64,000 bases of DNA from Arthrobacter sp. 131MFCol6.1 (lineage in GTDB: Bacteria; Actinomycetota; Actinomycetes; Actinomycetales; Micrococcaceae): the NCBI RefSeq assembly GCF_000374925.1, contig NZ_KB895543.1, forward strand, positions 62,001 through 126,000, written 5' to 3'. The translations under genes were made by a program, and so were the position numbers. Below are positions 1 through 64,000 of this stretch, in pieces (the first letter of the stretch is position 1; each line of letters opens with the position of its first letter). The notes below the pieces were generated by a model. That model did not search any database, was not told where the DNA came from, and saw only the letters and a program-made list of their open reading frames with translations.

Positions 1-312
1 GCCAAAGGTGCCGTGTACCGGCAGACGGTCGCCGGACCCGGCGGACGACCCGTGGCCGCGGACTTCGAAATCGTCGAAGCCCGGACGGGGGCGGAGATCC
101 AGTACCAGGTCATCGTCGGGCCGGCCCGGCCGCACGGCGGCTACTACCTGAGCACGGAGGGTCCCAGCACCCGCGTCCGGTTCGCCCTGAAGTACGAGCC
201 CAGGGGGTTCGTGGTTCGGATGAGGAACCCCTTCCGCAGGCGGATGAAGGCCGAGGTCTGCCAGCTCGAGCGGCTCAAGTCCCTCCTCGAAGATATGCCC
301 GCCACGGAATAG
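1..312 (+). CDS. SRPBCC family protein, C-terminal fragment (5' end outside window)
   Basis: The reading frame is open from the first base of the window and ends with TAG at 310-312, so the gene starts upstream. A GTG at 13 is in frame but need not be the start. About 103 residues are visible. The alternating beta-strand pattern (ADFEIVEAR, EIQYQVIVGP, TRVRFALKY) followed by a C-terminal helix (EVCQLERLKSLLEDM) resembles the second half of a START/polyketide-cyclase-like SRPBCC fold, which binds hydrophobic ligands. No catalytic residue can be assigned and no ligand can be inferred. It is codirectional with dcd, 78 nt downstream. Family assignment rests on pattern recognition only. Confidence 0.6.
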   Translation, partial: AKGAVYRQTVAGPGGRPVAADFEIVEARTGAEIQYQVIVGPARPHGGYYLSTEGPSTRVRFALKYEPRGFVVRMRNPFRRRMKAEVCQLERLKSLLEDMPATE

Positions 313-377
313 ACAGACCGGTGAAGTAACACTGGGTGGCTGCACCCGCCCGTGAAGCCGGGCAGGGCGCCGTGCGG

Positions 378-383
378 TATTTT
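378..383 (+). promoter_or_regulatory. Candidate -10 box for leaderless dcd transcript
   Basis: TATTTT at 378-383 lies 7 nt before the GTG start of dcd at 391. No Shine-Dalgarno sequence precedes that GTG. A -10 hexamer ending 6-7 nt before the start codon is the arrangement expected for a leaderless mRNA, common in actinobacteria. No convincing -35 box is visible, so this is inference from spacing. Confidence 0.4.
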
Positions 384-390
384 TGAACCT

Positions 391-966
391 GTGCTGATCT
401 CTGACCGCGACATTCGAACCGAAATTGACTCCCAGCGGATTGTCCTCGAGCCCTTCGACCCCGAGATGGTCCAGCCGTCCTCGGTGGACGTCAGGATCGA
501 TAAGTTCTTCCGGCTGTTCGACAACCACAAATACGCCCACATTGACCCGGCCGAGGAGCAGCCCGAGCTGACCCGCCTGGTGGAAGTGGAGTCCGGCGAG
601 CCGTTTATCCTGCACCCGGGGGAGTTCGTCCTTGGCTCCACCTACGAGACCGTGACGCTGCCGGATGACATCGCGGCCCGCCTCGAGGGCAAGTCCTCGC
701 TCGGCCGGCTCGGCCTGCTGACGCACTCGACGGCGGGTTTCATCGACCCCGGGTTCTCCGGCCACGTCACGCTGGAACTGTCCAACATGGCCACGCTGCC
801 CATCAAGCTCTGGCCCGGCATGAAGATCGGCCAGCTGTGCTTCTTCCGGCTGTCCTCGGCGGCGGAGCACCCGTACGGTTCGGGGGAATACGGCAACCGC
901 TACCAGGGCCAGCGCGGCCCCACGGCCAGCCGCAGCCACCTGAATTTCCACCTCACCAACATCTAG
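391..966 (+). CDS. dcd: dCTP deaminase
   Basis: The 191-residue protein converts dCTP to dUTP (or directly to dUMP in bifunctional homologues) in the cytoplasm, feeding dTMP synthesis. The family signature is clear: the VQPSSVDVR segment, the catalytic-region [15 protein letters not shown] stretch, the [16 protein letters not shown] segment and a C-terminal YQGQRGPT tail that closes over the nucleotide. The GTG at 391 was chosen because translation then begins LISDRDI, as is usual for the family, and gives the normal length near 190. An upstream GTG at 352 would add 13 unconserved residues. No ribosome-binding site is visible, which fits a leaderless start. It is followed by a short tandem repeat and a convergent antiporter operon. 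Confidence 0.95.
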
Positions 967-1021
967 CCCCGGGCCGCTACGCCAGGCATCCGGCCAGGCA
1001 TCCACACCAGGCAGCCGGCGC

Positions 1022-1084
1022 GGCCGCCGGCGCGGCAACCACGCCAGGCCGCCGGCGCGGCAACCACGCCAGGCCGCCGGCGCG
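1022..1084. repeat. 25-bp GC-rich tandem repeat, about 2.5 copies
   Basis: A 25-bp unit occurs at 1022-1046 and 1047-1071 without mismatches, followed by a 13-bp partial copy at 1072-1084. The unit starts GGCCGCCGGCGCGG and ends CAACCACGCCA. It lies between the convergent dcd and the antiporter gene. The GCCGGCGC-type cores can fold, so it may help termination, but no T-tract follows. Copy number is a candidate for strain variation. Confidence 0.8.
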
Positions 1085-1106
1085 CTGACTCGCAGCGGGG
1101 GCAGCC

Positions 1107-2303
1107 TTACGCCGGGCCGGAGGTCCGGAACGCGGGCCGCCGCACGGGACGGCGCAGGAGCCGGACCAGCGGCTCCACGAAGCGGGCGGCCAGCGGCCCC
1201 GCGATCGCCATGATCAGAACGTAGGCGGTGGCGAGGGCTGCCAGATCCGCGGGCACCACGCCGGAGGCAACGGCCAGGCCGGCGATGACAATCGAGAACT
1301 CGCCGCGTGCGATCAGGGCGGCGCCCGCGCGGTAGCGGCCGGGAATGCCAATCCCGGCCCGTTTTGCCGCCCAGTACCCGGTGACCATCTTGGTGGCTGC
1401 CGTCACCAGGGCCAGCAGCAGGGCCCAGCCCAGGACCGGGGGGATGGACCGGGGGTCGGTGTTGAGGCCAAAAACCACAAAGAAGAGGGCCGCGAAGAGG
1501 TCACGGAGCGGTTCCAGGACACGGGTGGCGCTGTGGGCCGTGGCGCCGGAAATCGCGATGCCGAGCATGAACGCGCCCACGGCCGCCGAAACCTGCATCG
1601 CTGCGGCGAGCCCCGCGACCAGAAGCGCCGCGCCCAGCAGGTTGAGCAGGAAAACCTCGGAGTTTTCGCTGTGCACGGCCTTGGACACGTGGTGTCCATG
1701 CCGCAGGGCCACCACCAGGACCAGGCTGACGACGGCCAGGGAGATCCCCACCGTCTGCAGCCCCAGCAGGAAGCTGACGCCGGCCAGCGTGGCGGTCAGG
1801 ACCGGCAGGTACACGGCCATGGCGAGGTCCTCAAAGACCAGGATGGACAGGACCACCGGGGTTTCCCGGTTGCCGATCCGGCCAAGATCCGTGATGACCT
1901 TGGCGGCGATGCCGGACGAGGAAATGTAGGTGACGCCCCCCATCACCATGGCCCCCACGACGCCCCATCCCAGCATCAGGGCGAGCCCGGCACCGGGCAG
2001 GAAATTGAGCAGCAGGTCCAGGACGCCGGCCTGCCAGGACCGCCGCAGGCCAGTGACGAGCTCGGACGCCGTATATTCCAGGCCAAGCATAAGCAGCAGG
2101 AGAATTACGCCGATCTCGCCGGAAAGGTGCGCGAACTCGTGCATGCCTTCGAGCTTGACCAGGCCCCCGGCCCCGAAGAACAGCCCGCCCACCAGATAGA
2201 GCGGGATGGGGGACATGCCGATCCGCCCGGCCAGTCTGGCCAGCAGGCCGAGGCAGAAGACGACGGCCCCCAGCTCGATCAGGGTCAGCGCGAGCGGATC
2301 CAT
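1107..2303 (-). CDS. CPA2-family cation:proton antiporter, membrane subunit (KhtU/AmhM-like)
   Basis: The 398-residue protein has about 12 hydrophobic segments covering nearly its full length and belongs to the Na+/H+ exchanger superfamily (monovalent cation:proton antiporter-2). It should exchange K+, Na+ or NH4+ for protons across the cytoplasmic membrane. The conserved MLGLEYTASEL region and the ISSSGIAAKVITDLG segment match the antiporter core. It is translated from an ATG only 5 nt after the stop of the gene at 2309-2791, which encodes its regulatory subunit. The pair resembles Bacillus KhtTU, a K+/H+ antiporter gated by a cytosolic subunit. The transported ion is inferred. Confidence 0.85.
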   Translation of the reverse strand: MDPLALTLIELGAVVFCLGLLARLAGRIGMSPIPLYLVGGLFFGAGGLVKLEGMHEFAHLSGEIGVILLLLMLGLEYTASELVTGLRRSWQAGVLDLLLNFLPGAGLALMLGWGVVGAMVMGGVTYISSSGIAAKVITDLGRIGNRETPVVLSILVFEDLAMAVYLPVLTATLAGVSFLLGLQTVGISLAVVSLVLVVALRHGHHVSKAVHSENSEVFLLNLLGAALLVAGLAAAMQVSAAVGAFMLGIAISGATAHSATRVLEPLRDLFAALFFVVFGLNTDPRSIPPVLGWALLLALVTAATKMVTGYWAAKRAGIGIPGRYRAGAALIARGEFSIVIAGLAVASGVVPADLAALATAYVLIMAIAGPLAARFVEPLVRLLRRPVRRPAFRTSGPA

Positions 2304-2308
2304 GCCGC

Positions 2309-2791
2309 TTATCCGTTGCGCAGGATGCCGGCCGCCGTGTCCAGGCCTTCTTGCGTGCCCACCGCAACGAGGAGGTCACCGGGATGAAGGACGACGTCGG
2401 GTCCCGGGGAGGGCAGGACCTCGCCTTCGCGCATGATGGCCACGATCGAGACCCCGCTGCGGGTCCGGATGCAGGCCTTCCCCATCGGCTGGTTCTGGAA
2501 GGGGGACTCAGCGCTGATCGAAAACTGGCGCGTGACAATGCCCGGGATTTCCCGGTGGGCTTCCGAGAGCTGCATGGCGATGCGCTGGCCGCCCAAGAGG
2601 TTGCCCAGGGCGGCGGCCTCGTCCGCGGTCAGCGGGACGGAGGCCTGGCAGGTGTCAGGATCGTCCCAGGTCGAGACGATGAGTTCCGTCTGGCCCTCGC
2701 GATATTCGACCACGCCGATCCGGCGTCCGGAGGCAGTCATAAAGTCCTTGCGCCGGCCGAGGCCGGGGAGGTCCGTCTCATCCACGTTCAT
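2309..2791 (-). CDS. Antiporter regulatory subunit with TrkA-C (RCK-C) domain, KhtT-like
   Basis: The 160-residue soluble protein has an N-terminal domain (residues 1-75) resembling the AmhT/KhtT N-terminus and a C-terminal TrkA-C domain (about 80-158). The latter shows the pattern GVSIVAIMREGEVLPSPGPDVVLHPGD and then LLVAVGTQEGL. In the known KhtTU pair the small subunit binds nucleotide and opens or closes the antiporter in response to cytosolic pH or toxic electrophiles. Here it is the first gene of the two-gene operon and probably gates the downstream membrane subunit. No signal peptide or membrane segment is seen. Confidence 0.85.
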   Translation of the reverse strand: MNVDETDLPGLGRRKDFMTASGRRIGVVEYREGQTELIVSTWDDPDTCQASVPLTADEAAALGNLLGGQRIAMQLSEAHREIPGIVTRQFSISAESPFQNQPMGKACIRTRSGVSIVAIMREGEVLPSPGPDVVLHPGDLLVAVGTQEGLDTAAGILRNG

Positions 2792-2829
2792 AACATCAGC
2801 CTAGTGCGCGAACCGGTGATTCGGCCGTC

Positions 2830-4230
2830 TCAGGACTCGGGGACGACCGCGATTTCGGTCTGGTCCGGGGCCTTGACCGGCAGGAGCACGAGCAGGCCCA
2901 CGAGCAGCACCACCATGATGCCCAGGATGCCCCAGCGCTGGGCCTCACCGGTGGCCACAAAGGGGGCGGCGGCGGCGATGCACAGCGTGAAGAGGGCAGG
3001 GGCGAGGAAGCTCACGGCCCGGCCGGTGGTGGCGTAGAGGCCGAACAGCTCACCGGATTCGCCGTGCGGGGCGAGCCGGGCGAGGTAGGCGCGGGAGGAG
3101 GACTGGGCCGGTCCCACGAAGAGGCACAGCAGCAGGCCAAAGACCCAGAACGTGGTGGTCCCGGCCCAGGCCATCCCAACGAACTCGTAACTCCCGTTGC
3201 CGAGGACCAGGATCGCGGTACCCGCGACCAGCAGGCCGGCGAGGGACCCGATAATCACGGCCTTCGGCCCGATCCGGTCATCCAGGAAGCCGCCGAGGAT
3301 GGCGCCGACGGCCGCCACGACATTTCCGAAGATCGCGAAGAAGATGACGTCCTTGAGCTCGAAGCCAAAGGTGCCGGCCGCGATCACCCCGCCAAAGGTG
3401 AAAACCGCTGCCAGCCCGTCCCGGAAGATGGCGCTCGCGAGGAGGAAGTAGATCGTGTGCGGGCTGGTCCGGTAGATCGCCTTGATGCGCCGGACGAGCA
3501 GGCCGTAGGAGGCGAGGAACCCCAGGCCCGCGCCCCGGTCCGAGCGTGGCAGCTCCGGGACCGCGAACAGCACGGGCAAGGCAAAGACGAGGAACCACAG
3601 CGCCGAGAACACCGCCACCAGCCGGATGTTCAGGCTGTCCGCGGTGGAGGCGCCAAACCAGTTCAGGCTGGGCTGGACGAAGAGCTGGAGCACCACCAGC
3701 AACGCCACGATGCCACCGAGATACCCCATTCCCCAGCCGAAGCCGCTCACTTTGCCGATGTTCCGCGGGGTGGAGATCTGGGTGAGCATGGCGTTGTAGT
3801 TGACCCCGGCAAACTCGAAGAAGACGTTGCCCAGCGCTATGAGCGTGACGCCCAGGATCAGGAAGTCCGGCCGTGGGAAGACAAAGAAGCACAGCCCGGT
3901 CAGGACCACGACGGCGGCCGTGTTGACCCCCAGCCACAGTTTCCGCCGGCCGCCCGTGTCCGAGCGCTGCCCGGTGACCGGGGCCAGGAGGGCAACGGCC
4001 AACCCGGCGACGGCCAGCGCGGCGCCCAGGACTGCCGAGGCCTGGTCCTCCCCGCCGAATGCCTTGGAGGTCAGGTAGACGGTGAAAACAAACGTTGTCA
4101 TGACGGCGTTGAAGGCTGACGAGCCCCAGTCCCACGAGGCCCACGCGAGGATCCAGCCCCGGTGCGGGACAGGACTTCCCGATTCCAGTTCCGAGGGGCG
4201 CATGTCCTCTGGGGCGGCGGCAGTGTTCAT
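2830..4230 (-). CDS. MFS transporter of the UMF1 (Atg22-like) family
   Basis: A 466-residue integral membrane protein with about 12 membrane segments. The N-terminal WASWDWGSSAFNAVMTTFVFTVYL motif is typical of the UMF1 family within the major facilitator superfamily, related to yeast Atg22. Substrates of bacterial members are unproven; amino-acid efflux is the usual guess. The ATG at 4230 (MNTAAAPEDMRPS) is preferred, because the open frame upstream to 4353 would add a proline/alanine-rich stretch unlike the family N-terminus. It is divergent from the Mrp operon and 39 nt from the antiporter regulatory gene, so probably transcribed alone. Confidence 0.82.
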   Translation of the reverse strand: MNTAAAPEDMRPSELESGSPVPHRGWILAWASWDWGSSAFNAVMTTFVFTVYLTSKAFGGEDQASAVLGAALAVAGLAVALLAPVTGQRSDTGGRRKLWLGVNTAAVVVLTGLCFFVFPRPDFLILGVTLIALGNVFFEFAGVNYNAMLTQISTPRNIGKVSGFGWGMGYLGGIVALLVVLQLFVQPSLNWFGASTADSLNIRLVAVFSALWFLVFALPVLFAVPELPRSDRGAGLGFLASYGLLVRRIKAIYRTSPHTIYFLLASAIFRDGLAAVFTFGGVIAAGTFGFELKDVIFFAIFGNVVAAVGAILGGFLDDRIGPKAVIIGSLAGLLVAGTAILVLGNGSYEFVGMAWAGTTTFWVFGLLLCLFVGPAQSSSRAYLARLAPHGESGELFGLYATTGRAVSFLAPALFTLCIAAAAPFVATGEAQRWGILGIMVVLLVGLLVLLPVKAPDQTEIAVVPES

Positions 4231-4456
4231 AGCCAGAATCGTAGCCGCCCCGGGGGTCCTCCGAGGGGCAGCCGGCAGCGGGTTTTGCCAGGCAGAGTTT
4301 GGCCCCGGCTTCACATTTGCGTCGAATTGTTCAGCGGCCGGTGTCCCAGCCAAAAGAATTTGTACACGCTTGGTAAACTGTCGGCACCGAACCTAACAAA
4401 TGACCCGCCTGCTCCAACTTGCTGACAATCGACTTTCTGACGTTGCGGAGATACCA

Positions 4457-7400
4457 GTGATCACAGTCCTTGCCGTGCACTTTGCGGTGGCTGCTGTGGC
4501 CCCGCTGCTGTTCCGAAAGTTGGGCAGGAATTCGTTCTTCGCCCTGGCCGCGGTCCCCGCGGCCTCCTTTATCTGGCTGCTGCTGCAGCACGACGCAGTC
4601 TATTCAGGTTCTGACGGCGCGATTACCGAAGTGATCCCCTGGATTCCCGGGCTGCAGCTCGAACTCGCGTTCCGGATGGACGCCCTGGCGTGGGTCATGT
4701 CCCTGCTGGTGCTGGGCGTGGGTGCGCTGGTGCTGGTCTATTGCGCCCGCTACTTCAAGGACAAGGACGACTACCTCGGCGGTTTCGGCGCCCAGCTCCT
4801 GGCCTTCGCCGGGGCGATGTTCGGCCTCGTCACCGCTGATGACCTCCTGCTGCTGTTCATCTTCTGGGAACTGACAACGGTGCTGTCCTACCTGCTGATC
4901 GGCTACGCCCGCACCCGGCTGTCCGCGCGGCGCTCGGCGTTGCAGGCACTCGTGGTGACCACCGCCGGCGGCCTGGCCATGCTCGTGGGGCTCATCATGC
5001 TCGGTTCGACGGCCGGGACCTACCGGATCCAGGCCATCATGGACCTGGCTCCCACCCTGGTCGCCGGCCCCGCGGGCGGGGCCGTGAACGCCGCCGTCGT
5101 CCTCATCCTGATCGGTGCGATCACCAAATCCGCCCTGGTGCCCTTCCACTTCTGGCTCCCGGGCGCGATGGCTGCCCCCACCCCCGTGAGCGCCTACCTG
5201 CACGCCGCGGCCATGGTGAAGGCCGGGATCTACCTTGTGGCACGGCTGGCCCCCGGATTCGCGGACACCGCGCCGTGGCTGCCGATCGTGCTCGGCCTGG
5301 GCCTGGCCACCATGCTGGTGGGCGGCTACCGGGCCCTCCGGCAGACCGACATCAAGCTCATCCTCGCCTATGGCACCGTGAGCCAGCTGGGCTTCATGAC
5401 CATGGTGGTGGGCCTCGGCACCCCCGACGCGGCCCTCGCCGGAATAGCCCTGCTCCTGGCGCACGGGCTGTTCAAGGCCACGCTCTTCCTGGTGGTGGGC
5501 ATCATCGACCACCAGTCCGGGACCCGGGACATCCGCGAGCTCTCCGGCGTCTACGGCTCGGCCAGGGCACTGGCGGTCGTAGCGGCGATCGGCGCGGCCT
5601 CGATGGCGGGCGTGCCCCCGCTGGCCGGCTTCGTCGCCAAGGAATCGGTGTTCGAGGCCTTCCTTCAATACAAGACGGAGACCGGGACAGGGCCCTGGCT
5701 GCTGGCGGGGGTGGTCCTGGGCTCCATCCTGACCTTCGCCTACAGCGCCCGGTTCATGTGGGGCGCCTTCGCCCTCAAACCCGGTGTCGAGCCCACGACC
5801 TTCAAACCGGTCAAACCCGCCTTCCTCGCCGCACCGGCGATCCTGAGCCTCCTCACGATCCTTTACGGACTGTGGCCGGCCCCCGTTGATGCCTGGATCC
5901 AGCCCTATGCGGAGCTTTTTGTGCACGGCTCCGAGGCCCCGCCCGGGCACCTGGCGCTGTGGCACGGCATCACCCCTGCCCTCGGGCTGACCGCAGTGAC
6001 GTTCGTCCTGGGCCTGGCCATGTTCTACGGCCGCAATGCCGTGGCCCGGCTGCAGGCGCTGGTGCCGGGCTGGATCGACAGCGACCGTGCGTACCAGCAA
6101 ACCATCGGCGCCCTGGACGACACCGCGGTCTGGGTCACCGGCCGGACCCAGCGGGGTTCGCTGTTCTTCTACCTGTCCGTCATCCTGACCGTGGCCTTCG
6201 TCCTGCCGCTGACGGCGCTGCTGCTGGCCAACAAACCCCTGCCGCCAGGCCTCTATGTCATCGATCCCGGCTCGCCGCTGCAGTTGGTGGCCGGCGCCGG
6301 GATCGTGATCGGGGCGCTGGCAGCGGTGCGCGCCAACAAGCGGTTCCTTGCCGTCCTGATGGTGTCCGTCACCGGCTACGGGATTGCCATGATGTTCGCC
6401 CTGCAGGGAGCCCCGGACCTTGCCCTGACCCAGATGCTCGTCGAAACCATGATCCTGGTGGCGTTCGTGCTGGCCATGCGGAGCCTTCCGCCGGGGCTGC
6501 GGGACCGCACCGGCGGCAAATACCGGGTGATCCGCGTGGTGATCGGCCTGGCATTCGGCGTCACCATGATTTTCGTGGCCATCCACGCCCTCGGCGCCCG
6601 GGTGGCACCGCCGGTCTCCCTGCAGTTCCCGCAACTGGCCTATGAGGGCGGCGGCGGCCTCAACGTCGTCAACGTGACCCTGGTGGACATCCGGGCCTGG
6701 GACACCTTTGGCGAGATCTCCGTCCTGGCCCTGGCCGCCACCGGCGTGGCCAGCCTCATCTTCGTCCGCGGCCGCGGCGACCGCATCCGGACAGCCGCGA
6801 CCGTCGAGGAAGGCACGGTGGGCCGGCGGACCGGGGCCAGGGGCAGCAGCAGGGAGGATGCCGCCCTGGCGATGAACCGGCGGTTCGCTGCCGCCACGCG
6901 TGACGCCTGGCTGGTGGCCGGCCGGACCCTGGCCCCCGAACGCCGCTCGATCATTTTCGAGGTGGTCACCCGGCTCATCTTCCACTCGATGATCGTGTTC
7001 TCCATTTATCTGCTGCTCGCCGGCCACAACCTGCCCGGTGGCGGCTTCGCCGGCGGCCTCACCGCCGGCCTCGCCCTGACCATCCGCTACCTGGCCGGCG
7101 GCCGCTTCGAACTCCGCGAAGCCACCCCCGTCGGCGCCGGCACCTTGCTGGGGATCGGACTGGCCACGGCGGCGGCCGCCGGAATGACGCCGTTGCTGCT
7201 GGGCGGCCAGGTGTTCCAGAGCGCCATCGTGGAGCTGTGGCTCCCCGTCTTCGGCGACATCAAGTTCGTCACCTCGACCATCTTCGACATCGGTGTCTAC
7301 GTCGTGGTCGTCGGGCTCGCCCTGGACGTGCTGCGCAGCCTCGGTGCGGAGATCGACGAGCACTTCGAAGAACAACCCGAGCCGTCCGAAGAGGTGACCG

Positions 7401-7498
7401 CCGAAGAGGCGCGTTCCGAAGAGGACGACGCCGGAGTCCCCGGCGGAGTCCCCGCCGAGGCGGATGACGCCGAAACCACCGCCAAGGGGAGAACATGA
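4457..7498 (+). CDS. mrpA: Mrp Na+/H+ antiporter subunit A with fused B domain
   Basis: A 1013-residue polytopic protein. Residues about 100-400 form the proton-translocating domain shared with NuoL (conserved ADDLLLLFIFWELTTVLSYLLIGY and a STAGTYR segment). A DUF4040/MbhD-like segment (QGAPDLALTQMLVETMILVAFVLAMR) follows, then an MbhE-like segment. The C-terminus is an MnhB domain (FHSMIVFSIYLLLAGHNLPGGGFAGGLTAG). No separate mrpB is present, so this fusion supplies the B subunit. The GTG at 4457 was chosen because GGAG stands 6 nt upstream at 4447-4450; the longer frame from 4400 lacks this. The tail is acidic (many Glu/Asp). It overlaps mrpC by 4 nt. The complex expels Na+ and maintains pH. 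Confidence 0.93.
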   Translation: MITVLAVHFAVAAVAPLLFRKLGRNSFFALAAVPAASFIWLLLQHDAVYSGSDGAITEVIPWIPGLQLELAFRMDALAWVMSLLVLGVGALVLVYCARYFKDKDDYLGGFGAQLLAFAGAMFGLVTADDLLLLFIFWELTTVLSYLLIGYARTRLSARRSALQALVVTTAGGLAMLVGLIMLGSTAGTYRIQAIMDLAPTLVAGPAGGAVNAAVVLILIGAITKSALVPFHFWLPGAMAAPTPVSAYLHAAAMVKAGIYLVARLAPGFADTAPWLPIVLGLGLATMLVGGYRALRQTDIKLILAYGTVSQLGFMTMVVGLGTPDAALAGIALLLAHGLFKATLFLVVGIIDHQSGTRDIRELSGVYGSARALAVVAAIGAASMAGVPPLAGFVAKESVFEAFLQYKTETGTGPWLLAGVVLGSILTFAYSARFMWGAFALKPGVEPTTFKPVKPAFLAAPAILSLLTILYGLWPAPVDAWIQPYAELFVHGSEAPPGHLALWHGITPALGLTAVTFVLGLAMFYGRNAVARLQALVPGWIDSDRAYQQTIGALDDTAVWVTGRTQRGSLFFYLSVILTVAFVLPLTALLLANKPLPPGLYVIDPGSPLQLVAGAGIVIGALAAVRANKRFLAVLMVSVTGYGIAMMFALQGAPDLALTQMLVETMILVAFVLAMRSLPPGLRDRTGGKYRVIRVVIGLAFGVTMIFVAIHALGARVAPPVSLQFPQLAYEGGGGLNVVNVTLVDIRAWDTFGEISVLALAATGVASLIFVRGRGDRIRTAATVEEGTVGRRTGARGSSREDAALAMNRRFAAATRDAWLVAGRTLAPERRSIIFEVVTRLIFHSMIVFSIYLLLAGHNLPGGGFAGGLTAGLALTIRYLAGGRFELREATPVGAGTLLGIGLATAAAAGMTPLLLGGQVFQSAIVELWLPVFGDIKFVTSTIFDIGVYVVVVGLALDVLRSLGAEIDEHFEEQPEPSEEVTAEEARSEEDDAGVPGGVPAEADDAETTAKGRT

Positions 7499-8016
7499 GC
7501 GTCAACCTGACCCTGCTGACGGTCATGGGCGCCCTCTACGCCTGTGGCATCTACCTGCTCCTGGAACGCAGCCTCACCCGGGTCCTGCTGGGCCTCATGC
7601 TGCTGGCCAACGCCACCAACCTGCTGATCCTCGCCACCGGCGGCTACTCCGGCCTGGCGCCGCTCTTCGACAAGGACACCGCGGCGGGGGACTATAACGA
7701 CCCCCTGCCGCAGGCCCTGATCCTGACCTCGATCGTGATCTCCTTCGCCGTCACGGCGTTCATGCTGGGCATCATCTACCGCACCTGGGTCCTGGCCCGC
7801 CAGGATGAAATCCAGGACGACGCCGAGGACCGCCGCGTCGCGCAGACGCCAAGCTTCGATGCCGAGGACGACTCCGTGATCCCGGTCGAGACTTCAGAGT
7901 TCCCGCTGGCCACGGTCATGTCCGGTGACCGCGCCGTGCGGGCCGACAAGGCCGCCTCTGAAGAACAGCCCGGTTCCCTCAACGTTGACCCCAGCCCGGA
8001 AGGAGGCGGAGAGTGA
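7495..8016 (+). CDS. mrpC: Mrp Na+/H+ antiporter subunit C
   Basis: A 173-residue protein homologous to NuoK and MnhC. It has three membrane segments (about residues 4-22, 27-47 and 73-99), with the conserved ILTSIVISFAVTAFMLGIIYRTW segment in the third. The C-terminal 70 residues are hydrophilic and acidic and look lineage-specific. The ATG overlaps the mrpA stop (ATGA), which indicates translational coupling. MrpC helps link the MrpA and MrpD channel modules in the complex. Confidence 0.93.
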   Translation: MSVNLTLLTVMGALYACGIYLLLERSLTRVLLGLMLLANATNLLILATGGYSGLAPLFDKDTAAGDYNDPLPQALILTSIVISFAVTAFMLGIIYRTWVLARQDEIQDDAEDRRVAQTPSFDAEDDSVIPVETSEFPLATVMSGDRAVRADKAASEEQPGSLNVDPSPEGGGE

Positions 8017-9641
8017 ACATCACCAGCCTTGCCCCGCTCGCCGTCGTACTCCCCATCCTGGGCGCCGCCCTGACGTTCCTGCTCATCCATCACCCCCGGG
8101 TCCAGCGCGCGGTCAGCATCGCCGTGCTGACCCTGACCCTGCTGCTGGAATGCTGGCTGCTGGCCTCCGTCTGGGATGGCGGGACGGCCGCGGTGAACAT
8201 CGGCGGCTGGCTGCCGCCCTGGGGCGTCGTGCTGGTGGTGGACCAGTTCTCCTCGCTCATGCTCGTGGTGTCCTCGGCCGTGAGCCTCGCGGTGCTGATC
8301 TACGCAACGGGACAGGGCATGGCCGACGGCGACCGCGACGCGCCGGTCTCGATCTTCCACCCGACCTACCTGATCCTCGTAGCCGGGGTGTCCAACGCCT
8401 TCCTCACCGGGGACCTGTTCAACCTCTACGTCGGCTTCGAGATCCTGCTGACGGCCAGCTACGTGCTCATCACCCTCGGCGGGACAGGCCCGCGCATCCG
8501 GGCCGGCGTGACCTACGTGGTGGTCTCCGTCGTGTCCTCAGTGCTGTTCCTGATCGCGATCGCCATGATCTACGGTGCCACCGGAACCATCAACATGGCG
8601 GACCTCGCCATCAAGCTCGGGGAACTCGACCAGGGCACGCGGACGCTGCTGCACGTCATGCTGCTGGTGGCCTTCGGCATCAAGGCCGCCGTGTTCCCGC
8701 TGTCCTTCTGGCTCCCTGACTCGTACCCCACCGCGCCGGCCCCGGTCACGGCGGTGTTTGCCGGGCTGCTCACCAAGGTGGGCGTCTATGCGATGGTCCG
8801 CACGGAAACGCTGCTCTTCCCGGGGGATGCGCTCAACGGCCCGCTCATGGTCGCCGCGCTGCTGACCATGGTCGTTGGCATCCTCGGCGCCCTGGCCCAA
8901 AGCGACATCAAGAGGCTCCTGTCCTTCACGCTGGTCAGCCATATTGGCTACATGGTGTTCGGCCTGGCCATGTCCACGGTGGCCGGCCTGGGCGCCGCGG
9001 TGTTCTACGTGGCCCACCACATCACCGTCCAGACCAGCCTGTTCCTGGTGACCGGCCTGATTGAACGCCGTGGCGGCAGCTCGTCCGTGGACCGCGTGGC
9101 GGGGCTGGCCAAGCTCTCCCCGGTCTTGGGGGTCCTGTTCTTCATTCCCGCCATGAACCTCGCCGGAATCCCGCCGTTCTCGGGTTTCCTGGGCAAGCTG
9201 GGGCTGCTTCAGGCAGGCGTGGAACTGGGAACGCCGCTGGCCTACGCCCTGGTGATCGGCGGCGTGCTGACGAGCCTGCTGACCCTGCTGGCGATCGCGA
9301 GGGTCTGGAACCGGGCGTTCTGGCGCAAGCCCGAGGACGCCGAACACCCCGATCCGGTGCTCCTGGCAGCGCCGGCCGACTCCGCCACAGGTGACCGGGC
9401 CGGCAAGACGAATGTGACCCTGCTGCCCCGCACCATGGTGGGCTCCACCCTTGGCCTGGTGGTTTTTGGGGTGGCCCTGACCGTCTTTGCCGGACCGCTG
9501 TTCAGGGTGGCAGACCAGTCCGCCCAGGAGATGCTGGACCGGACCTCCTACATCCATGCCGTGCTCGGCCAGGACGCGCCCGTGCCGCCGGTGCCTCCGT
9601 CGGTCCATCCGGTGCAGATCCAGGAGGGCAGCGGGAAATGA
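8013..9641 (+). CDS. mrpD: Mrp Na+/H+ antiporter subunit D
   Basis: A 542-residue, NuoM/NuoN-like proton-translocating subunit with about 14 membrane segments. Conserved family stretches include FLTGDLFNLYVGFEILL and FGIKAAVFPLSFWLPDSY, where the Glu in VGFE and the Lys in IKAA correspond to the proton-path residues of the family. A GTG start overlaps the mrpC stop by 4 nt. A hydrophilic loop near residues 445-470 and a periplasmic-looking C-terminal tail follow. It works with MrpA as the second ion channel of the complex. Confidence 0.94.
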   Translation: MNITSLAPLAVVLPILGAALTFLLIHHPRVQRAVSIAVLTLTLLLECWLLASVWDGGTAAVNIGGWLPPWGVVLVVDQFSSLMLVVSSAVSLAVLIYATGQGMADGDRDAPVSIFHPTYLILVAGVSNAFLTGDLFNLYVGFEILLTASYVLITLGGTGPRIRAGVTYVVVSVVSSVLFLIAIAMIYGATGTINMADLAIKLGELDQGTRTLLHVMLLVAFGIKAAVFPLSFWLPDSYPTAPAPVTAVFAGLLTKVGVYAMVRTETLLFPGDALNGPLMVAALLTMVVGILGALAQSDIKRLLSFTLVSHIGYMVFGLAMSTVAGLGAAVFYVAHHITVQTSLFLVTGLIERRGGSSSVDRVAGLAKLSPVLGVLFFIPAMNLAGIPPFSGFLGKLGLLQAGVELGTPLAYALVIGGVLTSLLTLLAIARVWNRAFWRKPEDAEHPDPVLLAAPADSATGDRAGKTNVTLLPRTMVGSTLGLVVFGVALTVFAGPLFRVADQSAQEMLDRTSYIHAVLGQDAPVPPVPPSVHPVQIQEGSGK

Positions 9642-10183
9642 ACCGGAAAAGGATCTCCCTGCGCCAGGAACTGCCGCTGCTGGTGTGGCTCGTCTTTGTC
9701 TGGGGCGCACTCTGGCAGAACTTCAGCCCGGGCAATCTCCTCTTCGGAGCCCTCATCGCGGTGCTCGTGGCGCGCATTTTCTATCTGCCCCCGGTGGAAC
9801 TCGGCGGCCGCTTCAACGTGCTCCGCGCCGTGCCCTTCGCCCTCGTCTTCCTTGGAAAAGTCGTCGCGGCAAGCTTCCAGGTCATGTACCTGGCCGTGGT
9901 CCGCGGCCCGGACGTGGTCAGCGCAATCGTCGCCGTGCCGCTCCGGAGCCATTCGGACCTTCTGGTCACGGCCACCGGGCATGTGATCTCGCTGATTCCC
10001 GGGTCCCTCGTGGTGGAGGTGGACAGGTCAACGTCCACGCTCTACATCCACGGCATCAACGTCCGCAATGCCGAGGACGCGGCCAAGCTGCGCAAAGAGG
10101 TCCGGGACACCGAGGCCGGGCTGATCCGGATCATGGGGACCAGAGACGAACTTTCCGCACTGACACAGGAGATCGCCGCATGA
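9638..10183 (+). CDS. mrpE: Mrp Na+/H+ antiporter subunit E
   Basis: A 181-residue protein with two or three N-terminal membrane segments and a cytoplasmic C-terminal domain. The family signature is visible in VATGHVISLIPGSLVVEVD followed by STLYIHGI. The ATG overlaps the mrpD stop. In known Mrp complexes, E is needed for full activity and complex stability rather than forming an ion path. Confidence 0.92.
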   Translation: MNRKRISLRQELPLLVWLVFVWGALWQNFSPGNLLFGALIAVLVARIFYLPPVELGGRFNVLRAVPFALVFLGKVVAASFQVMYLAVVRGPDVVSAIVAVPLRSHSDLLVTATGHVISLIPGSLVVEVDRSTSTLYIHGINVRNAEDAAKLRKEVRDTEAGLIRIMGTRDELSALTQEIAA

Positions 10184-10458
10184 TGCAGACAGTCCTGACG
10201 GTGACCGCCGTCGTCCTGTCCCTGGCCGCTGCGGGGGCGATCGTCCGGATCGCGCGGGGGCCCTCGCTGCTGGACCGGGTTCTCGCCGCCGACGTGCTGC
10301 TGGCCATCTTCGGCGCAGCCCTGTGCATCGACATGGCCGCCAACCGGCACCTCAACAACCTCATGCTGCTCGTTGCGATTTCGCTGATCGGTTTCGTCGG
10401 CTCGGTCACCGTGGCCCGGTTCGTGGCCGACAGGCGGGAGGGCGTCCGTGAATCCTGA
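10180..10458 (+). CDS. mrpF: Mrp Na+/H+ antiporter subunit F
   Basis: A 92-residue protein with three membrane helices (about 3-22, 33-52 and 58-80). The conserved RGPSLLDRVLAADV segment, with its Asp in the membrane-facing turn, marks the MrpF family. Translation starts at ATG 10180, overlapping the mrpE stop, with a second ATG directly after it at 10183. The MrpF Asp is part of the proposed ion route in solved Mrp structures (family knowledge). Confidence 0.93.
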   Translation: MMQTVLTVTAVVLSLAAAGAIVRIARGPSLLDRVLAADVLLAIFGAALCIDMAANRHLNNLMLLVAISLIGFVGSVTVARFVADRREGVRES

Positions 10459-10855
10459 CACAGTGATCGACGCCGTCTCCGGCGTGTTCATGGTGACCGG
10501 TGCCCTGATGTCCCTCGCCGCCGCCATCGGGCTGCTGCGGTTCCCGGACCTCATGAGCAGGATGCACGCGGCCACCAAACCGCAGGTCCTCGGCCTGTTC
10601 CTGCTGCTGGCGGCCCTCGGCCTGCAGATGCGCACCTGGTCGGTGTGGCCCGTCCTGCTGGTGGCCTGGCTCTTCCAGCTGCTCACCGTCCCCGTGTCCG
10701 CCCACATGGTGGGCCGGGCCGGCTACCGGACCAAGCACCTGCACCCGGAGCTGCTGAGCTCCGACGAGCTTGAGGCCATAGTCCAGAGGGCCGCCCAGAA
10801 GGCCGCCCGGCAGGCGGCCACGCACGGGGCGGACGACGACGAAGCCGGCCGCTGA
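10448..10855 (+). CDS. mrpG: Mrp Na+/H+ antiporter subunit G
   Basis: A 135-residue protein with three membrane segments and the MnhG signature FPDLMSRMHAATKPQVLGLFLLL. The GTG start at 10448 lies inside the end of mrpF (11-nt overlap), so the whole operon from mrpA to mrpG is translationally coupled. The last 35 residues are hydrophilic and Ala/Asp-rich. With this gene the set A(B)-C-D-E-F-G is complete. Confidence 0.93.
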   Translation: MNPDTVIDAVSGVFMVTGALMSLAAAIGLLRFPDLMSRMHAATKPQVLGLFLLLAALGLQMRTWSVWPVLLVAWLFQLLTVPVSAHMVGRAGYRTKHLHPELLSSDELEAIVQRAAQKAARQAATHGADDDEAGR

Positions 10856-10917
10856 GCCCCTTGGCCGGCGCCGTGGCCGGCGCTTCGACCGCAACGGCCG
10901 CGGCTAGTCGGGTCCGG

Positions 10918-11181
10918 TCAGACGATGTCCTGGGTCTTCGCGAAGCGGGTGATCGCGCGCTGGGTGCCGCGGTTGGCGAGCACCTGGATGATGGCGCTGA
11001 CCGATGCGGAGATCAGGGCGAAGGTCAGGGCCGAGCGCAGGGTGGTGGGGACGTCGTCCTCCTGGCCCTTGGGCGGCTTGTTGCCCGTGGACTTCTCCCA
11101 CATGGTGTCCACCAGCTTGGTGCCGGCAAAGCCGGCGAGGAGGCTGACGCCGGTGCCGAGCAGCTTGATGAGGATGTTCAT
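10918..11181 (-). CDS. DUF4235 membrane protein
   Basis: An 87-residue protein with two predicted membrane helices (about 3-25 and 49-70), separated by a hydrophilic loop with KSTGNKPPKGQEDD. This arrangement is that of the DUF4235 family, which is widespread in actinobacteria and has no known function. It starts at ATG 11181 behind a purine-rich AGGAGACC sequence on the minus strand and is convergent with mrpG. Too small for a transporter; a membrane accessory role is only a guess. Confidence 0.8.
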   Translation of the reverse strand: MNILIKLLGTGVSLLAGFAGTKLVDTMWEKSTGNKPPKGQEDDVPTTLRSALTFALISASVSAIIQVLANRGTQRAITRFAKTQDIV

Positions 11182-11219
11182 TCTTCGGTCTCCTTGGACG
11201 GGAACGGTTTTCCCCTAGC

Positions 11220-11765
11220 CTAGCGTTCCGGGGTGAGGACCATCCGCAGGGCCTCGACCACCAGTTCGTGATCCGTCTTCTGGGGCAGGCCGGAGACGGT
11301 GACGACGGCAACGGCACCCGTGCCGCGCACGTAGATGGGGAACGCCCCGCCGTGGGCGGCGAACTCCGACTGGTCCCACCAGGCGTTGTCCTCGATCCTT
11401 CCGCCTGCCGCGCGGGCCCGGAGGCCCACCAGCAGGGACGGGACCTCGTACCGCATGGCGGTGCGCTTCTTGGCGTTGATCCAGCGTTCGTTGTCCGGTG
11501 TGGCGCCGTCCAGCGCGGCGTGGAAGAGCACCTGCTCGCCTTTGGTGATGTCGACGGCGATGGGCAGCGAGCGTTGCCTGCCCAGCTCGACAAGGAGGAG
11601 CCCGAGGTCCAGGGCGTCATCCTTGCTGAACGATGCAAACTGGAGCGCCTCCATCTCGGCCAGCACGCGGCCGATGAGCGCCGCCAGGGAACCCTGCGGC
11701 TGCGGCTCGCTCGAATCGGGATCGTATTCCCCGGAGGGACCTTGTGTGGCCGGTGAGTGCGACAA
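11220..11765 (-). CDS. HbpS/GlcG-type heme-degrading-domain protein (UPF0303-like)
   Basis: The protein has one domain of about 150 residues with segments LPIAVDITKGEQVLFHAAL, NAKKRTAMRYEVPSLLVGLR and HGGAFPIYVRGTGAVAVVTVSGLPQKTDHELV. This resembles the UPF0303/PF03928 family, which contains HbpS and GlcG. Some members bind or degrade heme; others have no assigned activity. The start is uncertain: a TTG at 11765 gives 181 residues with little non-conserved leader, while the open frame continues to a codon at 11882. No signal peptide is seen. It is codirectional with the DUF4235 gene, 38 nt upstream of it. Confidence 0.72.
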   Translation of the reverse strand: MSHSPATQGPSGEYDPDSSEPQPQGSLAALIGRVLAEMEALQFASFSKDDALDLGLLLVELGRQRSLPIAVDITKGEQVLFHAALDGATPDNERWINAKKRTAMRYEVPSLLVGLRARAAGGRIEDNAWWDQSEFAAHGGAFPIYVRGTGAVAVVTVSGLPQKTDHELVVEALRMVLTPER

Positions 11766-12004
11766 AATATTCCAGCTTTCCGGTGGGTGACGAGGCCGCC
11801 CGCTGGCGGGTCCGGGTGTCCGACACGACGACTCTACCAAGAGGGTTTTCCCGGCCGCCGGGACCGCCGCAGTCCGGTCCACGATTGTGACGGCACACCA
11901 CTGAAAACCCGGCCGTCCGGGTGTAAACTGAGCCAGCCCACAAGGGCGAAAATAATTACGACAGGGGAGCGCCGCCGTCGGGCATCGCCGGAAAAATCCG
12001 GGGA

Positions 12005-12086
12005 AACCTATGGTGGGCGCTGAGAGTGCGGACAGCCGCAGACCCTCGAACCTGATCCGGTTAGTACCGGCGCAAGGGAGTCGAGT
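12005..12086 (+). ncRNA. TPP riboswitch (THI element)
   Basis: The conserved thiamine-pyrophosphate aptamer elements appear in order. CTGAGAG comes first, then a short P3a-like hairpin (TGCGG/CCGCA), then GACCC. The hallmark GAACCTGATCCGGTTAGTACC follows with GCGCAAGGGAGTCGAG closing the domain. The expression platform contains AGGGTGC (12091-12097) pairing with GCACCCT (12130-12136), and a pyrimidine stretch CCTCCCCTCC just upstream of the AGGAGG ribosome-binding site (12152-12157). That stretch could mask the site, so translational control is likely. End coordinates are approximate. Confidence 0.93.
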
Positions 12087-12162
12087 TCTCAGGGTGCGCG
12101 GACGGCGGCGGAAGCCGAGACCGGCCGGAGCACCCTCCCCTCCTGTTCCTCAGGAGGACGAC

Positions 12163-12810
12163 ATGACAGATATTTCAGCACAGCATGGTTCCGCCAGCCG
12201 TTCATCCGCCCGGCGCAACTTCAGTTGGCGCGTGGTGGACATTGTGGTGGCCGCGTTGATCGCCGTAGCCGGCGGCGTCATTTTCTGGGCCTGGTCCCAG
12301 GGCGCGAACCTGATCTCGACTCCGGTCAACGCGGTCTACCCGCCGCTGAGCGGACTCTACGCCGGCGGGTGGATGATCCCGGCGGTGCTGGGGATGCTCA
12401 TCATCCGCAAGCCCGGCGCCGCGCTCTTCTGCGAAACCGTCGCGGCCACGGGCGAGCTCATCATGGGCTCGCAGTACGGCACCACGGTGCTGATTTCCGG
12501 CATCCTGCAGGGCCTCGGCGCCGAACTGGTCTTCGCGGCCTTCCTCTACAAGAAGTTCAACCTGCCCGTCTCCGTGCTGGCCGGCGCCGGCGCGGGCCTC
12601 TTCTGCGGCCTGAACGACTCCTTCCTGCCGTGGGGCTGGAACATCGCCTACGAAGCCGGCGACAAGCTCGCCTACATCGTCTTCACCACGATCTCCGGCG
12701 CAGTGATTGCCGGCGGACTGGCCTGGCTCGCCACCCGCGGCCTGGCGAAGACCGGGGTGCTGGGCTCCTTTGCCTCCCGCAAGGCCGCCACGGAGCCCGT
12801 CTTCTCCTGA
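12163..12810 (+). CDS. ykoE: ECF transporter S component, YkoE-like (thiamine precursor uptake)
   Basis: A 215-residue, six-helix membrane protein that should bind the vitamin precursor. The YkoE family shows conserved PLSGLYAGGWMIPAVLGMLIIRKPGAALFCE and SQYGTTVLISGILQGLGAELVF stretches, both present here. YkoE is linked to hydroxymethylpyrimidine or thiamine uptake, consistent with the TPP riboswitch directly upstream. ATG 12163 is set by the strong AGGAGG at 12152-12157. It is the first gene of a three-gene operon encoding a whole ECF importer. Confidence 0.93.
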   Translation: MTDISAQHGSASRSSARRNFSWRVVDIVVAALIAVAGGVIFWAWSQGANLISTPVNAVYPPLSGLYAGGWMIPAVLGMLIIRKPGAALFCETVAATGELIMGSQYGTTVLISGILQGLGAELVFAAFLYKKFNLPVSVLAGAGAGLFCGLNDSFLPWGWNIAYEAGDKLAYIVFTTISGAVIAGGLAWLATRGLAKTGVLGSFASRKAATEPVFS

Positions 12811-12838
12811 GCCCCGTCGCTGAATCCTGCAGAGAACC

Positions 12839-14500
12839 ATGAAATCTTCACCGGGCGTCCGGCCGGCCGCCGTCACGGCCCGCGGCTGGGGCTGGCGGCA
12901 CGCCGGACGGACCCGGCCCGCGGTCAGCGGCCTTGACCTGGACATCCGGCCGGGGGAGCGCGTGCTCCTGCTGGGGCCTTCCGGCGCCGGCAAGTCGACG
13001 CTGCTCCACGCCCTGGCCGGCGTGCTGGGCGACGGCGCGGCCGGCGACTCCGGCGACTCCGGCGAAGCCGAGAACACAGACGAGACCGGCAGCCTGCTGA
13101 TCGACGGCGCCGCGCCACGGGCGCAGCGCGGCCGCGCCGGGCTGGTGCAGCAGGACCCGGAAACACAGGTGGTGCTGTCCCGTCTCGGCGACGACGTCGC
13201 CTTCGGGGCGGAGAACCTGGCCGTCCCGGCAGCGGAGATCTGGCCGCGCGTGCGCGAGGCGCTCGACGACGTCGGGCTGGGCCGGCTGCCGCTGGACCAT
13301 CCGACGTCGGCCCTCTCCGGCGGACAAAAGCAACGGCTGGCGCTCGCCGGGATCCTCGCGATGCGGCCAGGGCTGCTGCTGCTGGACGAGCCGACCGCCA
13401 ACCTCGACCCCGCGGGCGTCCTGGAGGTCCGCGACGCCGTCGGCCGCTGCCTGGACAAGACGGGCGCCACGCTGGTGGTCGTGGAGCACCGGGTGGGGGT
13501 CTGGAAAGACCTTGTGGACAGGATCGTGGTGCTGCAGCCAGGGTCCGCCACGGACTCCGCGGTCCTCATCGATGGGCCCCCGGACCGGGTCCTGGCCGAG
13601 GCGCGGGACATGCTCATCGGTGCGGGTGTCTGGGTGCCGGGCCACGTCCCGGCGACGCGGATGCGGCTGCCGGCGCGGGGCGCGGGACACGTTCTGCTCG
13701 CGGCCGAAGGGCTCGCAGTGTCCCGCGAGCGGCCGCGGCGGGCCGGGCTGCGCGACGGGTTCCGCACCATCGCGCCGCGCCCGGTCCAGTCCGGGGTCTC
13801 GGTCCAGGTCCGCGCCGGCGAGGCCCTGACCATCACCGGAGCGAACGGCACGGGGAAGTCCACCCTGGCGCTGACGCTGGCCGGGCTCCTGCGGCCCGTT
13901 GCGGGAACGGTCGCGGCCGCGGCGGAGCTGAGCAGTCCCGCCGCTGGTCACTCCAGTGGTCGCTCCGCTGATCGGTTAAGCAGGGGCGCCGGGCCCGATC
14001 CCTACCGGTGGAAGGCCCAGCAGCTGATCGCCAGGATCGGAACCGTCTTCCAGGAACCCGAGCACCAGTTCGTCACCGGCAAGGTCCTCGACGAGCTCAT
14101 GTTCGGCCCGCGCCACCTCGGTTACGGCGAAGACCGCGTGGACGAACTGCTGGAGCGGCTGCGGTTGACGGAGCTTGTGGACGCCAACCCCTACACGCTC
14201 TCCGGCGGCGAGAAGCGGCGCCTTTCGGTAGCAACCGTGCTGGCGGCGCACCCCCAGGTGCTGATCCTGGATGAGCCCACCTTCGGCCAGGATGCCAATA
14301 CCTGGGCCGAACTCGCCTCGTTCCTGTCCGAGCTGCTCGACGCCGGCACCGCCGTCGTGTCCGTGACGCACGACGCCGAATTCAGCGCCGTCCTCGGTGG
14401 CACCGAACTGCGCCTCCGGCCACGGGAAGCCGCCGCCGCGGATGCTCCCGGCCCGGATCTTCAGCTGCCGGAGGGGGCCTCGCCATGGGGGACGCACTGA
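12839..14500 (+). CDS. ykoD: ECF transporter ATPase with two fused nucleotide-binding domains (YkoD-like)
   Basis: A 553-residue protein made of two ABC ATPase domains. Domain 1 has Walker A GPSGAGKST (residues 46-54), signature LSGGQKQRLALAG and Walker B LLLLDEP. Domain 2 has Walker A GANGTGKST (about 334-342), signature LSGGEKRRLSVA and Walker B LILDEPTFGQD. The linkers are Ala/Gly/Ser-rich. The two sites together energise the YkoE/YkoC membrane module. It lies 28 nt after ykoE and overlaps ykoC by 16 nt. Confidence 0.94.
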   Translation: MKSSPGVRPAAVTARGWGWRHAGRTRPAVSGLDLDIRPGERVLLLGPSGAGKSTLLHALAGVLGDGAAGDSGDSGEAENTDETGSLLIDGAAPRAQRGRAGLVQQDPETQVVLSRLGDDVAFGAENLAVPAAEIWPRVREALDDVGLGRLPLDHPTSALSGGQKQRLALAGILAMRPGLLLLDEPTANLDPAGVLEVRDAVGRCLDKTGATLVVVEHRVGVWKDLVDRIVVLQPGSATDSAVLIDGPPDRVLAEARDMLIGAGVWVPGHVPATRMRLPARGAGHVLLAAEGLAVSRERPRRAGLRDGFRTIAPRPVQSGVSVQVRAGEALTITGANGTGKSTLALTLAGLLRPVAGTVAAAAELSSPAAGHSSGRSADRLSRGAGPDPYRWKAQQLIARIGTVFQEPEHQFVTGKVLDELMFGPRHLGYGEDRVDELLERLRLTELVDANPYTLSGGEKRRLSVATVLAAHPQVLILDEPTFGQDANTWAELASFLSELLDAGTAVVSVTHDAEFSAVLGGTELRLRPREAAAADAPGPDLQLPEGASPWGTH

Positions 14501-15288
14501 GCCTGCGCGGCAACCATGCGCTGCTGACCCGCGCCAACCCGCTCGCCAAGTTCACGGCGGTCACCCTGATCACCCTGGTCCTGGCGCTGTCCATTGACTG
14601 GGTTTCGGCGTCGGTGGCGCTCGCCTTCGAACTGCTGCTCCTGCCGCTGGCGGGCCTGACCGTGGCCTTGCTGTGGCAGCGCGGCTGGCCGCTGATCCTC
14701 GCGGCGGCGCTGGGCGGCTGGAGCACGGCCATCCTGGCGCCTGACTCCGGATCCGTCCTGCTCGATGCCGGGATCTGGTCCATCAGTGCCGGTTCCCTGC
14801 AGCTGGGGATCGGCTTCATGCTCCGCGGGCTCGCGATCGCATTGCCTGCGGTGCTGCTGATGAGCTGCACCGACCCCACGGACCTGGCCGACGCCCTGGC
14901 CCAGAACGCAAAACTGCCGCACCGGTTCGTCCTGGGAACCCTGGCCGCCATGCGGCTCGTCGGGATCATGGCCGAGCAATGGCAGACCATCGGCATGGCC
15001 CGGCGGGCCCGCGGCGTGGGCTCAAGCGGCAACCCCTACCAGCGGTTCCGCGCCATGCTGGGCCAGAGTTTCGGCCTGCTGGTGCAGGCGATCCGGAGCG
15101 CCTCGCGGCTCGCGGTGACCATGGAGGCCCGCGGGTTCGGCGGCGCCGAGCGGACCTGGGCCCGGCCGTCCACGTTCAGCGGACTCGACGCCTGGGTGCT
15201 GCTGGGCGGACTCGGCATCGCCGCTGCCGCCGTCGCCGCGGCCCTCGGCGCGGGCACCTGGAACCTCGTCTTCCTCACCCGCCAGTAA
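14485..15288 (+). CDS. ykoC: ECF transporter T component (YkoC-like)
   Basis: A 267-residue membrane protein with about five membrane helices. The two coupling motifs of EcfT proteins, ARRARG and MEARGF, contact the ATPases and are both present (about residues 172-177 and 212-217). The HALLTRANPLAKF opening is typical of the family. ATG 14485 lies inside the end of ykoD, indicating coupled translation. Together with ykoE and ykoD it completes a group-I-like dedicated ECF importer. Confidence 0.93.
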   Translation: MGDALSLRGNHALLTRANPLAKFTAVTLITLVLALSIDWVSASVALAFELLLLPLAGLTVALLWQRGWPLILAAALGGWSTAILAPDSGSVLLDAGIWSISAGSLQLGIGFMLRGLAIALPAVLLMSCTDPTDLADALAQNAKLPHRFVLGTLAAMRLVGIMAEQWQTIGMARRARGVGSSGNPYQRFRAMLGQSFGLLVQAIRSASRLAVTMEARGFGGAERTWARPSTFSGLDAWVLLGGLGIAAAAVAAALGAGTWNLVFLTRQ

Positions 15289-15412
15289 CCAGCGCCGCCG
15301 CCGGAGGTCCGGGGAGTTGCGGCGCCGCGCCCGGTTATCGCATGGTGCGGGTATTCGTGTGAGATTGGCGCCATTCCGGCCGGAATTGCCGCGATTGATA
15401 AATCATGCGTGA

Positions 15413-15418
15413 TATTTT
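15413..15418 (+). promoter_or_regulatory. Candidate -10 box for leaderless HTH-MurA transcript
   Basis: TATTTT at 15413-15418 ends 6 nt before the ATG at 15425 in an AT-rich pocket. The intervening bases CGGGGC are not a good Shine-Dalgarno position. This matches the leaderless pattern seen for dcd. A TTG-type -35 around 15386-15391 would give an over-long spacer, so the -35 is unresolved. Confidence 0.4.
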
Positions 15419-15424
15419 CGGGGC

Positions 15425-16948
15425 ATGACTCAACCGACTGCTGAACACGTAGGCATCCTGCTCCGCGAGGCGCGCGGGGCCAAGGGCTGGACCCAGGGAC
15501 AACTCGCCGCCGAGCTCGGCACCAGCCAGAGCGCCATCGCCCGGATGGAACAGGGCAAGCAGAACCTGAGCCTGAAGATGATCCAGCGCCTGGAGGCGAT
15601 CGTCGGGCACAGCATCGTCAAGGTGGGCCGGCCCCAGATGACCCACCTGCGCGTCGAGGGCGGCCGCACGCTCGCCGGCGCGGTGGACGTCAACAGCAGC
15701 AAGAATGCCGGCGTCGCGCTGTTGTGCGCCAGCCTCATCAACCGCGGCACCACCACCCTGCGCCGGCTGGCCCGGATCGAGGAAGTGAACCGGATTGTGG
15801 AGGTGCTGACCAGCATCGGCGTCGAATGCACCTGGCTCAACGCGAACGACCTCCAGATCCGCCGCCCCGCGGTCCTGGACCTGGCATCCATGGATGTGGA
15901 GGCGGCCCGCCGGACCCGCAGCGTCATCATGCTCCTGGGCCCGCTGCTGGACGAGGCCGACACCTACCGGCTGCCCTACGCCGGCGGCTGCGACCTCGGC
16001 ACCCGCACCGTACAGCCGCACATGCAGGCGCTGCGCCAGTTCGGCCTCAGCGTGGAGGCGAAGTCCGGGTTCTATGCGGTGCAGGCGCCGCCGGCGGACG
16101 GTCACGACCGCTCCTTCGTGCTCAGCGAACGCGGCGACACCGTCACCGAGAACGCCATCATGGCCGCAGCCCACCGCCGTGGCACCACCATCATCCGCAA
16201 TGCCAGCCCGAACTACATGGTGCAGGATCTGTGCTTCTACCTGCAGATGCTCGGCGTCGACATCGCCGGGGTTGGCACCACCACGCTGAAGATCACCGGA
16301 CGCCCGTCGATTGACGCCGACGTCGAATACTTCCCGTCCGAGGACCCGATCGAGGCGATGAGCCTCATCACCGCCGGCATCGTGACGAACTCGGAAGTCA
16401 CCATCCGCCGCGTCCCGATCGAGTTCATGGAAATCGAACTGGCCACGCTCGAACAGATGGGCCAGCGGCTCGAGGTTTCCGGGGAGTACTTTGCCCGGAA
16501 CGGCCGCACCCGCCTGGTGGACGTCACCACCAAGCCTTCGGAGCTGCGGGCGCCGGAGGACAAGATCCACCCCATGCCCTTCCCCGGCCTGAACATCGAC
16601 AACCTGCCCTTCTTCGCGGTGATCGCCGCCAACGCCCACGGCCAGACCATGATCCATGACTGGGTCTACGAGAACCGGGCCATTTACCTGACCGAACTCA
16701 ACAAGCTCGGCGCCCAGGTCCAGCTGCTCGATCCGCACCGCATCTACGTCAACGGGCCCAGCAAATGGCGTGCGGCGGAGGTGGGCTGCCCGCCGGCGCT
16801 CCGCCCCGCCGCCTGCCTGCTGCTGGCCATGCTGGCGGCCCGAGGCGTCTCGGAGCTGAGGAACATTTACGTCATTGAGCGCGGCTATGAGGACCTGGCT
16901 GAGCGGCTGAACACCATCGGCGCGAAGATCGAGTACTTCCAGGACTGA
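15425..16948 (+). CDS. HTH-XRE domain fused to a MurA-type enolpyruvyl transferase
   Basis: A 507-residue protein. Residues about 7-65 form a Cro/C1-type helix-turn-helix (LREARGAKGWTQGQLAAELGTS followed by QSAIARMEQGKQNLS). Residues about 75-505 form a UDP-GlcNAc 1-carboxyvinyltransferase (EPSP-synthase fold). Catalytic residues of MurA are retained: Lys93 in SSKNA, Cys189 in GGCDLGTR, Asp392 in NIDNLP and Arg460 in LRPAAC. The enzyme half is therefore probably active, unlike a pure regulator. It may couple peptidoglycan precursor synthesis to DNA binding. Sequence identity to canonical MurA looks modest, and a separate housekeeping MurA presumably exists elsewhere. It stands alone, followed by a large hairpin. 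Confidence 0.88.
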   Translation: MTQPTAEHVGILLREARGAKGWTQGQLAAELGTSQSAIARMEQGKQNLSLKMIQRLEAIVGHSIVKVGRPQMTHLRVEGGRTLAGAVDVNSSKNAGVALLCASLINRGTTTLRRLARIEEVNRIVEVLTSIGVECTWLNANDLQIRRPAVLDLASMDVEAARRTRSVIMLLGPLLDEADTYRLPYAGGCDLGTRTVQPHMQALRQFGLSVEAKSGFYAVQAPPADGHDRSFVLSERGDTVTENAIMAAAHRRGTTIIRNASPNYMVQDLCFYLQMLGVDIAGVGTTTLKITGRPSIDADVEYFPSEDPIEAMSLITAGIVTNSEVTIRRVPIEFMEIELATLEQMGQRLEVSGEYFARNGRTRLVDVTTKPSELRAPEDKIHPMPFPGLNIDNLPFFAVIAANAHGQTMIHDWVYENRAIYLTELNKLGAQVQLLDPHRIYVNGPSKWRAAEVGCPPALRPAACLLLAMLAARGVSELRNIYVIERGYEDLAERLNTIGAKIEYFQD

Positions 16949-16955
16949 ATCCAAG

Positions 16956-17018
16956 CAACGCGGGGTCACTCCGCGCCCATCCGAAGGGATGACACGGGCG
17001 CGAAGTGACCCCGCGTTG
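16956..17018. repeat. 23-bp inverted repeat, possible terminator or REP-like element
   Basis: The left arm 16956-16978 begins CAACGCGGGGTCACT and continues through CGCGCCC. The right arm 16996-17018 is its reverse complement with one mismatch (C16971 against A17003). The 17-nt centre contains a smaller CATCC/GGATG stem. It separates the HTH-MurA gene from the next gene. No U-tract follows, so it is at least as likely a dispersed intergenic repeat as a terminator. Confidence 0.85.
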
Positions 17019-17058
17019 GTGTGGGGCGTTTCGGCGGATCCTGACGCACAATAGATTC

Positions 17059-18243
17059 ATGCGCACCTTCGGCGTGGAGGAAGAACTGCTGATAGTGGAC
17101 CCCGAATCGGGGATGCTGCTTGCCCTCGCTGACCTCATGCTGCCGAGTCTGGTGCCGCCGCAGCAGGAAGCCGCCAGGGTTCTCCCGGCCCAGAAGCCGG
17201 TCCACGAAGGCGCCGATTTCAGCTACGAACTCAAGCTCGAACAGATTGAGACCCAGACGCATCCGTGCCTGGAGTACACGGAACTGCTCCGGCAGCTCAG
17301 GCGTGGCCGGGCCCTCGCGGACCAGGCCGCCCGGGCGCACGGCGGCCGCGTCGCGGCCCTGGCTACGTCGCCCCAGGGCTCCGCCACGCACCTGACGCCG
17401 AATCCCCGCTATATGACCATGCAGCAGCGCTTCGGGCTCACCGTCCGGAACCAGCTGACCTGCGGCCTCCACGTCCACACCTTTGTGGAGTCCCCGGAGG
17501 AGGGCGTGGCCGTGATGGACCGGATCCGCGACAAACTGGCCGTGCTGATAGCGCTCAGCGCGAATTCCCCCTATTGGAACGGGGCCGAGACCGGATTCGA
17601 GAGCTACCGCACGCAGGCCTGGAACCGCTGGCCGGGCTCGGGTCCCACGATGATCTTCGGCAGCCTCCCCGTCTACCGCCGCGTGGTCACCCGGCTGGTG
17701 GAAAGCGGCGTCCTGATGGATGAGGGAATGGTCTATTTCGACGCGCGGCTGTGCCGTCAGCATCCCACCGTGGAGATCCGGGTCGCGGATGTCTGCCTGC
17801 GGGCCGAGGACGCTGCCCTCATTGCCGTGCTGGTGCGCGCCCTCGTGGAGTCGGCGGCGCGGGAATGGAACGACGGCGTCGATCCCGCCCCGGTGCCCAC
17901 GCTGCTGCTGCGGATGGCCGCCTGGCAGGCCAGCAATTGCGGGCTGCGCGGGGAGCTCCTGGACTTCGGAACCTTCACCCCTGCCCCGGCTGCGGACGTG
18001 GTCAGGGCGCTAGTGGACTTCGTGGCCCCGGTGCTTGAGGAGCAGGGCGAGCTGGAGCTGGCGCGCGAGGGCGTCGAGCGGATTCTGGCAGAGGGCACCG
18101 GTTCGCAGCTGCAGCGCGGCCCGTTCCGGGCCGGTGGCCTGCCCGCCGTCGTCGAGCGGGCCATCGAACTGACCACCGAGGGGCCCGTCACCGAAGGGCC
18201 GGCCGATAATCGTTCGCCCCTGGGCCGGTTGCGCCCGGCCTGA
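17059..18243 (+). CDS. YbdK-type carboxylate-amine ligase (glutamate-cysteine ligase 2 family)
   Basis: A 394-residue cytoplasmic enzyme of the GCS2 family. The N-terminus [14 protein letters not shown] is the standard start, with the two Glu residues belonging to the metal/ATP site. Further family motifs are [19 protein letters not shown] and [17 protein letters not shown]. The family makes an amide between a carboxylate and an amine using ATP; E. coli YbdK has weak glutamate-cysteine ligase activity. True substrates here are unknown, since mycothiol rather than glutathione is the usual actinobacterial thiol. ATG 17059 was chosen because a start at 17005 would fall within the inverted repeat. 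Confidence 0.9.
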
Positions 18244-18844
18244 CCGGGAGCCGGCATCAGTTGCGGGTGCGGGATGCCAAAAGGAAAAAGAGCCGAAGAG
18301 GCGCCGCATTCATTGCCGAACGCTGATATGGATTCACGGTTGTTTAATGATTGGCTCCCCGCCTTTTCCAAAAAAAATTGTTTCCGTTCGGCCCGGCACG
18401 CCCCCGTTCGGACCGCGAAAGCCTGATCCGGGTAGTCGACACAAGAAATATGAGTACTACCTGTAGCCGCCATTAATTCAGTTCACTGAGGTTCGGGTAG
18501 TGCCTACTCGGGCGCCCTGATAGGCCGCTCGCCTTTACTGGAGGAGCAGGTTCAAGGTTTTCCAAAGGTTTCCAGAAGGTCTCACCATGTCACGTAACAC
18601 GCCGGGGGGCGGTTGTGCTGTGCCACATACGCGCTGGTCAACGTCCTGCAGTGCTCGTACAGCCGGCAGTGGCTGCACCTTTCGCCGGCGGGCACCCTGC
18701 CAGGGGGTGCCGCGAGCAGATTCAGAAAATGGCCCCGCTCACTTCCCAGAGCCCGGTTCGCTTATGCGAACGGGCCTGAAGATCAGACCGCTTAATCCGG
18801 CCCGGCACTGGGGTGCCGAATTTCAACCTAGGAATTGAATTCAT
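18244..18844 (+). other. 600-bp intergenic region: direct half-sites, conserved element and hairpin-rich leader
   Basis: No convincing gene is present. At 18431-18436 and 18456-18461, GGTAGT and ACTACC form an inverted pair. A palindrome-like site is at 18492-18510. Downstream are AAGGTTTTCCA and AAGGTTTCCA repeats (about 18553-18573). Three hairpins follow: GGCACCC/GGGTGCC (18691-18711), GCCCG-TTCGC with GCGAA-CGGGC (18751-18775) and CGGCAC/GTGCCG (18803-18818). The region is AT-richer near 18290-18380. It probably carries the promoter and a long structured 5' leader of the polysaccharide operon. Confidence 0.5.
18492..18544 (+). promoter_or_regulatory. Upstream element shared with the second ATP-grasp locus (copy 1)
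   Basis: TTCGGGTAGTGCCTACTCG (18492-18510) contains the near-palindrome GGGTAG-TGC-CTACTC. Some 24 nt later comes TCGCC, then TTTACTGGAGG ending at 18544. The same two blocks, with nearly the same spacing, occur at 25271-25323 ahead of the paralogous ATP-grasp gene. The first block matches at 17 of 19 positions. I interpret it as an operator plus core promoter or leader start; the regulator is unknown. Confidence 0.55.
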
Positions 18845-19750
18845 ATGGTCTCGATTTATGTCTTGCTCATCGTTTTCCTGATTACTTTTGTGGTCGCCGC
18901 CGCCCTTGGCCGGTCCTGGTTCCATCGCCGCTTGCGCCGTCCCGAACTGCTCCGCAGGATTTGCCTTGTTGCCGGCTCAACGCTGCTGGTGGCAAATCTG
19001 GCCAGCGTTTTCCTCGAGGCGCCCGAGTTGTGGCGGACTGCCGACCTCACGCTTACGCTGGGCGGGCTCGCGTCCCTGGGCGTTGCTTTGACGGCCCTGC
19101 GCACCGGGGGAGCCCCGGCCCGCCAGCCCCGCAGAGTGCTGGCCATCGGCGCCCACCCCGACGACCTTGAACTTGCTTGCGGCGGTACCCTGGCGAAGTT
19201 CGTAGACTCCGGACATGAGGTGCAGGGGCTCGTCATGAGCGATGGCACCCGTGGCGGGGATCCCCTGGAACGCTCCCTCGACGCGCAGCGCGGCGCGGCG
19301 TTCATGGGCCTCACCGGAATGACCCACTACAACTTCACAGACACGGACCTGTTCCGGCACAGCCAGGAAATGGTGGGTGTCATCGAAGCCGCGATTGCCC
19401 GGTACAACCCGGACATCATCCTCACGCATTCCAACCACGACCAGCACCAGGACCATCAGGCCGTCCACATGGCGACGCTGCGGGCCGCCCGCCAGCACCA
19501 CTCAATCCTCTGCTATGAGAGCCCGTCGGCAACGCGGGACTTCAGCCCGAGCGTCTTCATTGACATCGACGACTACCTTGACGCCAAGGTCCAGGCCGTG
19601 AGGATGCACAGCGACCAGCGCGCCAAGCCGTACATGACGCCCGAGCGGGTACGCGGCATCGCCTCGTTCCGCGGCGGACAGGCGAGGCGCCGGGTCGCCG
19701 AAGCCTACGAACCCGTCCGTCTGCTGAGCACGGAAATGGAAAAACTGTGA
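18845..19750 (+). CDS. Membrane-anchored PIG-L family de-N-acetylase
   Basis: A 301-residue protein. Residues 1-90 contain three hydrophobic helices (about 3-22, 40-58 and 68-86). The positive-inside rule (RSWFHRRLRRPELLRR after helix 1, RQPRR after helix 3) places the enzyme domain in the cytoplasm. The LmbE/PIG-L domain follows, with the zinc-binding AHPDD at 103-107 and HQDH at 201-204. Family members remove acetyl groups from GlcNAc-containing lipids, antibiotics or thiols. Its stop overlaps the ATP-grasp start by 4 nt, and a glycosyltransferase follows, so an aminosugar polysaccharide or its precursor is the likely substrate. A weak AGGAA precedes the ATG. Confidence 0.9.
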   Translation: MVSIYVLLIVFLITFVVAAALGRSWFHRRLRRPELLRRICLVAGSTLLVANLASVFLEAPELWRTADLTLTLGGLASLGVALTALRTGGAPARQPRRVLAIGAHPDDLELACGGTLAKFVDSGHEVQGLVMSDGTRGGDPLERSLDAQRGAAFMGLTGMTHYNFTDTDLFRHSQEMVGVIEAAIARYNPDIILTHSNHDQHQDHQAVHMATLRAARQHHSILCYESPSATRDFSPSVFIDIDDYLDAKVQAVRMHSDQRAKPYMTPERVRGIASFRGGQARRRVAEAYEPVRLLSTEMEKL

Positions 19751-20691
19751 GGCCCCGGGTGCTGGTCACCGGTGCCGGAGGCCCCGCGGGCCGCGCCATA
19801 GCGGCCCAGCTGAAGTCCCGTGGCGTTCCCGTCCTGGGCACGGACATCCGCGAGCTGCCCGCCGGGGCGGGCGTCACCGTCGTTCCGGTGCCGCCGGCCT
19901 CGGACCCCGATATGGTCTCGGCGCTGCGCCGGCTCGTCGTCCAGGAGGGCATCAACCTGGTCATTCCCACGGTGAGCGAGGAACTCCCGCAGCTGGCGGG
20001 ATACCGTGCCGCCTTCGGGACCGACGTCCGGGTCATCATCGGCGATCCCGGTCCGGTGGCTCTCGCCAACGACAAGCTCTTCACGGCCTGGCAGCTGCAG
20101 ACGGCCGGGGTCCCCGTGCCGAGGTTCGGCGTGCCCAGGGACTTCGCCAATGCCGGCGCCGCCATGGCCGCGCTCGGCGGCCCCATAGTTCTCAAGCCGC
20201 GGGTCTCCCGCGGCGGACGCGGCGTGATGGTCATCGACGGAAGCAAACAGGTGGACTGGCACCGCCTGCCGGAGGGCCAGATTGTCCAGGAGTTCATCCC
20301 GGGCACCGAATACGGCCCCATGGTTTTCGGCACCCCGGCGCACAACGGGGCCGCGCCGTTCGTCGTCGTCGTGGAGAAGACGGAACTGGCGCAGGGCATC
20401 GTGGGCAACGCCGTGACCACCCGCCGCGCCGAAGCCGGCGAGGCCATGGACGTCGGAAATCTGGCGATGGCCGCCGTCCGCTCACTGGGGCTCACGGGCC
20501 CGGTCGACGTCGACGTCCGCCGGCGTGCCGACGGGACCCCGGTGGTCCTTGAAGTGAACGCACGGTTCGGCGCGAACAGCGGGCGGGCCCCGGAACTGCT
20601 CGACGCCGTCCTGGCGTCGTTTGACCTTTCCTCCTTCAACCCGGCCTCGTTCCGGCACAGCACAGGAGCGTACGCCCATGTCCTGGTTTAG
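19747..20691 (+). CDS. ATP-grasp ligase, apparently active paralogue
   Basis: A 314-residue protein with an N-terminal Rossmann-like domain (residues 1-100, VLVTGAGGPAGRAIAAQL) and an ATP-grasp domain resembling carbamoyl-phosphate-synthase-type ligases. The ATP-binding Lys lies in IVLKPRVSRGGRGV, with an intact glycine-rich loop. The metal-binding residues are present in VLEVNARFGANSG (Glu and Asn, about residues 268-271). ATP-grasp enzymes join a carboxylate to an amine or similar nucleophile through an acyl phosphate. The position between a deacetylase that exposes amines and a glycosyltransferase suggests acylation or aminoacylation of an aminosugar; this is inference. It overlaps both neighbours. 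Confidence 0.88.
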   Translation: MRPRVLVTGAGGPAGRAIAAQLKSRGVPVLGTDIRELPAGAGVTVVPVPPASDPDMVSALRRLVVQEGINLVIPTVSEELPQLAGYRAAFGTDVRVIIGDPGPVALANDKLFTAWQLQTAGVPVPRFGVPRDFANAGAAMAALGGPIVLKPRVSRGGRGVMVIDGSKQVDWHRLPEGQIVQEFIPGTEYGPMVFGTPAHNGAAPFVVVVEKTELAQGIVGNAVTTRRAEAGEAMDVGNLAMAAVRSLGLTGPVDVDVRRRADGTPVVLEVNARFGANSGRAPELLDAVLASFDLSSFNPASFRHSTGAYAHVLV

Positions 20692-21973
20692 TTCCGCCTC
20701 CGCCTCTGCCGTCCCCGGGGCCGAGTACCTCCTGCTCCTGATCGGCCTGCCGATTCTGGTGTTCGGGCTCGTGAAGCTGCTCGTACTGCCGCTGTCCATC
20801 TGGTTTGAACTCCGGGCGGGGCGCCGCCGCCGCCGCGCAACGCCCACCCTGCTGGATGAGGGGCCCAGCGTGTCGATCATTGTCCCGGCTTTCAACGAGG
20901 CGACCGTCATCGAGAACTGCGTCCGCTCCATTCAGCTCACCCTGTACGACCGGTACGAGGTGGTGCTCGTGGATGACGGTTCCACTGACAACACGGCCGC
21001 GCTCATGCATGCTCTCGCCGGGTCGGATCCCCGGATCACGGTCCTGACCCAGGCCAATGCCGGCAAGGGGGCGGCCCTGAATCTGGGCATCCGCCAGGCC
21101 ACGGGCGAGGTCCTCATGTTTGTCGACGCGGACGGGATCTTCTCCCAGAACACGGTCAAGCGGATGCTCCAGGGTTTCACCGACCAGCGCACCGGGGCCG
21201 TGTGCGGCGATGACCGGCCGGTAAACCTGGACCGGGTCCAGACCCGGATGCTGGCCTTCATCAGCCATGTCGGCACCGGGATGGTCAGGCGCGCCCTGAC
21301 CATGATCGGCTGCCTCCCGATCGTCTCCGGCAACATTGGGGCGTTCCCCCGCCGGGTCCTGGAGGAGATCGGGCCGTTCCGCGAAGACACGGTAGGCGAG
21401 GACCTGGAACTCACCTGGCGGGTGCACAAGGCAGGGTACCGGGTGGTCTTCGCCCCGGAGGCGCTGGTCTATGCCGAGTCGCCGTCAACCGTCCGGGCGC
21501 TCTGGCGCCAGCGCGTCCGCTGGGCCCGCGGGCTGCTGCAGACCATGGGTGTGCACAAGCGCATGATCGGCAACCTGCGGCACGGCCAGTTCGGCGCGTA
21601 CCTGCTGTTCAACACCATCACCATGGTGGTGCTCCCGGTGCTCCAGATTCTCGTGCTCGTGGATCTGGTCTTCCTCGTGGCGCTGGGCCGCAGCCCGTTC
21701 GGCGCGGACGTCTGGGCAATCCTTGGCTGGGTGGGGCTGTTCATCACCTTGCTGCTCACGGTGTTTGCCCTGGCCATGAACAGGGCGTGGAAGGACCTGC
21801 GGCACCTCTGGGCGCTCCCGCTCATCCCGCTCTATTCCGTGTTTACGAGCCTGACCATGGTGGCGGCGCTGGTGCAGGAACTCCGCGGCAAGGAGGCGCA
21901 CTGGAATAAGCTGACGCGGACCGGTGTGGTCAGCGTCACCGCCCCGGCGGTGCGCCCGGAGGCCAGCGTTTGA
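20678..21973 (+). CDS. Processive family-2 glycosyltransferase (PgaC/NodC/cellulose-synthase type)
   Basis: A 431-residue membrane enzyme. There is one N-terminal helix (about 16-40), a GT-A domain with VSIIVPAFNE, DDGSTDN, DAD at 150-152 and GED at 240-242, and the QRVRW motif at 278-282 that marks processive synthases. At least three C-terminal membrane helices follow. Such enzymes polymerise and export beta-linked sugars, for example poly-GlcNAc, hyaluronan or cellulose. The nearby deacetylase makes an N-acetylglucosamine polymer most likely. ATG 20678 follows AGGAG at 20664-20668; the start overlaps the ATP-grasp gene by 14 nt. Confidence 0.9.
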   Translation: MSWFSSASASAVPGAEYLLLLIGLPILVFGLVKLLVLPLSIWFELRAGRRRRRATPTLLDEGPSVSIIVPAFNEATVIENCVRSIQLTLYDRYEVVLVDDGSTDNTAALMHALAGSDPRITVLTQANAGKGAALNLGIRQATGEVLMFVDADGIFSQNTVKRMLQGFTDQRTGAVCGDDRPVNLDRVQTRMLAFISHVGTGMVRRALTMIGCLPIVSGNIGAFPRRVLEEIGPFREDTVGEDLELTWRVHKAGYRVVFAPEALVYAESPSTVRALWRQRVRWARGLLQTMGVHKRMIGNLRHGQFGAYLLFNTITMVVLPVLQILVLVDLVFLVALGRSPFGADVWAILGWVGLFITLLLTVFALAMNRAWKDLRHLWALPLIPLYSVFTSLTMVAALVQELRGKEAHWNKLTRTGVVSVTAPAVRPEASV

Positions 21974-23061
21974 GGCGCAGACCGGCTGCCTCCCCTGCTC
22001 TGGTGTTCCTGTCGGTGCTGGCGCTTGCTGCCTCTGGGTGCGGCGGGCCGCAGGGCCCCACGGCGCCCGCCGCGGAGCGCACAGTCGGTGTCGGCTACGA
22101 AACCGTGGTCGATGCCGCCTCGACGTTGCCGGAACTGGCCAGACGGCTCGATGAGGTCAACGCCAACAGCGTCACCATCAGCGTGGGGCGGCTGGACTGG
22201 ACGGCGTTCCCTTGGGACGCCCACCCCGGGATTGAGGCCGTCCCGGGCCGCGACCACGTGGCCGAAGCGGTCAAGGTACTGGGGACCGGCGGCGATGGCA
22301 GGAAACGCAGGATCACACTGACCATCGACTTGCTGATCCCCGGCTGGATCAGCACCAACCCGGGCCTGGCCGGCATCAACTTCGACGGCACCCGCTCCAC
22401 GGACTTCGCCAGCGTCACCGCACTCACAACGGGACCCGTCGGGGAGCGGCTCGTCGACTTCGTGGCCGAAGTGACCAGGCGGTACCAGCCGGACGCCGTG
22501 GCCTTGACGGAACTGATGTTCGACAACAACACCTACGGCGGCGACGACCGCGACTCGTACATGCTGGCCAGCGGCGGGACGGACTGGCCGCGGCTCGCGA
22601 ACGGGGACATCGACGTCGGACATCCCAGTCTTGGGGCCTGGCGGTCGAAGGCGGTGGCAGCCGTCGTGGCCAGGGCGGCGGCGGCCGCGCACGCGAACGG
22701 TGCCACGCTCGACATGGACGTCCGGGCGCCGTGGCACGATCCTGCCGGCGACCGGCCGGAGAGCGGCCATGACTACGGGCTGCTCGCCGCGGCCGCGGAC
22801 CGGCTGGTCTTATGGGACTATTTTGGGCTCAACGACGCCGCTCCGTCCTACTCCGCCGAGCTGGCCGCGGCCATGGCGAAGCGGTCCGGCAAGTTCGCGA
22901 TCTCGGTCGGGATGTGGGCCAAGGAGGGGCGTATCTCCGCCGCGGACCTGGCGGCCGGGCTGGAGGCGGCCGTCTCCGGCGGGGCGGCCGCCGTCGCCGT
23001 CACACCATCCAGCATGCTCGACGACGACGCCTGGCGGTCGCTCAAGGCGGCGTGGGCCTGA
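21970..23061 (+). CDS. Secreted lipoprotein, putative polysaccharide hydrolase
   Basis: A 363-residue protein with a TTG start overlapping the glycosyltransferase stop. The signal peptide is type II: basic RRRP, a hydrophobic core and the lipobox LAASGC with Cys24 as the anchor. The mature part repeats alternating strand/helix units (TVGVGYETV, SVTISVGRL, RITLTIDLLIPGW, AVALTELMFDN, TLDMDVRAPWHD, RLVLWDYFGL, KFAISVGMW, AVAVTPSSM), consistent with a TIM-barrel glycoside-hydrolase-like fold. Acidic residues at strand ends (TELMFDN and WDYFG) could be catalytic. PgaB in poly-GlcNAc systems also carries a hydrolase barrel next to the synthase. No family could be named with certainty. Confidence 0.75.
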   Translation: MRRRPAASPALVFLSVLALAASGCGGPQGPTAPAAERTVGVGYETVVDAASTLPELARRLDEVNANSVTISVGRLDWTAFPWDAHPGIEAVPGRDHVAEAVKVLGTGGDGRKRRITLTIDLLIPGWISTNPGLAGINFDGTRSTDFASVTALTTGPVGERLVDFVAEVTRRYQPDAVALTELMFDNNTYGGDDRDSYMLASGGTDWPRLANGDIDVGHPSLGAWRSKAVAAVVARAAAAAHANGATLDMDVRAPWHDPAGDRPESGHDYGLLAAAADRLVLWDYFGLNDAAPSYSAELAAAMAKRSGKFAISVGMWAKEGRISAADLAAGLEAAVSGGAAAVAVTPSSMLDDDAWRSLKAAWA

Positions 23062-23089
23062 GCGGCAACAGCCTTAAACTGCTTGAGCC

Positions 23090-24298
23090 CTAGACCTGCT
23101 TGAGTGCCTGGCCGAGGTCGCGGATGAGGTCCTCGACGTCCTCCAGGCCCACCGAAAGCCGGACCACACCGTCGCTGAGCCCGATCGCCGCGCGGCCTTC
23201 CGGACCCATCGCGCGGTGCGTGGTGGTGGCCGGGTGCGTGATGAGCGTCTTGGCGTCGCCGAGGTTGTTGGAGATGTCGATGATCCGCAGCGCGTCCAGG
23301 AGTGCGAACGCGGCCTGCTTCGCCGTGCGGCCGGGGGAGGGCTGCAGCTCCAGGGTGAGCACGGTCCCGCCGGCCTTCATCTGCTGCACCGCCAGCCGGT
23401 ACTGCGGGTGGGACGGCAGCAGCGGGTACTTTACCCAGCCGACCGCAGGCTGTTCCTCGAGCCATTCGGCCAGCCGCAGCGCCGAGGCCGAGGAATGGTT
23501 GACGCGCAAGGCCATGGTCTCCAGGCCCTTGGTGAGCACCCAGGCATTGAACGCCGAAAGCGCCGGACCGGTGTGCCGCATGAGCTGTTTGACGGGCCCG
23601 TCGATGAATTCCCTGGTGCCCAGGATGGCCCCGCCCAGGACCCGGCCCTGGCCGTCGATGTGCTTGGTGCCGGAGTAGACCACCACGTCCGCGCCGAGGT
23701 CGCCGCAGCGCTGCAGCAGCGGGGTGGCGAAGACGTTGTCTACCACCACCGTGGCGCCGGCCGCATGCGCCAGTTTGCTCACGGCGGCGATGTCCACGAT
23801 TTCCTGCATGGGGTTCGACGGCGACTCGAAGAACACCGCGGTGGTCGGCTCGGACAGCGCGGCTTGCCACTGCTCCAGGTCCGGGCCGTCCACGAAGACC
23901 GTCTCGACACCCCAGCGCGGCAGGATCTCGTTGAGGATCACGAAGCACGAGCCGAACAGCGAGCGGGCCGCGACCACCCGGTCGCCGGCCGCCAACAGCG
24001 CGCCCAGGGCGGTGAAAACGGCGGACATGCCGGACGCCGTCGCAAAACACGCCTCCGTTCCCTCGAGCAGCCGGAGCCGCTCCTGGAAGGTGGCGACGGA
24101 GGGGTTGCCGTAGCGGGAGTAGACGAAGCGCTCGTCCTCCCCGGTGAAGGCGCGCTCGGCGGCAGCCGCGGACTCGTAGACGAATCCTGAGTTGAGGAAG
24201 ATCGGCTCGGTGGTTTCCTGGAAGCCGGTGCGGTCAAGGCCGCCGCGGACAGCCTGGGTGTCGGCCGCCCAGCCGGCGGCGTCGGGATTGAAAGTCAC
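23090..24298 (-). CDS. metZ: O-succinylhomoserine sulfhydrylase
   Basis: A 402-residue PLP enzyme of the Cys/Met metabolism family. It makes homocysteine from an activated homoserine and sulfide in methionine biosynthesis. The PLP lysine lies in VVYSGTKHIDGQGRVLGG. Other family segments are YSRYGNPSVATFQERL, ATASGMSAVFTAL and DNVFATPLLQ. The PLP-anchoring SGTKHIDGQGR and the VNHSSASALRLAEWL region fit MetZ better than MetB. It is the last gene of an operon with a rhodanese (1-nt junction) and a DUF1737 gene, all downstream of a SAM-IV-type riboswitch, which supports the methionine assignment. Confidence 0.92.
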   Translation of the reverse strand: MTFNPDAAGWAADTQAVRGGLDRTGFQETTEPIFLNSGFVYESAAAAERAFTGEDERFVYSRYGNPSVATFQERLRLLEGTEACFATASGMSAVFTALGALLAAGDRVVAARSLFGSCFVILNEILPRWGVETVFVDGPDLEQWQAALSEPTTAVFFESPSNPMQEIVDIAAVSKLAHAAGATVVVDNVFATPLLQRCGDLGADVVVYSGTKHIDGQGRVLGGAILGTREFIDGPVKQLMRHTGPALSAFNAWVLTKGLETMALRVNHSSASALRLAEWLEEQPAVGWVKYPLLPSHPQYRLAVQQMKAGGTVLTLELQPSPGRTAKQAAFALLDALRIIDISNNLGDAKTLITHPATTTHRAMGPEGRAAIGLSDGVVRLSVGLEDVEDLIRDLGQALKQV

Positions 24299-24718
24299 TT
24301 AAATCTTTCCGAGGTTGGTGGGCAGGCCGCGGTTCTTCCAGCCGTTGACGGTGCGTTCGCCGAAGCGGTCGGTCTCGCCTTCGAAGCCCTCAAGGACGTT
24401 GTAGGAGGTGAAGCCGGCTGCCGTCGCGGCCGTCGCGGCGGCGATCGACCGGGCACCGGAGCGGCAAAGGAACACCAGTTCGACGGCGGTGTCCTCCGGC
24501 GCCTGCTGCCTTAGCTGTTCCACGAAGTGCGGGTTCGGCGTGCCGCCGGCGAGGTTCCACTGGATGAAGAGCGGATCGTTGCGGCTTTCGCCCGCAGCCG
24601 CGGTGTCCGGGATACCGATGTGGGCCCATTCGCCCTCGGTTCGGACATCCACCAGGATGGCTCCGGCCTCCAGCTTGGCCCACGCCTCAGCCGGGCTGAG
24701 GTCTCCGGCGTAGCTCAT
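24299..24718 (-). CDS. Rhodanese-like sulfurtransferase
   Basis: A 139-residue single-domain rhodanese. The active-site loop CRSGAR (about residues 102-107) holds the sulfur-accepting Cys, preceded by LVFL. The N-terminal CH2A-like motif ILVDVRTEGEWAHIGIP is present. It may supply or carry sulfane sulfur for homocysteine formation by the adjacent MetZ, as their genes abut. It overlaps the upstream DUF1737 gene by 4 nt (ATGA), indicating coupling. Confidence 0.92.
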   Translation of the reverse strand: MSYAGDLSPAEAWAKLEAGAILVDVRTEGEWAHIGIPDTAAAGESRNDPLFIQWNLAGGTPNPHFVEQLRQQAPEDTAVELVFLCRSGARSIAAATAATAAGFTSYNVLEGFEGETDRFGERTVNGWKNRGLPTNLGKI

Positions 24719-25044
24719 GCGTGGCCCGCGAAGGCCCCGTCGGCGCCAAACTCGTCGGCGTCGAGCTCATCAACCGCATTGGCCACGGCGGCGTCCGCAC
24801 TTGCAATCGCGGCCGGCAGGACCAGCGCCTGCGCCACGATCACGGTGCTTCCGTTGAAGCTGGCGGCGGGGCTTCCGTGCAGCACATAGCCCTCGGCCAG
24901 GGCGGCTGACACCCGCTCGCAAAAGGCGCGGTCATCCGCGCCGGTGAACAGGCGGTAGGCCAGCCTTTCCTCGCCGGCGGCCGCGCTGGGGGCTGCGGCG
25001 GGGACTGTACTGGTGGCTGGTGTGGGTGTTGACGTGTCGGGCAC
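24715..25044 (-). CDS. DUF1737 domain protein
   Basis: A 109-residue protein with a low-complexity Thr/Pro/Ala N-terminus (about 25 residues), then a DUF1737 domain: RLAYRLFTGADDRAFCERVSAALAEG, then YVLHGSPAASFNG and VIVAQALVLP. The family has no proven function; it resembles a small helix-hairpin-strand module. GTG 25044 is set by AGAGGAG 9-15 nt upstream on the minus strand. As the first gene of the riboswitch-controlled operon, it is probably tied to sulfur or methionine metabolism. Confidence 0.85.
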   Translation of the reverse strand: MPDTSTPTPATSTVPAAAPSAAAGEERLAYRLFTGADDRAFCERVSAALAEGYVLHGSPAASFNGSTVIVAQALVLPAAIASADAAVANAVDELDADEFGADGAFAGHA

Positions 25045-25088
25045 GACGGATCTCCTCTTTCACGCTTGCAGCTCGAATGGTCGATATG

Positions 25089-25172
25089 CCGAGTATTCAC
25101 CTGAGGCACCCCGCCGCGAAAAGGGAGGGTTGCCGACCGGCCAGTCAGGGCTTGGCGCCGGTTCTCATTACT
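25089..25172 (-). ncRNA. SAM-IV riboswitch
   Basis: Read on the minus strand, the segment contains the SAM-IV hallmarks: AATGAGAACCGGCGCCAAGC, then a stem closing around CTGGCCGGTCGGCAACCCTCC. Then GCGGCGGGGTGCCTCAGGTGA follows. The order TGAG-GCCAAGCCC-GGCAACC-GGTGC-AGGTGA matches the actinobacterial SAM-IV aptamer rather than SAM-I. It sits 45 nt upstream of the DUF1737-rhodanese-metZ operon, so S-adenosylmethionine would repress homocysteine synthesis. Ends are approximate. Confidence 0.85.
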
Positions 25173-25270
25173 CCCCAAAAACGTAACACCTGCGACGCCG
25201 GCCCGCACCGCCGCCCTCGTCATGTTCCGTAACCGGACCGTGGCCCGGGCGAGTAGTGGCGGGCTGCAGT

Positions 25271-25323
25271 TTCGGGTACTGCCCACTCGTGTCTGCCGGG
25301 ACGTTTCGCCGTCTACTGGAGGG
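25271..25323 (+). promoter_or_regulatory. Upstream element shared with the first ATP-grasp locus (copy 2)
   Basis: TTCGGGTACTGCCCACTCG (25271-25289), followed by TCGCCGTCTACTGGAGGG ending at 25323, repeats the element at 18492-18544. The distance between the two blocks differs by a single base. A further GAGTAGTGG half-site is at 25251-25259. It lies 170 nt upstream of the second ATP-grasp gene, leaving an untranslated leader. The shared sequence suggests a common regulator or a duplicated upstream region. Confidence 0.55.
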
Positions 25324-25490
25324 ATTAGGTCCGACGCGTCGGCTGGCGCTGCAGGTGATTCTGGCAGTTTGTGAATCGAGCAGTCCGTGAAACGACTCGT
25401 CTGTCCATCAACAGGCTGTCTGAGAATCGGTGGCTGGAACGGTCGGAGCCGCAGCCGCGGTCCGGCCGGTGACGGCGGAATGGAGCAATC

Positions 25491-26459
25491 GTGGGCCCGC
25501 GCATACTCGTTACCGGGATTACCAGCGCCGCCGGACGGGCCGTCGCGGCCCAGCTCGAAGCCCGGGGTCTCCCGTACCTCGGCTCCGATGCCCGCGCCGA
25601 CACCCGCGCCGACACCCGCCAGGGCGGCGAGGCCCCCGCCGCCGCCGCGGTCAGGCTCCTGCCGGCGACGGACCCGGACATGATCCTGGACCTGCGCCGG
25701 CTGGTGGACCGCGAAGCCATCAACGTCATCATTCCGACCCTCACCGTGGAACTCCCGGTCCTGGCCGCGGCCCGCGCCGGATTCGCCCAGGACGTGCGGA
25801 TCATCGTGGGTGATCCTGCCGCGGTGGCCCTCGCCAACGATCAGCTGTTCACCACCTGGGCGCTGCAGGCAGCCGGCATTCCGGTGCCCCGGTTCGCGGT
25901 TCCGGGCGACCTCGCCGCCGCGCCGGCATCCCTCGCCGGCCTCAGCGGTCCCGTGGTGGTCAAGCCGCGGGTCTTCAAAGGCTCCCATGGTGTCCACTTG
26001 CTGGCCGGGACCGCCTCCGTTAGCTGGAAGAACCTGCCGGCGGGGCAACTGGTCCAGGAATTCATCCCGGGCGCCGACTACGTGTGCCTGGTGTTCGGTA
26101 CCCCGGCGCGCAACGCGATGGCCCCGGTGGCGGTGGTCCTCGAGAAGACCAGGACTCCGTATGGACGCGCCGGCAGCGACGAAGTCAGCCGGAGGGTGCC
26201 GGCGGATCAGGCCGGGGATGTGCGCAAGCTGGGTCTGGCCGCCGTCCGCACGCTCGGGCTGACCGGGCCGGTCCAGGTCCAGATCCGCCGCCGCACCGAC
26301 GGAACGCCCGTGGTGCTGGGTGTCTGCGCGACCCTGGGGGAGAACAGCACGTGGGCCCCGGAAATGCTCGACGCCGTGCTGGCAACGTTCACGCTCCCGG
26401 CGTTCAACCCGGCCTCCTTCCGCCGGTGCCCGGCGGTGCCAGCGGACGCCCTGGGGTGA
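25491..26459 (+). CDS. ATP-grasp paralogue with lost metal-binding residues (likely pseudoenzyme)
   Basis: A 322-residue protein clearly paralogous to the gene at 19747-20691 along its full length (shared TDPDMILDLRRLV-like, VIIPT, RIIVGDPAAVALAND, PVPRF, LVQEFIPGADY and SFNPASFR-like blocks). The ATP-binding Lys is kept (VVVKPRV), but the C-terminal catalytic segment reads VVLGVCATLGENS where the paralogue has VVLEVNARFGANS. The Mg-binding Glu and Asn are replaced by Gly and Cys, the Arg by Thr, and the upstream DVDVR by QVQIR. It is therefore probably inactive as a ligase. GTG 25491 follows GGAG at 25482-25485. A role as a regulatory or structural partner is inference. Confidence 0.85.
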   Translation: MGPRILVTGITSAAGRAVAAQLEARGLPYLGSDARADTRADTRQGGEAPAAAAVRLLPATDPDMILDLRRLVDREAINVIIPTLTVELPVLAAARAGFAQDVRIIVGDPAAVALANDQLFTTWALQAAGIPVPRFAVPGDLAAAPASLAGLSGPVVVKPRVFKGSHGVHLLAGTASVSWKNLPAGQLVQEFIPGADYVCLVFGTPARNAMAPVAVVLEKTRTPYGRAGSDEVSRRVPADQAGDVRKLGLAAVRTLGLTGPVQVQIRRRTDGTPVVLGVCATLGENSTWAPEMLDAVLATFTLPAFNPASFRRCPAVPADALG

Positions 26460-26469
26460 TCCCGCGCTG

Positions 26470-27438
26470 CTATTCGATGGTGGCGAAGAGGGCGTTGAGT
26501 TCGGCCGTGAGCTGGCGCCGCAGTTCCGGGGTGCCGATTTCCTGGCCGTCGATGTGGTTCACCGGGGCCAGGAGCCGGATGCTGGAGATCAGCCAGACCG
26601 CGTCGGCGTCCAGCAGGTCCTTCGGCTCCAGCGGGCCGTAGCCCAGTTCCCAGCCGGCAGCCTTGGCGGCGGTGAACAGGGCGCCCTGTGACGTGCCGGG
26701 CAGGATGCCGCTGTCCAGCTGGGGGGTGATGAGCCGCCGGACGGTGCGGACGCCGCCGGCGCCGTCGTCCGAGGTTTCCAGGTGGGCCAGCAGAACGGTC
26801 GACGTCGGACCCTCCAGCACCCGGCCGTCCGCGGACGTGAAGATGACGTCGTCGGCGCCCTGCCGGTGGGCGTAGCGCAACGCCGCCATGTTCACGGCGT
26901 AGGAAAGGGTCTTGGCGCCGAGCAGGAGCCACGGGGCGCGCTCGCCGACTTCACTGTCGTAGCCGCGGTCCAGCAGGATGACGTCGATCCCGGTCTCGCG
27001 CTGCCGGCGGCCCGCGGCCGCTGGCGCGGAGGCCTGGACCCAGCATGTAGGCGAAGCCGCGCCCTCCGGCCCGCGGGTGACAATCAGCTTCACCACCACC
27101 TCGTCCTGCCCCGTGCCGCCCGCTGCAGCCGCGGCAGGTTCCTGCCCCCGGAACTCGCGGATGGCGGTTTCCACCGCCCGCCGCCATGCGTCCTCGGCCG
27201 GGATGTCCAGCTCCAGCAGCCGGGCCGAGCCCGCCAGCCGGGTCAGGTGCGCCTGGATCTTGCGGGGCCGGCCGCCGACGGCCAGCAGGGATTCGAATAC
27301 GCCGTCGCCGCGGGTGGCGCCCAGGTCCGTGGCCATCAGTTGCGGCTGGGACGCGTCGGCAACGCGGCCGCCGTCGAATGCCGGGTCGAGGAAGACCAGC
27401 ACGGTCGCGGGCGCAGGAACGGGGGCAGGAGTGGTCAT
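26470..27438 (-). CDS. pabC: Aminodeoxychorismate lyase
   Basis: A 322-residue fold-type IV PLP enzyme, related to branched-chain aminotransferases. The PLP lysine lies in LGAKTLSYAVNMAALRYA, followed by DDVIFTSADGRVLEGPTSTVLL and ITPQLDSGILPGTS, the cofactor-binding segments. It should release pyruvate from 4-amino-4-deoxychorismate to give p-aminobenzoate for folate. Assignment to PabC rather than a transaminase rests on the presence of pabB 1.6 kb away. The genes are separated by a divergently read cardiolipin synthase, so they are not one transcript. Confidence 0.85.
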   Translation of the reverse strand: MTTPAPVPAPATVLVFLDPAFDGGRVADASQPQLMATDLGATRGDGVFESLLAVGGRPRKIQAHLTRLAGSARLLELDIPAEDAWRRAVETAIREFRGQEPAAAAAGGTGQDEVVVKLIVTRGPEGAASPTCWVQASAPAAAGRRQRETGIDVILLDRGYDSEVGERAPWLLLGAKTLSYAVNMAALRYAHRQGADDVIFTSADGRVLEGPTSTVLLAHLETSDDGAGGVRTVRRLITPQLDSGILPGTSQGALFTAAKAAGWELGYGPLEPKDLLDADAVWLISSIRLLAPVNHIDGQEIGTPELRRQLTAELNALFATIE

Positions 27439-27531
27439 GGCTACAGCTTAGTCTCGGCGGTCCCGGGATAGGATTTGCACGTTGCCCGTTCCGGAACTGT
27501 TCCGCGGGCCTGTAGCTTGAGGGGTTCGCCT

Positions 27532-29007
27532 GTGCTGTGGCCATTTCCGCTGGCGGAAACTTTACCGTCCTGGGCGATTCTGATTTTGACCGTGATCGAC
27601 TTCGCCATCCGCGTGCTGGCCCTGGGCATCATCCCCGGAAACCGGCGGCCCACCACCGCGATGGCGTGGCTGCTGGGCATCTTCATTGTGCCCATCATCG
27701 GCCTGGCCTTGTTCCTGCTGTTCGGCAATTTCCGGCTCTCCCGCAAGCGCCGCGCGCAGCAGGACGCGGTCAATACCCGGGTGCGCGCCGGGACCTCGGA
27801 ACTGGCGATGCTGGAGAGCCGCTACGCCGGACCCGAATGGGTGGCTTCCGCCGCGGAACTGAACAAGACGCTCGGCTCGCTGCCGATGGTGGACGGTAAC
27901 CAAGTGGAACTGCTGCCCGGCTACCCCGACTCCATCAAGGCGATGGCCAAGGCGGTCCGCGGCGCAAAGTCTTTCGTCAACGCCGAGTTCTACATCATGA
28001 GCTCGGACCACGTCACGGACGATCTGCTGACCGCGCTGGAAGAGGCCGCCGAGCGCGGCGTCGAGGTCCGTGTCCTGTTCGATCACCTTGGCACGCTTCG
28101 CATCAAGGGCTATCGCAAGCTGATCGCCCGGCTCAAGGCCAGCAAGATCCGCTGGCGGCCCATGCTGCCGCTCAACCCGATGCAGGGGCAGTGGCGCCGG
28201 CCGGACTTGCGCAACCACCGCAAGATCATGGTGATCGACGGCGAGATCGCCTTCACCGGATCGCAGAACCTGATCGAGCCCTCCTACAACAACCCCAAGC
28301 ACCGCAAAATCGGCCGCGAATGGGTCGAGCTGATGGCCTGCCTGCGTGGACCGATCGTCACCACGCTCAACGTCGTGTTCGCCACCGACTGGCTCAGCGA
28401 GACCGACGAATCCATTGAGGAACAGCTCGCGCACCGGCCCGAACTGCACGCCGGCAACATCACCGCCCAGGTGGTGCCCAGCGGCCCCGGCTTCATCACC
28501 GAAAACAATCTGCGGCTCTTCAACACGCTGATCTACTCGGCGCAGCGCAAGATCTCGATCTGCAGCCCGTACTTCGTCCCGGACGACTCGCTGCTGTATG
28601 CGGTGACGACGGCGGCGCAGCGCGGCGTCGACGTCGAACTCTTCGTCTCGGAAAAGGGCGACCAGTTCCTGGTCCACCACGCCCAGCAGTCCTACTATGA
28701 GGCTCTGCTTGAAGCCGGGGTGCGGATCTACCTCTACAAGGCCCCCTTCGTGCTGCACGCCAAGCACTTCACGATCGACGACGACGTTGCCGTGCTGGGT
28801 TCCAGCAACATGGACATGCGCTCCTTCTCGCTGAACCTGGAGGTCTCGGTGATGCTCCTGGGGGAGGACATCGTGCGGCGGATCAGCGCCGTGGAGGACA
28901 CCTACCGGGGCATTTCGCGCGAACTTACCCTCGAGGACTGGATGAAACGTCCGATGGGGGTCAAATACGTGGACAACGTCGCACGGCTGACGGCCACCCT
29001 GCAGTAG
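27532..29007 (+). CDS. cls: Cardiolipin synthase
   Basis: A 491-residue phospholipase-D-superfamily membrane enzyme that joins two phosphatidylglycerol molecules to make cardiolipin. Two N-terminal membrane helices (about 8-25 and 38-60) precede two HKD motifs: HRKIMVID (His229, Lys231, Asp236) and HAKHFTID (His409, Lys411, Asp416). GTG 27532 is preferred because GAGGGG at 27519-27524 gives a 7-nt spacing; the in-frame upstream codon at 27475 has none. It is divergent from pabC. Confidence 0.93.
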   Translation: MLWPFPLAETLPSWAILILTVIDFAIRVLALGIIPGNRRPTTAMAWLLGIFIVPIIGLALFLLFGNFRLSRKRRAQQDAVNTRVRAGTSELAMLESRYAGPEWVASAAELNKTLGSLPMVDGNQVELLPGYPDSIKAMAKAVRGAKSFVNAEFYIMSSDHVTDDLLTALEEAAERGVEVRVLFDHLGTLRIKGYRKLIARLKASKIRWRPMLPLNPMQGQWRRPDLRNHRKIMVIDGEIAFTGSQNLIEPSYNNPKHRKIGREWVELMACLRGPIVTTLNVVFATDWLSETDESIEEQLAHRPELHAGNITAQVVPSGPGFITENNLRLFNTLIYSAQRKISICSPYFVPDDSLLYAVTTAAQRGVDVELFVSEKGDQFLVHHAQQSYYEALLEAGVRIYLYKAPFVLHAKHFTIDDDVAVLGSSNMDMRSFSLNLEVSVMLLGEDIVRRISAVEDTYRGISRELTLEDWMKRPMGVKYVDNVARLTATLQ

Positions 29008-29033
29008 CCGGGGGCACCGGCGGGGGAGCCGGC

Positions 29034-31100
29034 TCAGCCTTGGGGAAACTCGGCGCCGAGCGCCGAGAGGACGCCGAACGCTTTGGTCCGGATTTCCTCG
29101 TACTCCTCCTGCGGCGTCGAGTCGGCGGTGACGGCTCCCCCGACGCCGAGGCTCAGTTCCGCGGCACCCTCGCCCAGGGCCCTGACCACGAGGGTCCGGA
29201 TTGCCACGGCGAGGTCGGCGGCCCCGTTCAGGGAGAAGTAGCCGATCGCCCCGGAGTACACGCCGCGCGGTGCGGCCTCCAGCCGGTCCAGGATGGCCAT
29301 GGTGCTGACCTTCGGGGCGCCGGTCATCGAACCGGCGGGGAAGCAGGCCGCGACAGCCTCGGCCCGCGGCATCCCGGGCCGCAGCCGGGCATCGATGGTG
29401 CTCACCATTTGGTGCACGGTGGCGTAGCTCTCGATCGCGCACAGCCGGCTGACGGCCACCGAACCCGGGACGGCGAAATGGCTCAAGTCATTGCGCAACA
29501 GGTCCACGATCATGATGTTTTCCGCGCGGTCCTTGGCCGACGATTCCAGCTCCTCCCGCAGGGCCGCATCCGTCCCCGGTTCCGGATCGCGGCGGCGGGT
29601 GCCCTTGATCGGCTCTGCCCGCATCCTGCCGTCCGCGGCAATCTGCAGGAACCGCTCCGGCGACGTGCTGGCCACGGCGAGCTCGCCGAACCGCAGAAAA
29701 CTGGCGAAGGGGGCCGGGTTGCGGCGCCGCAGGTCCAGGTAGGCCGGCCACGGATCCATGCCCCGAGGCCCCGCGGGCGGGGCAGCGGTAAGCGCCGTGG
29801 TCAGGCAGACCTCATAGGTGTTTCCTTCCGCGATCTCACGCTGGGCCTCGGTGACTTTGGCCTTGTAACCGGCTTCCGTGTCCCGGGCGGCGAAGCGCGG
29901 AGCGGCGGGCTGCGGGGCACTGACACGCTGGGCCGGGGCCGCGGGCACGGCCTCAGGCGCCGACGCGGCCGCGGTGACGGCCGTGCGGGCCGCCCCAAGC
30001 CAGGCCCCGGCGTCGGGCGCGTCCAGGGTCAGCAGCCAGGCTGTGCCCTCGGCATGGTCGAGGACCACGGCGCGGCCGGCGAAGATCAGGCAGGCGTCCG
30101 GGGTGGCGGCGGTGACGTCGTTGCCGCCGGTTTCGCGTTTGAGCTCATAGCCGAGGTACCCGAGCCAGCCCAGGGTGAACTCGCACGGGTAGGCCTCGGG
30201 TGCACGGAGCGCGCGGCGGCCCCACACGCCGTCGAGCCAGCGGAAGAACGGGCCATCGGTGGTCACGGTGGCCTGGCCCGTACTGACGCGGGTCCGTCCG
30301 GAACTGTGCTGGACGGACTGGCCGAAGCGGCCGCCGTCGTCGGCCAGGATGCTGAAGCGGCTGCGCTCCGCAGCCTCCGGGGCCAGGCCTGCCGGGTCCA
30401 GGGAGGAGTCGAGCCACACGGCGTTGGTTGAACCGCCAAAGAGCGCCGCAAACAGTTGCGCGGGCTCGGGCTGGGCCTGGACCCGTTCTGCCAGCAATTG
30501 CAGCCCGCGCCGGGCGGCGAGTTCGGGCAGCAGGGAGGAGGCGACGGCGGGAAGGTACTGAAGGGCCTGCAGGACGTCGTCCGGGGCGGTGCCGTCCGCC
30601 AGGTTGAGCACGTGCACATCCGCGCGGGCCGGGACGTCATCGGCCGCCAGCCACTCCGCTTCCTGGGCAGCCCACTGGTCCCAAAACGGTTCGTAGGTGT
30701 CGCCGTCCCGGGCCAGCGCCCGGGCCCGGCGGTCCGCGTCGGAGGAGTCCGCCCAGATCACGGCGTCCAGCAGGGGTGCCGCGGCCGCCGCGGCGGCACC
30801 GACGCCCTCCACGAGGACGATTTCGGCCGGGCGTGTGGTGCGGGCCTCGCCGTCGTAGTGCCGTTCCCAGTCCCAGCTGACCCATTCCGCATTCTCCCCG
30901 CGCCGCAAGGGTGAAAGCACGGTGGTGACGTAGCGTTCGATCCCCGCCGCCAGCCCGTTCCAGCCGGGATAGATGTCCTCGAGGTGGAAGAGCGAGACCT
31001 TGTGGTGCTCCCTCAGCCGCGCCGCCAGTTCGATGGCCAGGGTGGTCTTGCCGGAGCCGGAGCGCCCGTCGATTGCGATGATGACGGGTGCGGGGCTCAT
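29034..31100 (-). CDS. pabB: P-loop kinase-like domain fused to aminodeoxychorismate synthase component I
   Basis: A 688-residue fusion. Residues 1-200 form a uridine-kinase-like P-loop NTPase with Walker A GRSGSGKTT (12-20), HLEDIYPGWNGL and VLVEGVGAAAA. Residues about 215-685 form the chorismate-binding domain: PIKGTRRR (497-501 core, with Lys499), DRAENIMIVDLLRNDL, FPAGSMTGAPKVS and a C-terminal LSLGVGGAVTADSTPQEEYEEI. PabB adds the amide nitrogen to chorismate for folate synthesis. The C-terminal half has all conserved motifs. The purpose of the kinase half is unknown. It overlaps the phosphatase stop by 4 nt. Confidence 0.9.
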   Translation of the reverse strand: MSPAPVIIAIDGRSGSGKTTLAIELAARLREHHKVSLFHLEDIYPGWNGLAAGIERYVTTVLSPLRRGENAEWVSWDWERHYDGEARTTRPAEIVLVEGVGAAAAAAAPLLDAVIWADSSDADRRARALARDGDTYEPFWDQWAAQEAEWLAADDVPARADVHVLNLADGTAPDDVLQALQYLPAVASSLLPELAARRGLQLLAERVQAQPEPAQLFAALFGGSTNAVWLDSSLDPAGLAPEAAERSRFSILADDGGRFGQSVQHSSGRTRVSTGQATVTTDGPFFRWLDGVWGRRALRAPEAYPCEFTLGWLGYLGYELKRETGGNDVTAATPDACLIFAGRAVVLDHAEGTAWLLTLDAPDAGAWLGAARTAVTAAASAPEAVPAAPAQRVSAPQPAAPRFAARDTEAGYKAKVTEAQREIAEGNTYEVCLTTALTAAPPAGPRGMDPWPAYLDLRRRNPAPFASFLRFGELAVASTSPERFLQIAADGRMRAEPIKGTRRRDPEPGTDAALREELESSAKDRAENIMIVDLLRNDLSHFAVPGSVAVSRLCAIESYATVHQMVSTIDARLRPGMPRAEAVAACFPAGSMTGAPKVSTMAILDRLEAAPRGVYSGAIGYFSLNGAADLAVAIRTLVVRALGEGAAELSLGVGGAVTADSTPQEEYEEIRTKAFGVLSALGAEFPQG

Positions 31101-31669
31101 GAAATAGAGCGTACCGGCTGCTGTGCCTTGGGTTGGTCACTGCCGTGATGTTGCCCGTCCTGCCGCTCAAGCTCGGTGCGCACGTGCTGCACGATCCCCG
31201 GAAGGGAGGCCCGGATGAGGTTCCAGGTGGTGTCGAAGTCGGTGTGGCCGCCATACCACGGGTCCTCGATGCCCTGCTCCAGCGGGTCCTTGTCCGCCAC
31301 GGCGGGGTCGAAGCTGCGGAGCATGCGGATCTTGGCCAGGGATTCCCGGTCCGGTGCTGCCTGCCGGAGCCAGCCGTAGTGGTCCACGTCGAGGGCCAGG
31401 ATCAGCTCCCGGCTGGCGAACCATTCGGGCCGCCATTCGCGCGCCACGTGGCGGTCCGAAGCGATGTTCTGCGCCGTGAGTTTGCGCGCGGCCCGGGGAT
31501 CGATGGGCCGGCCGGCCTCATAGGCGGTGGTGCCGGCGGAATCGATCACGGCCCCAGTCAGGCGCTCGGCCCGGAATGCCTCCGCCAGCATGAGTTCGGC
31601 CATCGGCGACCGGCAGATGTTTCCGGTGCAGACCGCGATGATCCGGTACTGGCTCGACATTGAGGTCAT
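31097..31669 (-). CDS. Low-molecular-weight protein-tyrosine phosphatase
   Basis: A 190-residue cytoplasmic phosphatase. The catalytic loop CTGNICRS (Cys14, Arg20, Ser21) and the general-acid DPWYGG segment near residue 136 are intact. The C-terminal extension of about 25 residues is hydrophilic and unconserved. An alternative ATG at 31660 (MSSQYRII) is equally plausible. It lies directly upstream of the kinase-PabB fusion with an ATGA overlap, so the two are co-translated. Whether phosphatase and kinase domains are functionally linked is not shown. Confidence 0.92.
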   Translation of the reverse strand: MTSMSSQYRIIAVCTGNICRSPMAELMLAEAFRAERLTGAVIDSAGTTAYEAGRPIDPRAARKLTAQNIASDRHVAREWRPEWFASRELILALDVDHYGWLRQAAPDRESLAKIRMLRSFDPAVADKDPLEQGIEDPWYGGHTDFDTTWNLIRASLPGIVQHVRTELERQDGQHHGSDQPKAQQPVRSIS

Positions 31670-31744
31670 AGCTAAGCATGAACGATCCGGGCCCTCTTGG
31701 CTAGCTGACCCCCGCCGTGTATGACAAAAGGTGTCAACCGATTC

Positions 31745-32284
31745 TTAGTTATTGTCATGCCCGGGCTTGGGTGCGGCCGGGTTTAGCCCAAGGTGCCGGA
31801 CCAGCGCGTCGAGGACGGGCAGCTGGCCCTTGACCAGCCTGGACCGGGCTGCGGGCTCGGCGGTCCATTCGGCGCGGTCGATCTCCGGGAAGCTGCTGAC
31901 CGCACCGGATCCCCTCGGCCACTCCAGCTCGAAGGTGTTGCTCAGGATTCGTTCGGGCTGAAAGTCCGCTTCGGCCGTGAAGACCGTGATGATCTTCCCG
32001 GAGGGCTGGCGGAAGTCGCCGAGCCGGTGGTACTCGGCGGCCGGTGCCGGCGTGCCGATTTCCTCCGCGAACTCGCGGTGCGCGGCCGCCAGGGGGTCCT
32101 CGTCGGCGGCGTATTCACCCTTGGGGATGGACCAGCCGTGGGCGTCCTTGCGGGCCCAGAACGGTCCGCCCATGTGGGCTATCCAGACCTCAAGCTGCGG
32201 TGTGCTGCCCGACTGGGGCGCCCCGACGGGCGGGGACGCGCTCCCCAGGCGGTACAGCAGAATGCCGGCGCTCCGAACGGTCAC
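31745..32284 (-). CDS. Nudix hydrolase
   Basis: A 179-residue hydrolase of nucleoside-diphosphate-X compounds. The Nudix box begins at GEYAADEDPLAAA and continues as HREFAEEIG, matching GX5EX7REUXEEXG; the Glu residues bind metal. The N-terminal SAGILLYR and KDAHGWSIPKGEY are typical of the DR0004/AH subgroup acting on diadenosine polyphosphates or similar, but the exact substrate is unknown. It is read alone; the downstream 75 bp contains TGACA/TGTCA flanking CCTTT. Confidence 0.88.
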   Translation of the reverse strand: MTVRSAGILLYRLGSASPPVGAPQSGSTPQLEVWIAHMGGPFWARKDAHGWSIPKGEYAADEDPLAAAHREFAEEIGTPAPAAEYHRLGDFRQPSGKIITVFTAEADFQPERILSNTFELEWPRGSGAVSSFPEIDRAEWTAEPAARSRLVKGQLPVLDALVRHLGLNPAAPKPGHDNN

Positions 32285-32342
32285 GGTTCCTCCTTCTCCA
32301 ATTCCCGCGGCTATTCCGCGGCCATGCCCCGCTGCCCCGCAT

Positions 32343-32822
32343 TCAAGCCGCCGGTCCCCACAGTGCCTTGCGCAGCAGTCCTTTGAGGGCCGCGATTTCG
32401 GTGCCGTTAAGGCCGGCCAGCGCTGCGGCTTCCGCTTCCCGCGCCGCGGCCTCGGCCTGCCGGAAGACGGCTGCCCCTTCCGCGGTCGCCGAGACGATCT
32501 TGGCGCGACGATCCTGCTTCCCGGGCGCGCGGATCACCAGTCCGCGCTTCTCGAGCTCGTCAATCAGAGCGACGATCTGGCTGGGGTCCAGGCTGAGGAA
32601 TTCAGCCATCTCCCGCTGGGTGGGCTCCAGCTCGCTATTGGCCAGGGCCAGCACCGAATAGGAGCGCTCCTTGAGGCCAAAGTCGGCCAGCGCGCGGTTG
32701 TTCAGGACCGAGCCGGAGGCATGAAGTTTGGCCAGCAGGAAGCCCGCGTCCTGGCTGATGGTCGCCGCCACAAGCTTCTCGGTCGGCACGATGTCCAGCT
32801 GTTCGTCTGCTTCGGTCGGCAT
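32343..32822 (-). CDS. MarR-family regulator of the adjacent catabolic operon
   Basis: A 159-residue winged-helix regulator. The core contains LKERSYSVLALAN, SELEPTQREMAEFL, SLDPSQIVALIDELEKRGLVIRA and a wing with PGKQDRRAKIVS. ATG 32822 follows a GGAG on the minus strand; the frame upstream to 32978 would run through the promoter. It is divergent from the SDR-to-CoA-ligase operon, the usual layout for an autoregulated MarR repressor of aromatic or fatty acid catabolism, released by substrate or acyl-CoA. Confidence 0.88.
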   Translation of the reverse strand: MPTEADEQLDIVPTEKLVAATISQDAGFLLAKLHASGSVLNNRALADFGLKERSYSVLALANSELEPTQREMAEFLSLDPSQIVALIDELEKRGLVIRAPGKQDRRAKIVSATAEGAAVFRQAEAAAREAEAAALAGLNGTEIAALKGLLRKALWGPAA

Positions 32823-32853
32823 GCCCAACTCCAATAGTCCAAAAAATAAATCA

Positions 32854-32866
32854 TTGACTTTTTCAA
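32854..32866. promoter_or_regulatory. Candidate MarR operator / promoter in the divergent intergenic region
   Basis: TTGACTTTTTCAA is an inverted repeat (TTGA-N5-TCAA) in a markedly AT-rich 60-bp stretch between the MarR gene and the SDR gene. Its first six bases can also serve as a -35 box for rightward transcription. TATTTT at 32874-32879 could be a -10, though the 14-nt spacing is short. Position and symmetry fit a repressor site; not proven. Confidence 0.4.
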
Positions 32867-32946
32867 CTATCCATATTTTCATGGATGCAGAACAGCATCC
32901 CATGCCGCAAGGACGGATGCACACGGCAGCTAGCAAAGGAGCGGCA

Positions 32947-33882
32947 ATGAGCCTGTCAGGAAAAGTAGCAATCGTCACCGGAAGCGGCCGGGGCCTCGGC
33001 CTGGCCTACGCCCGGGAACTGGCCCGGCAGGGCGCCGCCGTCGTCGTCAACGATGTGGACGCCGAGGTCGCCGCAGACGCCGTCCGGACGATTCAGTCCG
33101 ACGGCGGCCGCGCAGCCGCCGTCGTTGCCCCGGTGGGCAGCTCCGACGTCGCCAAGCAGCTCGTGCAGGCAGCCGTCACGGAGTTTGGTCGGCTGGACAT
33201 TCTGGTCACCAACGCCGGCATCCTGCGGGACAAGAGCCTGCTGAAGATGACGGACGAGGACTTCGACGCCGTGATCAACGTCCACCTGCGCGGCACCTTC
33301 ACCTGTGCACGGGAGGCCTTCGGCTACTTCAAGGAGCACGGCATTGCCGGCCGCATCATCACCATCGGCTCCCCGACCGGCCAGTGCGGCAACTTCGGCC
33401 AGACCAACTACGCCGCCGCGAAGGCCGGAATCGTGGGCATGGTCCGCACCTGGGCGCTGGAAATGAAGAAGGCCGGCGTCACCGCCAACGCCGTCATTCC
33501 CGTGGCCGCCACCGCCATGACCAAGACCGTCCCGTACTTCCAGAAGGCCGTCGAGGCCGACGAGCGCGGCGAGGCCATGCCGGCCTTCTTCCGCCACGAC
33601 CTCGGCTTTGGTACGGCCGACGACGTCGCCGGACTGGTGGCCTTCCTCGCCTCCGACGCTGCCGCCGGCGTCACCGGCCAGGCCATCGGCGCTGGCGGTG
33701 ACCGGCTGCAGCTCTGGACCCACCCCGAGGCCGCCGCCACCGAATACCGCGAGGGCGGCTGGGGCTACCAGGATCTCGTGGACGACTTCGGCGCGCTCTT
33801 CGGGGACAAGCTGCAAAGTGTAGGCGAGGACTTCCTGCCGCTGCCGGAAGAACTGCAGCCCGAACCGGCGGAGGTTCGCTGA
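32947..33882 (+). CDS. SDR-family oxidoreductase, probable 3-hydroxyacyl-CoA dehydrogenase
   Basis: A 311-residue NAD(P)-dependent dehydrogenase. The nucleotide motif TGSGRGLG (about residues 10-17), NAG, catalytic Ser and YAAAK are all present. The sequence resembles the dehydrogenase part of peroxisomal-type multifunctional enzymes, with a C-terminal extension of about 60 residues (WGYQDLVDDFGALFGDKLQ). In this operon it would oxidise the hydroxyacyl-CoA made by the MaoC hydratase. ATG 32947 follows a strong AAAGGAG at 32935-32941. First gene of the six-gene cluster. Confidence 0.87.
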   Translation: MSLSGKVAIVTGSGRGLGLAYARELARQGAAVVVNDVDAEVAADAVRTIQSDGGRAAAVVAPVGSSDVAKQLVQAAVTEFGRLDILVTNAGILRDKSLLKMTDEDFDAVINVHLRGTFTCAREAFGYFKEHGIAGRIITIGSPTGQCGNFGQTNYAAAKAGIVGMVRTWALEMKKAGVTANAVIPVAATAMTKTVPYFQKAVEADERGEAMPAFFRHDLGFGTADDVAGLVAFLASDAAAGVTGQAIGAGGDRLQLWTHPEAAATEYREGGWGYQDLVDDFGALFGDKLQSVGEDFLPLPEELQPEPAEVR

Positions 33883-33883
33883 C

Positions 33884-34777
33884 ATGTCCGCGCAGCGCTA
33901 CGAACTCGGCATCGACGCCGCCTCGCTCGATGCGATCGACATGCACGTCCACCTCGAAGTGGACGGCCACGGCCATGAGTCCCTACCGGCGGCGCTGACC
34001 GAGGCCTCAGCCAAGTACTTCAAGGCCGAGGACCGCAGCCCGTCGCTGGACCGGATCGCCGAGATCTACCGGGAGCTGAACATGGCCGCCGTCGTCTTCA
34101 CAGTCGACGCCCGGACCCAGCTCAAGCACGAGCCCAACAGCATCGCGGACCTCATTGCCGGGGCGGCGCGAAACAACGACGTCCTGATCCCCTTCGGGAG
34201 CGTGGACCCCCGCACCGGGGCCGACGCCATCCAGGGTGCCAAGCACCAGGCGATCGACCTCGGCGCGCGCGGGTTCAAGTTCCACCCGAGCCTGCAGGGC
34301 TTCGACCCCTCAAACGAGCAGTTCTACCCGCTCTGGGAAACACTGCAGGACCTGGGGCTGCCGGCCATCTTCCACACGGGACAGAACGGCATGGGGGCCG
34401 GGCTCCCAGGCGGGTACGGCATCAAGCTGGCCTACTCCAACCCGCTCCTGCTTGACGCCGTGGCCGCGGACTTCCCGGAGCTGCAGATCATCATGGCCCA
34501 CCCCTCGGTGCCCTGGCAGGACGAGGCGAATTCGATCGCCACGCACAAGTCCAACGTGTTCATCGACCTCTCCGGCTGGTCCCCGAAGTACTTCCCGGAG
34601 TCCCTGGTCCGGATGGCCAACTCGGTGCTGCAGGACAAGGTGCTGTTCGGCACGGACTTCCCGCTCATCACCCCGCAGAAATGGCTGGGCGCCTTCGCGG
34701 ACCTGCCGCTGAAGGACGAGGTCCGGCCCAAGATCCTCAAGGACAACGCCGTCCGCCTGCTCGGGCTCGGTGGCTGA
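33884..34777 (+). CDS. Amidohydrolase-family (ACMSD-like) metal hydrolase or decarboxylase
   Basis: A 297-residue TIM-barrel enzyme of the amidohydrolase-2 type. The metal ligands are visible: HVH in IDMHVHLEVDG, His in IFHTGQNG, His in IIMAHPSVPW and Asp in LFGTDFPLITP. The GARGFKFHPSLQGFDP segment is family-typical. Members decarboxylate aromatic acids or hydrolyse C-C and C-N bonds. In this operon no thiolase is seen, so this enzyme may cleave the ring or chain; that is inference. Its start is 1 nt after the SDR stop and its end overlaps the next gene. Confidence 0.85.
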   Translation: MSAQRYELGIDAASLDAIDMHVHLEVDGHGHESLPAALTEASAKYFKAEDRSPSLDRIAEIYRELNMAAVVFTVDARTQLKHEPNSIADLIAGAARNNDVLIPFGSVDPRTGADAIQGAKHQAIDLGARGFKFHPSLQGFDPSNEQFYPLWETLQDLGLPAIFHTGQNGMGAGLPGGYGIKLAYSNPLLLDAVAADFPELQIIMAHPSVPWQDEANSIATHKSNVFIDLSGWSPKYFPESLVRMANSVLQDKVLFGTDFPLITPQKWLGAFADLPLKDEVRPKILKDNAVRLLGLGG

Positions 34778-36029
34778 GGTGAGCGTTGAAACCGCGACCC
34801 AGAAAACAACGCAGGAGCGCCTCTACAGCGTCTGCGACTACTACGACGCCGAGTCCCTCCTCACCGGCGGGGAGCGGAGGGTGCTGGGGCGGCTGCGGGA
34901 GTTCCTGGACACCCAGGCCCGCCCGCTCCTGGCCGACTACTGGGAGCGCGGCGAGTTCCCGGACCAGCTCGCCCGGCCGCTGATCGATCTGGACCTCATG
35001 GAACCGGCGGAACTGACAGGCTCCCCGGGGGCGGGCCAGGCACCGGCCCGGGGCATCTACCAGGGGTTCCGGATCTTCGAACTCGCCCGCACGGACGCCT
35101 CGCTGGCCACCTGGTACACGGCCCAGGCCGGACTGTTCCGGACCGCCATCCGGGTCGGGGCCTCCGCGGAACAGCAGGCCGAGTGGATGCCCAGGGTCAT
35201 CGACTTCTCACTCAAGGGCGTCTTTTCGCTGACCGAACCCGAGTCCGGCTCGGACATCGCCGGCGGCCTGTCCACCACCGCCCGCAGGGAAAAGGGGCCT
35301 GAGGGTGGCCCGGACGGCGGCACCTGGGTCCTGGACGGCGAAAAGCGCTGGATCGGCGGCGCGGCAACGGCCGACGTCCTGGCCGTATTCGCCCGCGACA
35401 CGGCCGACGGGCAGGTCAAGGCCTTCCTCGTGGACCGTGAGGCCGCGGGCGTGACCCTGGCGAAGATCCACGGCAAGACGGCCCTGCGGATGATGCAGAA
35501 TGCCCACATCACGCTCGACGCCGTCCGGGTGCCGGAATCCCGGCGGCTCCACAACGTGAACTCGTTCCGGGACGTGGCCGCGATGCTGCGGGCCATGCGC
35601 TCGGACGTCGCGTGGATCGCCACGGGCATCGCGGCCGGGGCCTTTGAGGCGGCGCTGAAGTATGTCACCGCGCGGCAGCAGTTCGGCCGCCCGCTCGCGT
35701 CCTTCCAGCTTGTCCAGGAAAAGCTGGCCCGGATGCTCGGGAACGTCACCGCGGCGCTGTCCCTGGTGGTCCGGCTGACCGAGCAGCAGGAGAAGGGCAT
35801 CTACCGGGACCAGGACTCGGCTCTGGCCAAGATGCAGACGTCCCTGCTGATGCGCGAGACCGTCGCACAGGCCCGCGAAGTGGTGGGCGGGAACGGGATC
35901 ACGCTGGACTCCGACGTCGCCCGGTTCCACGCCGATGCCGAGGCCGTCTACTCCTACGAGGGCACCCATGAGATCAATGCCCTGATCGTCGGCCGGGCCC
36001 TCACTGGCCACAGCGCCTTCACCCACTGA
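34770..36029 (+). CDS. Acyl-CoA dehydrogenase
   Basis: A 419-residue FAD-dependent dehydrogenase that makes a 2,3-double bond in an acyl-CoA. Domain order is normal: N-terminal helices, a beta domain with FSLTEPESGSDIAGGLSTTA, then a C-terminal helical domain with ARQQFGRPLASFQLVQEKLA. The catalytic-base region reads DAEAVYSYEGTHEINALIVGRA, with the Glu of YEGTHE in the position used by glutaryl-CoA-type dehydrogenases. A GTG at 34770 overlaps the amidohydrolase by 8 nt; another GTG at 34779 follows its stop and cannot be excluded. Confidence 0.92.
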   Translation: MAEVSVETATQKTTQERLYSVCDYYDAESLLTGGERRVLGRLREFLDTQARPLLADYWERGEFPDQLARPLIDLDLMEPAELTGSPGAGQAPARGIYQGFRIFELARTDASLATWYTAQAGLFRTAIRVGASAEQQAEWMPRVIDFSLKGVFSLTEPESGSDIAGGLSTTARREKGPEGGPDGGTWVLDGEKRWIGGAATADVLAVFARDTADGQVKAFLVDREAAGVTLAKIHGKTALRMMQNAHITLDAVRVPESRRLHNVNSFRDVAAMLRAMRSDVAWIATGIAAGAFEAALKYVTARQQFGRPLASFQLVQEKLARMLGNVTAALSLVVRLTEQQEKGIYRDQDSALAKMQTSLLMRETVAQAREVVGGNGITLDSDVARFHADAEAVYSYEGTHEINALIVGRALTGHSAFTH

Positions 36030-36101
36030 CGCCCTTCACCCACTGACTACGGCGCGCCGCCGTCGTCGTTCAACCCAACCCGACCACTCCAGGAGCCAAA
36101 G

Positions 36102-36557
36102 ATGCCCAACCTCGTCGTCGACTTCGACAAACTGCTTACCCTCGCCGGCACCGATCTCGGTGTCACCGACTACCGCGAAATCACCCAGGAGCAGATCAAC
36201 AAATTCGCCGATGCCACGGGCGATGACCAGTGGATCCATGTGGACCCGGAACGGGCCAAGGACGGTCCCTTCGGCGCCCCGATCGCCCACGGCTTCCTGA
36301 CCCTCTCGCTCATCATCCCGTTCTGGGGCGAACTGTTCGACGTCGACGGCGTAACCACCAAGGTCAACTACGGCCTCGACAAGGTCCGTTTCACCTCCCC
36401 GGTGAAAGTGGGTTCGCGCATCCGCATGCGGGCCACCATTGCAGAGGTCACCGAGGTCAAAGGCGGCGCCCAGATCAAGGTGGCCAACACGATCGAGATC
36501 GAAGGCCAGGAACGCCCCGCCGTCGTGGCCGAGTTCCTCGCCCGCTTCTACAAGTAA
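36102..36557 (+). CDS. MaoC-family enoyl-CoA hydratase
   Basis: A 151-residue hot-dog-fold hydratase. The hydratase-2 motif is clear: FADATGDDQWIHVDPERA, then PFGAPIAHGFLTLSL, with Asp and His as catalytic residues. It would hydrate the enoyl-CoA from the neighbouring dehydrogenase, giving the (R)-hydroxyacyl form that matches the MFE-2-like SDR in the same operon. ATG 36102 is preceded by CAGGAGCC. Confidence 0.92.
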   Translation: MPNLVVDFDKLLTLAGTDLGVTDYREITQEQINKFADATGDDQWIHVDPERAKDGPFGAPIAHGFLTLSLIIPFWGELFDVDGVTTKVNYGLDKVRFTSPVKVGSRIRMRATIAEVTEVKGGAQIKVANTIEIEGQERPAVVAEFLARFYK

Positions 36558-36602
36558 ACCGCCACAGCCCCTTCACCATCCCTTCTGCCATAAGGAACAA
36601 CG

Positions 36603-37982
36603 ATGTCCCAAATTTCGCAGTTGCAGGCCATGGACGCGGGTACGCGTCGCCGTGAAGCACGGACCGTCATTGCCTCCAGCTATCTCGGCAGCACCATCGA
36701 GTATTACGACTTCCTGCTCTATGCAACGGCCGCCGCCGTGGTCTTTCCCAAGGTGTTCTTCTCCGGCGCGGACGAGTGGGTGGGGGTGGTGGCCGCGTAC
36801 GGGACATTCGCCGCCGGCTATGTGGCGCGGCCCCTCGGCGGCATCATCTTCGGCCACTTCGGCGACAGGCTTGGACGCAAGAACATGCTGATTGTCTCGA
36901 TGCTGGTGATGGGCATCGCCTCCACCCTGATCGGGCTGGTGCCCGGCGCCGCGGTGGCCGGAGCCTGGGGCGCCGTGATGCTGGTGATCCTTCGCGTCTG
37001 CCAGGGCATTGCCGTGGGTGGGGAGTGGGGCGGCGCCGCCCTCATGGCGCTTGAACACTCCGAATCGGGCAAGCGCGGCTTCGCGGCCTCGTTCGTCAAC
37101 GCCGGCGCCCCCACCGGAGCGGTGCTGGGCACCCTGGTCATGGGCGCGTTCGCGGCCCTGCCCAACGAGCAGTTCCTGGCCTGGGGCTGGCGCGTGCCCT
37201 TCCTGCTGTCCTTCGTCCTCCTGGGCATCGGCATGTTCGTCCGACTCAAGGTCTCCGAAAGCCCCATCTTCAAGGCGGCACTGGAACAAGAGCAAGCCGA
37301 GCGGGAACAGGCCGAACGGGACAACACCCGGCGGACGGTGCCGGGCAGTGCGCCGGCGCGCCTCGAGATTCCGCTCCTGCAGGTCCTGCGCCGGCCCAAG
37401 ACCCTGATCTTCACCATGCTGGCCGGCGCGGCCGGGTTCGCGCTCCAGGTGGTGCTGGCCACGTTCTCCGTGACCTACGCCGTGTCCAAGGGGGCGGACC
37501 GGCAGGGCGTGCTCTACGCCTTCGCGGCAGCCTCCTTCGTGTCCATCGCCTTCGTGATCATGGGCGGCCGGCTCTCCGACAAGCTGGGCCGGCGGCCCGT
37601 CATGATCGGCGGCCTGGTGCTCTTCATCCTTTACCTCACCCCGATGTTCCAGCTCCTGTCCTCCAACAACATCGGGCTGATCTTCGTGGCCTTCGCAATC
37701 GGCCTCATGATCCACTCCACCCTGTTCGGCCCGCTCGCTGCGTTCGTGTCCGAGCAGTTCGGCACCACCTCGCGCTACACCGGCGCCTCACTGGGCTACC
37801 AGCTCGCCACCCTTCTCGGCGCGGGGTTCACCCCGGGCATCGTGGCGCAGATCTTCAAGGATTCCGGACAGGACACCGCCGCCGTGGTCTGGTACCTGGC
37901 CATCATGTCGGTCGTGTCGATCGTCTTCATCCTGCTGACCCGAGAGCCCAAGAACAACGATCTGCAGACTGTCGGGTCCTAA
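36603..37982 (+). CDS. MFS transporter, metabolite:H+ symporter (MHS) family
   Basis: A 459-residue, 12-helix permease. The TIEYYDFLLYATAAAVVFPKVFF opening, GHFGDRLGRKNML loop and LRVCQGIAVGGEWGGAAL segment are MHS hallmarks. Relatives carry organic acids such as shikimate, ketoglutarate or proline/betaine. It lies between the hydratase and CoA-ligase genes, so it is presumably the uptake system for the acid that the ligase activates. The start is preceded by AAGGAACA. Confidence 0.9.
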   Translation: MSQISQLQAMDAGTRRREARTVIASSYLGSTIEYYDFLLYATAAAVVFPKVFFSGADEWVGVVAAYGTFAAGYVARPLGGIIFGHFGDRLGRKNMLIVSMLVMGIASTLIGLVPGAAVAGAWGAVMLVILRVCQGIAVGGEWGGAALMALEHSESGKRGFAASFVNAGAPTGAVLGTLVMGAFAALPNEQFLAWGWRVPFLLSFVLLGIGMFVRLKVSESPIFKAALEQEQAEREQAERDNTRRTVPGSAPARLEIPLLQVLRRPKTLIFTMLAGAAGFALQVVLATFSVTYAVSKGADRQGVLYAFAAASFVSIAFVIMGGRLSDKLGRRPVMIGGLVLFILYLTPMFQLLSSNNIGLIFVAFAIGLMIHSTLFGPLAAFVSEQFGTTSRYTGASLGYQLATLLGAGFTPGIVAQIFKDSGQDTAAVVWYLAIMSVVSIVFILLTREPKNNDLQTVGS

Positions 37983-38024
37983 CCCGGCCCGCTGGCGCTA
38001 CCGTCTAAGTAGAAAGGATTTTCC

Positions 38025-39611
38025 GTGGAGAATTTTGGCATCGGCTCGTGGCTGCAACGGCGCCGCCCGAAGTCGGACACCAAGACCGCCGTGATCGCAG
38101 GGGACCGGGAGCTCAGCTACATTGAGCTCTCGGAACGTTCCGCCCGGCTCGCCAACGCACTCCGGGACCGCGGCGTAGTCAAAGGCGACAGGGTGGCCTA
38201 CCTGGGCGAAAACGATCCCTCCTTCCTGGAGACCCTCTTCGCCGCCGGCCTGGCCGGGGCGGTCTTCGTCCCACTGAACACCCGGCTCGCCCCGCCCGAA
38301 ATCCAGTTCCAGCTCCGGGACAGCGGCGCGGTCGTGCTGGTCCACTCGGCGGCGCTCGCGGTGCTCGCGGAACTTGGCTCTGTGGAGACCTCCGTGGGGT
38401 CGCGGATCGTCGTCGACGATTCGACAGCACCAGCGCCAGCCAAAACAGTGTCCGACGGCGGCGGTGCTGGCCGGGGAAGCGCCGTGGAGGCGTTTGAAGC
38501 CGTGATCGCCTCCGGCGCGGCGCTGCCGCCGGACGAACCTGTGGGTCTGGACGACGGCGCCATGATCCTCTACACCTCCGGAACCACCGGAAACCCCAAA
38601 GGCGCGCTCCTGACCCACGGCAACATCACGTGGAACTGCATCAACGTGCTGGTCGACTTCGACTTCGCCTCCACCGACGTGGCCCTCATGATCTCCCCGA
38701 TGTTCCACGTCGCCTCCCTGGACATGGGTGTCCTGCCCACGCTCCTCAAAGGCGGCACCGTGGTCCTGGAGGCCAAGTTCGATCCCCGCCGGACGCTCGA
38801 GCTGATCCAGCAGCACCGCGCAACCACCATCAGCGGGGTGCCTACCACCTACCAGATGCTCTGCGAGCACCCGGACTGGGACGCCACGGACCTGAGTTCG
38901 TTGAACAAACTGACGTGCGGCGGGTCCGCGGTGCCGATGCGGGTCCTGGAAGCCTACGAACGCCGCGGTCTGCGCTTCTCCAACGGCTACGGCATGACCG
39001 AGACGGCCCCGGGCGCCACGACGCTGCCGGCGGCCCGGTCCCGGGACAAGGCCGGGTCCTCGGGACTGCCGCATTTCTTCACCGATGTCCGGGTGGCCGA
39101 TCCCCTCGACCCGGCGTCCGGGCCCGCCGCGCCCGGAACGGTGGGGGAGATCCAGATCAAGGGTCCCAACGTCATCCACCAGTACTGGAACCGGCCCGAG
39201 GCCTCCGCGGACTTCTACACAGGGGACGGCTGGTTCAAGTCCGGTGACATGGGCTACAAGGACCCGGACGGCTTCGTGTACATCTCCGACCGGCTCAAGG
39301 ACATGATCATCTCCGGCGGGGAGAATATCTACCCGGCCGAGGTGGAGCAGGCGATCGCCGAGCTCGACGCCGTCGGAAGCGTCGCGGTGATCGGCGTGCC
39401 GGATGAGAAGTGGGGCGAGGTGCCGCGGGCCGTGGTGCTGCTGCGGGACGGGGCCCGGCTCACGGAAGAGCAGCTGCGCTCCCACCTGGAGGGCCGGCTG
39501 GCGCGGTACAAGATCCCCAAATCCGTCGTCTTCGTGGACGAGATGCCCCGGACCGCGAGCGGCAAGATCCGGAAGGCTGATCTGCGGAAGCTCACGTCCG
39601 GCCACGTCTGA
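38025..39611 (+). CDS. Acyl-CoA synthetase (AMP-forming)
   Basis: A 528-residue adenylate-forming ligase. Core motifs are ILYTSGTTGNPKGALLTH (P-loop), YGMTETAPGA, the DGWFKSGDMGYKDPDGFVYISDR region and KIPKSVVFVDEMPRTASGKIRKADL with the catalytic C-terminal Lys. It activates a carboxylic acid as the CoA thioester, the first step of the pathway encoded here. The substrate is not readable from sequence. GTG 38025 follows AAAGGATTTTCC. It is the last gene of the cluster. Confidence 0.92.
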   Translation: MENFGIGSWLQRRRPKSDTKTAVIAGDRELSYIELSERSARLANALRDRGVVKGDRVAYLGENDPSFLETLFAAGLAGAVFVPLNTRLAPPEIQFQLRDSGAVVLVHSAALAVLAELGSVETSVGSRIVVDDSTAPAPAKTVSDGGGAGRGSAVEAFEAVIASGAALPPDEPVGLDDGAMILYTSGTTGNPKGALLTHGNITWNCINVLVDFDFASTDVALMISPMFHVASLDMGVLPTLLKGGTVVLEAKFDPRRTLELIQQHRATTISGVPTTYQMLCEHPDWDATDLSSLNKLTCGGSAVPMRVLEAYERRGLRFSNGYGMTETAPGATTLPAARSRDKAGSSGLPHFFTDVRVADPLDPASGPAAPGTVGEIQIKGPNVIHQYWNRPEASADFYTGDGWFKSGDMGYKDPDGFVYISDRLKDMIISGGENIYPAEVEQAIAELDAVGSVAVIGVPDEKWGEVPRAVVLLRDGARLTEEQLRSHLEGRLARYKIPKSVVFVDEMPRTASGKIRKADLRKLTSGHV

Positions 39612-39678
39612 CGGGGGAGCGCGGAAGCCCCAGCCTGCAACATGGCCCAGCACGCAGCCCGGGGCCCGGCTGACCGTT

Positions 39679-39702
39679 CCGCCGGTGCCGGGACGCCGGC
39701 GG
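39679..39702. terminator. Possible terminator hairpin between convergent genes
   Basis: CCGCCGG (39679-39685) pairs with CCGGCGG (39696-39702) around a 10-nt loop, between the CoA-ligase stop and the convergent LysE-type gene. No U-tract is present on either strand, so only the hairpin is certain. Confidence 0.4.
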
Positions 39703-39711
39703 CCGCGGCGC

Positions 39712-40335
39712 TTAGTGGATCGCGGCCAGCAGGACGCCGACGCCGACGAAGAGCCCGCCAAACGTCCGGTTCAGAACCTTTTGTCCACGGGCGTCGTGGG
39801 TGAAGCGCTGGAAGGACCTGGCCGCTGCCGCGAAGAAGAACCACATGACCAGGACGTCGATCACGATCACGGTGACAGCCAGGACCACGTACTGCGGCAG
39901 CAGCGGCTGCTCCGGGCGGATGAACTGCGGCATGAAGGCCAGGAAGAAGACCACGGCTTTGGGGTTGAGCAGATTGACCCAGAGGCCACGGCGGAACATG
40001 GACAGGCCCGGCTCGTTGCGCAGGGCGGCGGCCTTCTCCTGGTCCAGGTCCGGCTTGCGCAGGAACTGCCGGATGCCAAGGTAGACCAGGTAGGCGGCGC
40101 CGGCGTAGCGGATCACGTTGAAGGCAACCGGTGAGCTCGCCACGAGCACCCCGACGCCGAGGGCCACGATCAGGATGTGCACCACGAGGGCGGCCTGCTG
40201 GCCCAGGATGCCCCAGAGGGACCGGCGGAATCCCGAGTTCAGGGAGTTGCTCATGGTGTTGATGGCGCCCGCGCCGGGAGTGAAGCTGATCAGGACGCCG
40301 GCGCCGGCCAGGGCGAGCCAAAGGGAAGGTTGCAC
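39712..40335 (-). CDS. LysE/RhtB-family exporter
   Basis: A 207-residue, six-helix inner-membrane exporter. Family segments GVLISFTPGAGAINTMSNSLNSGFRRSLWGILGQ, FLRKPDLDQ and NLLNPKAVVFFLAFMPQFI are present. The family exports amino acids such as lysine, homoserine or threonine. It is a single gene, convergent with the catabolic cluster and codirectional with the reductase-like gene downstream of its own promoter; no regulator is adjacent. Confidence 0.9.
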   Translation of the reverse strand: MQPSLWLALAGAGVLISFTPGAGAINTMSNSLNSGFRRSLWGILGQQAALVVHILIVALGVGVLVASSPVAFNVIRYAGAAYLVYLGIRQFLRKPDLDQEKAAALRNEPGLSMFRRGLWVNLLNPKAVVFFLAFMPQFIRPEQPLLPQYVVLAVTVIVIDVLVMWFFFAAAARSFQRFTHDARGQKVLNRTFGGLFVGVGVLLAAIH

Positions 40336-40385
40336 CAGGTAAGTTTACGGTCCCGGCCGTGGCCGGCCCGGTTTGATGACGGGAG

Positions 40386-40937
40386 TCAGTCGCCGCGGAG
40401 GCCGTAGCTGAGAATCATGTTGCCTTTGCTGGTCTGCTGGGACCGCTGCAGCTCCAGCCGGGTGAGAGGATCGCCGTCGTTGAACAGCCGCCGCCCGCTG
40501 CCCGCGATCACGGGATGAACGATCAGCATCAAGGTGTCGAGCAGCCCGGCGAACAGCAATTGGTGGACCAAGGAAATGCTGCTGAAGATCCCAATCTCGC
40601 CGCCGTCGCTGTTCTTCAGGGCCGCGACGAAGTCCTCCAGCGGGCCCTCGATCAGGCGCGAATTTTGCCATTCCAGCTCCCCGGTCAGGGTCCGGGACGC
40701 GACAAATTTCGGCAGCGGATTGATGAATCCGGCGAAGTCGGCGTCGCTTTCGGCGTTGGGCCAGTAGTCTGCCCATTGCTGGTAGCCCACGCGGCCGAGG
40801 AGTGCGGTGTCGATCCGGCCCATCATCTCGCCCATCCCGGCACCCAGTTCTTCGTCGAAGCTGTCGAACTGCCACTTGAACGGGTCTTCAACCACGCCGT
40901 CTACAGAGCAGAAAAGGCCGGCCGTCAATTTGCGCAT
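40386..40937 (-). CDS. Dihydrofolate reductase/RibD-C family protein
   Basis: A 183-residue protein with the DHFR-like RibD C-terminal fold: RKLTAGLFCSVDGVVEDP at the start, LLGRVGYQQWADYWP in the middle and LLDTLMLIVHPVIAGSGRRLFNDG near the end. These small stand-alone members are common in actinobacteria. Some reduce flavin or pteridine-like substrates, but none can be assigned here. GGAGAACC lies upstream of ATG 40937 on the minus strand. Confidence 0.88.
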   Translation of the reverse strand: MRKLTAGLFCSVDGVVEDPFKWQFDSFDEELGAGMGEMMGRIDTALLGRVGYQQWADYWPNAESDADFAGFINPLPKFVASRTLTGELEWQNSRLIEGPLEDFVAALKNSDGGEIGIFSSISLVHQLLFAGLLDTLMLIVHPVIAGSGRRLFNDGDPLTRLELQRSQQTSKGNMILSYGLRGD

Positions 40938-41065
40938 GGGGTTCTCCTTGCCGTGGGTCTCCGGTGCAGATATCTAATGCACCCTATCCGCAGACCCGGC
41001 CGCAGGGAATGGCTGCCGGCAACGCGACGGCGAACGCCCCGGAGGCCGGCTGTGCCGCCAGGATC

Positions 41066-41104
41066 GCGGGTCTTGGGCGTGCCCGGGGCGCGCCCAAGAC
41101 CCGC
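41066..41104 (-). terminator. Perfect 14-bp hairpin downstream of the PepSY gene
   Basis: GCGGGTCTTGGGCG (41066-41079) and CGCCCAAGACCCGC (41091-41104) pair perfectly around an 11-nt loop. It begins 7 nt after the stop of the leftward PepSY gene. A short U-tract is missing, but the stem strength and position fit a terminator. Confidence 0.7.
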
Positions 41105-41110
41105 TAAGGG

Positions 41111-41563
41111 TTAGCCGTTGGACGTGTAGCCATCCGTGGCGGTGTCACCGGGTCCGCCATGGCCGCCGCCGGGTCCGCCCCGGCCTTCCTCGGTTGCGGT
41201 CACCGTGAAGTTCGCATCCAGCAGGACAGTGGCGCGCGTGCCGTCCGCCTTCGTGATGTGGGCTTCGTAGGTGGCGCCGTCGGCGTCGGTCTCCATCCGC
41301 TCGATCGTCGCATCCGGCTGGGCGGCCTTTACCGCCGCCTCGACCTTCGTGGCGGTGTCGCCGGTGAGGACCTCCTCCGTCTTTCCGTTCGCCTGATGCG
41401 GGCCGCGCTGGCCCCCGGTGCCATAGCCGTCGGTGGCCTGGGTCGAGGACGAGCTGCCGGTGGAATCGGCAGCCATCGCGGGGATGGCCGACGCGCCAAT
41501 GGCGCCGCCGCCGATCACCGCAGCGAGCATGATGCCCGCGGTGGTCTTGTTGATCTTTGCCAT
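41111..41563 (-). CDS. Secreted PepSY-like protein
   Basis: A 150-residue protein. A Sec signal peptide spans residues 1-32 (MAKINKTTAGIMLAAVIGGG then AIGASAIPAMA, cleavage after AMA). A Ser/Thr/Gly linker follows, then one PepSY-like module (about 62-120: EEVLTGDTATKVEAAVKAAQ and ATIERMETDADGATYEAHIT). The tail is Gly-rich (GRGGPGGGHGGPG). PepSY domains are thought to inhibit or modulate extracellular proteases or sense signals; nothing specific can be said. AAAGGAG precedes the ATG. It stands alone between hairpins. Confidence 0.8.
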   Translation of the reverse strand: MAKINKTTAGIMLAAVIGGGAIGASAIPAMAADSTGSSSSTQATDGYGTGGQRGPHQANGKTEEVLTGDTATKVEAAVKAAQPDATIERMETDADGATYEAHITKADGTRATVLLDANFTVTATEEGRGGPGGGHGGPGDTATDGYTSNG

Positions 41564-41582
41564 GGTGAAACTCCTTTGCTGG

Positions 41583-41616
41583 GGCCCGGGCTTCCGGGCC
41601 GGCCGAGGTTTCGGCC
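41583..41616 (-). terminator. Adjacent hairpins between methyltransferase and PepSY genes
   Basis: GGCCCGG/CCGGGCC (41583-41600) and GGCCGA/TCGGCC (41601-41616) stand side by side about 80 nt after the methyltransferase stop, and just upstream of the PepSY ribosome-binding site. They may terminate the former transcript or structure the leader of the latter. Confidence 0.4.
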
Positions 41617-41692
41617 TGTACCCAGCCTCAGGCGCGGAGTTATGGCTGCACTTTCGGCAGGCTGTGCCGGTGCTGTGACCGCTGGCCGCCGC

Positions 41693-42508
41693 TCACGCCC
41701 GGGCGATGACCTCTCCGTTCGGAATCAGGAACCAGCCGTCGTCGGTGGAGCCCCACCGGTGCCAGCCCGCGGATATCCGGGCCAGGTCCGCCTCGCTGGC
41801 CAAGCCGTACTCGAGCGCCTGGTCGGCAAAGGATGAATGCAGCACTCGCTCACCCCATACCCGGGCCTGCCAGCGCCGCTCATGCCCGGTGGCGTAGAGC
41901 CAGTTGCTGCTGGACGGCGCCACGTCCGTGAACCCGGCGGCCTGGGCCCAGGACACGAGCCGGCGGCCGGCGTCGGGCTCGGCGCCGTTGCGGCGGGCGA
42001 TCCGCTGGTAGAGCTCCATCCAGTCGTCGAGCTCGGGGATGGCCGGGTACCAGCTCATGCCGTGGAAATCGGCGTCGCGCACCGCCACGATCCCGCCGGC
42101 CTTGGCCGCCCGGCGCATCTCCCGCAGGGCCGCGACCGGGTCCGTGAGGTGCTGGAGGACCTGATGGGCGTGGACGACGTCGAAGGATTCGTCCGGGAAG
42201 TCGAGGTCGTAGATGTTGCCGGCGGCAAAGCTGACATTGTCCACGCCGCGCTCGACGCCGAGGGCCGCGGCCTGGGCGATGATGTCGGGGGAGCGGTCCA
42301 GGCCCGTGACCCTGCCCGGCGCCACCAGCTCTGCGAAGTCGCATGTGATGCTGCCCGGCCCGCAGCCGACGTCGAGGACGGACGTCCCGGGCGTGAGATG
42401 CGGGATCACGAACGCTGCCGAGTTTTCCGCCGTACGGGAGGCATGGGCACGGACCACCGACTCGTGGTGGCCGTGCGTGTACACATCGTCAGGCTGCTGC
42501 GCACTCAT
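41693..42508 (-). CDS. SAM-dependent methyltransferase
   Basis: A 271-residue class I methyltransferase of the UbiE/Methyltransf_11 type. Motif I is VLDVGCGPGSIT (about residues 44-55). Asp in VTGLDRSPD binds the ribose, and post-motifs FDVVHAHQVLQHLTDP and GGIVAVRDADF follow. A C-terminal Trp-rich region (HERRWQARVWGERVLHSS) probably forms the substrate cap. The substrate is unknown. It is divergent from the APC exporter, with a 130-bp gap. Confidence 0.88.
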   Translation of the reverse strand: MSAQQPDDVYTHGHHESVVRAHASRTAENSAAFVIPHLTPGTSVLDVGCGPGSITCDFAELVAPGRVTGLDRSPDIIAQAAALGVERGVDNVSFAAGNIYDLDFPDESFDVVHAHQVLQHLTDPVAALREMRRAAKAGGIVAVRDADFHGMSWYPAIPELDDWMELYQRIARRNGAEPDAGRRLVSWAQAAGFTDVAPSSSNWLYATGHERRWQARVWGERVLHSSFADQALEYGLASEADLARISAGWHRWGSTDDGWFLIPNGEVIARA

Positions 42509-42639
42509 AATGGAACGCTACCCTCCCGCGCCCGGAAAAGGGCGGACCCCTCAACTGCGGGTCAGCAGGCTCGCGCCGGCAGGCAGTTTTTTGCGGCTGG
42601 CCGTCAGTTTTGCCGCTTCCGGCGCCGGGGATTCTGCGG

Positions 42640-43983
42640 ATGAATGGAGGGGTGGAGATCAACAAGGGCAACAGCAACAGCAACAGCGCCGCCGGCAATG
42701 GACTGGGCCTTTTCCGGGCCACCGGAATCTATGTCGGGGCGATCCTCGGCTCGGGCGTCCTGGTGCTCCCCGCCATCGCAGCCAAGGAGGCCGGCCCGGC
42801 GTCGCTCCTGGCCTGGGCCGTCCTGCTGGTGTTCTGCATTCCGGTTGCCTTCAGCTTCGCCGAGATGAGCCGCCAGCAGCCCGACGCCGGGGGGATCGCC
42901 CACTTCGTCAAGCGTGCCTTCGGGCGCCGCGCCTCGGTGGTGGCCGGGTACCTCTTCTACTTTTCGATCCCCTTCGGCGCCCCGGCAACGGCAGTGATCG
43001 GCGGCAACTACATCGCCTACGCGGTCGGCGGCGGCCGGAACACCGCGGTCCTCGCGGCGGCAGTGATCCTGTTGGCCGCCTTCGCGAGCAACGCCGTCGG
43101 CATCAGGGTTTCCAGCCGCGTGCAGCTGGCGCTCATGGTGCTGCTGGTGGGACTGCTCGCGCTCGCCGTCGTGCTCGCGGCGCCCCACGCAAAGGCGGAG
43201 AATTTCCAGCCCTTCGCCCCGCACGGCTACTGGTCGGTCGGCGGCGCCGCGAGCCTGCTGTTCTTCTGCTTCGCCGGCTGGGAAGCCGTCTCCCACCTTG
43301 CCGGGGAGTTCCGGAATCCCGGGCGCGATCTCCGGCGGGCCACGTGGCTCACGCTGATTGTGGTGGGTGCGGTCTACATCGGCGTTGTGGCCGCCTCGGT
43401 GGCCGTCCTCGGCCCGGAGCTGCCTGCTACGGCGGTGCCCGTCGCGGCGTTGCTGGAGAAGGGATTGGGCTCACTGGCGGCCCCGCTCACCGCGGTTGCC
43501 GCCGCCGTGTTGACGTTCGGCCCCATCAACACCTTCGTGGCCGGAGCCAGCCGGCTCGGGGCCGCCCTGGCGTCCGACGGCGTGCTGCCGCCCGCCCTTG
43601 CCCGCGGCGCCGGGCGGGGACAGGTGCCCGCCGGAAGCCTGGCAACCCTGGCCGTCCTGACGCTGCTGTCCTTCGCCGCGGCCATCGCCGGACTCACCGA
43701 CATGCAATTCCAGATCGGCGCCGCCTCGGCGTGTTTCACGGCCGTCACCGCGTTTGGGCTCGCTGCCGGCATCCGGCTGCTGCAGCCGCGCACGGCGGCC
43801 TGGTACGGCGTGATCCTGGCGGCCGGGGTCATGGTGGCGGTGCTGCTTTTCAGCGGCTGGGCGCTGGGGGTCCCGCTGGCACTGGCAGCGGCCGCCGTCG
43901 GCGTCGGCAGGCGCTTTGGCCGGACCCCGGAACCGGAGACGACGCCTTCCGTACTGACGCAACGCGCCGCCGCCCACCCGTGA
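42640..43983 (+). CDS. APC-family amino acid exporter, YjeH-like
   Basis: A 447-residue, about 12-helix permease of the APC superfamily. The IYVGAILGSGVLVLPAIAAKEAGP helix, PDAGGIAHFVKRAFGRRASVVAGYLFYFSIPFG and SHLAGEFRNPGRDLRRA segments resemble YjeH, which exports methionine and branched-chain amino acids. ATG 42640 (MNGGVEINKG) is preferred to a frame opening at 42610, but the site has no clean Shine-Dalgarno, and a GTG at 42652 is possible. The stop lies inside a 26-bp-spaced repeat. Confidence 0.82.
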   Translation: MNGGVEINKGNSNSNSAAGNGLGLFRATGIYVGAILGSGVLVLPAIAAKEAGPASLLAWAVLLVFCIPVAFSFAEMSRQQPDAGGIAHFVKRAFGRRASVVAGYLFYFSIPFGAPATAVIGGNYIAYAVGGGRNTAVLAAAVILLAAFASNAVGIRVSSRVQLALMVLLVGLLALAVVLAAPHAKAENFQPFAPHGYWSVGGAASLLFFCFAGWEAVSHLAGEFRNPGRDLRRATWLTLIVVGAVYIGVVAASVAVLGPELPATAVPVAALLEKGLGSLAAPLTAVAAAVLTFGPINTFVAGASRLGAALASDGVLPPALARGAGRGQVPAGSLATLAVLTLLSFAAAIAGLTDMQFQIGAASACFTAVTAFGLAAGIRLLQPRTAAWYGVILAAGVMVAVLLFSGWALGVPLALAAAAVGVGRRFGRTPEPETTPSVLTQRAAAHP

Positions 43984-44019
43984 CGCAACGGGCTGCCGTT
44001 TATTCGTGACGCAACGGGC
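43955..44019. repeat. Three-copy 26-bp-period repeat at the permease stop codon
   Basis: TGACGCAACG occurs at 43955, 43981 and 44007, exactly 26 bp apart. The second and third copies share the 15-bp CGTGACGCAACGGGC (43979-43993 and 44005-44019). The first lies in the last codons of the permease and the second supplies its TGA stop. The period is not a multiple of 3. On the other strand it lies just after the MarR stop. Confidence 0.75.
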
Positions 44020-44025
44020 CGCGAA

Positions 44026-44604
44026 TCAGCCGGGGCGCTGCCCCGGCTCCTGCTCTGGCCCGGGCCCGCGGGCCGCTTCCTCACCGGCCCGGACGGTGGC
44101 ATCGATCATGGAGTTCATGAACCGGGTGACGATCTCCAATTCCTCCGGCGTGAAGTTCGCCATGGCTGCACCCATGTGGCGGGCCAGCGGGAGGAACATT
44201 GCGCCGCCGTCCCGGTAGGCCTTGGGGGTCATGCGCAGCTGTACCTGGCGGCGGTCCGCGCCCTCGCGCTCACGGACCACGTGGCCGGAACTGTAGAGCC
44301 GGTCGATCAGGGCCGTAGTGGCCGGAGAGCTGAGGTTCAGCTCTTTCCTCAGCACCCCTGGAGTGACAATCTGGTCCCGCGCCGCGTGCCGCATGATGAC
44401 GGCGAGGGCGTTGAGGTCCGTGCGGTGCATGTCGTTGCGGCCGCCGGCGGAGTCCACATAGCGGTTGGCTTCGAGGGTGAATTCCTGCAGGATCCGGACC
44501 AGGGGCGGCGGGCCGGCGGCTTCGGGCGGGACTGTGTTCTTGGGCGGGACCGCGTCTTCAGATGGGCCCGCGTTATCGGATAGGCCCGGGGATTCGGCTG
44601 ACAC
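44026..44604 (-). CDS. MarR-family regulator divergent from an MMPL exporter
   Basis: A 192-residue regulator. Residues 1-35 are a Pro/Ser/Glu-rich, partly repetitive tail (DAVPPKN, NTVPPEA). The winged helix follows: RTDLNALAVIMRHAARD, ITPGVL-like recognition region (LRKELNLSSPATTALIDRLYSSGHVVRERE) and wing GADRRQVQLRMT. The region upstream contains repeated TATCTC/GAGATA sites, likely operators for itself and the MMPL gene. Such pairs usually control drug or lipid export. Confidence 0.87.
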   Translation of the reverse strand: MSAESPGLSDNAGPSEDAVPPKNTVPPEAAGPPPLVRILQEFTLEANRYVDSAGGRNDMHRTDLNALAVIMRHAARDQIVTPGVLRKELNLSSPATTALIDRLYSSGHVVREREGADRRQVQLRMTPKAYRDGGAMFLPLARHMGAAMANFTPEELEIVTRFMNSMIDATVRAGEEAARGPGPEQEPGQRPG

Positions 44605-44760
44605 GGCAGACCTCCTTCGTCCCTTGATCCTGCCCCGGCGGTCTGACCGCGGCAGGTCGGCGCTGTCGACGGCGCCTTCGGGAGTCTACTGCAGGGTCTG
44701 CGGAGCGGCCCGACGCCGGTTGTCCTTCCCATTCTCCTCCGGTAGCTTGCGCCGCCGTCT

Positions 44761-44800
44761 TATCTCTATGATGGAGATAGTCTACTATGGAGTTTATCTC
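44761..44800. promoter_or_regulatory. Repeated TATCTC/GAGATA operator candidates
   Basis: TATCTC (44761-44766), GAGATA (44774-44779) and TATCTC (44795-44800) give two overlapping inverted repeats, with spacings of 7 and 15 nt. They lie 35-74 nt before the MMPL start and between the divergent genes, the expected place for the MarR dimer. Which pair is bound is not readable. Confidence 0.55.
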
Positions 44801-44834
44801 AGGTCCTACTCCGAAGCGCACCCTGGAAGGAAAC

Positions 44835-47057
44835 ATGAAAACCACTTCGCCCGCTACGACGCGCGCCCCCCTCTGGCTGCGCTGGCTGGTTCCCGCAGTG
44901 CTCGTCCTGGCCTGGCTGGCGATCGCCGGCATCGGCGGCCCGACATTCGGCCGCCTGAGCGAGGTGTCATCCAACGACCAGGCATCATTCCTTCCCGCCG
45001 GTGCCGAGGCCACCGAAGCCGCGGATTGGCAGGCCAAGTTCAGGGACTCCAAGGAGATCCCCGCCGTGATCGTGGTGGAAAGCGACTCCGCCTTCACCCC
45101 GGCCCAGCTCCGCGAGGCCGCGGCCCTCAAGGGCACGCTGGAGGCCCTGCAAGCCGGAAGTACGGTGATCGGACCCATCCCGTCCGAGGACGCCAAGGCG
45201 GTCCAGTTCGTCGTGCCCATCGATTCCTCGGCGGAAGTGAAGACGGTGGTCAAGGAACTGCGCAACGAGGTCCAGGCGTCCGCGCCGGCAGGAATGCGGA
45301 CTTTCGTGACCGGGCCGGCCGGACTCACAGCGGACCTGGTGAGTGCCTTCGCCGGCATCGACGGCATCCTGCTGCTCGTGGCCCTCGGCGCTGTGTTCCT
45401 TATCCTGCTGATCGTCTACCGGTCGCTGCTGCTGCCCGTCATGGTGCTCTTCACTTCGGTCTTCGCGCTGTGCGCCGCGATCCTGCTGGTGTTCGGCATG
45501 GCCAAGGCCGGCTGGATCCAGCTGAACGGCCAAAGCCAGGGCATCCTGTCCATCCTGGTGATCGGCGCTGCCACCGACTACGCCCTGCTGTACGTGGCAC
45601 GGTTCCGCGAGGCCCTGACCCACACCACCGACCGGACGGCCGCCGCGCTCACCGCGTGGAAGGCCGCCTGGGAGCCGATCCTGGCCTCCGGTGCCACCGT
45701 GATCATCGCACTGCTCTGCCTGCTCTTCTCCGACCTCAACTCCAACAAGGCCCTCGGCCCGGTGGCGGCGGCGGGCATCCTTTGCGCGCTGTTCGCGGCA
45801 CTGACCCTGCTGCCGGCCCTGATGGCGCTGCTGGGCCGGGCGGCGTTCTGGCCGTTCCGGCCCAAGCTGCTGCCGGAAACCCAGCGGGAACCGGAACTGG
45901 TCACCGGGCTGGAGGGCCAGAAGGGGCTGTGGCGGGCCACCGGATCGCTCGTTGCCCGCCGGCCGCGCACGGTCTGGGTCGCCTCCGTCCTGTTGCTCCT
46001 TGTGGCCGGTGCCGGTCTCCTGCAGCTCAAGGCCAACGGCGTGGCCCAGACTGACGTCATCCTCACCGCCTCCAACGCCGTGGACGGCCAAGAAGCCCTG
46101 GGCCGGCACTTCGACGCCGGGTCCGGCAGCCCCGCGGTGATCGTGGCCGACGAGGCAAAGGCCCAGAACGTGCTGGCGAAGGTCAAGGCCAGCGACGGCG
46201 TCGGGGACGCCTATCTGCTGGCCGACGGCGGTGCCCCGGTCATCACCGGCGCGCCGGGCGCGCCGGCTGCCCCGGCCGTCAGGGACGGGAAAGTCCTGAT
46301 CAACGCGACACTGGACCACGCCGCCGACTCCACCGACGCCGAAAACGCCGTGCTATCGCTCCGCCAGGAACTGAAGAAGATCGACGCCGGGGTTTTGGTC
46401 GGCGGAGTGACAGCCACGGCCCTGGATACGAACACCACGGCCCAGCGTGACCTCGTCACCATCATCCCGGTGGTCCTGGGTGTCATCCTGGTCATCCTCA
46501 TGCTGCTGCTGCGCTCGGTGCTCGCCCCGGTCCTGCTGGTCGCCTCCGTGGTCCTGTCATACGCCGCAGCGATGGGCGTCTCCGCCTTCGTGTTGAACAA
46601 TGTCTTCGGCTTCCCCGGAGCGGACGCAACAGTGCCACTGTTCGGCTTCGTGTTCCTCGTGGCACTGGGCGTCGACTACAACATCTTCCTGATGAGCCGG
46701 GTCCGGGAGGAATCCCTCAAGCACGGCACCCGGGCCGGCATCCTGCGCGGCCTCGGCGTGACGGGCGGGGTCATCACCTCTGCCGGGGTGGTCCTGGCGG
46801 CCACCTTTGCGGCCCTCGGCGTCATCCCGATCATGTTCCTGGTCCAGCTCGCCTTCATTGTCGCGTTCGGCGTCTTGCTGGACACGGTGCTGGTCCGCTC
46901 CCTGCTGGTGCCCGCGCTGGCCTACGACATCGGCCCGCGGCTTTGGTGGCCCGGCAAGCTCGGCCGGCCCGGGAGCGGAGCCGCGGCCCGCGACGGCGAC
47001 CGGTCCTCTCTGTCTGCCGAAAATCCGGCAGAAAATGAGGAGGCAGGGGTCCGCTAG
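44835..47057 (+). CDS. MMPL-family RND transporter
   Basis: A 740-residue inner-membrane exporter. It has the MmpL architecture: one helix (about 15-35), an extracytoplasmic domain, five or six helices including ILVIGAATDYALLYVARFREAL, then a second copy with FLVALGVDYNIFLMSRVREESLKHGT. The Asp-Tyr pairs in these helices (TDYALL and VDYNIF) carry the proton path. Family members export lipids, siderophores or drugs. ATG 44835 follows GGAAGG at 44825-44830; the frame from 44787 overlaps the operator area. Confidence 0.92.
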   Translation: MKTTSPATTRAPLWLRWLVPAVLVLAWLAIAGIGGPTFGRLSEVSSNDQASFLPAGAEATEAADWQAKFRDSKEIPAVIVVESDSAFTPAQLREAAALKGTLEALQAGSTVIGPIPSEDAKAVQFVVPIDSSAEVKTVVKELRNEVQASAPAGMRTFVTGPAGLTADLVSAFAGIDGILLLVALGAVFLILLIVYRSLLLPVMVLFTSVFALCAAILLVFGMAKAGWIQLNGQSQGILSILVIGAATDYALLYVARFREALTHTTDRTAAALTAWKAAWEPILASGATVIIALLCLLFSDLNSNKALGPVAAAGILCALFAALTLLPALMALLGRAAFWPFRPKLLPETQREPELVTGLEGQKGLWRATGSLVARRPRTVWVASVLLLLVAGAGLLQLKANGVAQTDVILTASNAVDGQEALGRHFDAGSGSPAVIVADEAKAQNVLAKVKASDGVGDAYLLADGGAPVITGAPGAPAAPAVRDGKVLINATLDHAADSTDAENAVLSLRQELKKIDAGVLVGGVTATALDTNTTAQRDLVTIIPVVLGVILVILMLLLRSVLAPVLLVASVVLSYAAAMGVSAFVLNNVFGFPGADATVPLFGFVFLVALGVDYNIFLMSRVREESLKHGTRAGILRGLGVTGGVITSAGVVLAATFAALGVIPIMFLVQLAFIVAFGVLLDTVLVRSLLVPALAYDIGPRLWWPGKLGRPGSGAAARDGDRSSLSAENPAENEEAGVR

Positions 47058-47096
47058 GCGGGACCGAGCACCGCGGCCGCCGTCACTGTCCCCCAG

Positions 47097-48059
47097 TCAC
47101 CGTCCACCGTCGCCCCACCAGGCGACGGTGGCGGCGGCTGCCTCATGCAGCGGGGTTGGCGTCAGCCCCAGGGCGGCCTGGCTCGCCGTGGAATCCATGA
47201 CGAAGGGGTGCTCGAACTGGTACATGGTCTCGGCCAGCTCCCGCATATCCGGGGAAAAGAAGCCCATTGCCTTCACTGCCCACCCGGGTACGCCGGTGAC
47301 CCGCGGTGCCCGGGCGCCGGCCGCCTTGGCGAATGCCCCCGCGATCTCGCGCTGGGTAAGCGCAGGTCCGGTGGGCGCATGCCACACCCGGTTCCACACC
47401 TCAGCCCTGCCTGCCGCGGCAATCATGGCGGCCGCGAGGTCCGGGACGTACGTGAAGGAATGCGGCTGGTCCGTCCGCCCGATCACCTGCATTGGCTTGC
47501 CGGCCGCGACGGGCCGGACCATGCGCTCGCCGGCGTGCGAGTTGCGGACCCGCGGGCCGAAGAAGTCGCCGGCCACCATGCTCACGGTAGCGGTGGGGGA
47601 CGCCGCGCGGGCAGCGAGCAGCGCGGTCCGGACGCCGCGCTTGCCGCCCTGCGCCTGCCGGGGGCTGTCTTCGGTCATGATGTTTTCCGGGGTGCTGTAG
47701 GAGTACAGGCTTTCCGGAAAGACGACGACGGCGCCCGCCGCGCCCGCCGCAGCGAGCACGTTCAGCTCGGCGGCCGGCAGTTCCCTGGCCCACACTTCGG
47801 CGTTGTACCGCGAGCCGTGGATGCAGTGAAAAACGGCCGCGGCGCCCCGGAAGGCCTCGCCGAGCCGGGCGGGCTCGGAAACGTCGATGGACAGTTTTTC
47901 CACCAGCGGATGGGCGGGTCCGCTGCCGGACCTCGTCAGGAGGCGCACCCGGTGGCCCGCTGCAGCCAACTGTTCCGCGACGGTCCAGCCCACCGGGCCG
48001 GCCCCTGTGACGACATAGAGCCTGGACGATTGGTGCCCGGAGGCTGCAGGTTGGGACAT
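47097..48059 (-). CDS. NAD-dependent epimerase/dehydratase-family (extended SDR) protein
   Basis: A 320-residue Rossmann protein. The NAD(P) motif is GAGPVGWTVAEQL (about residues 19-31). Further segments are AAVFHCIHGSRYNAEVWA, VFPESLYSYSTPENIMTEDSP and a C-terminal HEAAAATVAWWG. The Tyr in SLYSY takes the usual YxxxK place, but no Lys follows at the expected distance, so it may be an atypical SDR like NmrA-type sensors. ATG 48059 follows AAAGGAG on the minus strand. The longer frame to 49118 overlaps the divergent TetR gene and is rejected. Confidence 0.83.
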   Translation of the reverse strand: MSQPAASGHQSSRLYVVTGAGPVGWTVAEQLAAAGHRVRLLTRSGSGPAHPLVEKLSIDVSEPARLGEAFRGAAAVFHCIHGSRYNAEVWARELPAAELNVLAAAGAAGAVVVFPESLYSYSTPENIMTEDSPRQAQGGKRGVRTALLAARAASPTATVSMVAGDFFGPRVRNSHAGERMVRPVAAGKPMQVIGRTDQPHSFTYVPDLAAAMIAAAGRAEVWNRVWHAPTGPALTQREIAGAFAKAAGARAPRVTGVPGWAVKAMGFFSPDMRELAETMYQFEHPFVMDSTASQAALGLTPTPLHEAAAATVAWWGDGGR

Positions 48060-48080
48060 TCCGATCTCCTTTGAACTATC

Positions 48081-48163
48081 GAGAGCAGTGCTCTCCCATT
48101 CAGGATGCGACGCCGGGTCCACCAAGTCAAGAGCGGTGCTCACATTTGTTGACAGTGCTCTTG
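48081..48163. promoter_or_regulatory. TetR operator cluster in the epimerase/TetR intergenic region
   Basis: GAGAGC-AGT-GCTCTC (48081-48095) is a perfect inverted repeat. A second, shorter copy AAGAGCGGTGCTC is at 48129-48141, and a half-site AGTGCTCTT at 48154-48162. TTGACA (48149-48154) overlaps the half-site and, with AATGCT at 48171-48176, could form the TetR promoter. The latter ends 6 nt before ATG 48183, suggesting a leaderless autoregulated transcript. Confidence 0.65.
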
Positions 48164-48182
48164 GATGTGGAATGCTGGACTC

Positions 48183-48980
48183 ATGCCAGAGGACAGGACT
48201 GCGGGCGCGATAGGCGCCGGCGTTGCAGCCAGCCAGGCCGGAGCGGCCGCCGCGGCTGTGCGGCCGCGCACCCCACGCGAGCGTGCCCGGGCCCAGACCG
48301 TCGCCGATATCGTCCGGCTGGGCCGCGAGCATCTGGCGCTGCACGGGGCCGCCGCGCTGTCCCTCCGTGCCGTGGCCCGTGATCTCGGCGTCGTCTCGTC
48401 GGCGGTGTACCGCTACGTGGAGAGCCGCGAGGAGCTGCTGACCCTTCTGCTGATTGATGCGTACAACGACCTCGGCGACGCGGTGGATGCCGCCGTCGGG
48501 GCCGTGCCGGAGGCTGACTTCGGCGGGCGCTTCGCGGCGCTGGGGGGCGCGGTGCGGGGCTGGGCGCTGCGCGAGCCGTCCCGCTACGCCCTGCTCTTTG
48601 GCAGTCCGGTGCCTGGTTACCGGGCCCCGGCGGAGCGGACCACCGGCCCGGGAACCAGGGTGATTACGGCCCTCATCGGCATCCTCGACGGCGCCTTCCG
48701 GGCCGGGCGGCTGGCCGAGGCCGGCCGGCAGGGCCCTGCCGTGGCCGCCGGACTGGCCGGGGACCTGGCGAAGATCCGCGCCGAGTTTGGCCTGGCGGTG
48801 CCGGATGACCTCCTGGCCCGCGGCGCGCTTGCCTGGACCGCACTCTTCGGCGCCGTCAGCTTCGAAGTTTTCGGCCAGTACGGCGCCGGCACATTCACTG
48901 CCCCGGAGGAGCTCTTCGGCCACCACCTCGCGGTGCTGGCGGACGTCGCGGGGCTGCCGGCGGCCGGCGCTGCCCCGTAA
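48183..48980 (+). CDS. TetR-family regulator
   Basis: A 265-residue regulator. The first 35 residues are an Ala-rich unstructured leader. The DNA-binding helix-turn-helix is ADIVRLGREHLALHGAAALSLRAVARDLGVVSSAVYRYVESREELLTLLL (segments about residues 45-95). The C-terminal ligand domain has WALREPSRYALLFGSPVPGYRAP, typical of TetR_C_13-like members. ATG 48183 is preferred, directly after the promoter; no ribosome-binding site is visible, in line with a leaderless start. It is divergent from the epimerase, its probable target along with itself. Confidence 0.88.
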   Translation: MPEDRTAGAIGAGVAASQAGAAAAAVRPRTPRERARAQTVADIVRLGREHLALHGAAALSLRAVARDLGVVSSAVYRYVESREELLTLLLIDAYNDLGDAVDAAVGAVPEADFGGRFAALGGAVRGWALREPSRYALLFGSPVPGYRAPAERTTGPGTRVITALIGILDGAFRAGRLAEAGRQGPAVAAGLAGDLAKIRAEFGLAVPDDLLARGALAWTALFGAVSFEVFGQYGAGTFTAPEELFGHHLAVLADVAGLPAAGAAP

Positions 48981-49071
48981 ACGAGCTTCCCCTGTTGCCC
49001 CGCCGTGGTGCTCGATAGACTGCCCCTGCGCCCGCACGGGCGCGCCAGATGCGTCCAGGAAGGATCCATCC

Positions 49072-49548
49072 ATGTCTGAAGAGAACAGGCCTGAAGAGAA
49101 CAGGCCTGCTGAGAACACGCCTGAAGAGAACGTCCCCGGAAAAGCAGCGCCCCAGAACGTCGATGCCGGTCCCGCGGAACGTGAAGCAGAGGCCGCGGCG
49201 CCCGAGGGGCAGTATGTCGAGGGCGACTACGGCTCCGCCGGCGCGGCAGGCCAAGTCCCGCCCACGGCCGTCGAGGGGGAGTACGCGGCGGGGGACTACG
49301 GCGAGGCCGGCGTGGCCGGAGCAGCCGTCGTCGGCGACGTGGAAGGCGACTATCCCGAGGGTGACTACGGCGAGGGCGGGGTCTCCGCTGAGCCCGCCGG
49401 TGTCGCCGGTGAGTCGGCCGACGTCGCCGAGGAAGGTGAATACCCCGAAGGGGACTACGGGAGCGCCGGTACGTCCCGTCCCGAGCGATCCGCCCGGCCG
49501 GCAGCGGGAGAGCCTGCCGACGGCGACGCCGCCCGGGACGACAACTAA
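49072..49548 (+). CDS. Acidic tandem-repeat protein, function unknown
   Basis: A 158-residue, strongly acidic protein without membrane segments or a signal peptide. The N-terminus repeats ENRPE/ENTPE four times (15-bp DNA unit from about 49080). The rest holds four copies of a 13-14-residue unit E-G-x-Y-x-x-G-D-Y-G-x-A/G-G: EGQYVEGDYGSAG, EGEYAAGDYGEAG, EGDYPEGDYGEGG and EGEYPEGDYGSAG, with spacers of 13-30 residues. ATG 49072 follows AGGAAGGATC. I do not recognise a family with certainty. A disordered, possibly phosphorylated or metal-binding protein is a guess. Confidence 0.8.
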   Translation: MSEENRPEENRPAENTPEENVPGKAAPQNVDAGPAEREAEAAAPEGQYVEGDYGSAGAAGQVPPTAVEGEYAAGDYGEAGVAGAAVVGDVEGDYPEGDYGEGGVSAEPAGVAGESADVAEEGEYPEGDYGSAGTSRPERSARPAAGEPADGDAARDDN

Positions 49549-49564
49549 CGCCAAGGAAAACGGC

Positions 49565-49596
49565 GGGACCAGCCGGCGCGGGCGCCGGCTGGTCCC
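49565..49596 (+). terminator. Perfect 14-bp hairpin after the acidic repeat gene
   Basis: GGGACCAGCCGGCG (49565-49578) pairs with CGCCGGCTGGTCCC (49583-49596) around a CGGG tetraloop, 16 nt after the stop. The following bases are CTGCCC, with no U-tract. It is the likely end of the transcript. Confidence 0.7.
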
Positions 49597-49731
49597 CTGC
49601 CCGGGTCTGCGCGCCGGCGCTCACGGTGAAGGTTCGCGCAGGGCGAAACGCTGCCCGGGAGGCGCTAGAAGGGCTGGAATCCGGGGGATTTAGGCGGCGA
49701 TGAGTTGCCGCGGCCCGGGCGGGAAAACAAA

Positions 49732-49752
49732 GTTGAGTCAATGTCGCTCAAC
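49732..49752. promoter_or_regulatory. HAIR operator 1 (HspR binding site)
   Basis: GTTGAGT-N7-GCTCAAC is a perfect inverted repeat close to the HAIR consensus CTTGAGT-N7-ACTCAAG bound by HspR. It lies just upstream of the -35 box of the dnaK promoter. Confidence 0.9.
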
Positions 49753-49758
49753 TTTGAA

Positions 49759-49786
49759 TTGACTTATGTCCGCCTCTGGGTAAAGT
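49759..49786 (+). promoter_or_regulatory. dnaK operon promoter
   Basis: TTGACT (49759-49764) and TAAAGT (49781-49786), with a 16-nt spacer, form a plausible housekeeping-sigma promoter. It lies between the two HAIR operators; the second operator overlaps the -10 end, so HspR binding would block it. Confidence 0.65.
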
Positions 49787-49805
49787 TGAGTGTAGATCGC
49801 TCAAT
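49785..49805. promoter_or_regulatory. HAIR operator 2 (HspR binding site)
   Basis: GTTGAGT-N7-GCTCAAT matches HAIR with one break in symmetry. It overlaps the last bases of the -10 box and the start-site region of the dnaK promoter. Confidence 0.88.
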
Positions 49806-49888
49806 AACGGTCGGACCGGCTGCGGTTTAGAGCCACTGCGGGTCCGCGGCCATCTCCGCAAGATTCCAAGGAAGTAAGGAAGCAATCC

Positions 49889-51751
49889 ATGTCACGTGCA
49901 GTAGGTATCGACCTCGGAACCACTAACTCCGTCGTCTCCGTTCTCGAAGGTGGCGAGCCCACCGTCATTGCCAACGCCGAGGGTGGCCGCACCACGCCGT
50001 CGGTTGTTGCCTTCTCCAAGTCCGGCGAGGTCCTGGTCGGCGAGATCGCCAAGCGCCAGGCGGTCAACAACATTGACCGCACCATCGCGTCCGTCAAGCG
50101 CCACATGGGCACTGACTGGACCGTCGCCATTGACGACAAGAAGTACACGGCGCAGGAAATTTCCGCCCGTATCCTCATGAAGCTCAAGAACGACGCCGAG
50201 TCCTACCTCGGTGAAAAGGTCACCGACGCCGTCGTCACCGTGCCGGCCTACTTCAACGACGCCCAGCGCCAGGCCACCAAGGAGGCCGGCGAAATCGCCG
50301 GCCTGAACGTCCTGCGCATCGTCAACGAGCCCACCGCGGCCGCCCTGGCCTACGGCCTGGACAAGGGCAAGGAAGACGAACTCATCCTGGTCTTCGACCT
50401 CGGTGGCGGAACCTTCGACGTCTCCCTCCTCGAGGTCGGCAAGGATGAGGACAACTTCTCCACCATCCAGGTCCGCGCCACCGCCGGTGACAACCACCTC
50501 GGCGGCGACGACTGGGACCAGCGCGTCGTGGAATACCTGCTGAACCAGCTCAAGGTCAAGGGCATCGACCTCACGAAGGACAAGATTGCCCTGCAGCGTC
50601 TCCGCGAAGCCGCGGAGCAGGCCAAGAAGGAACTCTCCTCCTCCTCCAGCACCAACGTCTCCCTCCAGTACCTGTCCGTCACCCCCGACGGCCCGGTCCA
50701 CCTGGACGAGCAGCTGACCCGCGCCAAGTTCCAGGACCTCACCAAGGACCTGCTGGACCGCACCAAGAAGCCCTTCCAGGACGTCATCAAGGAAGCCGGC
50801 ATCAAGCTCTCCGAGATCGACCACATCGTGCTCGTCGGCGGCTCCACCCGCATGCCGGCCGTCTACGACCTCGTGAAGGAACTGGCCGGCGGCAAGGAGC
50901 CCAACAAGGGCGTCAACCCCGATGAGGTCGTCGCCGTCGGCGCAGCCCTGCAGGCCGGTGTCCTCAAGGGCGAGCGCAAGGACGTGCTGCTGATCGACGT
51001 CACCCCGTTGTCCCTTGGCATCGAAACCAAGGGCGGCATCATGACGCACCTGATCGAGCGCAACACCGCCATCCCCACCAAGCGGAGCGAGACCTTCACC
51101 ACCGCGGATGACAACCAGCCGTCCGTGGCCATCCAGGTCTTCCAGGGCGAGCGTGAGTTCACCCGCGACAACAAGCCGCTGGGCACGTTCGAGCTGACCG
51201 GCATCGCGCCGGCCCCCCGCGGCGTTCCGCAGGTCGAGGTGACCTTCGACATCGACGCCAACGGCATCGTGCACGTTTCGGCGAAGGACAAGGGCACCGG
51301 CAAGGAACAGTCCATGACCATCACCGGCGGCACCGCGCTGTCCAAGGAAGACATCGACCGCATGGTCCGCGACGCCGAAGAGCACGCAGCCGAGGACAAG
51401 GCCCGCCGCGAGGCAACCGACACCCGCAACACGGCCGAGCAGCTCGCCTACTCCGTGGACAAGCTGATCGCTGACAACGCCGACAAGCTGCCCGAAGAGG
51501 TCAAGACCGAGGTCAAGGCCGACGTCGACGCCCTCAAGAAGGCCCTCGAAGGCACCGATGACGCCGCCGTGAAGACCGCGTTCGAGAAGCTGCAGGCTTC
51601 CCAGACCAAGCTCGGCGAAGCCATCTACGCCCAGGCCGGTTCCCCCGACGGCCACGCCGGTGCTCAGGGTGCCCCCGCAGGCGAGCCGGCAGCCGGCTCC
51701 GACGAGGACATCGTCGACGCCGAAATCGTTGACGAAGACGAGAAGAAGTAA
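49889..51751 (+). CDS. dnaK: Hsp70 chaperone DnaK
   Basis: A 620-residue chaperone that binds exposed hydrophobic peptides under ATP control. The ATPase domain starts [20 protein letters not shown], with [32 protein letters not shown] and [16 protein letters not shown]. The substrate domain contains [13 protein letters not shown] and [18 protein letters not shown]. The C-terminal lid ends in the acidic tail [12 protein letters not shown] lysine- and purine-rich ribosome-binding site (GGAAG) precedes ATG 49889. It is the first gene of the HspR-regulated operon. Confidence 0.98.
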
Positions 51752-51753
51752 TC

Positions 51754-52431
51754 ATGCCGCACCACGGTAACGAAGAAGAACACGGTTCTTCCGGGAACCC
51801 GAGCCGCGGGAACGAGCAAGAGAACGACCCGCAGAAGCCGGTGATCCACGACAACCGCAAGGTTGATCCGAAGACCGGCCAGGCCCGCCACCCTGACCAG
51901 GAGCGCGCTGCCGCCGCGGCGGACTCCGGCTCCGGGGATGCCCTGTCCCAGGCGGAGGACATCCTCAACAGTGTTGAGGTGCCCGCCGCGGAATCTGTAG
52001 CCCAGGGCGCTCCCACTGCCGAGGCGGAGGAGCTCAGGAATGACCTCCGCCGCCTGCAGGCCGAGTACGTCAACTACCGCAAGCGGGTCGAGCGCGACCG
52101 GGCCGTGGCGGGCGAGATGGCCGTCATCGGCGTCCTGAACGCCCTGCTGCCGGTACTGGACGACGTCGACGCCGCCCGCCAGCACGGTGACCTCGCGGAC
52201 GGCCCGTTCGCCGCGATCGCCGCCAAGCTGGAGGCTGCGCTGAAGACGTACGGACTGGTCCGCATCGACGAGACCGGCGTGGAGTTCGATCCGACCATCC
52301 ACGAGGCCCTCATCCAGCAGCCGGGCACGGACATCGAAATCGACACCGTCAGCCAGGTGCTCCGCTCGGGCTACAAGTCCGGCGACCGAGTCCTCCGCGC
52401 GGCCCAGGTGATCGTGGCGGTACCGGCGTAG
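51754..52431 (+). CDS. grpE: Nucleotide exchange factor GrpE
   Basis: A 225-residue co-chaperone that releases ADP from DnaK. The first 90 residues are hydrophilic and disordered. A coiled-coil helix (RNDLRRLQAEYVNYRKRVERD) follows and then the beta-wing domain with GVEFDPTIHEALIQQPG and VLRSGYKSGDRVLRAAQVIV. It starts 2 nt after the dnaK stop, so coupled. Two strong hairpins follow before dnaJ. Confidence 0.97.
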   Translation: MPHHGNEEEHGSSGNPSRGNEQENDPQKPVIHDNRKVDPKTGQARHPDQERAAAAADSGSGDALSQAEDILNSVEVPAAESVAQGAPTAEAEELRNDLRRLQAEYVNYRKRVERDRAVAGEMAVIGVLNALLPVLDDVDAARQHGDLADGPFAAIAAKLEAALKTYGLVRIDETGVEFDPTIHEALIQQPGTDIEIDTVSQVLRSGYKSGDRVLRAAQVIVAVPA

Positions 52432-52440
52432 GTTGCCTCT

Positions 52441-52517
52441 GGCGCTCCGCCGGATAGGGGGCGGTGCCCGCTTCGCGGTGCCCTCCACACCGCCGCCCCC
52501 TATCCGGCCTCCGCGCC
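52441..52517. terminator. Hairpin 1 between grpE and dnaJ
   Basis: CCGGATAGGGGGCGG (52450-52464) pairs perfectly with 52493-52507. GGCGC (52441-52445) extends the pairing with GCGCC (52513-52517). The loop holds a smaller CCGC/GCGG hairpin. It starts 10 nt after the grpE stop. No U-tract follows, so it could terminate, stabilise the upstream RNA or be an inserted repeat. Confidence 0.8.
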
Positions 52518-52558
52518 AGCGTGTTGCTCGCCTAAAGTGAGTTGAGAAACAGCGCGAA

Positions 52559-52661
52559 GCAGATGATGGGCCCCGGGAGTGGCATCGGGCCTGTCGGAGC
52601 GTGGTGGCTTGGTCCGTTAGGACCAAGCCACCACGCGAAGGGGCGGGGGCCCATCATCTGC
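52559..52661. repeat. Hairpin 2 between grpE and dnaJ: nested 16-bp and 17-bp perfect stems
   Basis: Outer arms GCAGATGATGGGCCCC (52559-52574) and 52646-52661 pair perfectly. Inner arms GCGTGGTGGCTTGGTCC (52599-52615) and 52620-52636 also pair perfectly around GTTA. A 24-nt and a 9-nt unpaired stretch lie between. It ends 38 nt before the dnaJ start and 25 nt before its ribosome-binding site. Confidence 0.85.
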
Positions 52662-52698
52662 GAAGCGCACTCTGCACGACTTTTGAAAGGAAACGCCA

Positions 52699-53682
52699 TT
52701 GGCTAGCCAGGACTGGGTGGACAAGGACTTCTATAAGATCCTTGGTGTCGCCAAGGACGCTTCCGACGCCGACATCAAGAAGGCCTACCGCAAACTTGCC
52801 CGGCAGCACCACCCGGACACCAACGCGGGGAATGTCGCCTCGGAGAAGAAGTTCAAGGACATCTCTGAGGCCTATTCCGTGCTCTCGGACCCCGATGAGC
52901 GCCAGCAGTACGACGCCATCCGGGCCATGGGCGGCGGCGCACGCTTTGCCCCCGGCGGAAGCGGCGGAGCTGCCGGCGGAGCAGGCTTCGAGGACCTCTT
53001 CGGCGGACTCTTTACCGGCGGCGGGGGTCGCCATTCCGGCGGCTACAGCACGGCCGGCGGCATTCCGCCCGAGTTCGCTGATCTTTTCGGCGGCGGCGGA
53101 TTCGGTGGCGGCGGCCAGTCCTTCCAGCGGGCTCCGCAGAAGGGGGCCGACCGGACCGCGTCCACCTCGATCTCATTCGCCGGGTCAATCCGCGGCACCA
53201 CGATCGGCCTGCGCGAACCGGACGGCGAGGTCATCGACGTCCGTATCCCGGCCGGCATCAAGGACGGACAGAAGGTGCGCGTCCGCGGCAAGGGCCAACA
53301 CGCTCCCGCCGGCAACGGCGACCTCATGGTCACCGTATCCGTGAAGCCGCACGAGTTCTACATCCGCGACGGCGACAACCTCCGGATCCACGTTCCGGTC
53401 TCCTTCCCCGAGGCGGCACTGGGCGCGGACATCGAGGTTCCGACGATCGACGGTGACAACGTCAAGGTCAGGGTCCCCGCGGGGACGCCCTCGGGCAGGA
53501 CGCTGCGCGTCAAGGGCCGCGGCGTCAAACACGCCAAGGCCACCGGCGATCTGCTGGTGACAATCGACGTCGCTGTTCCGCGGAAGCTGAACAAGGACGC
53601 GGAGGAGGCCGTGAAGGCCTTCGCCGCGGCCACCGCCAATGAGGACGTCCGCGCGGGCCTGGCAGCCAAGGCCCGGCTCTAG
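52699..53682 (+). CDS. dnaJ: DnaJ-family co-chaperone without zinc finger
   Basis: A 327-residue J-protein. The J-domain is at residues 8-75, with the HPD motif in RQHHPDTN. A Gly/Phe-rich region (about 76-145) holds FEDLFGGLF and FADLFGGGGFGGGG. Two C-terminal substrate-binding domains follow, but the CXXCXGXG zinc-finger repeats of type I DnaJ are absent, so it is CbpA/type II-like. It stimulates DnaK ATP hydrolysis. A TTG start follows GAAAGGAAA, giving MASQDWVDKDFYKILGV. Gene symbol by operon position; a zinc-finger DnaJ may exist elsewhere. Confidence 0.94.
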   Translation: MASQDWVDKDFYKILGVAKDASDADIKKAYRKLARQHHPDTNAGNVASEKKFKDISEAYSVLSDPDERQQYDAIRAMGGGARFAPGGSGGAAGGAGFEDLFGGLFTGGGGRHSGGYSTAGGIPPEFADLFGGGGFGGGGQSFQRAPQKGADRTASTSISFAGSIRGTTIGLREPDGEVIDVRIPAGIKDGQKVRVRGKGQHAPAGNGDLMVTVSVKPHEFYIRDGDNLRIHVPVSFPEAALGADIEVPTIDGDNVKVRVPAGTPSGRTLRVKGRGVKHAKATGDLLVTIDVAVPRKLNKDAEEAVKAFAAATANEDVRAGLAAKARL

Positions 53683-53697
53683 GAACGGGATCCAGCC

Positions 53698-54120
53698 ATG
53701 GCCATCGACTTCGACCAGCCGATCTTCGTCATCTCCGTTGCCGCGGAACTGGCGGACATGCACCCCCAGACACTGCGCCAGTACGACCGGCTGGGCATCG
53801 TCTCGCCCAGCCGTGCCCCGGGCAAGTCGAGGCGTTACTCGCAGCGGGATGTGAACATGCTCCGCGAGGTTCAGCGGCTCTCCCAGGAGGGGGTCTCGCT
53901 GGAGGGCATCAAGCGGATCCTGCAGCTGGAGAACCAGGTGGCCGCCCTGCAGCGCCGGGTCAGCGAACTGACCGAGGAACTGGGCCGGCGTCGCCAGGGG
54001 GCCGATTCGCGGATCTTCGCCGCAGGAACGGCCGGCGACGTCGTCAGCCTGGCCCGCGGCAAGCGTCCGCAGGCGCGGTCGCAGGCGCTGGTGGTGTGGC
54101 GGCCGCGGGGCATGGACTAA
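53698..54120 (+). CDS. hspR: Heat-shock repressor HspR
   Basis: A 140-residue MerR-type repressor. The helix-turn-helix with MHPQTLRQYDRLGIVSPSRA, then RRYSQRDVNMLREVQRLSQE and a coiled coil (LENQVAALQRRVSELTEELG) are typical. HspR binds HAIR sites, here at 49732 and 49785, using DnaK as co-repressor, so denatured protein titrates DnaK and derepresses the operon. ATG 53698 lies 15 nt after dnaJ. A strong terminator follows. Confidence 0.96.
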   Translation: MAIDFDQPIFVISVAAELADMHPQTLRQYDRLGIVSPSRAPGKSRRYSQRDVNMLREVQRLSQEGVSLEGIKRILQLENQVAALQRRVSELTEELGRRRQGADSRIFAAGTAGDVVSLARGKRPQARSQALVVWRPRGMD

Positions 54121-54140
54121 AACTCATCGGCTAGTACGTA

Positions 54141-54176
54141 CAGAGTGCCCGGGACCTGGGGGTCCCGGGCACTCTG
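54141..54176. terminator. Bidirectional terminator between hspR and the secreted-protein operon
   Basis: CAGAGTGCCCGGGACC (54141-54156) pairs perfectly with 54161-54176 around TGGG. It sits exactly between the convergent hspR and the leftward operon ending at 54181 and can serve both strands. Confidence 0.85.
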
Positions 54177-54180
54177 GGCG

Positions 54181-55479
54181 TTAGAAGCGTGAAGGGCTGT
54201 TGCTGGGGCTTGTAAAGGTTGCCGTGGAGAGGGAGTTGCCGGCGCTGTCCTTGATCCCGGAATCGGGTGTGAATGATGGCGTGGCAGGTCCTTGGTTCGG
54301 GTTGTTCGGGCTCCCGCCCGTCACTAGGCCTCCGAGCGTGACTGTCAGTGTCTGCGTGCTTGCGCTCCAGCTCAGCGTCGAGGCGTTCGCGCCGATGCCT
54401 CCGTAGCTGAGTGTTCCTGAGCCGTAGTAGAGGCCCCCCAGCGCCACAGTGCCGATTCTCGACGTCGGGCAGGCCGAGCCTGCCACCACGACGCTGAGGA
54501 TGTTGGTGGAACTGATGTTGACCGTTACCTGATTGTCCCCGTTCAGCATCCCATTGGCAGCAGCAGCCCAGTTGCTACAAATTGTTGAGGCATCCAAGGG
54601 GTTCAACACGGGGTCAGAGAAAGTGATGGTGACCCTGTCCTTGGGATCGAGTTTGCCACTATTGCTTTTGCCTTGGATATTGGCGTCAGCCAGCGCTACC
54701 GCTGTCACCGTGGGTGCGATGACGTCCTTGGTTGAGGTCGTCGTGCCCGCCGCTGTGCCCTTGTTGCCCGCGGTGTCGGTGGCGATGGCGCTGTAGGTGA
54801 TCGTTCCGGCGTTGAAGGACGAGAGGTCGACTGCGGCGTTCCAGGCACCGGTTCCGTTCGCGGGCACAGTCGCGGTAACGGTGTGCGCCGGGGTGCCGAC
54901 GTCCGTTACCGTCAGGGCAATGGATGCCCCAGCCTCGGTGGTGCCGCTGACCGGCACCGCAGACGCGTTGCCCGTGTTGACGAATGGAGGGACGCTGATC
55001 CCAGGGGCGCCCGGCGGGGTGGTGTCTACGGCGGCTCCGGCGCTCCGGGCGCTCTCGGTTCCGGTCCACTGTGCGAGCACCGGGGTGACCGTGTAGTACC
55101 AAGTGCCGGTCGGGACGCCCTGGTCCGTGCAGCCCAGCCCGGCGATAGGTTGGGCCGCGCAGGTTCCCCCGGCGGGGACCTTCGTGCCTCCCGAGGCCGA
55201 GGAATAACGAGCCACCGTGTAACCGGTGACGGGACGGCCGGCCAGGGTGGTGCTCGCATTCCACGCCAGCGTGACATTGCCCGCGGACACCGACGTCGAC
55301 GGCGTTGCGCCGGCGGCCACGGCGTCTGCGGCGGCCGCCGCGGTGCCCCCATTGGAGGAAGCAGTCCAGAAGGCGTTGGCTCCCGGACCGGCCCACGAGA
55401 GGAGGGCGGCGCCGGCAACGATGACGGCAACGCGGCTCCGGATGCGGGTGCCAGCCTGGCGGTTGTTGCGCTGACTCAT
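54181..55479 (-). CDS. Secreted multidomain surface protein with FN3/Ig-like modules
   Basis: A 432-residue exported protein. Residues 1-37 are a signal peptide (RIRSRVAVIVAGAALLSWAG) ending ANAFWTAS, where an aromatic-Trp pair follows the cleavage region, as in the two related genes upstream. A fibronectin-III-like domain (about 58-145, GNVTLAWNAS, GYTVARYSS, GTWYYTVTPV) and a bacterial Ig-like domain (about 150-245, AGASIALTVTD, YSAIATDTAGN) come next. The C-terminal domain is also beta-rich, with two Cys (TICSNW, GSACPTS). No cell-wall anchor. ATG 55479 overlaps the previous stop by 4 nt. Last gene of the operon; probably an extracellular matrix or adhesion protein. Confidence 0.82.
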   Translation of the reverse strand: MSQRNNRQAGTRIRSRVAVIVAGAALLSWAGPGANAFWTASSNGGTAAAAADAVAAGATPSTSVSAGNVTLAWNASTTLAGRPVTGYTVARYSSASGGTKVPAGGTCAAQPIAGLGCTDQGVPTGTWYYTVTPVLAQWTGTESARSAGAAVDTTPPGAPGISVPPFVNTGNASAVPVSGTTEAGASIALTVTDVGTPAHTVTATVPANGTGAWNAAVDLSSFNAGTITYSAIATDTAGNKGTAAGTTTSTKDVIAPTVTAVALADANIQGKSNSGKLDPKDRVTITFSDPVLNPLDASTICSNWAAAANGMLNGDNQVTVNISSTNILSVVVAGSACPTSRIGTVALGGLYYGSGTLSYGGIGANASTLSWSASTQTLTVTLGGLVTGGSPNNPNQGPATPSFTPDSGIKDSAGNSLSTATFTSPSNSPSRF

Positions 55480-55985
55480 CGTCGTGCCTCCACAGTGACG
55501 GGAACCCTGAAGGTCGCGCCCTGGCAGGCGGACTGGGACTGGATAGACATGCCTGCCGCGCCGGGCAGGGTCACCAGCAGGGAAGAGTTCGCCGGAATGG
55601 TGACGGCTGGTGCCAGCGGGGCAGCGGGGGCCGTGAAGGAAACCCCGGTGGTGGTGCATCCGGCATGGGCGGCATCGGCCGTGACCGGCCCGGCGGAGAC
55701 CACCGCGTGGATCCTGACCGCGAATGCGTTGGGGTTGCTGGTCCGGAGGATCACGTCCGCCGTGCCGCCCGGGACCAGGCTGGTCCGGTTCGAGTCGCCC
55801 GTTACAAACGCATCGACAGTGACAGCATTCATCGTTGCGGCGGCTGCGGCGCCGGAACCTGCGCCGGCGGTGGCCCAATAGGCGTAGGCCGTGCCCCCGC
55901 CGGCCAGCAGGCAGAGCGCGGCGGCAGCGGCGGAGGCGGTTCCGGCGACTCTGGTGCCGCGCAGCATGGATCGTGTGGAGTGCAT
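55476..55985 (-). CDS. Small secreted protein with SipW/TasA-like signal region (2)
   Basis: A 169-residue exported protein. The signal peptide (MHSTRSMLRGTRVAGTASAA followed by AALCLLAGGGTAYA) leads directly into YWATAGAGSG. The mature part, about 135 residues, is beta-rich (TVDAFVTGD, ADVILRTSNPNAFAVRIHAVVS, SLLVTLPGA) with two Cys (AGCTTTG and SACQGA) that may form a disulfide. ATG 55985 was chosen since the longer frame to 56102 overlaps the preceding gene. It lies 1 nt after that gene and overlaps the next, so it is operon gene 3. Confidence 0.8.
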   Translation of the reverse strand: MHSTRSMLRGTRVAGTASAAAAALCLLAGGGTAYAYWATAGAGSGAAAAATMNAVTVDAFVTGDSNRTSLVPGGTADVILRTSNPNAFAVRIHAVVSAGPVTADAAHAGCTTTGVSFTAPAAPLAPAVTIPANSSLLVTLPGAAGMSIQSQSACQGATFRVPVTVEARR

Positions 55986-55986
55986 G

Positions 55987-56820
55987 TCAGTTTCCCTGCC
56001 CTGATCCCGAGTAGGCCAACTGGAGGACTGCGCCCTTGCAGCCGTCCTGCAGGCGAGGAGTGTCGAGCATGGCGATCCGGGGCCATTGGGCGGACGGGAC
56101 ACCGAGTTGTGAGAGCGAGCTGCTGCCGGACGGAACCGTCAACGGATAGCGCCCGCTGTACTGCACCACGGAATAGTCCTGCGCCGTGCAGGGCAGGTTG
56201 GCCGCGATCGCCTTCGCCGTGCGGACCACACCCGTGATCGAGACCGTCAGGTTGCCGACGTCGATGCCCTTGTCCGGGTTGGTGAATCCCAAGTCCATGG
56301 ACCGGCTCGTACCAGGCGCCAGCAAGCCGGACACATCGCCCGAGAGTCCGAACACGCGCAGGGGCGCCTTGACCCGCAACTGGGTCTTTACGGCGGCCGA
56401 CTGGACCGCCCCGCTCTGGCCCGTCAGGGTCAGCTCGTAGTCTCCGGCGGCGGTGCTGGATGCCGTGGATACGTTCATGCTGAGCTGGGCGGTGCTCCCG
56501 GCCGTCAGCTTGACGGACGACGGCGAGAAGTTTGGCGCTGCCCCCGAGGGGAGGCCGGTGACAGCCAGCACGACCGTGCCGGCAAACCCGCCGCTGGAGC
56601 TGACGGTGGCGGAATAACTCGTGGCCAGTCCCTGGTCCACATTCCTGCTGGACGGTGTGATCTGCACCAGGATTCCTGGCTTTTGCGGGGCCGACTGCTG
56701 CCCCGCCGCGTAGAGCGTGCCCGCGGGCAGGAAGATGGCCAGCAGGCCAATGATGAGGACGCGGCCGGCGAGGCCCGCATTCTCCCTGGCGAGCCGGACG
56801 AACCGCAGTGGATGCTGCAT
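55987..56820 (-). CDS. Secreted beta-rich protein of the SipW-like operon
   Basis: A 277-residue protein with an N-terminal membrane helix or signal peptide (about residues 18-40, GRVLIIGLLAIFLPAGTLYAA). Two Ig-like modules follow: residues 50-150 (GILVQITPSSRNVDQGLA, GTVVLAVTGLPSG and AGDYELTLTGQSG, resembling NEW/alpha-galactosidase-type or invasin-like beta sandwiches) and 155-275 with NPDKGIDVGNLTVSITGVV. Two Cys occur in the second half (NLPCTAQ, QDGCKGA). It lacks the aromatic-Trp mark of its neighbours. Function unknown; likely structural or assembly partner. Second gene of the operon. Confidence 0.78.
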   Translation of the reverse strand: MQHPLRFVRLARENAGLAGRVLIIGLLAIFLPAGTLYAAGQQSAPQKPGILVQITPSSRNVDQGLATSYSATVSSSGGFAGTVVLAVTGLPSGAAPNFSPSSVKLTAGSTAQLSMNVSTASSTAAGDYELTLTGQSGAVQSAAVKTQLRVKAPLRVFGLSGDVSGLLAPGTSRSMDLGFTNPDKGIDVGNLTVSITGVVRTAKAIAANLPCTAQDYSVVQYSGRYPLTVPSGSSSLSQLGVPSAQWPRIAMLDTPRLQDGCKGAVLQLAYSGSGQGN

Positions 56821-56945
56821 TCCCTATCCTCCTTGGACCCGGCAGCCTTGCCCGGGTGGTGGGTGTCGACGGTTGCTGATGCGTTGTTGCGCGGTGGCCC
56901 GAAGGCCGCCCCGGGGGCCGTGCGTCCGGCCCCCGGGGGCGCCAG

Positions 56946-57398
56946 CTACTCGCTGCCGACGGTGACCGTGACGACGGCCGACTTGCAGGCATCCTGGTTG
57001 GCGGTGCTGTTGAGGAACTCCAATGTTCCCGACCCCACCTCGGTGGCCGTGCTGTTCGGTGCCACGGGCGTGTTCGTTGTTACGGCGCTGACCGTGAACC
57101 AGGCCGGCAGGCATGCGGGCACGCTCGTGGTCACGTTTGCGGTGAGGGCGCCGACGACCGTGCCGGTGTTGGTGCTGTTGTCGGCCGTGTACGTCACGGG
57201 CACCGAGTTGCCCGGGGCCAGGCCGGCCGCGAAGCTGGCATGCAGGGTCACCGTGCCGCCACCGACGGAGTTGGCAGCCGTACCGGTGCCGCTGCCTGTG
57301 GTGGTCCAGTAGGCGTAGGCAGTGCCTCCACCGACGGCCACGAGGGCGACCGAGGCTGCAACGGCGATGACCTTGCTCTTCTTGGTGAGCTTGCGCAT
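56946..57398 (-). CDS. Small secreted protein with SipW/TasA-like signal region (1)
   Basis: A 150-residue exported protein, first in its operon. The signal peptide has a Lys-rich start (MRKLTKKSK), a hydrophobic core (VIAVAASVALVAVGGG) and TAYAYWTTTGSGTG at the boundary. The aromatic-aromatic start of the mature protein recalls TasA/camelysin precursors cut by ER-type signal peptidase SipW. The mature part has alternating strands (VTLHASFAAGLAPGN, VPVTYTADNSTN, VGALTANVTTSV) and two Cys (VPACLPA and QDACKSA). ATG 57398 follows AAGGAG on the minus strand. No signal peptidase gene is in the window. Confidence 0.83.
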   Translation of the reverse strand: MRKLTKKSKVIAVAASVALVAVGGGTAYAYWTTTGSGTGTAANSVGGGTVTLHASFAAGLAPGNSVPVTYTADNSTNTGTVVGALTANVTTSVPACLPAWFTVSAVTTNTPVAPNSTATEVGSGTLEFLNSTANQDACKSAVVTVTVGSE

Positions 57399-58059
57399 TT
57401 GTGAGACTCCTTGTGTGGGTGGCACCCGGACAGGAGTCATCAGGCCGGAGCCGCATTCCCCCAATCCTGCGGTTGCCGCGCTGAATCGATGGCCCAATCG
57501 TTGCGGCGAACTGCGGACGGGACAACGCGTAGTTGTACTCGTCTTTTGGCTCCCGAACTACGTGCCTCCGAGGAAAGTACTCGTGTTCCGGCGCGGAGAG
57601 CCTCTGGAATCCGGCCGGAAAACACCCGCCCGGAAGCACTTGGGAGTAGTTATTGGTGCGAAACTACCTGCCTGCGGCTGGTGCCGGGCTGTTGGGCCCC
57701 GCCAGGCGCAATGGGGCAAGTAGTCTGCTTTTTGCGCGAACAGCCGGCCGGCAGGCTGTCGGGCGAATCCACCCGGGCAAGTAGCCACAGGAGCGAACTG
57801 AGTACACCGGAACGCAAACAGGTAACCGGCCATCCGATAGTCGGGTACCTGATTTGCGTGACTTCATGCCCGGGTCGCGCGTTGAATTGGAATGTCAGAG
57901 AAGGCTGGCGTGACACGCTCACAGCTCCTACGGGAAGCCCGGGCGCGGAGCCAGCGCAGGGAGCAGCGTAGACGCCGGGGGGCATCGCATGCATGATTCA
58001 GCCGAGCTTGATCCGTCCACTGCCGATTCTTCGCGGTCGGCTCCGTTGACGGGCGCGCC
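57399..58059. other. 660-bp intergenic region with repeated GTAGT/ACTAC sites
   Basis: No gene is convincing here. Repeated sites occur: GTAGT at 57529, ACTAC at 57557, AGTACTCG at 57576-57583, GTAGT (57646) with ACTAC (57663) as an inverted pair, GTAGT at 57720, GTAGC at 57781 and TAGTCGGGTACC at 57838-57849. Similar cores appear upstream of the polysaccharide operon. The region should contain the leftward promoter of the secreted-protein operon. Confidence 0.5.
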
Positions 58060-58458
58060 GTGAGCCCGGGGCTCCAGGCGGCCGTCCTGTTTGCCGGCTC
58101 CCTGCCGGGGCACATCCTGATGTCCCTGGGACAGGCCCTCGTGGTCGTCTGCCTGTGCTTCGACTTCGTCCGCGCAGTCTCCGTGCCGCGGTCCCGCAGC
58201 CGGTACGTCGCCAACACCTGGTTCCGGACACTTGCGCTGCCTTCCATCCTGGTCATGGCGTTCAGCGTGCTCCTCGATGCCGCCTCCGGCTCTTGGCCCG
58301 AGGTCGCCGCCGGGATGTTCATCTTGGTGGCTGTGATCTTCCGGTGGCACCATGGCAGCGACGAAGACAGCTGGTGGAAGGGCAAAGGCAAGGCCCTGGG
58401 CCGATGGCTCCGGAACCGGGCAGCCTCCGGGTCCCTGGTTGTTCCGGCCACGGCCTGA
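58060..58458 (+). CDS. Small membrane protein, unknown function
   Basis: A 132-residue protein with three hydrophobic segments (about 19-38, 55-74 and 79-97): SLGQALVVVCLCFDFVRAV, TLALPSILVMAFSVLLDAA and EVAAGMFILVAVIFRWHHG. The C-terminus is basic (WWKGKGKALGRWLRNRAA). Codons have the strong third-position G/C of real genes in this window. The GTG start at 58060 lacks a clear ribosome-binding site, and an in-frame ATG further in (MSLGQ) is possible. I know no family. It lies between the secreted-protein operon (divergent) and fusA2. Confidence 0.65.
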   Translation: MSPGLQAAVLFAGSLPGHILMSLGQALVVVCLCFDFVRAVSVPRSRSRYVANTWFRTLALPSILVMAFSVLLDAASGSWPEVAAGMFILVAVIFRWHHGSDEDSWWKGKGKALGRWLRNRAASGSLVVPATA

Positions 58459-58549
58459 AAAAGCCCTTGCTGTCCGGGCGTCCCAGGGTGTCCAATCCTT
58501 AACACAAGGCCCTGCGGGGCACGAGTGGATGCGACGCCGGGAGGTTCTC

Positions 58550-60712
58550 ATGCCGTCGAAAGGCGCCAAGACGCCGTCAAGGGGACCGGTCCGGGGTACA
58601 TCTGACCTCCGGCGGGCGGACGCCAACGGCGTCGCGCCGCCGGAGCAGCCGGACAAGGTCCGCAATGTGGCGCTCGTAGGGCATTCCGGTTCCGGAAAAA
58701 CGATGCTCACCGAGGCGCTGCTTGCCGCAACCGGAGCCATCACCCGCAAGGGCTCCATCGCCGAAGGCACCACGGTGAGCGACTCGGATCCTTCCGCCAT
58801 CGCGCAGCAGCGCTCTGTGGCGCTGGCGGTCGTGCCGGTGATGGTGGGGGACATCAAGGTGAACCTGCTGGACACTCCGGGCTATACGGATTTCATCGGC
58901 GAGCTGCGGGCAGGGCTCCGTGCGGCGGATGCGGTGCTGTTTGTCGTCTCGGCCACCGACGACGTCGATGCAGCGACCACTGCGCTCTGGAGCGAGTGCC
59001 AGCGGCTCGGGATGCCCCGGGCTGTGGTCATCAGCCGTCTGGACCATCCGCGCGCGGATTTTGACTCCGCCGTCGCCCGCTGCCGCCTGGCATTTGGCGA
59101 CGCCATTGTTCCGCTGTATTTGCCGGTCCCCGCGGACGGTGCCGTCACCGGGCTGCTGGGACTGTTGACCGGGACGGTCTCCGACTACGGTACGGGGGAA
59201 CCGGTGCCGGCCACCCGGGCCGCGACCGGCGTCGAGCTTGCCGCGGCGGAGTCCGCACGCGGCGCGCTGATCGAGGGGATCATTGCCGAGAGCGAAGACG
59301 AGTCACTCATGGACCGCTACCTCGGAGGCGAGGAAATCGCCCCCGATGTCCTGATCGCCGATCTTGAGACGGCTGTGGCCCGCGGGTCGTTCCACCCGGT
59401 GCTGCCGGCGTCGGCGGAGTCCGGGCTCGGCCTGGCGGAACTGCTCGAGGTCCTGGTGCGCGCGTTTCCGACGCCGGCGGAGCGCGGCGTCCCCGCAGCG
59501 ACGGACCTCGACGGGGTGCCAGCCGGCGAGCTCGGCTGCGACCCCGACGGCCCGCTGCTCGGTGAAGTGGTCCGTACGACGATCGACCCGTTCCTTGGCC
59601 GCGTCTGCCTGGTGCGCGTCTTCTCCGGCGCGGTGCGGGAGGACGCCGCGATCCATGTGGGCGGCCGCGGAATGGCGGACCGCGGCCACGAGGACCACGA
59701 CAGCGACGAGCGGGTCACCCACCTGTACTCGCCGCTGGGATCAGGACTTCGGCCGGTGCCGTTCTGCGTTGCGGGGGATATCTGCGCGCTGACCAAGCTG
59801 GGCAACGCCGAGACCGGCGACACGATTTCGGCCAAGGAGCTGCCGCTGCTGGTAGCCGCCTGGGACATGCCGGACCCGCTCATGCCGGTTGCCATCGAGG
59901 CCGCCACGCACGGCGACGAGGACGCCCTGGCCAGGAACCTGGGGAAGGTCACGGCCGGGGACCCGACGCTGCGGGTGGAACGCAACTCCGAAACCCACCA
60001 GCTCATCCTTTGGTGCATGGGCGAGGCGCACGCCGACGTCGTCCTGGGCAGGCTGCGGGACCAGGGCGTGAACCTGCAGAGCGTCCCGGTGATCACGCCG
60101 CTGCGGGAGACGTTTGCCGCGCCGGCCGCCGGGCACGGGCGCTATGTCAAACAATCCGGCGGCCACGGCCAGTACGCGGTGTGCGACATCGAGGTGGAAC
60201 CGCTCGACCGCGGCGCCGGGTTCGAGTTTGTCGACAAGACCGTGGGCGGGGTGATTCCCGGGCCGTTTATCACCTCGGTGGAAAAGGGCGTGCGGGCGCA
60301 GATGCAGAAGGGCGTCTCGGCCGGGTTCCCGGTCGTGGATATCAAGGTGACGCTGATCGGCGGCAAGACGCACAGCGTGGATTCCTCCGATGCGGCCTTC
60401 CAGGCTGCCGGCGCGCTGGCCCTCCGGGAGGCGGCCGGGGCAACCCGCATCCAGTTCCTGGAACCGGTCTCGTCCGTGACCATCTCCGTTTCGGAGGACC
60501 ACGTGGGTGCTGTGATGAGCGACTTGTCCTCCCGGCGGGCACGCCTGACCGGGACCAACTCCGCCGGCGCCGACGGCACCGAGATCAGCGCCGAGGTTCC
60601 GGACCAGGAACTGTTGCGGTACGCGGTGGAGTTGCGGGCCCTGACCGCCGGCAGCGGCCGGTTCCGGCGCAGCTACCTGCGGCACGAACCCGTGCCGCAG
60701 GCGCTGCACTGA
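58550..60712 (+). CDS. fusA2: EF-G2-like translation-factor GTPase
   Basis: A 720-residue homologue of elongation factor G. The G1 motif is GHSGSGKT rather than GHVDHGKT, and the G4 NKxD position reads SRLD (AVVISRLDHPRAD). The G3 LDTPGYTDF, domain II (VCLVRVFSGAVREDAAIHV), domain IV GHGQYAVCDIEVEPL, and domain V are present. This matches the mycobacterial EF-G2 group, which binds GTP but is not known to be the main translocase. ATG 58550 follows GGGAGG at 58539-58544. A ribosome-linked or stress role is possible but unproven. Confidence 0.9.
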   Translation: MPSKGAKTPSRGPVRGTSDLRRADANGVAPPEQPDKVRNVALVGHSGSGKTMLTEALLAATGAITRKGSIAEGTTVSDSDPSAIAQQRSVALAVVPVMVGDIKVNLLDTPGYTDFIGELRAGLRAADAVLFVVSATDDVDAATTALWSECQRLGMPRAVVISRLDHPRADFDSAVARCRLAFGDAIVPLYLPVPADGAVTGLLGLLTGTVSDYGTGEPVPATRAATGVELAAAESARGALIEGIIAESEDESLMDRYLGGEEIAPDVLIADLETAVARGSFHPVLPASAESGLGLAELLEVLVRAFPTPAERGVPAATDLDGVPAGELGCDPDGPLLGEVVRTTIDPFLGRVCLVRVFSGAVREDAAIHVGGRGMADRGHEDHDSDERVTHLYSPLGSGLRPVPFCVAGDICALTKLGNAETGDTISAKELPLLVAAWDMPDPLMPVAIEAATHGDEDALARNLGKVTAGDPTLRVERNSETHQLILWCMGEAHADVVLGRLRDQGVNLQSVPVITPLRETFAAPAAGHGRYVKQSGGHGQYAVCDIEVEPLDRGAGFEFVDKTVGGVIPGPFITSVEKGVRAQMQKGVSAGFPVVDIKVTLIGGKTHSVDSSDAAFQAAGALALREAAGATRIQFLEPVSSVTISVSEDHVGAVMSDLSSRRARLTGTNSAGADGTEISAEVPDQELLRYAVELRALTAGSGRFRRSYLRHEPVPQALH

Positions 60713-60733
60713 TGGTCCCTGCTGGGATCAGCG

Positions 60734-62143
60734 TCAGCCGTTGATGACCTGCGGGACGCCGAGGGCCTTGAGGCCTTCGACGCCGAATTCGAGTCCGTAG
60801 CCGGACTGCTTCGCGCCGCCGAACGGGATGCGGGGGTCTACGGCCCCGTGCTTGTTGATCCAGACGGTGCCGGCCTCGAGCCGGGCCGCCACCTTGCGGG
60901 CTTCGGCGGGGTCGGAGGACCAGACCGAGGCGCCGAGTCCGACGTCGAGGGCGTTGGCCATGGCGACTGCCTCGTCCACGGTGCCGTACCGGATGATCGG
61001 CAGGGCGGGGCCGAACTGTTCCTCGGCGACCAGCGGGTTGCTGTTGGCGATGTCCGCGACGAGCGTGGTGGGGTAGAAGTTCCCGGGCTGGTCGTTCTCC
61101 GGGTTGCCGCCGAGGAGGATCCTGGCCCCGGATTCGCGGGCGGCGTCGACCAGTGCCGCGACAATGTCGAACTGCTGTCGGTTCTGCAGCGGGCCGAGCA
61201 CGTTGGCCTCGTCCAGGCCGTTGCCCATGGGCATGGCGGCGGCGACATTGGTGAGTTCCTCGCAGACGGCATCGTAGATGGCGTCGTGGACGTAGAGCCG
61301 TTTGAGTGCCGCGCAGGTCTGGCCGGTGTTGATGAAGGCGCCCCAGAACAGGCCCTCGGCGATCGCCTTCGGGTCGGCGTCGGGCAGGACGATGCCGGCG
61401 TCGTTGCCGCCGAGTTCCAGCGTGAGGCGTTTAACGGTGTCGGCGGAGGATTTGATGATGGCCTTGCCGGTGGCGGTGGAGCCGGTGAACATGATCTTGC
61501 CGATCGCGGGGTGTCCGGCCAGGGCCTCGCCGACGTCGCGGCCGCCGGCTACCGCCGTGAGGAGGCCCTCGGGGAGTTCCTCGTTGAGGATTTCGACGAG
61601 GGCCAGGACGGACAGCGGGGTGTATTCGGAGGGCTTGATGACGACGGCGTTGCCCATGCGCAGGGCGGGGGCGAGCTGCCAGACGGTGATCATCATGGGC
61701 CAGTTCCAGGGGCCGATCGCGCCGACGACGCCGATGGGCCGGTAGTGCAGTTCGGCGCGGGTTTCGCCGTCATCCACCACGGTTTCGGGGGCCAGCGGAG
61801 TGCCGGCGGCGACGCGGAGCCAGGCGGCGCAGGCGCCGACCTCAAAGCGGGCGTTCGGGCCGTTCAGCGGCTTGCCCTGCTCGCGGGAGAGCAGGCGGGC
61901 GAGTTCCTCGGCGGAGCGTTCGACGGCGTCGGCGGCCTTGAGCAGCGCGGCGGACCGGGCGTCGTGGCCCAGCGCGGCCCACGCCGGCTGCGCGGCGGCT
62001 GCGGCGGCGATGGCGGCTTCGAGGTCCTGGACCGTGTGGACCGGTGCTTCGCCCACCGGCTGGCCGGTGGCCGGGTCAAAGATCGTGCGGGTTTCACCGG
62101 ACACCGGCGTGATCGCGGCGAGAAGGGCGTCGTAGGTTTCCAT
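60734..62143 (-). CDS. Aldehyde dehydrogenase family protein
   Basis: A 469-residue NAD(P)-dependent dehydrogenase. The catalytic Glu is in LTLELGGNDAGIV and the Cys in NTGQTCAALKRLYVHD. PWNWPMMITVWQLAPAL and FTGSTATGKAI are standard family motifs. Substrate range (for example aminoaldehydes or semialdehydes) cannot be read. ATG 62143 is chosen because GGAG precedes it by 7 nt; an ATG at 62158 lies upstream of that site. It is divergent from an APC permease, which suggests uptake and oxidation of an amine-derived compound. Confidence 0.9.
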   Translation of the reverse strand: METYDALLAAITPVSGETRTIFDPATGQPVGEAPVHTVQDLEAAIAAAAAAQPAWAALGHDARSAALLKAADAVERSAEELARLLSREQGKPLNGPNARFEVGACAAWLRVAAGTPLAPETVVDDGETRAELHYRPIGVVGAIGPWNWPMMITVWQLAPALRMGNAVVIKPSEYTPLSVLALVEILNEELPEGLLTAVAGGRDVGEALAGHPAIGKIMFTGSTATGKAIIKSSADTVKRLTLELGGNDAGIVLPDADPKAIAEGLFWGAFINTGQTCAALKRLYVHDAIYDAVCEELTNVAAAMPMGNGLDEANVLGPLQNRQQFDIVAALVDAARESGARILLGGNPENDQPGNFYPTTLVADIANSNPLVAEEQFGPALPIIRYGTVDEAVAMANALDVGLGASVWSSDPAEARKVAARLEAGTVWINKHGAVDPRIPFGGAKQSGYGLEFGVEGLKALGVPQVING

Positions 62144-62469
62144 AGGGGTACTCCACATCGAGTAGGTCAGAGATCGCGGCCGGTGCGGCCTGAGAGTGCT
62201 GCTTCAAGCGTGCTCCGGCGAGGGTCCAAGGGGCTTGTCTATCCGCGAAGAGCTGTTGTGCGGGAGCGAACGGAACGCCGGAAGCATTCCCAAGGCTGCG
62301 GACCGGGGGACGTCCTCCCCGCCATGCAGGCGGCGCACGAGCTGACTACGCTCAGGAACAACAACCGGTCGCTAATCGACAAAAGCGTGACGAGCGCCAC
62401 CTGCCATGCTGGATTTCACGGTGCAACGCACCCCCATTTCCCAGACTCATGACCGTTAAGAAGGATCCG
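62144..62469. promoter_or_regulatory. Divergent intergenic region between aldehyde dehydrogenase and permease
   Basis: This 326-bp region has no credible gene. It must hold both promoters, but I see no strong -35/-10 pair or obvious long inverted repeat. The AAGAAGGAT before ATG 62470 is the permease ribosome-binding site. Confidence 0.4.
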
Positions 62470-63939
62470 ATGAGTATTTCAAATTCCGATTCCCGGACCG
62501 CAGAATCCAGCCCCCGCACGGAGCACTCCACCGCGCTGCGTGCCGGCAGCGTCGGCGTCATGGGCATTCTCTTCTTTGTTTTGTCAGCCCAGGCGCCGTT
62601 GACCGGAATCGTCGGGGCATCACCGCTGGCGGCGGCCCTCGGCAACGGTCCCGGTGCGCCCGGCGCGTATCTGGTGGTGGGCATCGTGATCGTGATCTTT
62701 GCCGTCGGGTTCGTCGCGATGAGCCGCAAGATCCAGGCCAACGGCGCCTTCTACGCCTATGTCACCGCCGCCTTCGGGCGGAGGGTCGGCGCGGGAGCGG
62801 CGTGGCTCGCGCTCCTCGCGTACAGCACGGTCCAGGCCGCGATGTATGGGCTGTACGGCGCGGCGTTCTCGGGGCTCCTCGGGTCCGCCGGGATCGTGGT
62901 CCCCTGGTGGCTTCTGGCCGTCATCACCATGGCGGGCGTGCAGGTGCTGGGCTCCCTCAATATCGAACTCGGGGCCCGGGTCCTGGCGGTGCTCGTGGGC
63001 CTGGAGGTCGCCATCCTGCTCATGTTCGGGTTCGCCGTGCTGTTGCGGGGCGGCGGACCGGAGGGGATCAGCCTGGCGGCGTCCTTCTCTCCCGCGGCGA
63101 TCGGCGCGGGCGCCCCGGGCGTTGCCATCATGTTCGCCGTCGCCTCCATGTTTGGCTTCGAATCAACGGCCATCTACTCGGCCGAGGCCAAGGACGCCCA
63201 CCGCACGGTCGCCCGGGCCACGTACCTTTCGGTAGGCGTCATCGCGGTCTTCTTCTCCTTCATATCTTGGATGCTGGTCAGCTACTACGGACCCTCGCAC
63301 GTCATCGACGCGGCGGGCGCGGCCCTCGAATCGGGCGATTCCACCTCCTTCGTGCTGACCCCGATGGTGGAACTGTTCGGGCCGTGGGCCGGAACAGTCA
63401 CCGGCATGCTGCTCGTGACCTCCCTGCTGGCCGGCATCATCGCCTTCCACAACGGCATCAACCGCTACCTCCATTCGCTGGCCCTGCGCGGGTCGATGCC
63501 CCGCATAGTGGCCCGGACCAACCGGCACAAGGCACCCGCCGTCGCCGCGCGGATCCAGACCGTGGTCGCCTTCCTGCTCGTGGCGCCGTTCGCGGTGCTG
63601 TCCCTGGATCCTGTCCTGACCCTCTTTTCCTGGTTCAGCGGGCTGGCCGTGGCGGCGCTCCTGGTGCTCTACATGCTCTGCTCGCTGGCCGTCGTCGCGT
63701 ACTTCCGGCGGGAAAAGGTGCCCGGCCAGCTCTGGCAGACCGCGGTGGCACCGGTGCTCGCCACCCTGCTGCTCGGCTGGGTCCTGTCCCTCGTCATCAG
63801 CAACTTCACCGCACTGATAGGCGGCAGTGCCGAAACGGCCGTGGGCCTGCTGCTGACCGTACCCATTGTGTTTGCCGCCGGTGTGCTGGTGGAAATTGCC
63901 GTGGAACGCAGGGCCGCGCGCGCAGGGGCCACGGCCTGA
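62470..63939 (+). CDS. APC-superfamily amino acid/amine permease
   Basis: A 489-residue permease with about 12 helices. Signature segments are GVMGILFFVLSAQAPLTGIVGASPLA, ANGAFYAYVTAAFGRRVGAGAAWLALLAY, ASMFGFESTAIYSAEAKDAHRTVARATYLSV and IAFHNGINRYLHSLALRGSMP. The FGFESTAIYSAEAKD motif is typical of APC amino acid or polyamine importers. The start at ATG 62470 follows AAGAAGGAT; a Met at 62449 is less well placed. It is probably linked to the divergent aldehyde dehydrogenase. Confidence 0.9.
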   Translation: MSISNSDSRTAESSPRTEHSTALRAGSVGVMGILFFVLSAQAPLTGIVGASPLAAALGNGPGAPGAYLVVGIVIVIFAVGFVAMSRKIQANGAFYAYVTAAFGRRVGAGAAWLALLAYSTVQAAMYGLYGAAFSGLLGSAGIVVPWWLLAVITMAGVQVLGSLNIELGARVLAVLVGLEVAILLMFGFAVLLRGGGPEGISLAASFSPAAIGAGAPGVAIMFAVASMFGFESTAIYSAEAKDAHRTVARATYLSVGVIAVFFSFISWMLVSYYGPSHVIDAAGAALESGDSTSFVLTPMVELFGPWAGTVTGMLLVTSLLAGIIAFHNGINRYLHSLALRGSMPRIVARTNRHKAPAVAARIQTVVAFLLVAPFAVLSLDPVLTLFSWFSGLAVAALLVLYMLCSLAVVAYFRREKVPGQLWQTAVAPVLATLLLGWVLSLVISNFTALIGGSAETAVGLLLTVPIVFAAGVLVEIAVERRAARAGATA

Positions 63940-64000
63940 CGGTCGGGCGACGGGGGCCTGCCTGAGGGCGCTGCCCTGCTCCGGATGTCTTATTTCGACA

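Follow-up and report, generated by a model that had tools for sequence, protein, structure and literature searches.

A PIG-L deacetylase, an ATP-grasp enzyme, a GT2 synthase and a lipoprotein are encoded by four overlapping genes of Arthrobacter sp. 131MFCol6.1 (Table 1), and this four-gene unit is conserved in other genomes. In the window, as the whole analysed stretch of 64,000 nucleotides is called here, these genes may constitute a Pga-like polysaccharide machine in which an amino sugar would be deacetylated and then N-modified by the ATP-grasp enzyme before export, a reading to which we give close to an even chance.

Table 1. Features of the operon and its surroundings, with positions counted from the first letter of the window
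Feature	Start	End	Strand	Details
Candidate regulatory element	18503	18539	+	CCYACTCGGG-N6-GATAG...TTTACT; about 300 nt upstream of operon
PIG-L deacetylase gene	18845	19750	+	ATG start, 301 aa
AHPDD motif of PIG-L	19151	19165		
ATP-grasp gene	19747	20691	+	GTG start, 314 aa
ATP-grasp metal-site motif	20551	20559		ExN
GT2 synthase gene	20678	21973	+	ATG start, 431 aa
Lipoprotein gene	21970	23061	+	TTG start, 363 aa
Lipoprotein Cys24	22039	22041		lipobox judged by eye
Lipoprotein Thr180-Glu181	22507	22512		
Second, degenerate ATP-grasp gene	25491	26459	+	58% identical; GVC in place of ExN

The first-pass annotation of this DNA had described the four genes as one unit overlapping by 4, 14 and 4 nt, and the ORF coordinates agree with these values; an alternative upstream TTG start at 20621 is possible for the GT2 gene. 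Its domain calls were likewise upheld by Pfam matches above the respective cut-offs for PIG-L (PF02585, 2e-24, 87 bits against 28.2), ATP-grasp (PF02655, ATP-grasp_3, 1.4e-14, 54.9 bits against 23.2) and GT2 (Glycos_transf_2, 4.3e-34, 118.3 bits against 23.3). All four genes are under purifying selection, with dN/dS values of 0.09 to 0.28 against seven relatives as calculated with our own Nei-Gojobori script, and they are less constrained than the adjacent sulfur gene taken for comparison (0.05 to 0.08). The distinct loci found through the lipoprotein come from Arthrobacter, Microbacterium, further relatives and one megaplasmid, and in all 19 of them PIG-L, ATP-grasp and GT2 genes accompany an intact lipoprotein gene. 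The order of the window operon is repeated in 15 of these loci which, together with the purifying selection, indicates that the unit is more than chance, and every aligned stretch of the recurring loci is free of stop codons. The claim of a single unit is thus borne out by the overlaps and by the gene set kept across loci. Moreover, the pairwise distances of the four proteins correlate (r 0.90-0.97 in 16 of the 19 loci), a correlation to which shared species history contributes and in which co-function and shared descent are not separable.

The ATP-grasp gene had been regarded as a built-in member of the operon, an idea that homologous loci lacking it as a rule would contradict. No such rule is seen. 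In a PIG-L-anchored search of 396 genomes, ten places, that of the own genome among them, scored above 290 bits, and all ten carry an ATP-grasp gene directly downstream with GT2 next, so that the gene is a constant member both among these close PIG-L relatives and in the 19 lipoprotein loci. The PIG-L gene directly adjoins the ATP-grasp gene in 15 of the 19 lipoprotein loci and in all 13 loci of a second ATP-grasp subfamily (L054-L066), which are ordered PIG-L, ATP-grasp, PHP, GT2 and show either a receiver domain fused to PIG-L (10 loci) or a shorter match (3 loci). On the other hand, an exclusive coupling of the two genes is argued against by lineages where ATP-grasp stands alone and by PIG-L relatives without it. 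Among the matches listed, 8 of 41 PIG-L relatives have no ATP-grasp within 5 kb, all of them in the distant tier; two of these are the receiver-PIG-L proteins of L120 and L122, alongside which only a kinase was seen, as also in L094. In A. horti, the second set lacks its own ATP-grasp gene, yet there is one in the same locus.

Within the Micrococcaceae, where the first-pass annotation had proposed to look for the gene order, the cluster is patchy, being present in 5 of 149 genomes, and therefore dispensable. A phylum-wide search with the single lipoprotein as query returned only its own genome (1 of 296), and a lipoprotein profile matched 8 of 396 genomes of the order, own included; one of these eight, in genome G790 (E 9.8e-4, 18 bits), was taken as chance. 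The lipoprotein gene is missing within about 16 kb in five module loci (L069, L070, L072, L073 and L074).

Upstream of the operon, the block listed in Table 1 is kept in all eight aligned upstream regions, which derive from two chromosomal sites. Across the host genome its core pattern is matched exactly just once, at the operon itself, but the reversed control pattern also matches once, so that rarity alone says little. No Rfam family matched the block at the gathering threshold, and the idea of an RNA element upstream of the operon was rejected, as the region 17900-26500 yielded a single Rfam match at that threshold, a SAM-IV riboswitch that belongs to the neighbouring operon. Searches for consensus sigma-70 promoters (0 found against 0.4 expected) and for terminators (2 against 2.1) gave no more than chance.

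Overall, the four genes would serve to synthesise and finish a polymer of aminosugars at the cell surface. The pathway would start with the deacetylation by PIG-L of a GlcNAc-type precursor or acceptor, presumably the substrate, in the cytoplasm and at the membrane, a location supported by the evidence given below. The ATP-grasp enzyme, with ATP, could then add a carboxylate-derived group to the freed amine, most likely as an amide, for example an aminoacyl one. Judging by its family, the PgaC/IcaA-like GT2 would polymerise and export the chain, whose binding or trimming outside would be carried out by the lipid-anchored TIM-barrel protein in the manner of the PgaB hydrolase domain, as its fold suggests. 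In relatives, gene fusion and neighbourhood suggest that a histidine kinase would control deacetylation through the receiver fused to PIG-L. In this scheme we infer the substrate, the amide chemistry, the acyl donor and the polymer. A more specific version, possible though doubtful, is that of a regulated actinomycete pathway in which PIG-L and ATP-grasp would swap the N-acetyl group for another acyl, perhaps aminoacyl, before PgaC-like synthesis, producing an undescribed N-acylated polyglucosamine, with one branch switched by phosphorylation of the receiver-deacetylase.

The deacetylase had been predicted to be cytoplasmic, and this is probably so. Its AHPDD motif is invariant in the five sequences aligned, and its N-terminus contains three hydrophobic segments (residues about 1-19, 39-57 and 67-85), the third of which is weak in the window protein (1.51); were there only two membrane segments, the catalytic domain would lie on the outside. 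In all 22 membrane-type PIG-Ls, the loop that joins segments 2 and 3 is less positive than the residues before segment 2, and in 20 of them it is also less positive than the linker leading to the catalytic domain, with ties in L034 and L074, a positive-inside pattern that points to the cytoplasm. The same location is suggested by the module relatives where a receiver domain replaces the membrane anchor on PIG-L, the hydrophobic segment being absent in the five receiver-fused proteins tested. A role as mycothiol or bacillithiol deacetylase was rejected, as the protein scores below all four NCBIfam cut-offs (MshB 20.8 bits against 224.35, Mca 24.3 against 277.15, BshB1 85.3 against 182.5 and BshB2 41.9 against 195.25). 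The host genome contains three other PIG-L genes, one of them Mca-like as judged by eye.

Processive synthases are marked by the QxxRW motif. The GT2 protein carries the motifs VDDGS, DAD, GED and QRVRW, which presumably correspond to the D, DxD, ED and QxxRW signatures, and at the threshold applied it shows one hydrophobic segment near the N-terminus and three towards the C-terminus, so that by motifs and predicted C-terminal membrane segments it would be a processive synthase. Its best NCBIfam model is TIGR03937 (PgaC_IcaA), matched over near the whole model with 199.7 bits, a score that does not reach the cut-off of 422.3, and it is 30% identical to E. coli PgaC across 294 columns.

In the case of the lipoprotein, no Pfam or NCBIfam family matched at E 0.01, PDB sequence searches gave nothing credible, and hhalign found no relation to the single E. 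coli PgaB sequence (probability 0.2%). The structure prediction that had been proposed for it resulted in an AlphaFold2 TIM barrel (pLDDT 89.3), nearest to the C-terminal hydrolase domain of PgaB (4p7q, Z 27.7, rmsd 3.0, 310 aligned). PgaB hydrolase domains are the top rows of the VIA comparison, followed closely by Cwp19 (26.6) and GH42 (25.6), and Foldseek puts Cwp19 and a beta-amylase ahead of PgaB, so that the fold alone cannot assign the lipoprotein to GH153 (on PgaB and GH153, see PMC5933820). Thr180-Glu181 is invariant and follows strand 4 of the model, which makes Glu181 a candidate catalytic acid. The equivalence of Glu181 to PgaB D474 was set by eye.

The logic of a glycosyltransferase, a PIG-L deacetylase and an ATP-dependent ligase, known from mycothiol and bacillithiol synthesis and, by analogy, from NodC-NodB-NodA, could also lead to a short or lipid-linked glycan, with the lipoprotein acting on a small exported product, an unlikely alternative that nevertheless draws on several data: BshB1 leads the NCBIfam relatives of PIG-L, LmbE/BshB-type and diacetylchitobiose deacetylases lead its solved relatives in the PDB, and the GT2 also matches NodC with 97 bits. 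However, PgaC_IcaA fits this GT2 about twice as well, and the QxxRW motif and a lipoprotein fold like that of a polymer hydrolase tell against this alternative too.

The ATP-grasp protein is of the carbamoyl-phosphate-synthase-like PRK12767 type, and it carries an ExN motif, which we take to be the metal-site Glu and Asn. In the window subfamily this motif is retained in all 24 module copies and in one of the six lineages where the gene stands alone (L068, L071 and four others), a difference with a Fisher p of 4e-5 for a motif picked after inspection and rows related by descent. A rather unlikely explanation would be that the cells make a free-amine polyglucosamine from a cytoplasmically deacetylated sugar, to which the ATP-grasp enzyme would contribute through a small molecule made separately. 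The existence of solo genes, with an intact metal site in L068, is in its favour, but the metal ligands are lost in the other five solo lineages, and PIG-L adjoins ATP-grasp in most loci of both subfamilies. The degenerate second copy of the window, which was absent from the first-pass annotation, has lost metal-site residues as well; it is flanked by DUF1737 and aminotransferase IV genes, at the site that the whole cluster occupies in L017 and L020, and shows dN/dS values of 0.12-0.15 against three relatives.

The model of the ATP-grasp protein (mc46fdbe5a019, pLDDT 85.1) has 2pn1 as its top solved fold (Z 25.2) and, as far as the model goes, fits amide ligases (PylC 22.9, Ddl 22.7, BacD 22.2) and carboxylases (biotin carboxylase 22.7, PurK-type 22.2) equally well. 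This tie, together with the label of 2pn1 as a carbamoyl-phosphate synthase large subunit, could speak for an enzyme that uses bicarbonate to N-carboxylate or carbamoylate the amine, in the way of PurK and carbamoyl-phosphate synthase, and makes no organic-acid amide. Such chemistry seems distinctly improbable to us, as 2pn1 was named by its depositor, which demonstrates no reaction, and PylC and amino acid ligases score equally.

If the N-modification pathway is true, aminosugar polymers would be custom-substituted inside the cell, beyond deacetylation after export, which would add a new point of control over how charged and adhesive biofilm matrices are and would supply new biopolymers. PIG-L, ATP-grasp and GT2 would be a natural partner set through which the substrate of an ATP-grasp subfamily that is still uncharacterised could be tested, and the receiver-deacetylase fusion would let a two-component signal act directly on the deacetylation of sugars. 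No published description of the PIG-L/LmbE plus ATP-grasp layout was found, an absence weakly tested, with most subscription papers outside the coverage; the same coverage gave nothing on ATP-grasp combined with a PHP domain, a deacetylase and a glycosyltransferase, on a PIG-L deacetylase tied to exopolysaccharide or on PIG-L as a response-regulator output domain.

The operon had been set apart from the pga layout, which holds for its PIG-L-type, probably cytoplasmic deacetylase and its added ATP-grasp gene but undersells a synthase best matched by PgaC_IcaA and a PgaB-like barrel. Like pgaABCD and icaADBC, it combines a PgaC/IcaA-like GT2, a de-N-acetylase and an exported barrel similar to the PgaB hydrolase. 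In contrast to the extracytoplasmic CE4 deacetylase of pga/ica, the PIG-L enzyme is the only one in the operon, where Pfam detected no CE4-type domain (PgaB N-terminal domain or IcaB), and the barrel is encoded apart, as a lipoprotein. Among ORFs of at least 100 aa, none in the operon was seen to be PgaD-like; the overlapping genes leave no space for one, and a convergent gene follows downstream. Despite the PgaC-like synthase and the PgaB-like barrel, it is very hard to credit that this is an ordinary PNAG operon (pga or ica) in which parts were exchanged and the chemistry stayed the same, given a GT2 under the PgaC_IcaA cut-off, no CE4 enzyme, no room for PgaD and a constant ATP-grasp gene.

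In Nod factor synthesis, NodC, NodB and NodA act as a chitin-type synthase, a deacetylase and an enzyme re-acylating the amine. By analogy, the operon follows this logic of synthase, deacetylase and re-acylation, but it employs a deacetylase and an acylating enzyme of different families, and its NodC match is far under the cut-off of 550. Mycothiol and bacillithiol are made, in step order, by MshA-MshB-MshC and BshA-BshB-BshC, where a glycosyltransferase and a PIG-L deacetylase are likewise followed by ATP-dependent ligation on the freed amine; here, however, the glycosyltransferase is a membrane synthase, PIG-L falls under the cut-offs of these deacetylases, and the ligase is an ATP-grasp instead of MshC or BshC. 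Finally, the ATP-grasp protein resembles PRK12767-type proteins in sequence (NF009402, 111 bits) and fold, and differs from them in a score below the 218-bit equivalog cut-off and in having PIG-L and GT2 as neighbours.

The four open reading frames proposed in the first-pass annotation form a unit, with overlaps of 4, 14 and 4 nt; the PIG-L, ATP-grasp_3 and GT2 products score well over their Pfam cut-offs, and the lipoprotein finds no family match in Pfam or NCBIfam. A lipoprotein profile run on a one-genome-per-species collection recovered 11 loci (10 in Arthrobacter, one in Microbacterium), all carrying the four genes and 10 in the same order; in A. horti (L023), ATP-grasp, PIG-L, GT2 and lipoprotein are followed by a second PIG-L, GT2 and lipoprotein set. 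Together with the window and loci L011 (genome G137), L033 (G560), L034 (G508), L035 (G643), L036 (G796), L092 (G1007) and L091, they make 19 distinct loci, L010 and L012 being left out as apparently the same contigs as L017 and L023. ATP-grasp, GT2 and PIG-L accompany all 19, the lipoprotein being the route to each and thus favouring complete sets, and the gene order of the window recurs in 15; one locus is rearranged and three (L035, L036, L092) hold PIG-L in a convergent operon. No stop codons interrupt the aligned stretches of the four genes in the window and the 18 other loci, and in a further genome (G075, locus L013) the lipoprotein is reduced to fragments with stops. The cluster is patchily distributed, with lipoprotein matches in 5/149 genomes of the family (own and fragmentary ones counted) and in 8/396 of the order; one of these eight matches is probably due to chance.

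Four proteins adjoining the operon are 99% identical to those of locus L015 (Arthrobacter humicola), which places the host, at the protein level, very near that species. An upstream block is conserved at two different chromosomal sites; the cluster looks as if it had moved together with its upstream region. In Arthrobacter sp. StoSoilB13, a replicon of 1 Mb, entered as a plasmid in its record, carries the whole cluster (L091) and the flanking sigma and PEP carboxylase genes, both of which match in two pieces that may reflect frameshifts or alignment breaks. A MurA-like protein of the window, with a helix-turn-helix-like region at its N-terminus, is probably a paralogue, since its 312.6 bits fall under the murA cut-off of 392.7.

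Coordinates of features in the window and compared loci
Feature	Location	Strand	Remark
MurA-like protein	window 15425-16948		
Conserved upstream block	window 18503-18539		
PIG-L	window 18845-19750	+	
ATP-grasp	window 19747-20691	+	
GT2	window 20678-21973	+	
Lipoprotein	window 21970-23061	+	
SAM-IV riboswitch	window 25057-25172	-	86.6 bits
Second ATP-grasp	window 25491-26459		ExN replaced by GVC
Solo ATP-grasp	L068:7905-8828		
Solo ATP-grasp	L071:7920-8849		
Receiver-PIG-L fusion	L035:5763-6854		
Receiver-PIG-L fusion	L078:5724-6857		
Receiver-PIG-L fusion	L080:7909-8985		
Receiver-PIG-L fusion	L092:7235-8251		
Whole cluster (L091)	NZ_AP024649.1 812884-827876		

The ATP-grasp gene could also be followed independently of the lipoprotein. 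Among the 396 genomes of the order, a PIG-L-anchored search (E cut-off 1e-30) gave 41 places, 33 of them with an ATP-grasp match within 5 kb among the matches listed (23 seen on loci, L116 known from L035, six others seen on loci, and three matched by hand from coordinates, namely the second places in G508 and G619, plus G455). Above 290 bits, own genome counted, 10/10 places show ATP-grasp directly downstream, then GT2. With at least 33 of 41 places near an ATP-grasp gene, and all ten of the top ones, its absence is therefore not the rule in homologous loci. No ATP-grasp was found within 1.5 kb of PIG-L in L111, L115, L117, L120, L122 and L123, nor within 5 kb, among the matches listed, in G705 and G714. 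The ATP-grasp-anchored search of the same genomes gave 16 places above 200 bits among the matches listed: 12 accompany PIG-L and GT2 (PIG-L being a few kb off in G643 and G796) and four are solo (those of G738, G063 and G563, plus the second copy in the window), as are the ATP-grasp genes of about 160 bits in G520 and G750.

A further ATP-grasp subfamily shares about 33% identity with the first. In 13/13 loci (L054-L066), and also in L078 and L093, its gene follows PIG-L and precedes those for a PHP phosphoesterase and then GT2. In 10 of the 13, PIG-L matches a receiver-PIG-L query over at least 330 residues; in L054, L055 and L057 the match spans just 219-272. L079 and L081 coincide with L054 and L057, and their receiver part looks degenerate on visual inspection. 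First-subfamily ATP-grasp genes also lie beside a receiver-PIG-L and a histidine kinase (L035, L036, L092); Pfam support covers the receiver, PIG-L, PAS and kinase domains of L035 and the PHP domain of L080, the remaining receiver, kinase and PHP assignments coming from tblastn and reading. At class level (E 1e-45), the fusion was detected in 5/296 genomes, four times beside ATP-grasp and GT2 and once, in L094, apart from them; no ATP-grasp neighbour was seen for the copies in L094, L120 and L122. Most fusions have a histidine kinase nearby and are apparent enzymatic response regulators, through which phosphorylation would regulate deacetylation. In relatives without the lipoprotein (L069, L070, L072), a Big_8-domain protein (just below cut-off in L072, above it in the other two) and a sigma-factor-like gene lie upstream, the L069 locus also showing an LPXTG-like anchor that scores under cut-off.

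As for chemistry, the predicted ATP-grasp model (pLDDT 85.1) is closest to 2pn1 (Z 25.2), followed by PylC (22.9), biotin carboxylase and Ddl (both 22.7), and PurK-type and BacD folds (both 22.2); ligases and carboxylases score nearly equally, and the fold therefore does not decide between the proposed amide bond and carboxylation. The ExN metal-site motif is intact in 24/24 first-subfamily module copies versus 1/6 solo lineages (Fisher p 4e-5, for a motif picked after looking and sequences that are not independent). It is kept in L068 and lost in L071, L075, L076, L077 and the window's second copy, which counts as one lineage with its three orthologues. Of the module copies, L024, L036 and L092 carry a different residue in place of Glu210, which is otherwise also conserved. 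The second copy stands where L017 and L020 hold the whole cluster, is kept by four related genomes and is under purifying selection (dN/dS 0.12-0.15); it resembles a pseudoenzyme maintained at the alternative chromosomal location of the cluster. Close to it, a SAM-IV riboswitch precedes genes for DUF1737 and rhodanese proteins and for presumed PLP-dependent enzymes of sulfur metabolism. The solo genes of L068 and L071 are flanked by sigma factor and PEP carboxylase genes, a site that holds the whole cluster in other Arthrobacter (L011, L021, L022).

The cytoplasmic deacetylase domain of the first-pass annotation remains the likely topology. Each of the 22 membrane-type PIG-Ls has a more positive net charge in the 18 residues ahead of segment 2 (+2 to +6) than in the loop joining segments 2 and 3 (-2 to +1). 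In 20 of them the linker that leads from segment 3 into the catalytic domain (0 to +5) also exceeds that loop, with ties in L034 and L074; segment 3, placed by script as the most hydrophobic stretch ahead of the motif, is weak (1.3-1.6) in the window and in the relatives nearest to it. No hydrophobic segment appears in the receiver-fused PIG-Ls tested (L035, L036, L078, L080, L092).

The lipoprotein, for which structure prediction had been proposed, was modelled from 13 sequences (pLDDT 89.3) as a barrel. The best VIA row among 1000 chains compared is the C-terminal domain of PgaB from E. coli (Z 27.7, 310 aligned at 3.0 A), followed by Cwp19 (26.6), Bordetella PgaB (26.5) and GH42 barrels (25.6), and Foldseek ranks Cwp19 first, a beta-amylase second and PgaB after. 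With such close scores and this Foldseek order, the fold does not settle the family, and hhalign gave no sequence relation between the lipoprotein and PgaB. An invariant Thr180-Glu181 after strand 4 (13/13 aligned rows) falls, by eye, near the position of D474, the probable catalytic Asp of Bordetella PgaB according to PMC5933820. From its fold, the barrel may bind or trim the exported chain. In L023 and L024, the lipoprotein N-terminus resembles a membrane anchor more than a lipobox.

Taken together, the operon could encode a Pga-like machine in which an amino sugar would be deacetylated and then ligated before polymerisation, a combination not found in print in the mostly freely accessible literature on these genes. 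The sequence of deacetylation and ligation would be like that of mycothiol. Compared with Pga, this step would be placed ahead of polymerisation, and whereas the PgaB deacetylase is periplasmic (PMC5933820), the PIG-L of the operon is predicted to be cytoplasmic.
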